From NCBI GenBank assembly GCA_017481925.1, contig JAFUOK010000072.1, positions 1-40,408 of the forward strand: a DNA stretch of 40,408 bases, read 5' to 3'. The stretch comes from Alistipes sp. GTDB taxonomy: Bacteria; Bacteroidota; Bacteroidia; Bacteroidales; Rikenellaceae. Shown here in pieces: positions 1-40,408 of the stretch (position 1 is its first letter; each line of letters starts with the position of its first letter). A program made the position numbers and the translations under genes. Under the pieces are notes generated by a model, which was given only the letters and a program-made list of their open reading frames with translations, was not told the DNA's origin and made no database searches.

Positions 1-270
1 GAGTTGCTGGACTTCGTGATCCTGCAGCAGGATGCATTCGATAGCATCGATGCCAACTGCCCCATCGAGCGTCAGAAGATGATGTACGAGATGGTGCTGG
101 ATGTATGCCACAAGTCGTTCTCATTCACCGATTTCGAGGCTTGCTCACGCTATTTCAAGGGTCTTATCAACCTCTTCCGCCAGATGAACTACTCGGAGTG
201 GCAGAGCGATAAGTTCTTCGACTATAAGCGTCAGATCGAGGAGACAGTAAATAATCAAATCTCTAAATAG
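1..270 (+). CDS. ntpA: V-type ATP synthase subunit A, C-terminal end (partial)
   Basis: This is the last ~89 codons of the catalytic A subunit; the 5' part lies outside the window and the frame is open from base 1. Subunit A hydrolyses or makes ATP in the V1 head. The visible part is the helical C-terminal domain, with an LQQDAFD segment, a CPIERQ segment and the tail typical of bacterial NtpA. It ends in TAG at 268-270, a genuine stop. Subunit B starts 8 bases later, so the two are translated as one operon. Confidence is high because of the tail and the following B-D-I-K order. Confidence 0.9.
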   Translation, partial: ELLDFVILQQDAFDSIDANCPIERQKMMYEMVLDVCHKSFSFTDFEACSRYFKGLINLFRQMNYSEWQSDKFFDYKRQIEETVNNQISK

Positions 271-278
271 GTGCAGCA

Positions 279-1598
279 ATGACAACACGAGCATTTCAAA
301 AAGTATATACAAAGATTGACAATATCACCAAGGCAACCATCACGTTGCGCGCCACGGGCGTAGGTAACGATGAGTTGGCAACCGTCGGCGGCAAGCTAGC
401 GCAGGTGGTAAAGATTATGGGCGAGAACGTTACGCTGCAGGTATTTGCCGGCACCGAGGGTCTTGCCACAAACTCTGAGGTAGTGTTCCACGGCGAGGCT
501 CCCAAGTTGCGCGTGTCGGATAACCTGGCAGGTCGCTTCTTCAACGCCTACGGTGAGCCTTTGGAGGGCGGTGAGCCCATCGAGGGTGAGGAGCGTGAGA
601 TTGGTGGTCCTACGGTGAATCCGTTCCGCCGTCTGCAGCCTTCGGAGTTGATTGCTACGGGTATTGCAGGTATCGACCTTAACAATACCATCGTGTCGGG
701 TCAGAAGATTCCCTTCTTCGCCGATCCCGACCAGCCCTATAACGCCGTGATGGCCAACGTGGCACTGCGTGCTAAGGCTGACAAGATTATCCTCGGCGGT
801 ATGGGTCTGACGAACGACGACTTCCTCTACTTTAAGCAGGTATTCGAGAATGCAGGTGCTCTGGACCGCATCGTATCGTTCGTAAATACTACGGAGAATC
901 CTCCCGTAGAGCGTCTGTTGGTGCCCGATATGGCACTTACGGCTGCGGAGTACTTCGCCGTTGATAAGGGTGAGAAGGTATTGGTGCTTTTGACCGATAT
1001 GACCCTTTACGCCGATGCTCTGGCTATCGTATCAAACCGTATGGATCAGATTCCTTCGAAGGACTCTATGCCCGGTTCATTGTATTCAGACCTTGCAAAG
1101 ATCTACGAGAAGGCCGTACAGCTGCCTAACGGAGGTTCAATCACCATCATCGCCGTGACGACTCTGTCAGGTGGTGATATTACCCACGCTATCCCCGATA
1201 ACACGGGTTACATTACCGAGGGTCAGTTGTTCCTGCGTAACGATTCTGATACGGGTAAGGTTATCGTCGATCCGTTCCGTTCACTCTCTCGTCTTAAGCA
1301 GCTCGTAATCGGTAAGAAGACTCGCGAGGATCATCCTCAGGTGATGAATGCCTGCGTACGTCTGTATGCCGATGCAGCCAATGCAAAGACCAAGTTGGAG
1401 AACGGTTTCGACCTTTCGGACTACGATGAGCGTGCATTGAAGTTTGCCCACGACTATTCGGAGAAGTTGCTTGCTATCGACGTAAACATCGAGATCGAGC
1501 AGATGCTTGACACGGCTTGGACGCTGTTCGGCAAATACTTCTCGAAGGATGAGGTTGCTATCAAGGCTGAACTTATCGAAAAGTACTGGAAAGCGTAA
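279..1598 (+). CDS. ntpB: V-type ATP synthase subunit B
   Basis: This 439-residue protein is the regulatory, non-catalytic nucleotide-binding B subunit that alternates with A in the V1 hexamer. The N-terminal beta-barrel (about residues 1-75) is followed by the nucleotide-fold core. The P-loop region is degenerate (SGQKIPFF near residue 140), as expected for B, where A has GxxGxGKT. The segments NRMDQIPSKDSMPGS and GYITEGQLFLR are family hallmarks. Length is close to the usual ~435-460. ATG 279 follows the A stop by 8 bases and D follows after 25 bases, so the genes are co-transcribed. Nothing abnormal is seen in this gene. Confidence 0.96.
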   Translation: MTTRAFQKVYTKIDNITKATITLRATGVGNDELATVGGKLAQVVKIMGENVTLQVFAGTEGLATNSEVVFHGEAPKLRVSDNLAGRFFNAYGEPLEGGEPIEGEEREIGGPTVNPFRRLQPSELIATGIAGIDLNNTIVSGQKIPFFADPDQPYNAVMANVALRAKADKIILGGMGLTNDDFLYFKQVFENAGALDRIVSFVNTTENPPVERLLVPDMALTAAEYFAVDKGEKVLVLLTDMTLYADALAIVSNRMDQIPSKDSMPGSLYSDLAKIYEKAVQLPNGGSITIIAVTTLSGGDITHAIPDNTGYITEGQLFLRNDSDTGKVIVDPFRSLSRLKQLVIGKKTREDHPQVMNACVRLYADAANAKTKLENGFDLSDYDERALKFAHDYSEKLLAIDVNIEIEQMLDTAWTLFGKYFSKDEVAIKAELIEKYWKA

Positions 1599-1623
1599 CG
1601 CCAAAAGGATATAGTAAAACACT

Positions 1624-2232
1624 ATGGCAATTAAATTTCAATAGAATAAGACTTCGCTCGGCGAACTCGGCAAACAACTCAAAATACGCCGCGCTGCGCT
1701 CCCTACCATCAAGAGTAAGGAGTCGGCACTGCGTTCCGAGGTGAAGCGAGCGAAGGATACCGCACGCGACTTCCGCACTCGTATGGAGGCTTTGGCTTCG
1801 GAGTACGACTACATGGCGGCGCTGTGGGGTGAGTTCGATCAGTCGCTCGTTCGGGTGGCCGACGTCTCGCTCTCGGAGCAGAAGATCGCAGGCGTGAGAA
1901 TCCCCGTACTCGAGTCGGTGCAGTTCGATGAGAAGGAGTACGACTTGTTCTCATCGCCGGTGTGGTATGCCGATGGAGTTGATTTGCTGAAGCGTTTGGC
2001 TAAGTTGGGTGTGGAGTATGAGGTTTACAATCGCAAGATGGAGCTTCTGGACTATGCCCGCCGTAAGACCACGCAGAAGGTGAATCTCTACGAGAAGGTG
2101 CAGATTCCTGGTTATGAAGACGCCATTCGCAAGATCAAGCGCTTTATGGAGGATGAAGAAAACCTCTCGAAGTCGGCACAGAAGATTGTTAAAACTCGTC
2201 AACAGCAGGCTGCGGAGGGGTCTAAGTTATGA
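1624..2232 (+). CDS. ntpD: V-type ATP synthase subunit D, interrupted by an in-frame TAG at codon 7
   Basis: Subunit D is the central rotor shaft linking the V1 head to the membrane ring. Reading from ATG 1624 gives MAIKFQ, then TAG at 1642-1644, then NKTSLGELGKQLKIR and the rest of a normal D subunit in the same frame to TGA 2232. In total this is 202 codons, the family size. Homologues usually have Tyr at the position of the stop, one base from TAG. The two long coiled-coil helices expected of D are present. No ATG lies between the TAG and residue 40 of the full frame; the next candidate starts are GTG 1741 and ATG 1783, and either would remove much of the N-terminal helix. The rest shows no decay, and the last 4 bases overlap subunit I. 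Possible explanations are a sequencing or assembly error, a recent nonsense mutation, or read-through. TAG is a normal stop elsewhere in the window. Confidence 0.85.
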
Positions 2233-4091
2233 TAGTAAGAATGTCACGTTACGACTTTGTGCTGCTGGCAGCGCAGAGTGATGATTTTATCGCCCGTCTT
2301 CGCGAGTTGGGTCTGGTCGATATTACTACTACCGGCTGGGAGCCTCAGGAGCAGGATCGTCAGCTACTTACCGAGATCGACCACTATCGCAAGGCTGTTG
2401 AGTCTCTTAAGGCCTTTGCCTCGTCGGAGGAGTACACCTCGACCGATGCGAAGTATGCATGCGGTAAGCAGGCATACGAGGCCTATTCGGATTTGCGTCA
2501 GCAGAAGACCACGTTGCAGGGTGAGGTAGCCCGTCTGGAGAAACTTGCCGAGGAGTTGAAGCCTTGGGGAGATTTCGAGGGTGACGCTCGCGAGCGCCTT
2601 GCCGAGCAGGGTGTGGTGCTTCGTTACTATGTTGCGCAGACTTCTACCTATGATGCACATGCTGCCGAGTGGGCCGCCGATCTCACGATTGTGGAGATTG
2701 GTCGCGACTCATCGTCAGTATATTTTGTTGTTGTCTCTACGCCGGGTGCGGAGGTCGTTATCGACGCACAGGAGGTTAAGGCCCCCACGATGGACAGCCG
2801 TGCCGCTATGGCCGAGGCTGACAAGTGCCGTGCCGAGGTGACGGCTCTCAATGCGGAGTTGTCGGCTTGCGCTGCAAGTGTCGAGTCTATCGAGCAGGAG
2901 CTGGAGACGCTTACACAGAAGTTGCAGAATGTAAAGATTCACGGTACTGCTTCGGAGGCTGCCGACGGTCGTCTGGTAGTCCTGGAGGGTTGGGCCGAGG
3001 AAGATAAGTCGCAGGAGGTGGATAAGCTCCTGGATGAGTATTCAGGTGTTATCTATCTGAAGCGTAACCCCGAGCCCGAGGACGACACGCCCGTAAAGTT
3101 GAAGAACAACCGCTTTGCGCGTATGTTCGAGATGATCGGTGCGATGTATGCCCTGCCCAAGTATGGCACGATGGATCTTACACCCTTCTTTGCGCCGTTC
3201 TATATGCTCTTCTTTGCGATTTGCTTGAACGATGCGGGTTATGGTGCTATTCTGCTCTTTGCCGGTATTATGCTCTTGCTCAAGGGCGGAGCTTCGCTTA
3301 AGCAGGCGTCGTGGCTCACGATCTTCTGCGGTGGCGCAACTACGCTCTTTGGCCTCTATACGGGTTCGCTGTTCGGTATGAGCATCCCCGATATGCTGGG
3401 CTATGAGAGCATTGCCGAGTCACCGTTCCTCGACTTCCAGAACCAGTTCTTCTCATTGGCGCTGGCGTTGGGTGTTGTGCAGATTCTGTTCGGTATGTTC
3501 CTTAATATCTGCTTGCAGACTCGATTGTTCGGTTTTACCTCTACGTTCGGCCTTCTGGGATGGTTTATCATCCTGCTGTCGGGTTCGATCGCAGTAGGTC
3601 TGCCTATGATCAACGAGAATCTTGTGATCTCGTGGTTCACCGCTTCGTCGCCTGCATTCTATGCGGCTATGGGCGTAGGTGCCGTTCTGATGCTTCTGCT
3701 CAATAACATCAAGCGCAACCCGCTGATCAACTTCGGTTCGGGCTTGTGGGATGCCTATAACAACATTACGGGTCTGTTGAGCGACGTATTGTCGTATATC
3801 CGATTGTTCGCCATCGGTCTTTCGGGTGGTGTGTTGGCGCAGGTGTTCAACTCGCTGGCGATGGGTTTGACGGGCCTTGATGCAGGTATCGAGTCTTTCG
3901 GCGTTGGAACTATCTTCCAGATCGTTGGAGCTGCGGCTATCTTGTTAGTTGGTCACGGTATCAACCTCTTTATGTCGGCGATCTCTTCGTTCGTTCATCC
4001 TATGCGTTTGACCTTCGTAGAGTTCTATAAAAATGCAGGCTTCGAGATGACTACACGTTCGTTCGAGCCTCTTACAAATGAAAATAAATAA
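2229..4091 (+). CDS. ntpI: V-type ATP synthase subunit I
   Basis: This 620-residue membrane stator subunit (a-subunit homologue) forms the ion half-channels against the K ring. Residues ~1-310 are a soluble, coiled-coil-rich arm. From about 315 on there are roughly seven to eight hydrophobic helices, with the conserved FFAPFYMLFFAICLNDAGYG segment and, near the C-terminus, SYIRLFAIGLSGG, which carries the essential channel arginine. It starts inside the subunit D stop (ATGA overlap), which argues for translational coupling and that D is still expressed. ATG 2229 could be replaced by ATG 2241, four codons on. The length is usual for bacterial I subunits. Confidence 0.95.
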   Translation: MIVRMSRYDFVLLAAQSDDFIARLRELGLVDITTTGWEPQEQDRQLLTEIDHYRKAVESLKAFASSEEYTSTDAKYACGKQAYEAYSDLRQQKTTLQGEVARLEKLAEELKPWGDFEGDARERLAEQGVVLRYYVAQTSTYDAHAAEWAADLTIVEIGRDSSSVYFVVVSTPGAEVVIDAQEVKAPTMDSRAAMAEADKCRAEVTALNAELSACAASVESIEQELETLTQKLQNVKIHGTASEAADGRLVVLEGWAEEDKSQEVDKLLDEYSGVIYLKRNPEPEDDTPVKLKNNRFARMFEMIGAMYALPKYGTMDLTPFFAPFYMLFFAICLNDAGYGAILLFAGIMLLLKGGASLKQASWLTIFCGGATTLFGLYTGSLFGMSIPDMLGYESIAESPFLDFQNQFFSLALALGVVQILFGMFLNICLQTRLFGFTSTFGLLGWFIILLSGSIAVGLPMINENLVISWFTASSPAFYAAMGVGAVLMLLLNNIKRNPLINFGSGLWDAYNNITGLLSDVLSYIRLFAIGLSGGVLAQVFNSLAMGLTGLDAGIESFGVGTIFQIVGAAAILLVGHGINLFMSAISSFVHPMRLTFVEFYKNAGFEMTTRSFEPLTNENK

Positions 4092-4123
4092 CAAAAAGTA
4101 AAATTTAATAAAACTAAACAATT

Positions 4124-4579
4124 ATGAATTCAACAGCATTGATTTTGGCCTACATCGGCGTAGTATTTATGGTAGGCTTGGCAGGTATCGCTTCAGCAAT
4201 CGGTACTTCTATCTGCGGTCAGACAGCAGTAGGCGCAATGAAGAAGAACAGCGGCGCTTTCGGTAGCTACATGATCCTTTCGGCTCTTCCCGGTTCACAG
4301 GGTCTGTACGGTTTCGTATGTTTCTTTATGGTTCAGGGTTTGTTGACCGCTGACATCACCATGTTCCAGGCATCTGCAGTATTTGGTGCAGGTTTGTTGG
4401 TAGGTTTGGTAAACCTTATGGCTGCTTACTATCAGGCAAAGGTTTGTGCTAACGGTATCGCTGCTATCGGTAACGGTAACGACGTTATGGGTAAGACCCT
4501 TATCCTCGCTGCGTTCCCCGAGTTGTACGCTATCTTGACCGTTGCTGCTACATTCCTTATCTCTAACGCAGTAGCTTAA
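4124..4579 (+). CDS. ntpK: V-type ATP synthase subunit K (proteolipid ring)
   Basis: This 151-residue protein has four membrane helices arranged as two related hairpins (first ~4-75, second ~83-150). Only the second hairpin carries the ion-binding carboxylate, E133 in FPELYAIL; the first has Q59 in PGSQGLYG. This is the V-type pattern of one carboxylate per four helices. L55, S58, Q59, Y62, Q104 and E133 match the published Na+ ligands of Enterococcus hirae NtpK (L61, T64, Q65, Y68, Q110, E139) at a constant offset of six, with Ser replacing Thr. The ring therefore probably carries Na+ (inference). It lies 32 bases after subunit I and is the last gene of the operon. Confidence 0.95.
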   Translation: MNSTALILAYIGVVFMVGLAGIASAIGTSICGQTAVGAMKKNSGAFGSYMILSALPGSQGLYGFVCFFMVQGLLTADITMFQASAVFGAGLLVGLVNLMAAYYQAKVCANGIAAIGNGNDVMGKTLILAAFPELYAILTVAATFLISNAVA

Positions 4580-4580
4580 T

Positions 4581-4701
4581 AAATCTCTCTTGCAGGGCTC
4601 TTTTGTCGTCTGCCTTGGCTACAAAATCCTCACATACGTTTAGTATGTTGCGGTTTTGTCGCCTACGAGCAGCCCCAAAATAGCACCAGCAATATAGATT
4701 T
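4581..4701. repeat. long imperfect palindrome, copy A
   Basis: This ~120-bp imperfect inverted repeat lies directly after ntpK. Outer arms AAATCT/AGATTT enclose TTGC..GGGCT/AGCACC..GCAA. The centre is ACAAAA..CATAC, loop GTTTA, then GTATG..TTTTGT. Its core (4624-4657) closely resembles the core of the palindrome at 13915-14037. It is probably a dispersed REP-like intergenic element and could form an extended hairpin in the 3' UTR. Confidence 0.6.
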
Positions 4702-4733
4702 ATTGTCGCGGTTGAGTTAAACTCAATTTTGAT

Positions 4734-4768
4734 AAAAAGGTTGTCCCTCAAGGGATGACCTTTTTTTT
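4734..4768 (+). terminator. Rho-independent terminator of the V-ATPase operon
   Basis: The arms AAAAAGGTTGTCCC and GGGATGACC+Ts flank the loop TCAA, with two G-U wobble pairs, followed by eight Ts (4761-4768). It is the first strong plus-strand terminator after ntpK. Confidence 0.8.
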
Positions 4769-4992
4769 GTTGCAGGAAAAGCGGGTGTGTGTTGAGGAGG
4801 GTGGGGTATGTGCGCGAAATGAGCCTTTCCGTGGGAAAATATATAGCCGTTGGGACAGAGCCAATACAAATAAATAACCTCGCAAAATCGCTGAAATTGC
4901 TGTCGAGGGGGGGGGTGAGGTGAATACAAAACAAAAGCCTCTCAAGCCCGTAGCAACTATCGTTGTACATTGTGGGGTAGGAGGAGCGAGAT
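4769..4992. other. non-coding gap, no gene recognised
   Basis: No convincing gene is seen on either strand. The overlapping minus-strand frames have no recognisable protein character. A run of nine Gs lies at 4907-4915. Bases 4923-4943 repeat, imperfectly, the left part of the tRNA terminator at 4991-5013 (TACAAAACAAAAGC shared), as if half of that terminator had been duplicated. Confidence 0.5.
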
Positions 4993-5025
4993 ACAAAACA
5001 AAAGCCCCTCAAAACTGAGAGGCTT
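4993..5025 (-). terminator. terminator of tRNA-Gln
   Basis: On the minus strand AAGCCTCTCA, loop GTTT, TGAGGGGCTT is followed by TTTGTTTTGT. It begins 6 bases after the tRNA 3' end. Confidence 0.8.
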
Positions 5026-5030
5026 CCTTG

Positions 5031-5101
5031 TTGGGCTACCAGGATTCGAACCTGGAATGACAGGACCAGAATCTGTAGTGTTACCATTACACCATAGCCC
5101 A
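5031..5101 (-). tRNA. tRNA-Gln (anticodon CTG)
   Basis: This is a 71-base cloverleaf. The acceptor stem TGGGCTA/TAGCCCA is fully paired and the discriminator is A. The D-loop holds AATGGTAA. The anticodon loop TTCTGGT gives CTG, which reads CAG. The T-arm CCAGG-TTCGAAT-CCTGG is perfect. The last pair of the anticodon stem is A-C rather than paired. CCA is not encoded (CAA follows). Its own promoter and terminator flank it, so it is a single-gene unit. Confidence 0.93.
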
Positions 5102-5127
5102 ATCTTATGTTGTCGTTTTTGACACTG

Positions 5128-5158
5128 CAAAAGTAGAATATAATTTCTATTCTGCAAA
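5128..5158 (-). promoter_or_regulatory. promoter of tRNA-Gln
   Basis: On the minus strand TTTG (5155-5158), a 19-base spacer and TACTTTTG (5128-5135) give an exact match to the Bacteroidetes -33/-7 consensus, with initiation expected about 20 bases before the tRNA. Confidence 0.8.
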
Positions 5159-5256
5159 GAAAAAGTGAACTTTTTTTATTCGCAGGAGGTGTTTTTCTGT
5201 TATTTTCTCGCTTTTGGCTGGTAGTGGCGCATTTTTCGGGAGCAGGGCGTAGCCAT

Positions 5257-5289
5257 AAAAACAGAGTACCGATCCTAAGACCGGTACTC
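5257..5289 (-). terminator. terminator of the candidate small RNA
   Basis: On the minus strand GAGTACCG, a 10-base loop and CGGTACTC form an 8-bp perfect stem, followed by TGTTTTT. No protein gene lies upstream of it in this orientation for 250 bases, so it most plausibly ends the RNA gene described next. Confidence 0.7.
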
Positions 5290-5417
5290 CTCCGAAAAAC
5301 AACCTAATTTCCATTACTGCCCTTGAATGGATGTCGTTGTCATTTTATATTACTAAAATGATCGTCAAACTTATTGCTTTGTTGGGCGTTCGTTAGCCAA
5401 ACCCTTTTACCCAACGT
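5257..5417 (-). ncRNA. candidate structured small RNA, ~160 nt, family not recognised
   Basis: There is no ORF here. A TACCTTTG -7 box (5422-5429) would start a transcript near 5416, and a strong terminator ends it near 5257. In between are three further stems: GTTGGG/CCCAAC (5381-5386 with 5410-5415), the perfect CATTTTA/TAAAATG hairpin (5341-5360), and CCATT/AATGG (5311-5330). Promoter, serial hairpins and terminator in a non-coding gap are what one expects of a trans-acting or protein-binding sRNA. Because it lies downstream of the LytTR regulator on the same strand, it could also be made by read-through or processing of that mRNA. I do not match it to 6S, tmRNA, RNase P or SRP RNA. Confidence 0.5.
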
Positions 5418-5421
5418 ACTA

Positions 5422-5429
5422 CAAAGGTA
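5422..5429 (-). promoter_or_regulatory. -7 promoter box of the candidate small RNA
   Basis: TACCTTTG on the minus strand matches TAnnTTTG exactly. No good TTTG is found 19-21 bases upstream, which suggests an activator-dependent promoter. Direct repeats that could bind such an activator lie just upstream (5462-5509). Confidence 0.6.
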
Positions 5430-5458
5430 GAATAAAATTCCGAAAAATGTTCACATCA

Positions 5459-5510
5459 GGGGGTGAAACGGCAAAAACTGCCGGTGAATCGCCCAAATGA
5501 TCGGGTGAAC
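5459..5510. promoter_or_regulatory. three GGTGAA direct repeats at exact 21-bp spacing
   Basis: GGTGAA occurs at 5462, 5483 and 5504, each preceded by G or C; the first two continue as (A/T)CG. The spaces between repeats contain small dyads, such as CGGCA/TGCCG at 5469-5483, which may also act as the 3' end of the regulator mRNA. Two-turn (21-22 bp) direct-repeat spacing is the known architecture of LytTR regulator sites. A LytTR regulator gene ends 37 bases away and a promoter box for an RNA lies on the other side. Binding is inferred. Confidence 0.5.
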
Positions 5511-5546
5511 AGACTTTCTTTGCGGTTGAAGGCTTTGCAACCTCGC

Positions 5547-6359
5547 CTATGCACCCACGCTCATCAGCCAATGTTTGAACTCGGGTACGCGTGCCTTCGA
5601 GATGATAATCTTCTCGGGCAACTCCACACTCAGGTTCAGCGACAGACGACTACCGAACCATACGGTGATATCCTTCACCGCCTTACGGGCCACGATAAAC
5701 TGACGATTGGCACGGAAGAACTCCACCTCGGGGAGTGTTGATTGCAGACTCTCCAGCGTGCGGTCGATGATGTAATATGTGCCGTCGTAGGTCACTGCCG
5801 ACACCTTCTCGTTGGATGTGTAGAAGAATGCCACGTCGTCGATCGACAGGGGGATGATCTTATCCTTCTGATGTACCAGATATACTCGTTGATTATCCTT
5901 CGCGGTGGGGCGGGGCTCGGCGACCTTCTCGGCACGCACTTCGCGTATCATCTCCTCGATGCGGTTGTTATACTCCTTGCTCTCGCCGCCACTCAGCAGG
6001 TCGAACTTTTCGATTGCGTGGCGCATATCATCCTCCTTGATAGGCTTGAGGATGTAGTCGATGCTATTGACCTTGAAGGCACGCAGGGCGTACTCGTCGT
6101 AGGCTGTGGTGAATATGATGGGGACTTTGATATCTATACGGTCGAAGATGCGGAACGACTCGCCATCGGCCAGGTGAATATCCATAAAGACCAGGTCGGG
6201 TCGTGGCGACTGCTCGTCCTGGAAGTACTCGACACTCTCAGCAATGCTCTCCAGCACCCCCAGTACGTTGTACGACGGTGCCACATTGCGCAGTATAGCC
6301 TTCAGATTGACGGCTGCTGCAGTCTCATCCTCAATGATGAGTACACTCTTTTGTTGCAT
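5547..6359 (-). CDS. LytTR-family response regulator
   Basis: This 270-residue cytoplasmic regulator belongs to the LytR/AlgR type. Residues ~5-120 are a receiver domain: acidic patch E10-D11-E12, phospho-acceptor D60 in VFMDIHLADGE, T84/T85 switch region and the conserved K105-P106. Residues ~160-265 form a LytTR DNA-binding domain (VYLVHQKDKIIPLSIDDVAFFY, FFRANRQFIVARKAV). The linker is charged. It starts 26 bases after the histidine kinase gene and is its obvious partner. LytTR proteins bind paired direct repeats about 21 bp apart; such repeats lie just past this gene's stop, at 5462-5509, next to the small RNA promoter, making that RNA a plausible target. Confidence 0.94.
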   Translation of the reverse strand: MQQKSVLIIEDETAAAVNLKAILRNVAPSYNVLGVLESIAESVEYFQDEQSPRPDLVFMDIHLADGESFRIFDRIDIKVPIIFTTAYDEYALRAFKVNSIDYILKPIKEDDMRHAIEKFDLLSGGESKEYNNRIEEMIREVRAEKVAEPRPTAKDNQRVYLVHQKDKIIPLSIDDVAFFYTSNEKVSAVTYDGTYYIIDRTLESLQSTLPEVEFFRANRQFIVARKAVKDITVWFGSRLSLNLSVELPEKIIISKARVPEFKHWLMSVGA

Positions 6360-6385
6360 TATTATTTTGTAATTAAATAGGTTTC

Positions 6386-7855
6386 TTAGGCATTCTTGGG
6401 CTTCTGCAGGGGCAGGTGGATGGTGAACTCCTCATGGGTATCCACAACCTCAAACTCCTGTCCCGTAATGAGCAGCCAGCGGTTGCGCAGGTTCTCCAGG
6501 CCGATGCCCGTCGAGGGCTCTGCCTCAATCTTGGGCGTCTTGCGGTTCGACACTATAAGTGTTGTGCCCTCGGTGTATATCTTCACGTGCAGGGGCAACT
6601 TGCGCGTTATGGTGTTGTGCTTCACAGCATTGCCTATCAGAGGCTGCAGGGTCAGCGCAGGCAGTGTCCACGAGTTCAGCTCGGGGTCAATCTCGATGTC
6701 GAAGAATAGTTTATCGGCATAGCGCACCTTGAACAGCTCGCCGTAGGCGCGTGCAAACTCTATCTCCTCCTCCAGCGTAGAGATGGTGTTCTGTCCATTC
6801 TGAATGATGTAGCGGAACGTATATGAGAGCTGGTCGATATATGCCAACGCCTTCTCGTCACTCTTCTCGCGCACCAACATCGATAGCGAGTTCAGCGAGT
6901 TGAAGAAGAAGTGGGGGCTTATCTGACCCAAGAGCATGTTGTAGCGTGTCTGGATGTTCTCTGTGCGCAGATGCTCATTCTCGATCTGTATGCGTTGCTG
7001 TTTGAGTAACATGCCGTAGATACGGCCGTAGAGCAGGCAGACGATAATGATAACTATATATTTATAGATAGCCATCCAGTCGAGCAGGTTGTCCCTGTCG
7101 AGGTTCATAATCATCGTGATCTCGCTTGAACGGGGTCCGAAATCAACCACGGGAGTGAACATATAGCAACAGGCTATGACGAGCAGTGTTATGGCACAGC
7201 GAAGCGTATAGCGACGCACGGTGAAGTTGTTGGCGTCGAAACGGAAGGTCATCACCGTAAGCGCAATGAGCGACAGGCCGAAGTAGAATAGCAACTGAAC
7301 GATAAACTCCTCGTTTCGATTCGGACGGTCATAGACTACGGGGGCTATATCCTCGCCATTCTTACGCAAGGGGCGATCCAGCGAGGGGTTTGCCTGGCCA
7401 CGTGGACGGTTGAGCGTGCCGAGAATTTGGTCGCCATCCCGCAGGTTGTAGATAAATATAACGGCCTGATTGACAAAGACACTGTCGGTACGATACCAGT
7501 GCAACTCTTGTTGGTCGTTGTCACGATTATTATCCCTGTCACGGTCGTTGTCACGGTCCCTGTCATGGTCGTTGTTGTGCTCGTGCTCCTCCCATCCCGG
7601 GGGCATAATGAAGCCGTCGCCACTCTCGGCAATCAGATAACCATAGCCATCGGGCGAGATGTGCAGCGTACCCTCAAATTGGGGGCGGTAGCGTTCGCGT
7701 TCCACCTCTCGTTCCTGACGATACATCTCGCGGTCTCGTTCACGCTCATCGACAATCATCGATATGAGGTACGAGAAGTTCACAATCAGTGTCAGCACTA
7801 TGGCGGCCAGCGTGTTGGCTATGTAGGTCGAACGTCGGGTGTTAAGGTTAAGCAT
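6386..7855 (-). CDS. LytS-type sensor histidine kinase with an extracytoplasmic Rho RNA-binding-domain-like region
   Basis: This 489-residue kinase phosphorylates the adjacent LytTR regulator. Predicted topology is N-in: TM1 ~14-34, extracytoplasmic region 35-184, TM2 ~185-204, a basic cytoplasmic loop, TM3 ~217-236, a short outer loop and TM4 ~264-283. A coiled coil leads to the His_kinase domain with H315 (ISPHFFFNSLNSLS), N-box LQPLIGNAVKHN (404-414) and G-box GIGLENLRNR. The outer region begins with a charged E/R helix (36-57). Then comes EGTLHISPDGYGYL (61-74), an Asp/Arg/Asn-rich insert (91-118) and DSVFV..IYNLRDGDQILGTLNRP (124-151). This follows the Rho cold-shock/OB domain pattern (GVLE..DGFGFLR..DDIYV..FNLRTGDTISGKIRPP in E. 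coli Rho). Rho aromatic RNA contacts F62, F64 and Y80 align with Y71, Y73 and F127, but R66, D78 and Y110 are not kept. The ligand is unknown. Confidence 0.92.
   Translation of the reverse strand: MLNLNTRRSTYIANTLAAIVLTLIVNFSYLISMIVDERERDREMYRQEREVERERYRPQFEGTLHISPDGYGYLIAESGDGFIMPPGWEEHEHNNDHDRDRDNDRDRDNNRDNDQQELHWYRTDSVFVNQAVIFIYNLRDGDQILGTLNRPRGQANPSLDRPLRKNGEDIAPVVYDRPNRNEEFIVQLLFYFGLSLIALTVMTFRFDANNFTVRRYTLRCAITLLVIACCYMFTPVVDFGPRSSEITMIMNLDRDNLLDWMAIYKYIVIIIVCLLYGRIYGMLLKQQRIQIENEHLRTENIQTRYNMLLGQISPHFFFNSLNSLSMLVREKSDEKALAYIDQLSYTFRYIIQNGQNTISTLEEEIEFARAYGELFKVRYADKLFFDIEIDPELNSWTLPALTLQPLIGNAVKHNTITRKLPLHVKIYTEGTTLIVSNRKTPKIEAEPSTGIGLENLRNRWLLITGQEFEVVDTHEEFTIHLPLQKPKNA
7511..7585 (-). 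repeat. coding minisatellite for an Asp/Arg/Asn-rich insert
   Basis: Imperfect short tandem units (variants of GACCGTGACAAC on the coding strand) encode DRDRDN-like residues ~91-115 of the kinase. The tract lies inside the Rho-like domain, between its first and later strands, and looks like a disordered loop of variable length. Confidence 0.55.
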
Positions 7856-7956
7856 AACGGCCTAAAGTTTTTTTGTTGGGGCAGGTTTGCTGTGGGCGTT
7901 TCTCGGGGTGGTGGGGAGGTGAAAGGCTCTCAATAAATATGATGCCTCACTCTTAT

Positions 7957-7975
7957 AAAAGCGGAGTTACTCCGC
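7957..7975 (-). terminator. hairpin built around the carbonic anhydrase stop codon, weak terminator
   Basis: GCGGAG-TAA-CTCCGC: the TAA stop is the loop of a perfect 6-bp stem, followed on the minus strand by TTTTATAA. It could attenuate transcription into the kinase, which begins 111 bases later. Confidence 0.45.
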
Positions 7976-8503
7976 CTCCTCCTTGTACCACGAGGCGTAG
8001 AGCTGGTAGTCGCGGGCGGTACGCTTGACGATGGTCTCGCGCTGCTCGGGCGTAATCTCCTTCATCTTCTTGGCAGGTACACCGGCATATACCGAGTTGG
8101 GCTCCAGCTGAGAGTTTGAGAGCACCAGGGCGTTGGCTGCGATGATGCAACCCTCGGGTACTACGGCATTGTCCAGAATGGTAGCACCCATACCTATGAG
8201 CACGCTGTCGCCGATCGTGGCACCGTGGATCGTTGCATTGTGACCTACCGACACGTCGTTACCGATGTGTGTCTGCGAGGGCTTGGGTGACTTGTCGTAG
8301 AGGGTGTGGATTACGGCGCCATCCTGAATGTTGGTGCGGTCGCCGATGGTGATCTTGTTCACGTCGCCACGCAGCACTGCGCCAAACCATATAGAGCAAT
8401 CCTTGCCGATGGTGGTGTCGCCGATAATCACAGCCGTGTCGGCCAAAAATGTATTCTCTCCAATTGAGGGCTTGTGTCCTCTTACCTCTTTAATTATTGC
8501 CAT
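7967..8503 (-). CDS. gamma-carbonic anhydrase family protein (hexapeptide repeat)
   Basis: This 178-residue left-handed beta-helix protein of the YrdA/CaiE/PaaY group forms trimers with metal at subunit interfaces. Hexapeptide turns run from about residue 12 to 140 (IGENTFLADTAVIIGDTTIG and onwards). The three zinc-ligand histidines of the family are present: H66, H88 and H93. A C-terminal helix follows. It starts 5 bases after the upstream protease gene, so it belongs to the mazG-protease-anhydrase unit. Activity as CO2 hydratase is not certain, since many relatives are inactive or act on other substrates. ATG 8503 gives the canonical N-terminus. Confidence 0.93.
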   Translation of the reverse strand: MAIIKEVRGHKPSIGENTFLADTAVIIGDTTIGKDCSIWFGAVLRGDVNKITIGDRTNIQDGAVIHTLYDKSPKPSQTHIGNDVSVGHNATIHGATIGDSVLIGMGATILDNAVVPEGCIIAANALVLSNSQLEPNSVYAGVPAKKMKEITPEQRETIVKRTARDYQLYASWYKEEAE

Positions 8504-8508
8504 AATAT

Positions 8509-9759
8509 TTAGTATTTATCCTTTTTAAACGTTATCTTCTCTTCCGAGCCGTTGCGCTTTATCACAACACTCCAATCCTCCTCGGAGTAACCCATTGCTT
8601 TGAGTCGTTTAATATCCACCTCGCGGGGCGTAAGGCCATTTATGGAGGTTATCACATCGCCTCTCATTACTCCTGCACGGTGGGCATTGCTACCCTCGGT
8701 AAGGCCATTTACCAGCCAACCATCGGCTTGTGGCGTGAGGGTCATCCCCGAGTCGTAGCGCTTCGTGGCGCCAAAGTTACGGTTGGGACGGAGCCATATC
8801 TCGCACTTCGCAAAGTCAATTACGACGTCGAAGTGCTCCAGCAGACCGTTGCCCACAAGACCATCGAAACTATCCTCTGCCATCATACCCTGTGTGTTGC
8901 CCGAATAGTTCAACTGCATGTCGAGCAGTTCGTTTCCGGCAACTGTGACCTTGTCGGCCTTGAAGAGGTAGTCGGTGCGTGAGCCACCTACGCCACCCGT
9001 GTCGTACGTCTTCTTCCGCACATCGCTTAGAACTCTGTTTAGCCTTAATTTTGCCACTACACTGCTGTTAAGGCTTAGGCTGCCGCTTGACCCCATATCA
9101 ACGAGGAAGTTGCCATCCATCGCCACCTCGTCATTAATCTTTATGCTCACGGGCATAACCATTCTTGCCTGCCTATTGTCCAGCCACTTGCACTTTACGC
9201 AGGTGTAGCCCTCCTCGGGCTGTGCATCCTGGGGTAGGATAAGCATATAGCCATCGGCGTAGTTGAACTCCACCTTGCGGCCACGCATAAACTCCATGCC
9301 AAACATACCATCTACATGGTAGCCGAGAATCTTTCTCAAATCCAGCACCGTGGCGCCCTGCTCGGTCGCAAGGTGTTCGCCTACGCTGTACTCCCACTCG
9401 GCCGTGTCGCGGTATGCCGCCTCCAGACTATTGCCCGTGCCCTGAATAAGGGTGCGTTGCAGGGTGGGTGAGGGTGCAAAGTGCTCCTTGAAGAAGTGGG
9501 TGTCGATGAGAATCTCGGTGTTACCCGTGTCAAATATCATCCTGGCCGCAACCGTGTCGCGCATCATTACATCGAAATAGAGATGTCCTGCGTAGTCGAG
9601 CGGTATGGCCCCCTCGGGTAGTGGGCGTGCCTGCACAATTGAGTCGGTTTGTGTGGCGGTTTGTGATTCGTTGTCGGCTCTCTTTTCCGCCCTTCCACAA
9701 CCAAAGCCCATCATTGCTGACAAAGCAACGGCGAAGATAATATTTGATTTTGTGCTCAT
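8509..9759 (-). CDS. lipoprotein with retropepsin-like aspartyl protease repeats and a PDZ domain
   Basis: This 416-residue protein has a signal peptide ending near MMGFG-C21, suggesting a lipid-anchored envelope protein, although the lipobox is imperfect. The first aspartyl-protease half has D77-T-G in MIFDTGNTEILID. The second half has D221-M-G in NFLVDMGSSGSLSL, where Met replaces Thr/Ser, followed by FDGLVGNGLL (298-307), the usual late-half motif. Residues ~335-414 are a PDZ domain (GWLVNGLTEGSNAHRAGVMRGD, ITSINGL). Such proteins occur widely in Bacteroidetes, with unknown substrates. It follows mazG by 12 bases and precedes the carbonic anhydrase by 5 bases. Confidence 0.87.
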   Translation of the reverse strand: MSTKSNIIFAVALSAMMGFGCGRAEKRADNESQTATQTDSIVQARPLPEGAIPLDYAGHLYFDVMMRDTVAARMIFDTGNTEILIDTHFFKEHFAPSPTLQRTLIQGTGNSLEAAYRDTAEWEYSVGEHLATEQGATVLDLRKILGYHVDGMFGMEFMRGRKVEFNYADGYMLILPQDAQPEEGYTCVKCKWLDNRQARMVMPVSIKINDEVAMDGNFLVDMGSSGSLSLNSSVVAKLRLNRVLSDVRKKTYDTGGVGGSRTDYLFKADKVTVAGNELLDMQLNYSGNTQGMMAEDSFDGLVGNGLLEHFDVVIDFAKCEIWLRPNRNFGATKRYDSGMTLTPQADGWLVNGLTEGSNAHRAGVMRGDVITSINGLTPREVDIKRLKAMGYSEEDWSVVIKRNGSEEKITFKKDKY

Positions 9760-9771
9760 ACGTCGTATAAC

Positions 9772-10545
9772 CTACTCCTCTCTCTTTGCCGAGCGCCAGA
9801 GTGTGTCCAACTCCTCGGCCGTCATCTGCGAGAAGAGACGGTCGCCCGCCTCGGCCTCCATATGCTGGAAACGGCGGATAAACTTCTTGTTCGTACGCTC
9901 CAGAGCCATCTCGGGGTCGATGCCGTACAGGCGGCACATATTAATCAGCGCAAAGAACAGGTCGCCTATCTCGCTCTCGGTGCGCTCCTGATCGCCGCGT
10001 GCCATCTCGACCTCAATCTCTGCGATCTCCTCCTTGACCTTTGCCCATACATCCTCCTTCTGCTCCCAGTCGAAGCCCGACGAAGCAGCCTTCTCGCCCA
10101 CACGGAAAGCCTTGACCATGGCGGGTAGCGAGCGGGGTACGCCGCCCAGGATTCCGCCCTGACGCTTCTTCTTGCGTAGTTTCAACTCCTCCCAGTTCTG
10201 CATCACCTCGGCGGGAGTGTCGGCGTGTATGTCGCTATATACGTGGGGGTGGCGGTAGATGAGCTTGTCGCACTCGGCATCGGCTACGTCGCCAAAGTCG
10301 AAGCAACCCTGCTCCTCGCCAAGTTTCGAGTAGAAGACTACGTGCAGCAGCAAATCGCCCAACTCCTCCTTTATGCCATCCATATTAGAGTCGGTGATGG
10401 CGTCCACCAACTCGTAGGTCTCCTCTATAGTGTTATTGCGCAGCGATTCGAAGGTCTGCTCACGATCCCAGGGGCACTTTTCGCGCAGGGTATCCATCAC
10501 CTCGAGCAGTCGTGCTGCGGCTTTTAGTTTTTTTTCGTAGTTCAT
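9772..10545 (-). CDS. mazG: nucleoside triphosphate pyrophosphohydrolase MazG
   Basis: This 257-residue all-alpha NTP pyrophosphatase converts NTPs or dNTPs to NMPs plus PPi and so cleans the nucleotide pool. Two MazG repeats are visible. The first has CPWDREQTFESL, EETYELVDAI and EELGDLLLHVVFYSKL, containing the acidic Mg2+ ligands EExxE and ExxD. The second has ESEIGDLFFALINMCR with a degenerate first half, as in E. coli MazG. The length is typical for two-repeat MazG. It is the first gene of the minus-strand unit and has its own promoter box at 10568-10575. It is not the toxin-linked mazEF type; no toxin genes are present. Confidence 0.95.
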   Translation of the reverse strand: MNYEKKLKAAARLLEVMDTLREKCPWDREQTFESLRNNTIEETYELVDAITDSNMDGIKEELGDLLLHVVFYSKLGEEQGCFDFGDVADAECDKLIYRHPHVYSDIHADTPAEVMQNWEELKLRKKKRQGGILGGVPRSLPAMVKAFRVGEKAASSGFDWEQKEDVWAKVKEEIAEIEVEMARGDQERTESEIGDLFFALINMCRLYGIDPEMALERTNKKFIRRFQHMEAEAGDRLFSQMTAEELDTLWRSAKREE

Positions 10546-10567
10546 TCCAGTTAAAATTATCGTTCCA

Positions 10568-10575
10568 CAAAGTTA
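10568..10575 (-). promoter_or_regulatory. -7 promoter box of mazG
   Basis: TAACTTTG on the minus strand, 22 bases before the mazG start. No clear TTTG is found at -33. It faces away from an identical box at 10596-10603 that serves the plus-strand gene. Confidence 0.55.
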
Positions 10576-10595
10576 TGATTTTCATTCGAAAATAT

Positions 10596-10603
10596 TAACT
10601 TTG
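10596..10603 (+). promoter_or_regulatory. -7 promoter box of the GH20 gene
   Basis: TAACTTTG on the plus strand, 28 bases before ATG 10632. The -33 position has only TATG. The two divergent promoters are separated by 20 bases. Confidence 0.55.
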
Positions 10604-10631
10604 TAGAGAATAATTTTCTAAGATTTTACTT

Positions 10632-12800
10632 ATGTTGAGAATATTTTTTGCGACCGTGCTTCTTTTCTCGGCTTTGTGTGTCGATGCCAGCAATCTGAGC
10701 ACGCTGATTCCGCGTCCCGAGCGAGTAGAAAAGAGGAGCGGAGTATTTACCATACTAACAACAACTAAGATTACACACTATCCAGGTCTCCGCTCCTCGG
10801 CTGAGTATTTGTCGGAATACATTCCTCTTGAAATCCGTGAATATAACGAGACCGAAAAGGGAAATATTGTGTTACGCCTCAATAAAAATTTAGCTTCGGA
10901 GGGTTACACCCTGGATATCGGCGAGGAGGGCGTCATCGTCGAGGGTGGCACAGCGGCAGGTGTGCTCTATGGCATAGAGACGCTGATGCAACTGCTGCCC
11001 GCTTCGGTCTATTCCCGAACGATGGCTCTGCCTACGATGGTGGGGGCGTGCAGGGTGGAGGATGCGCCGAGGTTTGAGTATAGAGGCTTTATGCTCGACG
11101 TCACCCGCACGTGGATGGATCTACCTATGGTCAAGCGTTTTATTGAGCGTCTGGCACACCACAAGATAAACAAACTACATCTGCACCTCTCCGATGACGA
11201 GGGTTGGCGTGTGGAGATACGTTCGCACCCCGAGCTTACGGAGGTGGGCGCTTTCCGTGGTGTGGATTCGCCCGTGGCGGCACGTTATGGACGCTGGGAC
11301 GAACATTATGGAGGGTTCTATACGCAGGATGATGTGCGCGAGATGGTTGCCTACGCTGCCGAGCGCAACATAGAGATTATCCCCGAGATAGATCTGCCCG
11401 GACATAGCCATAACCTTGCACGTGTGCGTCCCGAGGTGTTGTGCAACTACACTCCCTCTCTGACGGCGTCGGATGGCTACGACTCTCGCAATGTGCTGTG
11501 TGTAGCCAAGGAGGAGAATTATGCTCTGTTGGACGATGTGGTGCGTGAATTGGCGGAGTTGTTCCCCTCGGAGTATATCCACATTGGTGGCGATGAGGTG
11601 AGCACGGCACAGTGGAGCCGTTGTCCCGACTGTCAGGCGCTGATGCGCAAGGAGGGTATGAGCGACGTAAGTCAGTTGCAGGACTACTTTACACGCCGTA
11701 TGGAGCGCATAGCGGCCAAGTATGGCAAGCACGTAGGCGTATGGAACGAGGCGGCCGAGTCGGGCAGTATTGACCGTTCGGCGCTGGTATATGGCTGGGA
11801 GAGCAAGGCAGCGTGCAAAGATGTGCTGGACAAGGGCTACCGCACGGTGGTGATGCCGGGCGAGTACTTCTACTTCGATATGCGTCAGTCAGCGCGTGAG
11901 GAGGGTCACGACTGGGCGGCAATATTTGACGTGAGAAAACCCCTCTCGTTTGGCTTTGAGGAGTTTACCGAGGAGCAGCTCTCTCGCGTGGCGGGTGTGC
12001 AGGCGTCGTTCTTCAGCGAGGCTTATATATCTCGTCTGGAGTATGATTACGACTTCCTCTACTACCAGACCTATCCCCGTATCTGCGCCTTGAGTGAGGT
12101 TGCGTGGCGTGGCGAGGGCGACGGGTGGGAGTCGTTCTACAATCGTCTTACGACGGCTCATTACAGCCGTATGGAGGCTATGGGCATAGACTTCCGCATG
12201 ATGCCACCGCAGGTGAAGTATAAGGATGGAGTCTTGATCGCTACGACCGATGACCGCTCGCAGATCTACTACACGGAGGTGGGCACCGAGGGCGAGAAGC
12301 TCTATACCGCACCTATTGCAACGGATAAACCCCAGCGCTTTGCGTTCCGCACTCGTCGTGCGGGGGCACGCAGTCCCGAGGCTGCTGTGGCTGCCCATTG
12401 GCGCAAACTGCAACCCAAGGTCAAGATCACTTCGTCTATTGCCGAGAGTGAGCGTTTCCCCTACTCCAATGCCGAGGGGTATGGTCGCATAGCACGCACC
12501 TCGCGTGTGGGCATTAAGGGCGACTGGATACAATACACCTTTGATGAGGCTGTCCAGTGTCGCCGTATGGAGATTGCGACGGGAAATCTGCAGTTGCCGC
12601 GTTTTATCTTCACGGCTGGTTATATGGAGGTTAGCTACGATGGCGAGCACTTCGAGCGTGTGGCCGACCTGAAGGGTGGTGGTGCCGTGATAGAGAATCC
12701 CCGACGCGGGATTAAGGCCGTGAGGGTGGTATGTACCCAGAGCGGTAATGGAGAATCGTTTGTGACGGTGCAGGAACCGAAAATATATCCCGTATTATGA
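10632..12800 (+). CDS. beta-N-acetylhexosaminidase, GH20, with C-terminal discoidin-like domain
   Basis: This 722-residue secreted enzyme removes terminal GlcNAc or GalNAc from glycans. The signal peptide is residues 1-19. A GH20 N-terminal domain (~22-145) is followed by the TIM barrel (~148-495). The catalytic pair is D321-E322 in YIHIGGDEVSTAQW, and other barrel motifs include HLHLSDDEGWRVEI and EIDLPGHSHN. A short hexosaminidase C-terminal domain (~535-590) precedes a discoidin/F5-8C-like beta-sandwich (~598-720). There is no lipobox, so it is probably periplasmic. It is the first gene of a two-gene unit: the next gene overlaps it by 4 bases. The substrate may be host mucin, chitobiose or cell wall fragments; the sequence does not decide. 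Confidence 0.94.
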   Translation: MLRIFFATVLLFSALCVDASNLSTLIPRPERVEKRSGVFTILTTTKITHYPGLRSSAEYLSEYIPLEIREYNETEKGNIVLRLNKNLASEGYTLDIGEEGVIVEGGTAAGVLYGIETLMQLLPASVYSRTMALPTMVGACRVEDAPRFEYRGFMLDVTRTWMDLPMVKRFIERLAHHKINKLHLHLSDDEGWRVEIRSHPELTEVGAFRGVDSPVAARYGRWDEHYGGFYTQDDVREMVAYAAERNIEIIPEIDLPGHSHNLARVRPEVLCNYTPSLTASDGYDSRNVLCVAKEENYALLDDVVRELAELFPSEYIHIGGDEVSTAQWSRCPDCQALMRKEGMSDVSQLQDYFTRRMERIAAKYGKHVGVWNEAAESGSIDRSALVYGWESKAACKDVLDKGYRTVVMPGEYFYFDMRQSAREEGHDWAAIFDVRKPLSFGFEEFTEEQLSRVAGVQASFFSEAYISRLEYDYDFLYYQTYPRICALSEVAWRGEGDGWESFYNRLTTAHYSRMEAMGIDFRMMPPQVKYKDGVLIATTDDRSQIYYTEVGTEGEKLYTAPIATDKPQRFAFRTRRAGARSPEAAVAAHWRKLQPKVKITSSIAESERFPYSNAEGYGRIARTSRVGIKGDWIQYTFDEAVQCRRMEIATGNLQLPRFIFTAGYMEVSYDGEHFERVADLKGGGAVIENPRRGIKAVRVVCTQSGNGESFVTVQEPKIYPVL

Positions 12801-13909
12801 TGAAGAACTATGTAGAAATAGAGAGCCAGGAGGCGTTGCGTGCGGTGGTGGAGCGTCATCACACCCTGCGTCACTACGCCTTCCAGCATGTGGACTTCTC
12901 CGCCGAGCCGCTCTCGGAGGAGTGCGAGTTTGAGGATTGTATATTTATGGGTTGTGTGATGCCCCTCTCGATGCAGGAGCGTTTGTCGCCCACGTGCTAC
13001 CTCTTCCCCTCGATGCAGAAGCCCTATATGCTCTTTCCGCCGGAGCTGTACTCCGCAGCGACACTCTATCGGGGTTACGACCCTGCGGATGAGGAGTCGT
13101 TCAAGATGTGTTACGACACCCGAGTATATAGCCACTATGTTGCCTCTGGCAAGCAGGCGCGCGATATAGGCGAGACGCTGGCACGCTCGCTGCACGACCA
13201 CTCCATAAGTGATGCTCTGCACGATCTGCTCTCGCGCTACGATGAGCGGGCGGTGGTGGCTGTGATGGGAGGTCACGCCCTCTCGCGCGAGGATCAGGGC
13301 TACACGGAGGTGGCACGCCTTGCGAAGATGCTCACCGAGCAGGGTAAGTTGATGGTGAGCGGTGGTGGTCCCGGAGCTATGGAGGCAACGCACCTGGGAG
13401 CGTGGATGGCAGGACGCACGGATGAGGAGCTGCGGGAGGCTATCGGGACACTCTCGGCGGCGCCACGCTTTGAGGATAGGGGGTGGCTTGCACTCTCGTT
13501 TGAGGTTATGCGACGTTATCCGCGTGACGAGCGCTACTGCAGCATAGGCATACCCACGTGGTTCTACGGTCACGAGCCTGCTACGCCCTTTGCCAGCCAC
13601 ATAGCCAAGTATTTCGACAACAGCGTGCGTGAGGATGGACTTCTGGCCATTGCCAAGGGTGGTGTTATATATTCGCCCGGTAGTGCCGGTACGATGCAGG
13701 AGGTGTTCCAGGATGCGGCACAGAACCATTACAAGACCTTTGGCTTCGCCTCGCCGATGGTATTCCTTGGCCGTGAGCATTGGACGCAGACTATGCCCGT
13801 ATATCCCTTGCTGGAGAGCCTGCAAGCGCAGGGTAAGTATCGTAATCTGTTGCTCTCGATAGTTGATACAGCCGAAGAGGCAGCGAGTAAGATATTGGAG
13901 TTCAAATAG
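12797..13909 (+). CDS. LOG-like Rossmann-fold nucleotide-binding protein
   Basis: This 370-residue cytoplasmic protein resembles the LOG/PpnN superfamily, whose members cleave nucleoside monophosphates. Residues ~1-130 are an extension without a family I recognise. The Rossmann core starts at VVAVMGGHALSR (~153) and contains LMVSGGGPGAMEATHLGAWMAG. The usual PGGxGTxxE motif appears as SPGSAGTMQE (~293-302), with Ser for the second Gly. ATG 12797 overlaps the GH20 stop; ATG 12800 is an equally good start. The extension and changed motif make the reaction uncertain. It ends in TAG. Confidence 0.78.
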   Translation: MMKNYVEIESQEALRAVVERHHTLRHYAFQHVDFSAEPLSEECEFEDCIFMGCVMPLSMQERLSPTCYLFPSMQKPYMLFPPELYSAATLYRGYDPADEESFKMCYDTRVYSHYVASGKQARDIGETLARSLHDHSISDALHDLLSRYDERAVVAVMGGHALSREDQGYTEVARLAKMLTEQGKLMVSGGGPGAMEATHLGAWMAGRTDEELREAIGTLSAAPRFEDRGWLALSFEVMRRYPRDERYCSIGIPTWFYGHEPATPFASHIAKYFDNSVREDGLLAIAKGGVIYSPGSAGTMQEVFQDAAQNHYKTFGFASPMVFLGREHWTQTMPVYPLLESLQAQGKYRNLLLSIVDTAEEAASKILEFK

Positions 13910-13914
13910 GCAAG

Positions 13915-14037
13915 GGAAATTGCCTAACAAGGTGATTTCCGCGTTACGCTTGCCCTCGAAATCCTCATTTACGCCATAGTAAACTGCGGTTTCTCGGGCT
14001 GCGCAAGCCTTGAAATCCCTCTTGTTATGCAATTTCC
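13915..14037. repeat. long imperfect palindrome, copy B
   Basis: A ~123-bp inverted repeat. Arms GGAAATTGC (13915-13923) and GCAATTTCC (14029-14037) lead inward through CTAACAAG/CTTGTTA, GATTTC/GAAATC and GCTTGCCC/GGGCTGCGC to a TTTAC/GTAAA centre. Its core shares AAATCCTCA..TAC and GTA..TGCGGTTT with copy A at 4581-4701. It occupies the gap between the convergent LOG-like and pheT genes. Confidence 0.65.
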
Positions 14038-14055
14038 GTGGGAGAGTATTATAAT

Positions 14056-14085
14056 AAAAAAAAGGTGCCCTTTTGGACACCTTTT
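14056..14085 (-). terminator. terminator of pheT (possibly bidirectional)
   Basis: On the minus strand GGTGTCC, loop AAAA, GGGCACC is followed by eight Ts. The plus strand has only a TTTTCTCTTT tail, so pheT is the main user. Confidence 0.8.
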
Positions 14086-14109
14086 CTCTTTGTATATTTA
14101 TACACTCCT

Positions 14110-16575
14110 TTACGAGCGGACCTGGGCGCCAGCCTTTGCCTCCAGCTGACGTTGCAGGTTGGCCATCGTCTTCTCGATACTCTTCTCGTTGAGGGTCTGG
14201 TTCTTATCCTCCAGAGTGAAGCCCAAGGCGTATGACTTCTTGCCTGCGGGCAGCTTATCTCCCTCATATACATCGAACAGCGTTACGCGCTTCAGGAGTT
14301 TCTTCTCCGTAGCAAATGCGATGTTACGCAACTCCGAGAATGTCACGCCCTTATCCACCAGCAGAGCCAGGTCACGCTTAACCTCGGGGAAACGTGAGAG
14401 CTCCTCTACGGCGATGCGCTGCTTCTTGGCCGAGCGAACGATCAGGTCGAAGTCGATCTCGGCATAATAGATAGCCTGCTTGATATCGAATTTTTCGAGG
14501 ATTTTAGGCTCTACGATACCCATCTCAACAACTGTTTTGGGACCCTGCGTGTAGGCGATAGCGTCAGAGTACAGATCGCTCTGCGATGACTCTGAGCGAA
14601 GCGTATAGATGTCGATGCCGAAGCGGCGCAGAAGCTTCTCCACGGTCGAGCGCAAGGTGTAGAACGATGACTTCGAGGCCTTCACATTCCACGAGGGAGT
14701 AGCGTCCTGACCCGTTACGGTGATGCCAATACGGTACGACTCGCTATAACGTGCCAAGGGGTTTTCGCCCTGCTCTACCTCGGGGTGGAAGTGGTAGCAG
14801 TTACCCATCTCGAATATACGCAGGTCGGCGTTGCGGTGGTTGATGTTCAGAGCCACAGCCTCCAGCGCGTTGAACAGCAGCGTCTGACGCATAACGTTGA
14901 GGTCGGCACTCAAGGGGTTCATAATCTTCACACACTCCTCAGCCTTGTATGAGGTGAGGCCCTCGTAGTAGGCTGCCTTGGTGAGCGAATTAGACATTAT
15001 CTCGGTATATCCCACAGCAGCGAGGTGGTCGGCGGCGGTGTTGATGAGTTTGTTCTTGTCGGGGCGGGGAGCATACGACAGGGTTGAGTGTACAGCCTGC
15101 GGAATCTCCACATTGTTGTAGCCGTAGATACGCAGGATATCCTCCACCAGGTCGGCCTCACGCTGCACATCTACACGGTAGGGCGGCACGGCAACGGTGA
15201 GCGTGCGACCCTCCTCCTTGAGAATCTTCACCTCCAGCGCATCCAGGATGGTGCGAACCATCGTCTCGGGAATCTCCTTGCCGATGAGAGAGTTTACGCG
15301 GTCGAGGTTTACATCGAATACAAAGTCAGAGGCGGGCGTTGGGTTGAGGTCAATAATTTCGCTTGAGATCTTACCACCTGCCAGCTCACGCATCATGAGG
15401 GCGGCACGCTTCAGGGCATAGACCTGTATGTTGGGGTCGATGCCACGCTCAAAGCGGAACGAGGCGTCGGTCGAGAGACCGTGACGCTTTGCCGAACGGC
15501 GGATAGATACGGGGTTGAAGTAGGCACTCTCCAAAAATACGTTTACCGTGGTGTCGCTAATGCCTGAATCCAGACCGCCGAACACACCACCGATACACAT
15601 CGGGCGAGTGGCCGAGCATATCATCAGATCCTCTGCAGAGAGCTTGCGCTCCACGCCATCCAGCGTCACGAAGGGTGTACCCTCGGCGCAGTTCTTTACA
15701 ACTACCTTCCGACCCTCAATCTTGTCGGCATCGAAGGCGTGCAAGGGCTGTCCCAGTTCGAAGAGAACGTAGTTGGTGATGTCCACAAGGTTGTTCTTGG
15801 GGTTGATGCCTGCGGCACGCAACTCCTTCTGCATCCACTCGGGTGAGGGGGCAATCTTGCAGCCCGTAACCGTAAGACCAGCATAGCGGGGTGCAGCGTC
15901 GTGGTTCTCTACCACTACCTCAATCTCCAGGTCGTGGTTATCCACCGAGAAGTCATCAACTGAAGGCAACTCTACCTTCACATCCTTGCCCTGCGAGCGC
16001 AGATATGCCGCAATGTCGCGTGCTACGCCTATGTGTGAGGCTGCATCGACACGGTTGGGCGTGAGGCCTATGCCGATAAGGTAGTCGTCCGTAATACCCA
16101 AAAAGTCGCGTGCCGGGGTGCCCACAACAGCATCTGCCGGAAGCTCCATAATGCCTGCGTGGTCTGCACCTATGCCCAATTCATCCTCGGCGCAGAGCAT
16201 ACCCAGCGACTCGACACCACGAATCTTGCTACGCTTAATCTTGAACTCCTCGTCGCCACCATTGGGGTAGAGCACCGAGCCTACCGTGGCACACAACACC
16301 TTCAAGCCCTGGCGGCAGTTGGGCGCACCGCACACAATCTGCAAGGGCTCCTGGGCGCCTACATCTACCTTTGTGACGTGGAGGTGGTCAGAGTCGGGAT
16401 GGTCCCAGCACTCAACGACGTGGCCCACAACAACACCCTGCAAGCCTCCGCGAATGCTCTCAACCTTCTCCAATGCCTCTACCTCAAGACCTATGTCGGT
16501 GAGGATTGTAGCCACCTCGGCGGCCGACAGGTCGAGGTCGATATACTTCTTTAACCAGTTTAGTGAGATTTCCAT
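14110..16575 (-). CDS. pheT: phenylalanyl-tRNA synthetase beta subunit
   Basis: This 821-residue subunit of the alpha2-beta2 enzyme charges tRNA-Phe with phenylalanine. An EMAP/tRNA-binding domain (~42-150; VVGHVVECWDHPDSDHLHVTKVD) is followed by the B3/B4 editing domain (~210-380), the B5 domain (~405-475), the catalytic-like core (~490-690; RQTLLFNALEAVALNINHR) and a C-terminal ferredoxin-fold anticodon-binding domain (~727-820; SRFPEVKRDLALLVDKGVTF). Length matches the family. pheS is not in the window, so the subunits are encoded apart, as is common in Bacteroidetes. It has its own promoter, a palindrome near +1 and a strong terminator. Confidence 0.97.
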   Translation of the reverse strand: MEISLNWLKKYIDLDLSAAEVATILTDIGLEVEALEKVESIRGGLQGVVVGHVVECWDHPDSDHLHVTKVDVGAQEPLQIVCGAPNCRQGLKVLCATVGSVLYPNGGDEEFKIKRSKIRGVESLGMLCAEDELGIGADHAGIMELPADAVVGTPARDFLGITDDYLIGIGLTPNRVDAASHIGVARDIAAYLRSQGKDVKVELPSVDDFSVDNHDLEIEVVVENHDAAPRYAGLTVTGCKIAPSPEWMQKELRAAGINPKNNLVDITNYVLFELGQPLHAFDADKIEGRKVVVKNCAEGTPFVTLDGVERKLSAEDLMICSATRPMCIGGVFGGLDSGISDTTVNVFLESAYFNPVSIRRSAKRHGLSTDASFRFERGIDPNIQVYALKRAALMMRELAGGKISSEIIDLNPTPASDFVFDVNLDRVNSLIGKEIPETMVRTILDALEVKILKEEGRTLTVAVPPYRVDVQREADLVEDILRIYGYNNVEIPQAVHSTLSYAPRPDKNKLINTAADHLAAVGYTEIMSNSLTKAAYYEGLTSYKAEECVKIMNPLSADLNVMRQTLLFNALEAVALNINHRNADLRIFEMGNCYHFHPEVEQGENPLARYSESYRIGITVTGQDATPSWNVKASKSSFYTLRSTVEKLLRRFGIDIYTLRSESSQSDLYSDAIAYTQGPKTVVEMGIVEPKILEKFDIKQAIYYAEIDFDLIVRSAKKQRIAVEELSRFPEVKRDLALLVDKGVTFSELRNIAFATEKKLLKRVTLFDVYEGDKLPAGKKSYALGFTLEDKNQTLNEKSIEKTMANLQRQLEAKAGAQVRS

Positions 16576-16612
16576 ATTATCTGTTTTTTACGTTTTGAAT
16601 TCAGCTCTCGTG

Positions 16613-16628
16613 AGCGCACGCGTGCGCT
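16613..16628. promoter_or_regulatory. 16-bp perfect palindrome at the pheT transcription start
   Basis: AGCGCACGCGTGCGCT is its own reverse complement. It lies just after the predicted start site (~16631) and 37 bases before the pheT ATG. It could be an operator or an mRNA 5' hairpin. Confidence 0.45.
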
Positions 16629-16637
16629 ACCAACCTA

Positions 16638-16668
16638 CAAAGATAGCGAAAGCAATTCAAAATGCAAA
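16638..16668 (-). promoter_or_regulatory. promoter of pheT
   Basis: On the minus strand TTTG (16665-16668), a 19-base spacer and TATCTTTG (16638-16645) match the Bacteroidetes consensus exactly. The -33 box lies inside the AT-rich TTTTGCATTTTGAATT repeat. Confidence 0.8.
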
Positions 16669-16850
16669 ATTCAAAATGCAAAATTAAGTCATGCCACAGC
16701 GGGCGATAACCCGATGATTGGCATCTCGACATGTATAGATAAACGAGTAAGTAATTGTTAGAAGATTCCCATCGCCTTGCTACGCAAGTCGGGGAATGAC
16801 GTGTTTTTATTCATTTTGAATTTTGCATTCTGCATTCTGCATTTTGAATT
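16655..16850. repeat. ~195-bp intergenic element bounded by inverted AT-rich repeats
   Basis: The left end (16655-16685) repeats ATTCAAAATGCAAA twice. The right end (16812-16850) carries the same words inverted (TTTTGAATTTTGCATT and TGCATTCTGCATTTTGAATT). In between are two imperfect dyads, ATGCCA..CGGG/CCCG..TGGCAT (16692-16721) and ATTCCC..CTTGC/GCAAG..GGGAAT (16766-16797). No ORF. It separates the EamA gene from pheT and may end the EamA transcript. The same words occur before lepA at 18900-18926. Confidence 0.5.
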
Positions 16851-17743
16851 TACCTCGTACCCAGCCACAGGAAGACCATACCCACAAGTATAAATGCCAG
16901 GTCGATAGCCTTTGTGCGGAGGTTCTTCTCGCCAAAGAGCGCCGCTCCACAAGCGAACGACACCACAACCGACGAGCGGCGCACCATCGACACCACAGCC
17001 ACCATAGAGTCCCCCTCGGCGAGTGCCACAAAGTAAGCCATATCGGCTATGGTCAGGAAGATGGTAATCAGCGGTATAGCCCACCGCCACTCAAAGCGGG
17101 GCAGCGCCCCTCGCAGCCACATCGCCGTAACCACTACGGCCATCATCACAGCCTGATACAGAGAAAACCAGCTCTGCACAAACATAGCGTCAATCTCACG
17201 CAACAGGTAGCGGTCATACAGACCACTTGTGGCACCCAGCAGGGCGGCAGCGGCAACGTAGAGGATATAGCGGTTACGCACGAAGTTGATACCCTCCTGC
17301 CGTCCCGCACGGCTCAACAGAAGTATCGAAACGAACGCCAGCGACACACCCACCCATTGCAGGGCGTTGAGACGCTCGCCAAAGATCAGCAGAGCACCCA
17401 GCAGTACTATTACAGGACGTGTGGCGTTGATAGGGCCTACGATAGTGATTGGCAGATGTTTAATGCCCACATAGCCAAAGCCCCACGATGAGAGTGTTAT
17501 GCAGGCTTTGAGCATAACCTTGAGGTGTGCATCCAGGCTTTGTGCGCCATAGTCGAACATAGTACCTGAGAACCACTCGGCACCCGTGAGCGAAGAGATG
17601 ATGACGGGCGAGAAGAGTAGCGTCGAGAGTGCTGTGTTGAGCAGCAGAACCACGGCCACAGCATTATCCGCCACGGCGCGTTTCTTCGCCACGTCGTACA
17701 AGCCCAAGAAGAGAGCCGAGACAAATGCCAGACTAAGCCACAT
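16850..17743 (-). CDS. EamA/DMT-family transporter
   Basis: This 297-residue inner-membrane protein has about ten hydrophobic helices in two EamA halves (~1-140 and ~155-295), the family architecture. Motifs include GPINATRPVIVLLGALLIFGE at the end of the first half and MVRRSSVVVSFACGAALFGEK in the second. The substrate cannot be read from sequence; relatives export metabolites or act as nucleotide-sugar, drug or amino-acid permeases. It starts 4 bases after the UbiA-type gene, so both are probably made from one mRNA. Confidence 0.88.
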   Translation of the reverse strand: MWLSLAFVSALFLGLYDVAKKRAVADNAVAVVLLLNTALSTLLFSPVIISSLTGAEWFSGTMFDYGAQSLDAHLKVMLKACITLSSWGFGYVGIKHLPITIVGPINATRPVIVLLGALLIFGERLNALQWVGVSLAFVSILLLSRAGRQEGINFVRNRYILYVAAAALLGATSGLYDRYLLREIDAMFVQSWFSLYQAVMMAVVVTAMWLRGALPRFEWRWAIPLITIFLTIADMAYFVALAEGDSMVAVVSMVRRSSVVVSFACGAALFGEKNLRTKAIDLAFILVGMVFLWLGTR

Positions 17744-17747
17744 CGTT

Positions 17748-18626
17748 CTATGCCAATAACATACCTATGATTGCCAGCACCGCCAGCGTCAGCGACGCCA
17801 AGCCGTTGAGCGTGCCGAAGGCTATGCCTATATGTCGTGTTCGGGTGGGGGTTACGAGCACGTGCTCCAGTGTCAGTATCGCGGCAAAGACCGCCACACC
17901 TGCCCACGTCCAGACGCTCTGCGGTAGGAACGTAGCAAACCATACGAGCGACGCCACAGCCACGCAGTGCAGCGCAATGCTTATCAGGAGCGATGTGCTG
18001 GGCGAGAAGCGTGCCGGTATAGAGTGCAGACCCGCCTTGCGGTCGAAGTCGGCATCCTGCAGGGCGTAGATTATGTCGAAGCCTGCCGTCCACGTCAATA
18101 CGACGAGCGAGAGGATGCACGCCTCCAAAGAGAATGCTCCACGCACGGCTATGTAAGCACCCACGGGGGCGATGCCGAGTGCAAGACCGAGCACCACGTG
18201 TGCCAGGGATGTGAAGTGCTTGCAGAGGCTGTATGCCATCACGACAAAGAGTGCCACGGGCGAGAGCCACGCCGTGAGGGTGTTGATGGTCGAGGCGGTG
18301 ATGATAAAGAGCAGGGCATTGATAGCCACAAACCACAACGCCGCACGGGGCTTTACTACACCTGCGGGAATCTCACGTGTGGCGGTGCGGGGGTTCTGCG
18401 CGTCTATGTCGCGGTCGGCCCAGCGGTTGAAGCCCATAGCCACATTGCGGGCAAAGACCATACACAACACTACCTGAACGAGCAACGTAAGCCACCACCA
18501 GGGGTTAGACTGCTCCCCCGCAGGGGCGCTCCACAGGGCATAGGTGAACGATAGCATCGCAAAGGGCATAGCGAAGATGGTATGCGAAAACTTCACCAAG
18601 CGGGCATATTTCTGAATTGTATTCAT
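17748..18626 (-). CDS. UbiA-family polyprenyltransferase (4-hydroxybenzoate / MqnP-like)
   Basis: This 292-residue integral membrane enzyme transfers a polyprenyl chain to an aromatic acceptor, probably in quinone synthesis. It has eight to nine helices. The first Asp-rich motif is FNRWADRDID (66-75), followed by NPRTATREIPAG; the second is ALQDADFDRKAGLHSIPARF. The NPRT..REIP stretch is typical of UbiA/MqnP-like enzymes rather than MenA, which hints at a futalosine-type menaquinone route (inference). The start is ATG 18626. An in-frame upstream ATG (18752) lies before the -7 box at 18649-18656 and inside a 9-bp repeat array, so the 42-residue extension is not used. Confidence 0.88.
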   Translation of the reverse strand: MNTIQKYARLVKFSHTIFAMPFAMLSFTYALWSAPAGEQSNPWWWLTLLVQVVLCMVFARNVAMGFNRWADRDIDAQNPRTATREIPAGVVKPRAALWFVAINALLFIITASTINTLTAWLSPVALFVVMAYSLCKHFTSLAHVVLGLALGIAPVGAYIAVRGAFSLEACILSLVVLTWTAGFDIIYALQDADFDRKAGLHSIPARFSPSTSLLISIALHCVAVASLVWFATFLPQSVWTWAGVAVFAAILTLEHVLVTPTRTRHIGIAFGTLNGLASLTLAVLAIIGMLLA

Positions 18627-18648
18627 CGTAAAAGGTTTTTTTCTGCGG

Positions 18649-18656
18649 CAAAGATA
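18649..18656 (-). promoter_or_regulatory. -7 promoter box of the UbiA-EamA operon
   Basis: TATCTTTG on the minus strand, 22 bases before ATG 18626. It fixes the start codon and gives a very short leader. TTTTG lies only 12 bases upstream, so the -33 box is poor. Confidence 0.6.
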
Positions 18657-18689
18657 CTCAAATAAATTCAAAATAGGCGGGATAGGGGA

Positions 18690-18815
18690 AATAAGTGTAA
18701 TAAGTGTAATGGGTGTAATAAGTGTAATAAGTGCAATAAGTGTAATAGGCATAGGCTCGGGTATTACACCTATTACACCTATAACACCTATAGCACCTAT
18801 AACACCTATGGCATT
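18690..18815. repeat. two facing arrays of a 9-bp tandem unit
   Basis: The left array has seven units of AATAAGTGT or variants (18690-18752). After 9 bases (AGGCTCGGG) the right array has six units of TATTACACC or variants (18762-18815), the same unit reversed. The whole can form a ~55-bp imperfect cruciform. It lies between the divergent UbiA and lepA promoters. Downstream, a separate small stem CCACC/GGGTGG followed by CTTTT lies at about 18822-18841. Confidence 0.75.
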
Positions 18816-18918
18816 TTAACCCACCACAAGGGTGGCTTTTCCTCCTCGCGGCTCGGCATAGTGTGCAAGCACCCTCTGCTCTCGCTCCGCAGCGTCGGTT
18901 GAATTTTGCATTTTGAAT

Positions 18919-18949
18919 TTTGCATTTTACATCGCATTCGCTATCTTTG
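18919..18949 (+). promoter_or_regulatory. promoter of lepA
   Basis: TTTG (18919-18922), a 19-base spacer and TATCTTTG (18942-18949) match the consensus exactly. The -33 box is again inside a TTTTGAATTTTGCATTTT repeat (18900-18926), as at pheT. Confidence 0.8.
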
Positions 18950-18969
18950 CACGGATATACGTTATATAT

Positions 18970-20760
18970 ATGAAAAAGATTCGTAATTTTTGCATTATAG
19001 CCCATATCGACCACGGCAAATCAACCCTGGCAGACCGCCTGCTGGAGTTCACTAATACCGTGGGACAGCGTGAGATGCAGTCGCAGGTGCTGGACGATAT
19101 GGACCTCGAGCGTGAGAAGGGTATCACCATCAAGAGCCACGCCATACAGATGGAGTACAAGGCCCGCAATGGCGAAAACTATACCCTCAACCTTATCGAC
19201 ACCCCGGGACACGTCGATTTCTCGTATGAGGTGTCACGTGCCATCGCATCGTGTGAGGGTGCACTGCTCGTAGTGGATGCTACGCAGGGTATTCAGGCAC
19301 AGACCATATCGAACCTCTATCTGGCCATCGGCAACGACCTTGAGATAATCCCCGTCCTGAATAAGATTGACGTCGAGTCGGCTATGGTCGATGAGGTCAA
19401 GGACCAGGTTATCGACCTTATAGGCTGCCGTGAGGAGGATATATTGCTCGCATCGGGCAAAACGGGTCAGGGCGTAGATGATGTGCTGGAGGCCATTGTG
19501 GAGCGTATCCCTGCCCCCAAGGGTGATGACGATGCACCGCTGCAGGCTCTGATTTTTGACTCGGTGTTCAACCCCTTCCGCGGTATTATCGCCTACTTCC
19601 GTGTCTTCAACGGCACCATTCGCAAGGGCGACCACGTGAAGTTCATCAACGCCGGCAACGACTACGACGCCGACGAGGTGGGTGTATTGCGTCTGAAGAT
19701 GTGCCCCCGCGATGAGATTCGCTCGGGCGACGTGGGTTATATCTGCTCGGGTATCAAGAATGCCAAGGATGTGAAGGTGGGCGATACCATTACACACCTT
19801 GCTCGCCCCGCCGAGGAGGCTATCGCAGGCTTTGAGGATGTGAAACCTATGGTCTTTGCGGGGGTCTATCCCGTCGAGGCTGACCAGTATGAGGACCTGC
19901 GTGCATCATTGGAGAAGTTGCAGTTGAACGATGCCTCGCTTACGTTCGAACCTGAGTCATCGCTGGCTCTGGGCTTTGGATTCCGTTGCGGATTCCTGGG
20001 ACTGTTGCATATGGAGATCATTCAGGAGCGTCTGTACCGTGAGTTCGATATGGATGTTATCACCACCGTGCCCAACGTGTCATACCGCATAACCACCACC
20101 TCGGGTGAGGTATTGGAGGTGCATAACCCCTCGGGACTGCCCGAAGTGACGAAGGTGTCGTCGATCGAGGAGCCATATATCAACGCACAGATTATCACCA
20201 AGGCCGATTTCCTGGGTGCAGTCATTAAGTTGTGTATCGACAAGCGTGGCGTGATGAAGAATCAGAACTTTATTACGCAGGATCGTGTGGAGGTCAATTT
20301 CGATATGCCGCTGTCGGAGATTGTCTTCGACTTCTACGATAAATTGAAGAGTATCTCGAAGGGCTACGCCTCGTTCGACTACCACCGCACGGGCTACAAA
20401 CCATCGAAGTTGGCGAAGTTGGACATCCTGCTCAATGGCGAGCCTGTGGATGCCCTCTCATCACTTATCTATGCCGACCACTCGTATGATTTCGGCCGTA
20501 AGATGTGTGAGAAGTTGAAGGAACTCATCCCCCGCCAGCAGTTCGACATCGCTATTCAGGCGGCTATCGGAGCCAAGATTATCGCCCGTGAGACCGTGAA
20601 GGCTGTGCGTAAGGATGTTACGGCAAAGTGCTACGGAGGTGATATTTCTCGTAAAAGAAAACTGCTGGAGAAGCAGAAGGCAGGTAAGAAGCGTATGCGT
20701 CAGGTAGGCCAGGTGCAGGTGCCCCAGTCGGCATTCCTGGCGGTGCTGAAGATGGATTAA
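18970..20760 (+). CDS. lepA: elongation factor 4 (ribosomal back-translocase)
   Basis: This 596-residue translational GTPase acts on stalled ribosomes. The G domain has the P-loop AHIDHGKST, the switch [10 protein letters not shown] and NKID (about residues 1-185). Domain 2, an EF-G-like domain III ([23 protein letters not shown]), domain V and the LepA-specific C-terminal domain ([25 protein letters not shown]) follow. The start is ATG 18970; the frame is open back to ATG 18913, but that codon lies inside the promoter. The acyl-CoA synthetase gene follows after 20 bases. Confidence 0.97.
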
Positions 20761-20780
20761 ATAAAACCTTAAAATACTAT

Positions 20781-22685
20781 ATGAAAAAGACGATTATAGA
20801 CCTTTTTGAGCAGTCGGTCGCGAAGTTTGGCGAGCGCCCGTTCCTGCTGGAGAAACACGATGGCGAGTTCCGCCCCACAACCTATAAGGAGTGCAAGGAG
20901 CAGGCACTCAGTATCGGTGCTGGCCTTGTGCAGATGGGCATCCGTCCCAAGCAGACCGTATCAATTCTGGCCGAGGGTTGCAACAACTGGATTCTCTCGG
21001 AGCTGGGACTCTTGTATGCCGGTGCTATCAGCGTGCCCCTGTCGGTTAAGTTGGAGGAGGCTAACGACCTCCTGTTCCGCTTGCGCCACGCCGATGTGGT
21101 GGCTATCTTCGTATCGCGCAACCAACTGCCCAAGTTCCGCAAGATTCGTGAGCAGTTGCCTCTGATCGAGCACGTTATCGTCTTCGACTGCGACGCCGAG
21201 TTGCAGCAGGGCGAGGTATTCCTATCGGATGTTGCCGCCCGTGGTGCAGAGTATCTGAAGGAGCATAAGGAGGAGTTTTTGGCTATCGGTCAGGCTATTC
21301 AGAACGACGACTACGCAACTATCACCTACACCTCAGGTACTACGGCAGACCCCAAGGGTGTTATCCTCACGCACCGCAACTACACGGCCAACGTCGAGCA
21401 GGCACTCACACGCATCTCTATCCCCGCCGACTATAAGATGTTTATCATCCTGCCCCTTGATCACTGCTTTGCACACGTAGCGGGCTTCTATATTATGGTG
21501 GCTTGTGGCGCTTCGGTTGCTACGCCGCAGGTGGGACGTACTGCGATGGAGACGCTGAAGAATGTACCCGTGAATATCAAGGAGGTGCAGCCTCACGTGC
21601 TGCTGTCGGTGCCCGCCCTGGCAAAGAACTTCCGCAAGTCTATCGAGACCTCAATCAAGAAGCAGGGCCCCAAGGTGGAGAAGTTATTCAAGTTTGCGTT
21701 GAAGGTTGCCTACGAGTATAATCAGGATGGCTATACGAAGGGTCGTGGCTGGCGTTTTATCCTCAAGCCGCTTGTTGCGCTCTTCGATAAGATTCTCTTC
21801 GAGAAGGTGCGTGCAGGCTTTGGTGGCAACATCAAGTTCTTCGTGGGCGGTGGAGCACTACTGGATTCGGAGTTGCAGCGCTTCTTCTACGCCGTGGGCA
21901 TGCCCATGTTACAGGGCTATGGTCTGTCGGAGGCTACACCCATCATCTCGGCTAACTCGCTGGGTAAGGGTCGCCACCGCTTTGGCTCTTCGGGTAAGGT
22001 TATCCAGCCTCTGGAGCTTAAGATTATGGACGATGAGGGTCGTGAGATGCCCGTAGGCGTAAAGGGTGAGATTGTCATCAAGGGCGAGAACGTCATGGCA
22101 GGTTACTGGAAGAACCCCTCGGCTACGGCCGAGACCGTGAAGGATGGCTGGCTCTATACGGGCGATATGGGCTATATGGGCGAGGATGGTTTCCTCTACG
22201 TTTTGGGACGCTTTAAGAGCCTCTTGATCTCGGCTGATGGCGAGAAGTATAGCCCCGAGGGTATGGAGGAGGCTATCGTGGATAAGTCGCCGCTGATTGA
22301 CCAGATTATCATCTATAATAACCAGAGCCCCTACACCTCGGCTATCGTTGTTCCCTCGCGTGATGCTATGCGTCAGTTGTTGAATGGTGCCACCGACGAG
22401 GAGTCACTGCGTAAGGCTGCCAAGGCTATCGGCGCGGAGGTCGATAAGTACCGCACGGGCGGAGAGTATGCCGACGAGTTCCCCGACCGCTGGTTGCCCG
22501 GTGCGCTGGCTATCGTGGGCGAGGCCTTCACCGAGCAGAACGGATTGGTTAATAGCACGATGAAGATCGTTCGCGGCAAGGTTGAGGAGTACTTTGCCGA
22601 CCGCATCGAGTATGTCTATACCCCCGAGGGTAAGCGAATTGACAACCCCAAGAACTTGGAGTCGATCGCCAAGATTGCGAAGTAA
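20781..22685 (+). CDS. long-chain acyl-CoA synthetase, AMP-binding family
   Basis: This 634-residue enzyme activates fatty acids through acyl-AMP to acyl-CoA. The adenylate-forming core motifs are present: YTSGTTADPKG (183-193), GYGLSEATP, GWLYTGDMG and GRFKSLLISADGEKYSPE. The C-terminal catalytic lysine is probably in NSTMKIVRGK. There is no signal peptide, so it is cytoplasmic or peripheral to the membrane. It lies 20 bases after lepA without a visible promoter, so probably co-transcribed. A strong terminator follows at 22713. Confidence 0.94.
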   Translation: MKKTIIDLFEQSVAKFGERPFLLEKHDGEFRPTTYKECKEQALSIGAGLVQMGIRPKQTVSILAEGCNNWILSELGLLYAGAISVPLSVKLEEANDLLFRLRHADVVAIFVSRNQLPKFRKIREQLPLIEHVIVFDCDAELQQGEVFLSDVAARGAEYLKEHKEEFLAIGQAIQNDDYATITYTSGTTADPKGVILTHRNYTANVEQALTRISIPADYKMFIILPLDHCFAHVAGFYIMVACGASVATPQVGRTAMETLKNVPVNIKEVQPHVLLSVPALAKNFRKSIETSIKKQGPKVEKLFKFALKVAYEYNQDGYTKGRGWRFILKPLVALFDKILFEKVRAGFGGNIKFFVGGGALLDSELQRFFYAVGMPMLQGYGLSEATPIISANSLGKGRHRFGSSGKVIQPLELKIMDDEGREMPVGVKGEIVIKGENVMAGYWKNPSATAETVKDGWLYTGDMGYMGEDGFLYVLGRFKSLLISADGEKYSPEGMEEAIVDKSPLIDQIIIYNNQSPYTSAIVVPSRDAMRQLLNGATDEESLRKAAKAIGAEVDKYRTGGEYADEFPDRWLPGALAIVGEAFTEQNGLVNSTMKIVRGKVEEYFADRIEYVYTPEGKRIDNPKNLESIAKIAK

Positions 22686-22712
22686 GTCAGTTATACACGT
22701 TCCGAAAGAATT

Positions 22713-22754
22713 GGGGCTGTTCAACCTTCTTGTTGGACAGCCCCTTCTGTTTTA
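22713..22754 (+). terminator. terminator of the lepA-acyl-CoA synthetase unit
   Basis: GGGGCTGTTCAAC, loop CTTCTT, GTTGGACAGCCCC: a 13-bp stem with one G-U pair, then TTCTGTTTT. It abuts the end of the convergent gene at 22752. Confidence 0.85.
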
Positions 22755-23561
22755 TTTCGAGGGTGTAGCGGTTATCTGCTCTACGGTAATTGGCTGATTG
22801 TATTTTATCTTAGCCGACAATACTTTTACCCATTCTTTATTGCCGATGCGCGTTCTTGCACCACACTCTAATAACTCTCCATTCGTACGGGAAAATACTC
22901 CTTCAAGTTCCACGGAACTATCTTCATTAACAGCTTTAGCTATTATGTTGTCGCCAGACTCCTCTATATTCATTGCCACATCCGCCGTTTTGATTATAGC
23001 CTTCGCTCCACCCAGGGATGCGAGTTGGAGGAGTTTGAAAACAAATGAACGATGTTCCATATCGCATTTAAGATCCCCGTTCTGCCACATTCGGTAACGC
23101 ATATCTCCTCCGTCAAAGAGTTGTACTATGCCACTACTCCATTCAATACGCATATACTCCTTACCGCTCGATTTAAGCAGAGTCAAAGTACCCTCAATAT
23201 CCTCTCCATTGGGGTCACACTTGTAGTACTCGGTTTTGTCTCCATTATGATTTATCGTAGCCTTCATTCGGAAATCAACGCTAAATGCATCAGCATTCTG
23301 CAATGCATCCAAGGCCTCGGCGATGACCTCACTTGTCCTTGCTGTAGCTTCGTTTGTAGGCTCGAACATTAGAAATAAACCTACAACAATCACTGCCGCC
23401 ACGGCTCCAAAACGTAGCATATTAAGCCATACGGGCGACTTGCGAGGGCGTGGGGTAGGGAGCTTAATCTCCTCGGCCGAGGGCGCAAAACGGGGCGAGA
23501 GCAACTGCTCCACGCGACGGTCCAATTCCTGAAAATTGTTATTCTGATCTTCTGTTTTCAT
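22752..23561 (-). CDS. putative anti-sigma factor with a LolA/RseB-like outer domain
   Basis: This 269-residue protein has one membrane helix (~47-66) after a cytoplasmic N-terminus (1-45), which would hold the sigma-binding part. Residues ~75-265 lie outside the cytoplasm. They have the strand pattern of LolA-like folds (ADAFSVDFRMKATIN, SGKEYMRIEWSSGIVQLFDGGD, ELLECGARTR). I recognise no FecR or zinc anti-sigma motif. It is the last gene of the sigma operon, 17 bases after the ECF sigma gene, which is the main reason for the call. A sensor of lipid or lipoprotein state is one possibility. Confidence 0.6.
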   Translation of the reverse strand: MKTEDQNNNFQELDRRVEQLLSPRFAPSAEEIKLPTPRPRKSPVWLNMLRFGAVAAVIVVGLFLMFEPTNEATARTSEVIAEALDALQNADAFSVDFRMKATINHNGDKTEYYKCDPNGEDIEGTLTLLKSSGKEYMRIEWSSGIVQLFDGGDMRYRMWQNGDLKCDMEHRSFVFKLLQLASLGGAKAIIKTADVAMNIEESGDNIIAKAVNEDSSVELEGVFSRTNGELLECGARTRIGNKEWVKVLSAKIKYNQPITVEQITATPSK

Positions 23562-23578
23562 AGTTGTAGCGTTTTTAG

Positions 23579-24097
23579 TTAAATAAGATTTTGTTTTTGT
23601 AACTCTTTGCGTAGGTGCTCAATGCCGTAGCGGTAACGCGATTTGGCCGTGGGAAGTGGAATATCCAAAATCTCGGCTATCTCCGTAAAGGTACACTCGC
23701 CGTGCAGATGCAGACGAATAACCTCACTCTGCTCGTCGGGTAGCGTGGCCAACAACCGTGCTATGAGTGCCTGCTCCTCGTCAAAATCCGAAGGTGTCAT
23801 ATCCTCCGCATGCAAGTCTCGGAGCGATGCTACATCCACATACTCTATGCGACGACGCTCCCGCAAAAGTTGCGTGCAGCTGTTCGATAACGCTCGGTAG
23901 AGATAACAACGTGCATTGCTCACTTCGCGAAGATGTTGCCTATGGAGTTTGAGATATAACTCCTGAATTACATCCTGCGCCTCCTCTCGCCTCCCCAAAC
24001 GGTAGCAAGCATAACGATATAGCGACTTTAGTTCCGCTGTGAATGCCGCCTCGACCTGGGCGAAAGAGTTATCTACGGAAGGTTTTGTTAGGTTCAT
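23579..24097 (-). CDS. ECF RNA polymerase sigma factor
   Basis: This 172-residue sigma-70 family member contains only regions 2 and 4. Region 2 is about residues 20-90 (LYRYACYRLGRREEAQDVIQELYLKL, then NARCYLYRALSNSC). Region 4 is about 108-165 (LATLPDEQSEVIRLHLHGECTFTEIAEIL with PLPTAKSRYRYGIEHLRKEL as the recognition helix). It is followed by a membrane protein that probably holds it inactive. The promoter box TATATTTG lies at 24161-24168 with a palindrome at +1. Its regulon is not evident in the window; the nearby SusC locus is a candidate only. Confidence 0.93.
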   Translation of the reverse strand: MNLTKPSVDNSFAQVEAAFTAELKSLYRYACYRLGRREEAQDVIQELYLKLHRQHLREVSNARCYLYRALSNSCTQLLRERRRIEYVDVASLRDLHAEDMTPSDFDEEQALIARLLATLPDEQSEVIRLHLHGECTFTEIAEILDIPLPTAKSRYRYGIEHLRKELQKQNLI

Positions 24098-24147
24098 ACA
24101 TTTGTTAGTTCTTCATTGTCTTGTGATGGTTTCTAATTGTTTTAACC

Positions 24148-24168
24148 GAAAACGCGTTTTCAAATATA
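24148..24168 (-). promoter_or_regulatory. promoter box and palindrome of the sigma operon
   Basis: TATATTTG (24161-24168, minus strand) matches TAnnTTTG. The perfect palindrome GAAAACGCGTTTTC (24148-24161) covers the expected start site and could be an operator. No good -33 box is seen. Confidence 0.5.
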
Positions 24169-24255
24169 AGACGCAAAATGACGAAAAAGGATTTAACGCA
24201 CTCGGAAATTTTATTTAATTTTCTTTTTGCGTTATTGGGATTACCATATTTTTTG

Positions 24256-24263
24256 TAATTTTG
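24256..24263 (+). promoter_or_regulatory. -7 promoter box of tRNA-Gly
   Basis: TAATTTTG on the plus strand, 34 bases before the tRNA. The nearest -33-like element is ATTG (24234-24237), 18 bases upstream. Confidence 0.6.
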
Positions 24264-24297
24264 TCTTGCGGTCATCCCCTTTTCCTGACCGAATAAT

Positions 24298-24370
24298 GCG
24301 GTAGTAGCTCAGTTGGTAGAGCATCGGCTTCCCAAGCCGAGGGTCACGGGTTCGAGTCCCGCTTACCGCT
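24298..24370 (+). tRNA. tRNA-Gly (anticodon CCC)
   Basis: A 73-base cloverleaf: acceptor GCGGTAG/TTACCGC with a G-U last pair, D-arm GCTCAGTTGGTAGAGC, anticodon stem TCGGC/GCCGA with loop TTCCCAA (reads GGG), T-loop TTCGAGT. One A-C mismatch is at the base of the T-stem. CCA is not encoded. Confidence 0.95.
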
Positions 24371-24372
24371 CT

Positions 24373-24416
24373 AAAAAGATAATAGTCCTGCCGAAGTGCG
24401 GGGCTATTATCTTTTT
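24373..24416 (+). terminator. terminator of tRNA-Gly
   Basis: AAAAAGATAATAG..CCTGC, loop CGAAGT, GCGGG..CTATTATCTTTTT: a nearly perfect long stem starting three bases after the tRNA. Confidence 0.85.
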
Positions 24417-24505
24417 AATGGATAGTCAAGGGCCTCCGCCCGTGACCCTCGTCACCCCTTTCAGGGGTTGGGGGTGTCAATGTTAGAAAACATACAGATA
24501 GAGAC

Positions 24506-24542
24506 AAAACAAAACGGGGTACACCTTTTTAGGCATACCCCG
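24506..24542 (-). terminator. terminator of the SusC/SusD locus
   Basis: On the minus strand CGGGGTATGCC, loop TAAAAA, GGTGTACCCCG is followed by TTTTGTTTT, 20 bases after the last gene. Bases 24417-24505 hold no gene. Confidence 0.8.
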
Positions 24543-24562
24543 CAATGATTTATTGTGTGGTG

Positions 24563-26599
24563 TTACTCTGCTACAGCGAACGACATCACAACGTTGTCCT
24601 TACCTGCCGAAGCGTCGATTACAAGTACATAAGCCTTGTTCTCCTCGAGCTGTACGCCAGAGGCCAACTCAACGTTACCAGGCATAGCAACCAACTCGCT
24701 ATTGAGAGTAGTGTTGTCGGCGCTCATCTCGCCGCCCCAGCCATTCTGGTAGAAGTATTTGAATGAGAGGTAGTCGTAGCGGAAGTACTGACCAACCTTT
24801 GAACCCTTCTCGGGACCTGCCAGACCAGCAAATACATACTTGCCGGGCTCGATCTCGGGCATACAGTATGCTGCACCGGGATTCCAGCCGAACTGATTGT
24901 CCAACGAGGGAGCTCCTACGCCCCAGCCCATAAGCCAGATAGCACCTGTGCCATCGTCAGCCAATGTAGCGTCCGTGCCGTCAGCATTTACACGCTTGAA
25001 GAGTACGGTCTTGGCATCGGTATTAACCATAACCTTATAGGTGCCATCCACGGGCTTAAATGTCAAGCCTGAAGCCGCTACAGCTACGTAGTTGGTATCA
25101 ACCCACCATGCGCTCAAGTCGCCGAAGCCTGCGGGTGTGATAGCATCGCCCTGCTTGAGGGTAAGGATGCCTGAGTAGTTAGCAGCATCGGCCTGCTCGA
25201 GTGTGGTGCCATTGATCTTGAGATCCTCCTTGGGAAGCTCCACGGTGCCGTTCTGTGAAACGGTGAGAACGCCTGCGCCACCCGTCCAGGTTACGGTGAA
25301 GGTGTAAACACCACCAGGCTCGAATGTCTTGTCGGCCTGCAACTGGATGTTACCAGAGTCAACGCCGTTGCCACCAGCATCAGCGCTACCCGTACCTACC
25401 AATACCAGATCGTGGCTGCAAGAGAGCATGTCGCCCTTCAACTCCACGGGACCCCAGCCATCGTTCTGACCGAAGAACTTGAAGTTGATGCCGTCAGCCT
25501 TCATGTTAAGACCTGCTACACCGGTAATCTGATATACGCCCTCAGCTACGGGAGCAAGGCTCAGGCCCTTCTCGGGAGTCCAGCCCGGAGCACCTGCCAA
25601 GCCGGGCTTACCAAGACCCTCACCTACGAGGTAGAGAGCGCCCTTGCCTGTTGCGGTGTCGAACTTAGCGGCATTGCCGGCAGCGTCGCAAGTCATAGCG
25701 GTGATGTACTCAGCCGAGGTATCTACAATTACACGGTAGGTGCCATTGATAACCTTTGACTTCAATGAGCCGTCAGCCTCCAATGCGAACCAGTCGCTGT
25801 CGATGTTCCAAGAGCTGATATCCAGACCCTCGAGAACGTACGACTTATCCTGCTCCATAGCAACTACGGCAGCATACTGTGAGTCGGTATTAGCCATAAG
25901 TGAGAGCTCTGCGCCGGCAAACATCAGCTTGAGGAAGGGCGAAGCGATGAACGAATGCATATCGAAGGTGATAGCATACTCACCAGCCACAGCGTTGCTG
26001 AAGGGGATGTCGTTGGTGTTGTCCCACGCTACGGCGCCATTCTGCCAACCGAAGGTAGCGATAGTACCCTCAGCGTCGAGCGCGTCGGTGCGGAAGTAAC
26101 CCTTAGGCTTCTGGGAGAATGAAGAGGTTACAGAGTAGAGGTAACCCTCCTCGCGTGTCATCTCCAACTCCTCCTCGCCCATAACGAGGTAGATCTTCTC
26201 GGGCTGGGGACGCTCAACGGCAACCTGCTGCTCGATAGTGGTAAGACCGAACTCGATGTTCTGACCTACCAACAAAAGCTTAGCCGTACCGTTGGGAATA
26301 TCCTTTGCAAAGGGAACCTGCACGGTACCAGAGTAGGTGCCGTCGGTCTTTGTGCGGATTACTGTCTCGTTAACCATCTCCTCGTCGAAGAAGAGCTGCG
26401 CCTTCAACGTAGAGAGAGGACGTGAATCGGTCATTGCTACCTCGAAGTGAATGTTGGCTCCGAAGTAAGCCTTCGAATCGACTGCATTTACAGTCATCTG
26501 AGGACCTTGATCAGTGATTCTGATCTCGGGGTCATCCTGGCATCCCACCAATGTAGCCATAGCCATCAGCGGAAGTGCGATGTATTTCAAAATTTTCAT
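24563..26599 (-). CDS. surface glycan-binding lipoprotein (SusE/SusF-like)
   Basis: This 678-residue protein has a lipoprotein signal (LVG-C20) followed by acidic residues, which favours export to the cell surface. Residues ~25-130 look like an Ig-like domain. Residues ~252-450 and ~478-678 are two related modules, sharing DISSWNIDSDWFAL/DLSAWWVDTNYVAV, NGTYRVIVDT/DGTYKVMVNT, GALYLVGEGLGKPGL/GAIWLMGWGVGAPSL and INFKFFGQNDGWG/LSFKYFYQNGWGG. The aromatic residues suit glycan binding. It lies 22 bases after the GH30 gene and probably helps capture the same glycan. No catalytic residues are recognised. The nearest family descriptions are the SusE-like or DUF51xx binding proteins. Confidence 0.78.
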   Translation of the reverse strand: MKILKYIALPLMAMATLVGCQDDPEIRITDQGPQMTVNAVDSKAYFGANIHFEVAMTDSRPLSTLKAQLFFDEEMVNETVIRTKTDGTYSGTVQVPFAKDIPNGTAKLLLVGQNIEFGLTTIEQQVAVERPQPEKIYLVMGEEELEMTREEGYLYSVTSSFSQKPKGYFRTDALDAEGTIATFGWQNGAVAWDNTNDIPFSNAVAGEYAITFDMHSFIASPFLKLMFAGAELSLMANTDSQYAAVVAMEQDKSYVLEGLDISSWNIDSDWFALEADGSLKSKVINGTYRVIVDTSAEYITAMTCDAAGNAAKFDTATGKGALYLVGEGLGKPGLAGAPGWTPEKGLSLAPVAEGVYQITGVAGLNMKADGINFKFFGQNDGWGPVELKGDMLSCSHDLVLVGTGSADAGGNGVDSGNIQLQADKTFEPGGVYTFTVTWTGGAGVLTVSQNGTVELPKEDLKINGTTLEQADAANYSGILTLKQGDAITPAGFGDLSAWWVDTNYVAVAASGLTFKPVDGTYKVMVNTDAKTVLFKRVNADGTDATLADDGTGAIWLMGWGVGAPSLDNQFGWNPGAAYCMPEIEPGKYVFAGLAGPEKGSKVGQYFRYDYLSFKYFYQNGWGGEMSADNTTLNSELVAMPGNVELASGVQLEENKAYVLVIDASAGKDNVVMSFAVAE

Positions 26600-26621
26600 A
26601 ATATACTTTAAGGTTTAAATA

Positions 26622-28154
26622 TTAATTATCAGTATCCTTCCATCGCAATGATGCTATTGATGCTGCGGGGATGGTAAAACGGAAACCCTTCTCAGGGCTC
26701 TGGAATGCCACCGTAATATCCTCATTGCTTTTGTTCAGAGCCAATACTGCATACGAGCCGTCGGGGTTCTGGAATGCCTCATATTGCAAGCCTGTGGCCG
26801 TGTAGCCCGAACTCTTGATACGCTTTGCGCCGGTCTTCACGACCTTCGAGCAGTGAGCTATATCGTAGTAGTGTGAGCTATATCGCAGCGAGCTGTAGTT
26901 GCTGTTGTTGATCTCCACAGCACCGAAGCAGGTTGCGCAGCCGCCCGGACGGTAGGGCTTACCCTCGTTGTCGAGCATCAGGTTCCACATCGTGATACCC
27001 TTGCCGTTGCGAGAGAGTACTCCCAGGAAGTTGTGCTCGAAGTCATTCAGAAGACAAGCCTTGAATACTCCGTCCCACGTGCCGTCGGCAATCCATTTGC
27101 CGATTGAGGCCTCGGTGAAGTAGATTGACTTGTCGGGAGCCATCTGGTTGATGTAGTCCAGCTCTGAGACGTTGCCGCCGTAGCTGTGCCAAGCCGAACC
27201 ATCGGCCCACTTCGATGCCTCCTCGTCGGCAAAGATATGAAGCGGGTAGCGCTCCTGACCGCTCTTGTCGTCATAGTTGTAGTTGTGGTCAAAGAGCAGA
27301 ATCTTTGTCTTCAAGCCAGCCTTCTCGAAGGCGGGACCCAGGTGCTTCAAAAATGCCAGCTGATCCTCCCAGGGCATATACAATGACATTGAGTTGCCGT
27401 GGTTGAGCGGCTCATTCTGCATCGTGATGGCGTGGATGGGGAAGCCCTCAGCCTCCATATCCTGCACCCACAGAACGAAGTACTCGGCATAGTCGGCGTA
27501 GTACTTGGGGTTGAGACGACCGCTGGTCCACTTATCCCACTTCGCATTCATATTATTGGGGTCAACCTTCATCCAACGGGGACAAGACCAGGGCGAACCC
27601 ATAATCTTGAGGTCGGGGTTGATCTTCATAATCTCACGCAAAACGGGGAAGATGCTCTCGCGTTCGATGGCGGGAATCTCGAAGAACTCGATACCCTCCT
27701 GATCGCAGCACGTGTACTCGTCCATCGAGAAGTCCGAACCGCCGATGTGCATACGTATGAAGCTGAAGCCCATACCATTCACGGGGTCGAAGGTCTCAAC
27801 GAGGAACTTTGTACGGTCGGCCGCACTCATCTTCATCAGGTTGTAGCACGATGCACCCGTCAGGGCCGCACCAAAGCCATCGATCTCCTGATACTGAACC
27901 GTGGGGTCGAGAGTGATCTTCGAGGGAGACATACTCACCGACGAGAACTTGGTCTCGATGGGAGTGAAGGTGTATGAAAGATTCTGCGAGGTTACGTAAG
28001 CCTCCACCTCACCTGTCTGCTCAACAGGAGGGGTAGGGGTGTTAGTGCCGCCACCCGGGTTGGGCTTGGGCTCCTCGCTACCTGAACTGCAGGCACTACC
28101 TACCATGAGCAGGAGTGCCGCAGCCCACAACATTTTATTATGAAATCTTTTCAT
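26622..28154 (-). CDS. glycoside hydrolase family 30 lipoprotein, probable endo-beta-1,6-glucanase
   Basis: This 510-residue enzyme has a lipoprotein signal (GSA-C22) followed by a Pro/Thr linker (28-48). The GH30 barrel begins near residue 85 (QEIDGFGAALTGAS). The acid/base is E248 in TMQNEP and the nucleophile is E348 in YFTEAS; FSFIRMHIGGSDFS and MGSPWSCPRWMK are family motifs. A beta-sandwich closes the C-terminus. The order SusC, SusD, GH30, binding protein resembles the beta-1,6-glucan locus of Bacteroides thetaiotaomicron, so pustulan-like glucan is the likely substrate (inference); glucosylceramide or xylan activity cannot be excluded. It lies 15 bases after susD. Confidence 0.9.
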   Translation of the reverse strand: MKRFHNKMLWAAALLLMVGSACSSGSEEPKPNPGGGTNTPTPPVEQTGEVEAYVTSQNLSYTFTPIETKFSSVSMSPSKITLDPTVQYQEIDGFGAALTGASCYNLMKMSAADRTKFLVETFDPVNGMGFSFIRMHIGGSDFSMDEYTCCDQEGIEFFEIPAIERESIFPVLREIMKINPDLKIMGSPWSCPRWMKVDPNNMNAKWDKWTSGRLNPKYYADYAEYFVLWVQDMEAEGFPIHAITMQNEPLNHGNSMSLYMPWEDQLAFLKHLGPAFEKAGLKTKILLFDHNYNYDDKSGQERYPLHIFADEEASKWADGSAWHSYGGNVSELDYINQMAPDKSIYFTEASIGKWIADGTWDGVFKACLLNDFEHNFLGVLSRNGKGITMWNLMLDNEGKPYRPGGCATCFGAVEINNSNYSSLRYSSHYYDIAHCSKVVKTGAKRIKSSGYTATGLQYEAFQNPDGSYAVLALNKSNEDITVAFQSPEKGFRFTIPAASIASLRWKDTDN

Positions 28155-28169
28155 TTCAGATACTGTTTA

Positions 28170-29711
28170 TTAGTAGCCAGGATTCTGCTCGATGTTAGAG
28201 TTCTCGTCCAACACAGAGGTGGGAATAGGCATCAATACGCGCTCGTCGGTCAAGGGTACGCGAGTGGTGAAGTAAGCATCGTAAGAGTCAGAACCCTTGA
28301 TGTTACCGCCATCGTGAACCTTCTTCAACATTGAGTAGTCGTCGCCGAAACGCATCAGGTCGAAGTAACGGTGACCCTCGTAAGCAAGCTCCAGACGACG
28401 CTCATTGAGTACGTAGAGCTTAGCCTCCTCAGTCGATACGTCGGTGGGAAGAGCTGCGATCTTGGCACGCTCACGAACCTGGTTTACGAGGTCCATAGCA
28501 GCCTCTGCGTTGCCGGTGTTGGCCAGAGCCTCGGCGTGAAGCAGAAGAACATCAGCCAGACGAGCGTGGTAGATAACGGTGATGTTGGTAGGAATCTTAC
28601 CCATAAAGGCGTAATTGTCCTTTGAGTAGTACTGCTCCCAGTCGCACTGATCCCAACGGATAGATACGTTCTTACGCTCGGTGTCGCCCTCAGCGTCGTA
28701 TGCCTCGGCTAGGTTGCGTGTAGGAGTACACCACTTGATCCAGCTGAAAGAGTCAGAGGGCTTGAAGTGGTTGCGCCAGAACATCATAAAGAACCAGTTG
28801 CCGCTTGCGGGGTTGTCATAACCTGCCTCGAAGATAGACTCCTGGTTGTTGTGCATAGAGGTTGATGCCTCCAGATCGTATGCCCAAAGGTTAGCGTAGC
28901 TGGGATCCAATGAGTAACCCATACCCTCGATAGCCTCGCAGGCAGCGATTACCTTACCCCAGTCGCGGTACTGCTTGAGTGAGTACATCTTTGCTACGAG
29001 GTACTGTGCAAAACCCTTTGATGCGAAGTCCTTCTCTACGCTCTGTGCATCGGGAGCATACTTGCAAGCGAATGCGAGGTCAGCCTCCAACTGAGCCTTC
29101 AAGGTCTCGGCATCCACACGCTTGGGGAAGTAGAGGGGATAAACCTCCTCAACATTGTCGGCGTCGATTGCAGGGGGAATAGCCGTCAGCATAGGAATAT
29201 CGCCGAAGTACTGGGTCATAAGCAACCACATATATGCGCGAACGCACAATGCCTCGGCCATCCACTGATTGTACTCTGTCTCTGAGAGTGAAGAGTCGTT
29301 TGCCTTTACGGCGTCGAGGTTGCAGATCACTGCATTGGCCTTGTTTACGCCATCCATAAAACCAGACCAGAAGGTGCTGGGGAACTCGTTGTCTGAAGTG
29401 AAGGTGTTGCCCTCAACCTCTGTGGGCTTACCGCTGTCGCCACCGCCGTAAGCGTCATCGGCACGGCAGGCGTTGGCTGTAAGGTGCTTATAGTTTGCAT
29501 CCTGGAAACCACCACGCAACCAGTTGTACATCGCCGTACGCTGTCCTGCGATAGCCTCCTTGGTGATGATGGCACTCTCGTTGCCGGTCGAATTCTCGGG
29601 CACATCAACGTTACCCTCGTTGTAGCCAGTCTCGGGGATCTTGTCCAACTCGCACGATACGAGCATTCCACCCAGACTGAAGATGCTGATTAGCATTAAA
29701 ATCTTTTTCAT
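28170..29711 (-). CDS. SusD/RagB-family nutrient-binding outer membrane lipoprotein
   Basis: This 513-residue surface lipoprotein has the lipobox LVS-C20. It forms the lid over the SusC barrel and binds the glycan. The N-terminal TPR-like helices include GNESAIITKEAIAGQRTAMYNWL. The SusD C-terminal region has ARLADVLLLHAEALANTGN, AMDLVNQVRERA and LYVLNERRLELAYEGHRYFDLMRF, the strongest family signature. The tail MPIPTSVLDENSNIEQNPGY is the standard ending. Twenty-two bases separate it from susC. Aromatic residues that bind sugar cannot be assigned by eye. Confidence 0.96.
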   Translation of the reverse strand: MKKILMLISIFSLGGMLVSCELDKIPETGYNEGNVDVPENSTGNESAIITKEAIAGQRTAMYNWLRGGFQDANYKHLTANACRADDAYGGGDSGKPTEVEGNTFTSDNEFPSTFWSGFMDGVNKANAVICNLDAVKANDSSLSETEYNQWMAEALCVRAYMWLLMTQYFGDIPMLTAIPPAIDADNVEEVYPLYFPKRVDAETLKAQLEADLAFACKYAPDAQSVEKDFASKGFAQYLVAKMYSLKQYRDWGKVIAACEAIEGMGYSLDPSYANLWAYDLEASTSMHNNQESIFEAGYDNPASGNWFFMMFWRNHFKPSDSFSWIKWCTPTRNLAEAYDAEGDTERKNVSIRWDQCDWEQYYSKDNYAFMGKIPTNITVIYHARLADVLLLHAEALANTGNAEAAMDLVNQVRERAKIAALPTDVSTEEAKLYVLNERRLELAYEGHRYFDLMRFGDDYSMLKKVHDGGNIKGSDSYDAYFTTRVPLTDERVLMPIPTSVLDENSNIEQNPGY

Positions 29712-29733
29712 ATCTTATTTCTCCTTTTATTCT

Positions 29734-32700
29734 TTAGAAGTTAACATTAAGACCTAACACAACGGTACGAACGTTAGGATATGTACCCCAGTCAATACCC
29801 ATTGATGTGGCAGACGTAGACTGGCTCACCTCGGGGTCGTAACCAGAATAGTTAGTAAAGGTAAAGAAGTTAGACAACGTTACGTAAGGCTGGATCTTCG
29901 AGATGTTGATGTGAGCCCAACGCTTGCAAGGAATGTCGTATGAGAGTGTGATGTTCTTGATCTTGATGTAAGAACCATCCTCAATCCAACGTGTTGAGTT
30001 ACGAACATTGTAGTTGCTCTGTGATGCACGAGGCATATCGGTGATCTGGCCGGGGATTCTCCAACGACGAAGAACGTCGGTGGTCTGGTTGTAACCGTTG
30101 TACATACCCTCGGTCTCGATACGTGATGCATTGAAGATATCGTTGCCATAAGAACCGGTGATAAGCACGTTCAGGTTCAAGCCCTTCCAAGAGAAGTTGT
30201 TGGTCATACCGAAGGTGAACTTGGGGTTAGCGTTACCGATCCAGGTCTTATCGCTGGGGGTAATCTGACCATCCTCGTTGATATCGCGGTACATCAGGTC
30301 ACCGGTCTCGGGATTCACGCCGTCAGAGATGTAACCCCAGAACTTAGAGAGTGCGTGACCGGGAGTCATACGAACAACATAGTCGTTGGTCATATCGGCA
30401 GTCTTAGAGTAGTAGTAAACCTGCTGCAAATCGAGGCTCTCCAACTTGTTGCGGTTGAGCGAGATGTTGAAGTCGGTTGACCAAGAGAAGTCGCGGTGAG
30501 CGATGTTCTGTGAAGAGATAGCAAACTCCAGACCCCAGTTAGACATCTCACCCTCGTTACGCATAATTGAGGGGTAGGGATCGGGCAGGGGAACCCACAT
30601 CAACATATCCTTGGTGTACTTGTAGTAAGCATCCACGGTGAACTCCAGACGGTGGTTGAACAACGACCAGTCGATACCGACGTTGGTCTGGGTCGTGGTC
30701 TCCCAAGTAAGGTCGGCGTTCTTGATGTTTGACTTGTCACCCAGCGTGGGAACATCCTGTGAGTGGCCTGTCTCGGTCCAGTCGGTGTAGTTGGTGTTGT
30801 ACTGCTGCAAGTAACCGTATTCGCTCAAACCAGCCTGGTTACCGGTCTGACCCCATCCTACACGCAACTTCAAGTCGTCGATCCAGGTAACATCCTTCAT
30901 AAAGTTCTCGCCAGAGATACGCCAAGCAGCCGAGAATGAGGGGAAGTAACCCCAGCGGTGATCGGGAGCAAGCTTTGACGAACCATCGGCACGGAAGTTA
31001 GCGGTGAAGAGGTACTTGTCACCGAAGTTGTATGATGCACGAGCCAGGTAAGACATAATAGCCCACTCGCTCTTGCCATAGTTCTGACCACGCAAGCCAC
31101 CCTTGTTACCACCGTTGAGGTTGGGGATAGCGTTGTTGTTGTCGGCAGAGAAGTAGCTACGGCTACCTGAAAGCTGCTCCCATACTGATGTGGTAGCAGA
31201 AGTACCACCCATAACCTCCAACTTGTGACGACCAGAGGTGTAGTTGTAGGTAAGGATGTTATCGTAGATCATACGACGATCCTCTGAGCGGGTGTCAGAT
31301 GCTGAACCCATCTGCTTGCGACCGTAGGTAGTACGGATAGGATCGAGGAATGATGAAGAGTGTACCCAGCGTGAGTCCATCGTAACGGTTGACTTGAATA
31401 CCAGACCCTCGTAGAGGTTGAAGGTCAGGCCACCTGTTGCCAACAGACGGTTGGTGGTGCTCTTGTCGTAGTCGGTACGAGCCATATTCTCCAGAGGAGA
31501 GGTCATCGTAGCACCGTAGAAGTTGTTGTAGTACTGGTTGGGCTTCTCTGCGTTCCAGATAGGAGCGTAGGTGGGAGTGGTGATGGTAGATACAACCACA
31601 CCGGCACGGTTACCACCCTGACCGGTGATGATGCCACCCTTGTTGTTGTAGTTTGAGTAGGTCACCTGCGCCGTAGCGGTAAGCCACTTGCGAATCTTGC
31701 GGTCGAAGTTAACCTTTACGTTGAAACGCTCGGCAGAGGTAGTGTTGATAACACCCTGCTCGTTGGTGTAACCACCACCTACATAGTATGAACCCTTCTC
31801 GTCACCGTCCGATACAGAGAACTGGTAGTTCTGATTAACGCCGGTTGAGTAGGTCTCCTCAAACCAGTCGGTCTGGTCGGTCAGCGTTGTGGGCAGACCC
31901 TTGATAAGACCGATCTCGTTCTGCAACTCGATATACTGCTCGGTGTTCAATACGTCGAAAGTCTTGGCTACGTTAGAGATACCCACGAAGCTTGAGAATG
32001 TGATCATTGCGCCATCCTTCTTGCTACCCTGCTTGGTGGTGATAAGAACCACACCGTTGGCAGCACGTGAACCGTAGATAGCAGCTGATGATGCATCCTT
32101 CAACACCTGCATTGACTCGATGTCGTTGGGTGAGAGGTATGCGATAGCCGACTCACCCTCACCTACGGGCACACCGTCAACAACGTAGAGGGGGTCGTTA
32201 GATGATGCGATAGAAGAGGCACCACGCACACGAATAACCATACCTGAACCGGGTGCACCGTTAGCCTGGATAACCTGCACACCGGCAGCCTTACCCTGAA
32301 GCACACCTGATACAGAGGTGATGGGACGACGATCCAGATCATCGGTATCGACGATTGATACTGATGTGGTCAGGTCCTTCTGCTTAACGGTACCGTAACC
32401 GATAGCAACTACGGCCTCAATACCGATAGCATCCTCCTCCAACGTTACCTGAACGTCGCTGCGGGTGCTAACGTTGATCTCCTGTGAAATGTAACCGAGG
32501 TACTCCACAGTGATTGTCTCTCCATTCTCGCGGAAGGTAAGTGAGAACTTACCGTCCACATCGGTAGAAACACCATTCATAGTGCCTGTCTCAACGACAG
32601 AAGCACCAATTACAGGCATGCCGGCCTGATCCACAACGGTACCGGTAATGACCTTGTTCTGCGCGTTGGCCGCTGTAGCGACCGACAAGAGCATCAGAAT

Positions 32701-32766
32701 CATCAGTGAGACTTTCAGTCCTTTGGATGAATCTAATGACATCAGTTTACGAAGAAACTTTCTCAT
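29734..32766 (-). CDS. SusC/RagA-family TonB-dependent outer membrane transporter
   Basis: This 1010-residue protein imports oligosaccharides with energy from TonB. The signal peptide ends at ANA-Q36. Residues ~38-120 are a carboxypeptidase-D-like regulatory domain (ITGTVVDQAGMPVIGASV). The plug domain runs ~125-245, with the SusC signatures GYGTVKQKDLT, LQGKAAGVQV and DPLYVVDGVP. The C-terminal ~760 residues form the beta-barrel and end in VRTVVLGLNVNF. There is no STN (signalling) domain, so it should not signal to an anti-sigma factor through its N-terminus. It is the first gene of the locus, with an unusually long non-coding leader. Confidence 0.97.
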   Translation of the reverse strand: MRKFLRKLMSLDSSKGLKVSLMILMLLSVATAANAQNKVITGTVVDQAGMPVIGASVVETGTMNGVSTDVDGKFSLTFRENGETITVEYLGYISQEINVSTRSDVQVTLEEDAIGIEAVVAIGYGTVKQKDLTTSVSIVDTDDLDRRPITSVSGVLQGKAAGVQVIQANGAPGSGMVIRVRGASSIASSNDPLYVVDGVPVGEGESAIAYLSPNDIESMQVLKDASSAAIYGSRAANGVVLITTKQGSKKDGAMITFSSFVGISNVAKTFDVLNTEQYIELQNEIGLIKGLPTTLTDQTDWFEETYSTGVNQNYQFSVSDGDEKGSYYVGGGYTNEQGVINTTSAERFNVKVNFDRKIRKWLTATAQVTYSNYNNKGGIITGQGGNRAGVVVSTITTPTYAPIWNAEKPNQYYNNFYGATMTSPLENMARTDYDKSTTNRLLATGGLTFNLYEGLVFKSTVTMDSRWVHSSSFLDPIRTTYGRKQMGSASDTRSEDRRMIYDNILTYNYTSGRHKLEVMGGTSATTSVWEQLSGSRSYFSADNNNAIPNLNGGNKGGLRGQNYGKSEWAIMSYLARASYNFGDKYLFTANFRADGSSKLAPDHRWGYFPSFSAAWRISGENFMKDVTWIDDLKLRVGWGQTGNQAGLSEYGYLQQYNTNYTDWTETGHSQDVPTLGDKSNIKNADLTWETTTQTNVGIDWSLFNHRLEFTVDAYYKYTKDMLMWVPLPDPYPSIMRNEGEMSNWGLEFAISSQNIAHRDFSWSTDFNISLNRNKLESLDLQQVYYYSKTADMTNDYVVRMTPGHALSKFWGYISDGVNPETGDLMYRDINEDGQITPSDKTWIGNANPKFTFGMTNNFSWKGLNLNVLITGSYGNDIFNASRIETEGMYNGYNQTTDVLRRWRIPGQITDMPRASQSNYNVRNSTRWIEDGSYIKIKNITLSYDIPCKRWAHINISKIQPYVTLSNFFTFTNYSGYDPEVSQSTSATSMGIDWGTYPNVRTVVLGLNVNF

Positions 32767-33240
32767 AAGATTAGGTTTTAATAAAATTTGGCTCTATGGA
32801 TAAGAGCCTTCCAGTTAATTAAATTATTAAGTAGTTAAACAATAATTTTCTTACTCCCACACGCCTCGGGCGCGATAAAATTCCAACAAAAGTATTTTAA
32901 AATCACTCTCTTTGTTACTATGTTCGCCTTAAAACGAAAAAATGGATGTTTAACACGAAAAATCCCCCGTTTTGCGTTACGTACCCGCCCGCACTGAGGC
33001 CATTTTCTGGTTATTATAGTATCCTTTTCTTTTTAAGGTCTTTTCTCTAAATATGCACTTCGAATAACCGCGCAAATATATAAAAAATCAAAAAAGTCTA
33101 TGTAAACAAAATGTTATTTTTATAACACGTTATAGACCAAAAAATATCCCATTAGTATTACATTTTTATATTGATCTTCGTTTGACAGATACCCAAACAG
33201 GGAAAATGTGTGATTTAGAGATAAATATCAAAATTTATAG
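32767..33240 (-). promoter_or_regulatory. upstream region of the SusC/SusD locus with two -7 boxes and a leader hairpin
   Basis: This 474-base stretch has no gene. Minus-strand -7 boxes: TACTTTTG (32887-32894), giving a ~115-base leader, and TATATTTG (33073-33080), giving ~300 bases. Neither has a proper TTTG at -33, which suggests an activator. A hairpin GGCTCT/AGAGCC (32790-32808) followed by AAATTTTATT lies 24 bases before the ATG. No regulator gene (HTCS, SusR or ECF/FecR pair) is adjacent. Confidence 0.5.
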
Positions 33241-33243
33241 CAT

Positions 33244-33268
33244 AAAAAAAGCGAGACATAAGCCTCGC
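33244..33268 (-). terminator. terminator of the diaminopimelate dehydrogenase gene
   Basis: On the minus strand GCGAGGC, loop TTAT, GTCTCGC (the two pairs next to the loop are wobble or weak) is followed by TTTTTTT. Confidence 0.8.
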
Positions 33269-33293
33269 CTTAAAAATTATTGTACTCCACTCA

Positions 33294-34190
33294 CTACACC
33301 AGGCGGCGGATCAGCTGCTCTCGATCGCCTGCGAGGAAGTCGATGATAGGAATCTCAATCATCGTATATGCACCCGGCTGCTGACGCAACACGGCACGTG
33401 CTCCTGCCACCAGGATCTGGCTTGTAAGGCCAGGGTTGTCGATGCTCATATTGAACTCGAATCGCTGGTTCTGCGTCTTGCCCGACACGCCCTTGCGAAC
33501 CATATTCACGCCGTGACCCATATCCTTCAGGGCATCGACGCTCTCAACCTGCATGACGTGTGTCTCGTCGTGTACGAAGTAGGGGTCACTCTTGATAGCA
33601 TCTGCCACTTTTGCGAAGTCATAACCCTCCTCCAGCTCGATATAAACCATACGGCGGTGGATGCCCGTGCCTACGGGGATAGTCATCGACAGGGCGGCCT
33701 TCACGCCCTCGATAGCCTTCACAGCTACCGTATGGCCCATACTCATGCCGGGACCAAAGTTTGTATATGTAATACCCTGCGGAGCGCATACCTCCATCAA
33801 TGCACGTACTACAGAGTCACTACCCGGATCCCAGCCCGTAGAGATAAGAGCCGCAGCACCTGCCTCACGAGCCACCACATCCAGACGGGCACGCATATCG
33901 GCAATGCCGGTGTGAATATCGAAGCTATCGACGGTCGAGATACCCAACTTGAGTGCCTGCACGGCGCTCTGCTCAACCAGACGTGAGGGAGTGCAGAGGA
34001 TAGCAACATCCACAGCCTCCAGCTCCTCCAATGAACTTACTACGGGATATGCCGATGCCTCGGCTGATGCAAGCGATGATGCACGACGTACCACGCCTGC
34101 AATCTCAAAATCGGCAGCAGCCTCCAATGCCTCCACCACATACTTGCCAATATTGCCGTAACCTACGACGGCAGCACGAATCTTTTTCAT
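33294..34190 (-). CDS. ddh: meso-diaminopimelate D-dehydrogenase
   Basis: This 298-residue NADPH enzyme makes meso-diaminopimelate from tetrahydrodipicolinate and ammonia in one step, for lysine and peptidoglycan. The N-terminal Rossmann motif is VVGYGNIGKYVVEAL. The substrate domain has STGWDPGSDSVVRALMEV, TNFGPGMSMGHTVAVKAIEGVK and IHRRMVYIELEEG, all typical of the family. It is a little shorter than the Corynebacterium enzyme (320) but complete. It is a single gene with its own promoter (34214) and terminator. It is functionally separate from the flanking glycan loci. Confidence 0.95.
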   Translation of the reverse strand: MKKIRAAVVGYGNIGKYVVEALEAAADFEIAGVVRRASSLASAEASAYPVVSSLEELEAVDVAILCTPSRLVEQSAVQALKLGISTVDSFDIHTGIADMRARLDVVAREAGAAALISTGWDPGSDSVVRALMEVCAPQGITYTNFGPGMSMGHTVAVKAIEGVKAALSMTIPVGTGIHRRMVYIELEEGYDFAKVADAIKSDPYFVHDETHVMQVESVDALKDMGHGVNMVRKGVSGKTQNQRFEFNMSIDNPGLTSQILVAGARAVLRQQPGAYTMIEIPIIDFLAGDREQLIRRLV

Positions 34191-34213
34191 AACTAACCTA
34201 CATTATGTTTTTG

Positions 34214-34221
34214 CAAAGATA
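34214..34221 (-). promoter_or_regulatory. -7 promoter box of ddh
   Basis: TATCTTTG on the minus strand, 23 bases before the ATG. TTTA lies 21 bases upstream as a weak -33 box. The spacer holds the dyad CGGTT/AACCG (34223-34238). Confidence 0.6.
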
Positions 34222-34286
34222 GCGGTTTTTGATAACCGTGGATAAAAAAATATCAAAAAAATTATCTTTAGCCACGCCAACCATAT

Positions 34287-34318
34287 AAAAAAAGTGGTCG
34301 CCGTTATCCGACAACCAC
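34287..34318 (-). terminator. terminator of the arabinose-type operon
   Basis: On the minus strand GTGGTTGTCG, loop ATAA, and CGGCGACCAC-type 3' arm form a ten-pair stem with wobble pairs, followed by seven Ts, 8 bases after the esterase gene. Confidence 0.8.
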
Positions 34319-34325
34319 CTCTATT

Positions 34326-36005
34326 CTATTTGTTAGGAGTATATATCAGCTTCTTGGTCTTGGGGTCACGCGAGAACTGCTTGAAGAAATCCCACATAAC
34401 CTGTGCCGTAGGCATAAAGTTCCAGTGACCATAGTCCATAACCGCTACGATGCGGATCAGTGGCTTCTCGCCCTTATAGTGCTGGCCAATCTCCATACGG
34501 ATACCCTCGCCCTTGTTGGTCACGACGCTCTGACGATCCTTCAGAGTAAAACCAAAGACGGCATCCTTCTCAAAGTCGAGATCCATCACTACATCCATAC
34601 CATTCATCTGCTGGTAGGTGTTCCATGCGTTGAGATAGCTGTTGTCCTTGTAGTTGTCGGGTGTAAAGTAGGGTACCACCATATCGGCCGTGCCGATAAC
34701 CGAGCAGTAGGGCATCTCCACAGCACCGCGCTTCTGCGTAGCCTCATCCCACATAGCATCGAAGTTTGAGAAGAGACCGCGTGCGCCCTTGAAGATACCG
34801 CCCGAGTGACCACCCACGGCAGCGAAGAGGTGTGACTTCTTGATTCCGAGTGCCGTAGCGGTCATCGAACCGGCTGACAGGCCCTCGGCATAGATGCGTG
34901 AAGGGTCGAGTTGGGGATACTTCGCCAGGAGCTGATACAACACCTGCTCCACGCCATCGTGCCCCATAGCGCCGTAGTTGCGGCTTCCCTGCCACTCCAT
35001 CTCCACAACGAAGAAACGCTCCTTGCCTGCCACCTGAATAAAACCAGATGTCTCGGCCTGCGTGCGAGGGTCGTTGGCGTTACCGTGCAGAAGAACCATC
35101 ACAGGAACACTCTTCTCGGGTGCGCCCTCCTTTAGCTCCTCAGGCCAATACTCATACCACAGCCACGGCAAGCCCGTGCGCTGCTCGGTGATGACAACCT
35201 CGCGCTTGATGCCGAGCGACTCCCAGTCGGTGTAGGGCTCCAGCTCGCCAGCACCATACTGGCCAAAGGTCATACCCTCGTAGTGTGTATGCTTATAGTT
35301 GTTGTAGCGGAAGTTCTTGCCCAGCACCTCACGCCACGCCGCAGCGAAAACCTCCGAGAGCGACGCCGAGGCGTTCTCATTTACTACGACCGTAAGCAAC
35401 GGCTCATCAGCGTTTACATACTTCTCGCCCTGCTTTATGGCCTTGTTGATTGCAATGTAGTTCTTGGCTACGGCCTTGGCTGTTTTGCCTGCAACGTATG
35501 CGGGTACGCCATACGATTGCGCAGGGGCTTTGAAAGTCTTGCCGCCAATGGTGAGAATACCTGCGATGTGCGAAGCGGCATCCGTCGCAGCGAGTGCCTG
35601 ATTAACGAATGTAGCACCATTGCCAACACCCACAACCTTCAGGTTGCCCGAACGGGCACGGTTGAACATCTCCACAAAGGCATCAAAATCGGCCTTTGCG
35701 TTGTACTTCTCGCCCACGGGGTTGAGTACATACACCGAAGCGTGGTTGGCCTCCACAACAGCTTGCATACCCAACTCCTCAATGAGTGCCTTTGCCCCTG
35801 CCTCATCCACTTGTGTGTCGGGATAGATGAAGAAGGTAGGGGAGTTGTTGTGCGAACGTCCTGTATCCTGCGCAGCATTGTACGAACGGGTATTGTACGC
35901 CACATTTTCGGGCATGGGGGCTTGCTGCCTGCCCTGCGCCATAGCGGCCATTGACCAAATCAACACCGCAAGAAATAAAATTGATCGTTTCATATTTAAT
36001 TTCAT
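34326..36005 (-). CDS. secreted alpha/beta-hydrolase esterase (CE1 / PHB-depolymerase-like)
   Basis: This 559-residue protein has a signal peptide ending near MAQ (19-24). Residues ~300-550 form an alpha/beta hydrolase with oxyanion motif VLLHGN, nucleophile S377 in GLSAGSM, D441 in GTADMV and H527 in DYGHWNF. This fits the family of feruloyl and acetyl-xylan esterases and PHB depolymerases. Residues ~55-290 look like a second, degenerate hydrolase fold: VVGVGNGATF sits where a nucleophile elbow would be, with no Ser. It follows the GH51 gene in the same operon, after 108 bases, so removal of esters from arabinose-containing glycans is likely. Start codons at 36005 and 35993 are both possible because of a 12-bp tandem duplication. 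Confidence 0.8.
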   Translation of the reverse strand: MKLNMKRSILFLAVLIWSMAAMAQGRQQAPMPENVAYNTRSYNAAQDTGRSHNNSPTFFIYPDTQVDEAGAKALIEELGMQAVVEANHASVYVLNPVGEKYNAKADFDAFVEMFNRARSGNLKVVGVGNGATFVNQALAATDAASHIAGILTIGGKTFKAPAQSYGVPAYVAGKTAKAVAKNYIAINKAIKQGEKYVNADEPLLTVVVNENASASLSEVFAAAWREVLGKNFRYNNYKHTHYEGMTFGQYGAGELEPYTDWESLGIKREVVITEQRTGLPWLWYEYWPEELKEGAPEKSVPVMVLLHGNANDPRTQAETSGFIQVAGKERFFVVEMEWQGSRNYGAMGHDGVEQVLYQLLAKYPQLDPSRIYAEGLSAGSMTATALGIKKSHLFAAVGGHSGGIFKGARGLFSNFDAMWDEATQKRGAVEMPYCSVIGTADMVVPYFTPDNYKDNSYLNAWNTYQQMNGMDVVMDLDFEKDAVFGFTLKDRQSVVTNKGEGIRMEIGQHYKGEKPLIRIVAVMDYGHWNFMPTAQVMWDFFKQFSRDPKTKKLIYTPNK

Positions 36006-36012
36006 ATTTAAT
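35989..36012. repeat. 12-bp perfect tandem duplication at the esterase start
   Basis: TTCATATTTAAT occurs twice in a row. On the coding strand each copy contains ATGAAA or its equivalent, giving two in-frame start codons 12 bases apart. Confidence 0.8.
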
Positions 36013-36113
36013 AGGTTAATAGTTTTTATGGTAATGTTATCGGTCGAGAGTAACGAAGAGGTGAGTTCGTCGTTTTGATCTCATAATCTAATTTATACTT
36101 CCCATCTTATTTC

Positions 36114-38111
36114 TTACTTCGCCCCGATGCGGTAGAGGGCAAAGGTTTTGCCGCCGAGGGTTGTCTTGATTGCATTGCCTGCGGTTTGTATGGGGCTTTG
36201 CTGGGGCAGAATGGTGTTGGGTTCTTCGACCGTGTTATCGAGGTCGTAGTCGCTGCAGTCGAGTGTTGTGACTTGTGCCAATGGAGCGAGCGCTCGCACG
36301 CCATCCAAAACTATATGCACAGGCAGCGCCTCTGTCGAGGTATTTATCACCTTTACAATCCACTCTTCTGCCTGGGCATCCCACGTAGCACTTGCGAACA
36401 GCCCATCCTCGCCCACAGGCGTGCGAGGCATCTTTAGCGGTACGATGTGCGTGCCTCGGTTACGGGCGTACATCTGCTGCACATAGTAGCTCGTGGAGCG
36501 AGCCACACGCAGATTGTCGAACCAAATCAAATCGGGACGCCACTGCCAGCCATCGACGTGCGCAAACAGCGGTGCATAGGCTGTCATATGCACGATGTCG
36601 GCATTGCGCTCGAGCGTAGTCATAAAGGCCGCCTCATATATCGAAGCGCCTGCATGATTCCACTTCTTGCCTGCATCGTGGCAAGCATACTCGCCAGCAA
36701 AGACTTTCGGTCCCGTGCGAGGGTAGTCGTCATAGCGATACATGCTCTTCTGAAACCAATCCACGGGACGGTAGTAGTGTTCATCCACAAGGTCGGCTCC
36801 CTGCTCACGCATTGCCGCCCAACCCAAATCGAAGTTTTCGCCTTCCGAGTCGGGGCCTGATGAGCCGATAATCACAATCTCGGGATGAGCCTTGCGCATA
36901 GCCTCCACAAAGAATTTCAGACGCTCGAAGTAGAACTCTCCCCACTGCTCATTGCCGATAGCAAGATACTTCATATTAAAGGGCGCGGGGTGTCCCATCT
37001 CGGCACGCACCTTACCCCACGGGGTATCCACCCCTCCATTGGCAAACTCCACCAGATCGATGCAATCGTCAATAAAAGGTTTTAGCTCCTCGGCCGTAGC
37101 GGGTACGTGGGCGCTCTCCTGCTCCCAGTTCTGAAATTGGCACGCCATACCCACATTCAGCACGGGCAGCGGCTCGGCGCCAAGCTGCTCGGCAAGAAGG
37201 AAATACTCGTAGAAGCCGAGGCCTCCCGACTGGAAGTAGTCGGGCGCAAAGCGGTAGTTGAAGGTATACTCCCAGCGATTCTCATTCTGCGGACGGTTTT
37301 CTACTGCGCCGACCGTGTTCTTCCATTGGTAGCGGGTCTCTATATCAGCACCCTCGACTATGCATCCTCCCGGGAAGCGAAATACTCCCGGACGCAGGTC
37401 ATACAACGCCTGCACAAGGTCACGACGAAGGCCATTCCGCTCGCCCATCCACGTATCCACGGGGAAGAGTGACACGTGCTCAAGATCTACCACAGCCTTG
37501 CCGCCTGTCTGTCCACGCTCATCGGTCAGGAACAGACGTAGCTGGGCATTGTCGATGGTAAGAGGCGAGCGCATCACCACCTCATACTTCTGCCACTCAC
37601 CCGAGGTGATGGTCACCACAGTCTGTGCAAACTCCTGATGCTCCTGCTGAGAGGATTGGTCGATAAACTGCACCAAAAGTTTTGCCACACCGCCCTCTAT
37701 CATGCGTGCCCATACCGAGAAACGATACTCGGCATCACGTTTTAGGCCTATGCCAAAGAAACCCTCATTCTGCAGTCCTGTCCACTTTGCCGCGTGGCCA
37801 CTGCTCCCCAGACGCACATAATGGGGATTGCGCTCAAAGGGGCCATCATTACGCAACTCCACATTGCCAAACACACTCCAACCCATATAGTGGTCGGGGC
37901 GGAACTCGAACGAACGATTCTTCACAAGTTCGGCATATATACCTCCATCGGCAGCATAGTTAATATCCTCGAAGAAGAGTCCCCACATCGTGGGCTGTAT
38001 AGCTGCGCCTCGAGCCTTGGTGTTGAGCGTTATTACGGTTGGCTCTGCAGCACCGAGCGAAAAGGTCATGCATAGCAATAATGCCAGCCAAAGGTTTGTT
38101 TTCAGCTTCAT
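36114..38111 (-). CDS. alpha-L-arabinofuranosidase, GH51
   Basis: This 665-residue secreted enzyme (signal peptide 1-22) removes arabinofuranose side chains from arabinan or arabinoxylan. The family start GLFFEDINYAADGGIYAELVKNRSFE (44-69) is followed by a CBM4_9-like beta-sandwich insert (~78-215). The barrel carries FRFPGGCIVEG, the acid/base E388 in AIGNEQWGEFYF and the nucleophile E474 in VFAGEYACHD. A C-terminal beta-sandwich ends the protein. It has no lipobox, so it is periplasmic or secreted. It lies 7 bases after the symporter gene, which suits uptake and processing of the same sugar. Confidence 0.95.
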   Translation of the reverse strand: MKLKTNLWLALLLCMTFSLGAAEPTVITLNTKARGAAIQPTMWGLFFEDINYAADGGIYAELVKNRSFEFRPDHYMGWSVFGNVELRNDGPFERNPHYVRLGSSGHAAKWTGLQNEGFFGIGLKRDAEYRFSVWARMIEGGVAKLLVQFIDQSSQQEHQEFAQTVVTITSGEWQKYEVVMRSPLTIDNAQLRLFLTDERGQTGGKAVVDLEHVSLFPVDTWMGERNGLRRDLVQALYDLRPGVFRFPGGCIVEGADIETRYQWKNTVGAVENRPQNENRWEYTFNYRFAPDYFQSGGLGFYEYFLLAEQLGAEPLPVLNVGMACQFQNWEQESAHVPATAEELKPFIDDCIDLVEFANGGVDTPWGKVRAEMGHPAPFNMKYLAIGNEQWGEFYFERLKFFVEAMRKAHPEIVIIGSSGPDSEGENFDLGWAAMREQGADLVDEHYYRPVDWFQKSMYRYDDYPRTGPKVFAGEYACHDAGKKWNHAGASIYEAAFMTTLERNADIVHMTAYAPLFAHVDGWQWRPDLIWFDNLRVARSTSYYVQQMYARNRGTHIVPLKMPRTPVGEDGLFASATWDAQAEEWIVKVINTSTEALPVHIVLDGVRALAPLAQVTTLDCSDYDLDNTVEEPNTILPQQSPIQTAGNAIKTTLGGKTFALYRIGAK

Positions 38112-38118
38112 ATATCTG

Positions 38119-39549
38119 TTATTTAATCAATTTCGTAAGCACAAAGCCCGTTAAGAATATAGCCATAGTCCCCAATACAATGGTCAGATATGTGTGCAAG
38201 GGAGCCCAAAAACTCATCCACGCAATTACGGCCAGACCCACCACTACGGCTATCACGGCATGCTGGCGTTTAACGGTGTGGCACACCACGCCGAGCAGGA
38301 ACAGGCCTAACATACCACCACTGAATATGGACGCCAGCTTCCACCACGCATCCAATATGCCGTCAATCTGCATCATCATAAGTCCCACCACGATGCCTAT
38401 CACTCCTACGGCAGCCGAGGCGATGTAGAGCACCGTCATCTCCTTGCGTGGCGTACTCTTTCGTTTGCGCAGTCGCTTGTAAAAGTCTGTCAGGATGATT
38501 GTTGCCGCAGAGTTTATACTTGTCGAGATGGTGCTCATACCCGCGGCAAAGAGTGCTGCTATGACCAGCCCCGTCACTCCCGTAGGTAGTCCATGCACGA
38601 TAAAGTAGGGGAATACCTTGTCGCCCACAACACCCTCGGGCAGGAGGTCGGGCTGTGCTGTGTAGTATGAGAAGAGTGCCGTGCCGATATATACAAACAC
38701 CAGCGACACGGGGATATAGAGCAGACTGCCCAGCATTGTCGATTTGACAGCTTCGGCGGTTGATTTGGCGGTCATATAACGCTGAACGTAGTTCTGGTCG
38801 ATGCCATAGTTCTGCATATTGGTCAGAAGACCATAGATAAATACCACCCAAAAGGTCGGCTCACGTAGCGAGAGGGAGAAACTGCCAAGCGAGAACTTGT
38901 CGTGTGCCGAGGCTATCTCGAAGAGTTGCATAGGCCCCTCGGGCATGCTGAAGGTCAGCACAAGGGCACACGCCACAGCACCAGCAATCAGCACTATGCC
39001 CTGCACGGCATCGGTCCACATCACGGCGGCGATACCTCCCACAAGCGAGTAGATAAGCGTCAGCAGACCCGTAGCGACGATGATGGTTGCTATATTCCAG
39101 CCGAACATCGTGTTGATAGGTATGGCCAGCAGCAGTAGGATAGATCCTACGCGTGCAAGTTGCGTCAGAAGATAGCACACCGCCACATATGCCCTTGCCC
39201 AATAGCCGAATTTCAGTTCGAGGTAGTGGTATGCAGAGATGCTGTTCAGGCTGCGGTAGAGCGGAATAAATACCTTGGCGGCAAGCCACGTGGCAAAGGG
39301 TATCGAGAGACTGAACACCAACTGATTCCAATTTCCTGCATACGAGCCACCGGGCAAGCCGAGGAACGAGATGCTGCTGACGAACGTAGCAAAGATAGAC
39401 ATGCCCACCACCCACGCGGGCAGCGACCCCTCGGCGGCGGTAAAGGCCTCGACGCCACGTCTGCTGCGGAAGAAGAAACTGCATCCAAATGCAGTCACAC
39501 CTCCCACAAAAAGAAAGAATACAATATAATCCAGCAGGGTCAGTTCCAT
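38119..39549 (-). CDS. sodium:solute symporter (SSS family)
   Basis: This 476-residue inner-membrane protein with about 13 helices has the LeuT-like SSS fold. The early segment SIFATFVSSISFLGLPGGSYAGNW contains the conserved FVSS/SFLG Na+ site region, and YYLELKFGYWARAYVAVCYLLTQL is the typical third segment. Neighbouring GH51 suggests arabinose or short arabinosides as substrate (inference); sialic acid and other sugars are handled by relatives. It lies 11 bases after the TIGR04076 gene. Na+ use fits the sodium-type V-ATPase in the same window. Confidence 0.93.
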   Translation of the reverse strand: MELTLLDYIVFFLFVGGVTAFGCSFFFRSRRGVEAFTAAEGSLPAWVVGMSIFATFVSSISFLGLPGGSYAGNWNQLVFSLSIPFATWLAAKVFIPLYRSLNSISAYHYLELKFGYWARAYVAVCYLLTQLARVGSILLLLAIPINTMFGWNIATIIVATGLLTLIYSLVGGIAAVMWTDAVQGIVLIAGAVACALVLTFSMPEGPMQLFEIASAHDKFSLGSFSLSLREPTFWVVFIYGLLTNMQNYGIDQNYVQRYMTAKSTAEAVKSTMLGSLLYIPVSLVFVYIGTALFSYYTAQPDLLPEGVVGDKVFPYFIVHGLPTGVTGLVIAALFAAGMSTISTSINSAATIILTDFYKRLRKRKSTPRKEMTVLYIASAAVGVIGIVVGLMMMQIDGILDAWWKLASIFSGGMLGLFLLGVVCHTVKRQHAVIAVVVGLAVIAWMSFWAPLHTYLTIVLGTMAIFLTGFVLTKLIK

Positions 39550-39560
39550 AAGTTGTTATA

Positions 39561-39863
39561 TTACTCTATCACCTCCACATAAAACGATACGGGGCGAAAA
39601 CCATCGTTACACGAGAGCATAGCCGAGTGCGGGTCGCGCATCCAGCCATCGAAGAAGTTGCCACCGCCCTCGGCAAGTTCTCGGACAAAGGGTAGCAGTG
39701 TCTCCCACGCACTCTGGCACATCCCCTCGGGTTTCTCGCAATTCTCCACTACGAAGGTCTGCCCCAGGCGCATATCGCAGGCGTGAGAGATCGGGTTCTC
39801 GTATTCAGCCATCAAATCCTCGTAGCACGCCATACGCTTTACGGTAATCTTTACTCTCTTCAT
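39561..39863 (-). CDS. TIGR04076 family protein
   Basis: This ~100-residue small protein of unknown role begins MKRVKITVKRMACYEDLM and continues ENPISHACDM, GMCQSAWETLLPFV, GGGNFFDGWMRDP and AMLSCNDGFRPVSFY, the conserved family features, including three Cys (positions 12, 28 and 47) and a fourth in SCNDG. The start is ATG 39863; the frame extends to ATG 39905, but that is upstream of the -7 box at 39885-39892. It heads the operon with the symporter, GH51 and esterase genes. Metal or cofactor binding through the Cys is possible but not shown. Confidence 0.88.
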   Translation of the reverse strand: MKRVKITVKRMACYEDLMAEYENPISHACDMRLGQTFVVENCEKPEGMCQSAWETLLPFVRELAEGGGNFFDGWMRDPHSAMLSCNDGFRPVSFYVEVIE

Positions 39864-39884
39864 CGTTGCGGGTGGTTTATAATA

Positions 39885-39892
39885 CAAATATA
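39885..39892 (-). promoter_or_regulatory. -7 promoter box of the TIGR04076-symporter-GH51-esterase operon
   Basis: TATATTTG on the minus strand, 21 bases before ATG 39863. TTGG lies 19 bases upstream as a weak -33 box. No further promoter is seen within the operon. Confidence 0.6.
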
Positions 39893-40009
39893 TAAAATTA
39901 TCCATTTAAAACCAATTCGTTCCCTTGAGAGTCGCTAAACCCGCCTCCATATCCCGACCGAAATGATAAAAAAATGAGGTTTTTTGGCCGTTTGTTGGAG
40001 GATAATTCA

Positions 40010-40017
40010 TAACTTTG
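40010..40017 (+). promoter_or_regulatory. -7 promoter box of the SDR gene
   Basis: TAACTTTG on the plus strand. TTTG words lie 15 and 23 bases upstream, neither at ideal spacing. The leader holds a small hairpin GCAGC/GCTGC (40028-40042). Confidence 0.55.
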
Positions 40018-40077
40018 AGGGAGCATAGCAGCACGTGGCTGCGAAATTGAAATAAAAAACTCAAAAAGAAGATAACT

Positions 40078-40408
40078 ATGAAACGACTTTTAGGAAACGT
40101 TACGCTCATCACGGGCGGTGGTAAGGGTATCGGCTACGGTTTGGCCGAGGCATTTGCGGAGCAGGGCTCAAACCTTGTAATCACGGGACGCACCGAGTCT
40201 CGACTGGTAGCGGCAAAAGAGAAACTGGAGGAGAAATATGGCATCGAGGTGCTGCCCATCGTAGCCGACGGCGCCGACGAGCAGGCAATCAAGAATGTGG
40301 TGGCCAAGACAATAGAGAAGTTTGGCAAGCTGAACACGTTAATCAACAACGCCCAGGTGTCGAAGTCGGGTACTCCGCTCGTTGAGCACACGAAGGAGGA
40401 CTTCGACC
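40078..40408 (+). CDS. short-chain dehydrogenase/reductase, N-terminal part (partial)
   Basis: The reading frame runs open from ATG 40078 to the window end (110 codons). It shows the SDR Rossmann start TLITGGGKGIGYGLAEAF (TGxxxGxG), an adenine-binding ADGAD region and the NNAQ motif (usually NNAG). The catalytic YxxxK lies beyond the window, so substrate and subfamily cannot be told; 3-oxoacyl-ACP-reductase-like and sugar dehydrogenases are both possible. It is divergent from the arabinose-type operon. Confidence 0.9.
   Translation, partial: MKRLLGNVTLITGGGKGIGYGLAEAFAEQGSNLVITGRTESRLVAAKEKLEEKYGIEVLPIVADGADEQAIKNVVAKTIEKFGKLNTLINNAQVSKSGTPLVEHTKEDFD

Follow-up and report, generated by a model that had tools for sequence, protein, structure and literature searches.

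The input domain of a LytS-like sensor histidine kinase from Alistipes sp. belongs to the Rho_RNA_bind family (PF07497) by profile and by fold, and its resemblance to the RNA-binding part of the transcription termination factor Rho goes beyond chance. The kinase is encoded in a 40,408-nucleotide stretch of DNA (i.e., contig JAFUOK010000072.1, referred to here as the window). The occurrence of a Rho oligonucleotide-binding (OB) domain in a signaling kinase is real and well supported, and the architecture is unreported in the open-access PMC literature that we searched; we found no report of a Rho_RNA_bind domain in a histidine kinase or an external sensor among titles and the beginnings of abstracts. 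The domain is descended from the RNA-binding part of Rho, which suggests that a component of the gene expression machinery was reused as an external sensor. Taken as a whole, the data are best explained by a captured Rho OB domain that serves as the periplasmic ligand-binding input of the kinase, an account that we regard as probable. A common gut genus has recruited a core RNA-binding module of transcription termination and retained it as what is likely the extracytoplasmic input of a signaling kinase. The OB-domain kinase is of clear interest to the signaling and Rho fields.

The window kinase is LytS-like by its PF06580 domain, its phosphoacceptor histidine, and its LytTR partner (Table 1), and PF06580 and PF07497 are its only Pfam matches. 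From 109 loci found, 80 related loci were kept. Alignment A2 (78 rows) includes 77 of the 80 (L088, whose start is missing, and L119 and L135, which were missed by the motif filter, were left out), and alignment A3 includes 66 of those 77. PF06580 is matched by 67 of 67 full-length members, and H315 is invariant in A3. An earlier reading of this DNA from the sequence alone had placed a Rho-like fold at residues 59-180 of the kinase. These residues correspond to positions 7681-7316, an exact fit with the open reading frame, and all of the motifs that it quoted are present: G-T-L-H-I-S-P-DGYGYL (residues 62-74), DSVFV (124-128), NLRDGDQILGTLNRP (137-151), and NGEDI (166-170). The AF2 model of the full-length kinase has a pLDDT of 84.3 and a pTM of 0.53, and because of the latter value the placement of the domains in the model is unsure.

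Table 1. Features of the kinase and its neighboring genes in the window
Feature	Position	Strand	Basis
LytS-like sensor histidine kinase, 489 aa	6386..7855	-	ORF; PF06580, E 1.3e-21
TM1 (aa 17-35) with family-invariant NFSY	7751..7807	-	Hydropathy; N26, F27, S28, Y29 invariant in A3
Linker (aa 36-58)	7682..7750	-	Mostly helical, runs on from TM1 in the model (helix 6-54)
Rho-type OB domain (aa 59-170), PF07497 homologue	7346..7681	-	Sequence profiles and structure searches
RNP1-like motif DGYGYL (aa 69-74), equivalent to Rho D60-L65	7634..7651	-	Mapping on E. coli Rho
Low-complexity His/Asp/Arg-rich insert (aa 83-119)	7499..7609	-	No counterpart in most relatives; low pLDDT
RNP2-like motif DSVFV (aa 124-128), equivalent to Rho D77-V81; S125 for D78	7472..7486	-	Mapping on E. 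coli Rho
N156, equivalent to Rho Y110	7388..7390	-	Mapping on E. coli Rho
TM2 (aa 184-202)	7250..7306	-	Hydropathy
TM3 (aa 221-239)	7139..7195	-	Hydropathy
TM4 (aa 257-275)	7031..7087	-	Hydropathy; unbroken model helix 260-311 towards the kinase
His_kinase domain (aa 304-383), His315 codon at 6911-6913	6707..6946	-	PF06580; P314, H315, F316 invariant in A3
Cognate response regulator, receiver and LytTR domains	5547..6359	-	PF00072, E 3.7e-14; PF04397, E 3.9e-19; 26 bp downstream of the kinase
Hexapeptide-repeat protein	7967..8503	-	PF00132; neighbor in 78/80 loci
MazG nucleotide pyrophosphohydrolase	9772..10545	-	PF03819; neighbor in 75/80 loci

PF07497 matched the whole kinase at 24.8 bits (E 1.9e-5), which is below its curated cut-off of 27, and residues 36-184 alone at 29.2 bits, which is above it. 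The score is weak in the window kinase because the Asp/Arg/His-rich insert splits the match; within alignment A1 (30 rows) only the window kinase, L005, and L006 have a long insert. Many relatives outscore the window domain, reaching 41.4 bits (E 1.9e-10) among the matches listed. In a scan of 61 genomes, PF07497 matched the orthologous kinase in at least 33 of the 37 genomes of the same genus (by hand count and with the kinase's own genome included), and in at least 24 of the 37 the match was above the cut-off. Across the family the profile was found at E<=0.1 in 78 of 78 members (best 5.5e-12) and at E<=0.01 in 62 of the 67 full-length members. Within the kinase's own genome (1.9 Mb, 84% complete) a search at E<=10 returned only rho itself (contig C43, 1.2e-33) and two pieces of the window kinase. 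The C-terminal RecA-type ATPase domain of Rho is absent from the window kinase; given this and the separate rho gene, the kinase is not a Rho factor.

Comparison of profile against profile aligned the kinase OB domain (A2) with the OB domains of 27 Bacteroidales Rho proteins over 72 columns, with a probability of 98.8 and an E-value of 1.2e-16. When the A2 profile was run against PDB sequences, Rho accounted for the 13 best of 38 rows (1a62 at 8.9e-10), and cold shock proteins and RNase II began at E 0.055. In a single-sequence phmmer search of the PDB with the window domain, Rho reached only E 0.6-0.8, below a Mediator subunit matched by the insert. The single-sequence search would by itself have missed the kinship with Rho, which the family profile resolved. 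Of 393 genomes in the order, 365 contain a match to the A1 profile (i.e., the kinase region alone) at E<=1e-3; the matches listed outside the genus are ORFs of 405-772 aa aligned across the OB part, as Rho would be. The OB profile matches two ORFs of Rho size in each of three genomes (G475, with L209 and L213; G329, with L207 and L211; and G341, with L206 and L212), which suggests second rho copies.

We considered whether the resemblance might be due to chance, or to a general cold-shock-type OB fold with no special kinship to Rho. Cold shock proteins share the RNP motifs, and 29 of the 78 members also match OB_RNB (best 1.4e-6). However, Rho is the best match by a wide margin in the family-profile, Pfam, and structure searches, and we give this explanation practically no credence. 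Chance, or an origin from cold shock proteins only, is ruled out by the matches to Rho from profile-profile, PDB-profile, Pfam, and structure comparisons. The Rho-type OB fold claimed by the sequence-only reading is backed by profiles in both directions and by structure.

We called transmembrane (TM) segments in 67 members at a hydropathy threshold of 1.6 and found four segments before the kinase in 59 of them and three in the remaining 8. The sequence-only reading had named a spurious TM1 as grounds for giving up its claim; TM1 is in fact a strong hydrophobic segment with a mean hydropathy of 2.27. In the 59 four-TM members the net charge per residue is +0.157 at the N-terminus, +0.226 in the loop between TM2 and TM3, -0.04 in the OB region, and +0.04 in the loop between TM3 and TM4. 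By the positive-inside rule, the positive N-terminus and TM2-TM3 loop put the OB region outside, and since TM2-TM4 separate the domain from the cytoplasmic kinase this placement is independent of TM1. Were the topology wrong, the domain would be cytoplasmic, as Rho domains are, and could bind RNA there as Rho does; the 8 sequences with only three segments over the threshold would be in keeping with such an arrangement. We consider it very unlikely, given that three TM segments, an odd number, separate the domain from the kinase, and given the positive charge of the N-terminus and the TM2-TM3 loop, the similar TM plan of orthologues without the OB domain (in which a short loop takes the place of the domain), and the loss of the RNA-specific charged residues. 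The extracytoplasmic placement that was predicted earlier is supported by these features, and we infer from them that the OB domain lies on the periplasmic side.

We found the OB-domain kinase to be nearly genus-wide. The 80 loci are from Alistipes, Rikenellaceae, or Bacteroidales and include the isolates A. montrealensis kh20, Alistipes sp. An66, and A. muris DSM 112343; since isolates also carry the OB kinase, an assembly chimera is very unlikely. Among 268 genomes of the family, the best profile match was at E<=2.9e-32 in at least 160 of 180 genomes of the same genus, far stronger than the approximately 1e-10 to 1e-14 that Rho alone gives, and beyond the genus in at least 12 of 88 genomes (1 in g224 and 11 in g226; both figures are hand counts). 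Evidence is weaker in three more genomes of the genus, namely G542 and G553 (530-aa frames, profile 5e-14) and G557 (cut by the contig end). The 530-aa protein of G542 (L187) was called an OB kinase from the A1 profile (5.3e-14) and by eye, with PF07497 finding nothing in it at E<=1, and G553 was called by its A1 profile match. Divergent members of this kind stand in the way of a simple reading. The other 17 genomes of the genus, many of them incomplete, had Rho only or nothing among the matches listed. One genome (G452) contains two OB kinases (L205 and L208).

Orthologues without the OB domain occur in g26, g216, g210, g223, g208, and g27 with open frames of 351-447 aa. PF07497 was absent at E<=1 from all seven of the proteins scanned (L180-L186), and the others were judged by eye. 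In these seven loci the neighboring MazG, hexapeptide protein, and response regulator are unchanged, which indicates that this type of kinase is able to work without the OB domain. We built a maximum likelihood tree of the part from TM2 through the kinase, with 42 rows (21 of the 80 loci, L187-L190, 13 OB-less orthologues, and 4 outgroup sequences). The 25 OB rows form one clade nested among those without the domain (support 80/92, found in 80% of bootstrap trees; 100/99 for the outgroup). The simplest reading, supported by the tree though not proven, is that the OB domain was probably gained once, into the TM1-TM2 loop. Loss of the domain is also possible because the long TM1-TM2 loops of two OB-less g26 orthologues, L183 (4941-6158, + strand) and L186 (4737-6077, + strand), may hold remnants of it. 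L186 carries DSNVYIREQNIRARYDR, which resembles what is left of an OB motif, in which case the domain may have been lost and not simply never acquired; neither protein is matched by PF07497 at E<=1. Domain capture and a switch of ligand can be tested directly here, since orthologous kinases that have the domain and ones that lack it occupy the same locus with the same neighbors.

We mapped the former RNA-contact face of the domain on E. coli Rho. As the sequence-only reading had noted, the window kinase keeps aromatic residues Y71, Y73, and F127 for Rho F62, F64, and Y80, and lacks R66, D78, and Y110; I75, S125, and N156 take their places. Across the 78 kinases the F64 position is always Tyr, the Y80 position always Tyr or Phe, and the F62 position Tyr (41), His (35), or Phe (2), such that the base-stacking aromatics of PF07497 are present. 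The pyrimidine-recognizing pair R66 and D78 is replaced in the window kinase, and across the family the R66 position is mostly Val, Ile, or Leu and the D78 position is Ser in 75 of 78. At the Y110 position 59 of the 78 have His and 17 have Asn, and the E108 position is variable. The six contact positions named by the earlier reading have a mean entropy of 0.82 bits vs 1.87 bits over all 61 positions; a fraction of 0.004 of random position sets was as low, or 0.012 once E108 was added. Among the 37 positions at which the kinase majority is unlike Rho, five contacts (64, 66, 78, 108, and 110) average 1.12 vs 2.23 (0.0006), in a test picked after the first entropy test and with a contact list taken in part from the earlier reading. 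The low entropy at the contact positions indicates that the old binding face is still constrained while its chemistry has changed, and the conservation of F64 and Y80 can be structural. In one subgroup (L086, L094, L129, and other Alistipes loci) a D[ML][HY]GYI[IV]C-type motif, often with CDC, replaces DGYGYL; these cysteines beside the aromatic shelf are perhaps linked to redox or metal.

These residues bear on whether the domain has kept the ability to bind short single-stranded nucleic acid or nucleotides, in which case it would report extracellular DNA or RNA, the lysis of neighbors, or leaked nucleotides. The aromatics retained at F64 and Y80 in all 78 members, with Tyr, His, or Phe at F62, would suit this, and a conserved neighbor, MazG, is a nucleotide hydrolase. 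R66, D78, and Y80 are three of the six pyrimidine-recognizing residues of E. coli Rho, and Thermus thermophilus Rho, in which all three differ, still prefers C-rich RNA (PMC9908020). Because T. thermophilus Rho differs there too, the loss of R66 and D78 is not decisive for the domain family. However, R66, D78, E108, and Y110 are all replaced, and MazG likewise stands beside OB-less orthologues. Furthermore, the window kinase has F134, I135, and R161 at the positions of Rho R87, R88, and K115, and in E. coli Rho R88E abolishes and K115E reduces rut RNA binding (PMC11018626). We therefore hold continued nucleic acid binding to be rather unlikely. The fuller proposition, that Alistipes senses external nucleic acid or nucleobase-containing molecules through this kinase with the captured RNA-binding domain as receptor, we put forward as doubtful; if the ligand is a nucleic acid or nucleotide, the kinase would be an environmental sensor of a kind new for gut commensals.

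The domain might instead be a structural spacer, or an interface for dimerization or for a partner protein (e.g., a periplasmic or outer membrane protein), and no receptor for a small ligand. SipA, which belongs to the BOF group of exported OB proteins, interacts with OmpA and antimicrobial peptides (PMC6370654), and the RNA face of Rho also binds protein, being blocked by Rof (PMC11018626). The extension of the TM1 helix as a long linker in the model would also be in line with a spacer. Conservation is focused on the old base-contact positions, which would be needless for a pure spacer but could be needed by an interface, and we judge this explanation to be improbable on balance.

In the favored account of a captured periplasmic ligand-binding domain, the Alistipes lineage would have acquired a Rho-type OB domain, probably in a single event, within the short loop between TM1 and TM2 of a four-TM LytS-like kinase, and the domain would now provide the input from the periplasmic side. 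A ligand would be held on the old RNA-contact face by the aromatic shelf Y71/Y73/F127 and by residues new to the family (S125 and His/Asn156). Its binding would shift the helix that joins the OB domain and TM1, and the signal would travel through the four-TM bundle and along the extended TM4 helix to reach His315, then the LytTR regulator. We infer ligand binding and this signal path from the features above; candidate ligands are nucleobase-like molecules, sugars, and peptides. The likely ability of this kinase type to work without the domain, the variable E108 position, the frequent His at the F62 position, and the faster change of the OB domain described below count against this account.

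Several known systems share parts of this architecture. Unlike the Rho RNA-binding domain (PF07497; PDB 1a62 and 1pvo), the kinase version resides in a membrane protein, is predicted to be outside, and has no ATPase domain, and with R66, D78, E108, and Y110 replaced its cytosine-reading residues are gone. LytS/LytTR systems (i.e., BtsS/BtsR and LytSR) are alike in their PF06580 kinase, the His315 motif, and the adjoining LytTR regulator. BtsS, a LytS-type kinase, binds pyruvate inside its seven TM helices (PMC10653868), whereas the window kinase has four TM segments with a folded OB domain inserted between two of them. The five to seven TM segments of the LytS 5TM and BtsS 7TM sensors are not found in the family, which has three or four; neither of the window kinase's two Pfam matches is a 5TM family, and 7TMR-DISM_7TM is matched by 1 of 67 members (E 0.0015). 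Exported OB proteins (BOF, i.e., YgiW/SipA, and NigD-like) differ in being separate proteins of other sequence families outside any kinase. No family named BOF is among the 22 families listed for the 78 members, and NigD_N is matched by a single member of the 78 (E 0.058), such that neither profile identifies the domain. The OB domains of cold shock proteins and RNase II/R are cytoplasmic and of much weaker kinship (PDB E >=0.055).

The OB domain changes faster than the rest of the kinase, with a mean column identity of 31% (A2) vs 55% for the rest (A3). In comparisons of the window kinase with its three closest relatives, dN/dS ranges over 0.026-0.130 for the OB core, 0.06-0.09 for the kinase part, and 0.11-0.23 for the insert; comparison with L067 gives OB values of 0.27-0.31 at high dS. 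In four pairs of the L081 group the OB region has values of 0.053-0.334, above the kinase part in three of the four. The His/Asp/Arg-rich insert, present only in the window kinase and its nearest relatives, evolves faster than the core and could be a metal-binding loop.

The response regulator accompanies the kinase in 80 of 80 related loci. The hexapeptide-repeat protein is one that we take to be gamma-carbonic-anhydrase-like. A tie between MazG and the OB domain was dropped as evidence since MazG also adjoins OB-less kinases, and for the same reason the link to MazG is either older than the domain or independent of it. The intergenic region between mazG and a hexosaminidase gene (10546-10631) contains TACAAAGTTA...TAACTTTGTA, largely kept in 7 aligned relatives. 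These are probably two divergent, back-to-back Bacteroidota -7 boxes, and therefore mazG-(protease)-hexapeptide-HK-RR may be one operon. A LytTR-type repeat pattern upstream of mazG had no match in the window and matched in 2 of 9 loci (L065 and L067; the output covered 9 among 73 loci). Beyond the response regulator, V/A-type ATPase genes (PF00006/PF22919 and PF01496) lie at 279-4579, and such genes stand beside the response regulator in 2 of the 80 loci.
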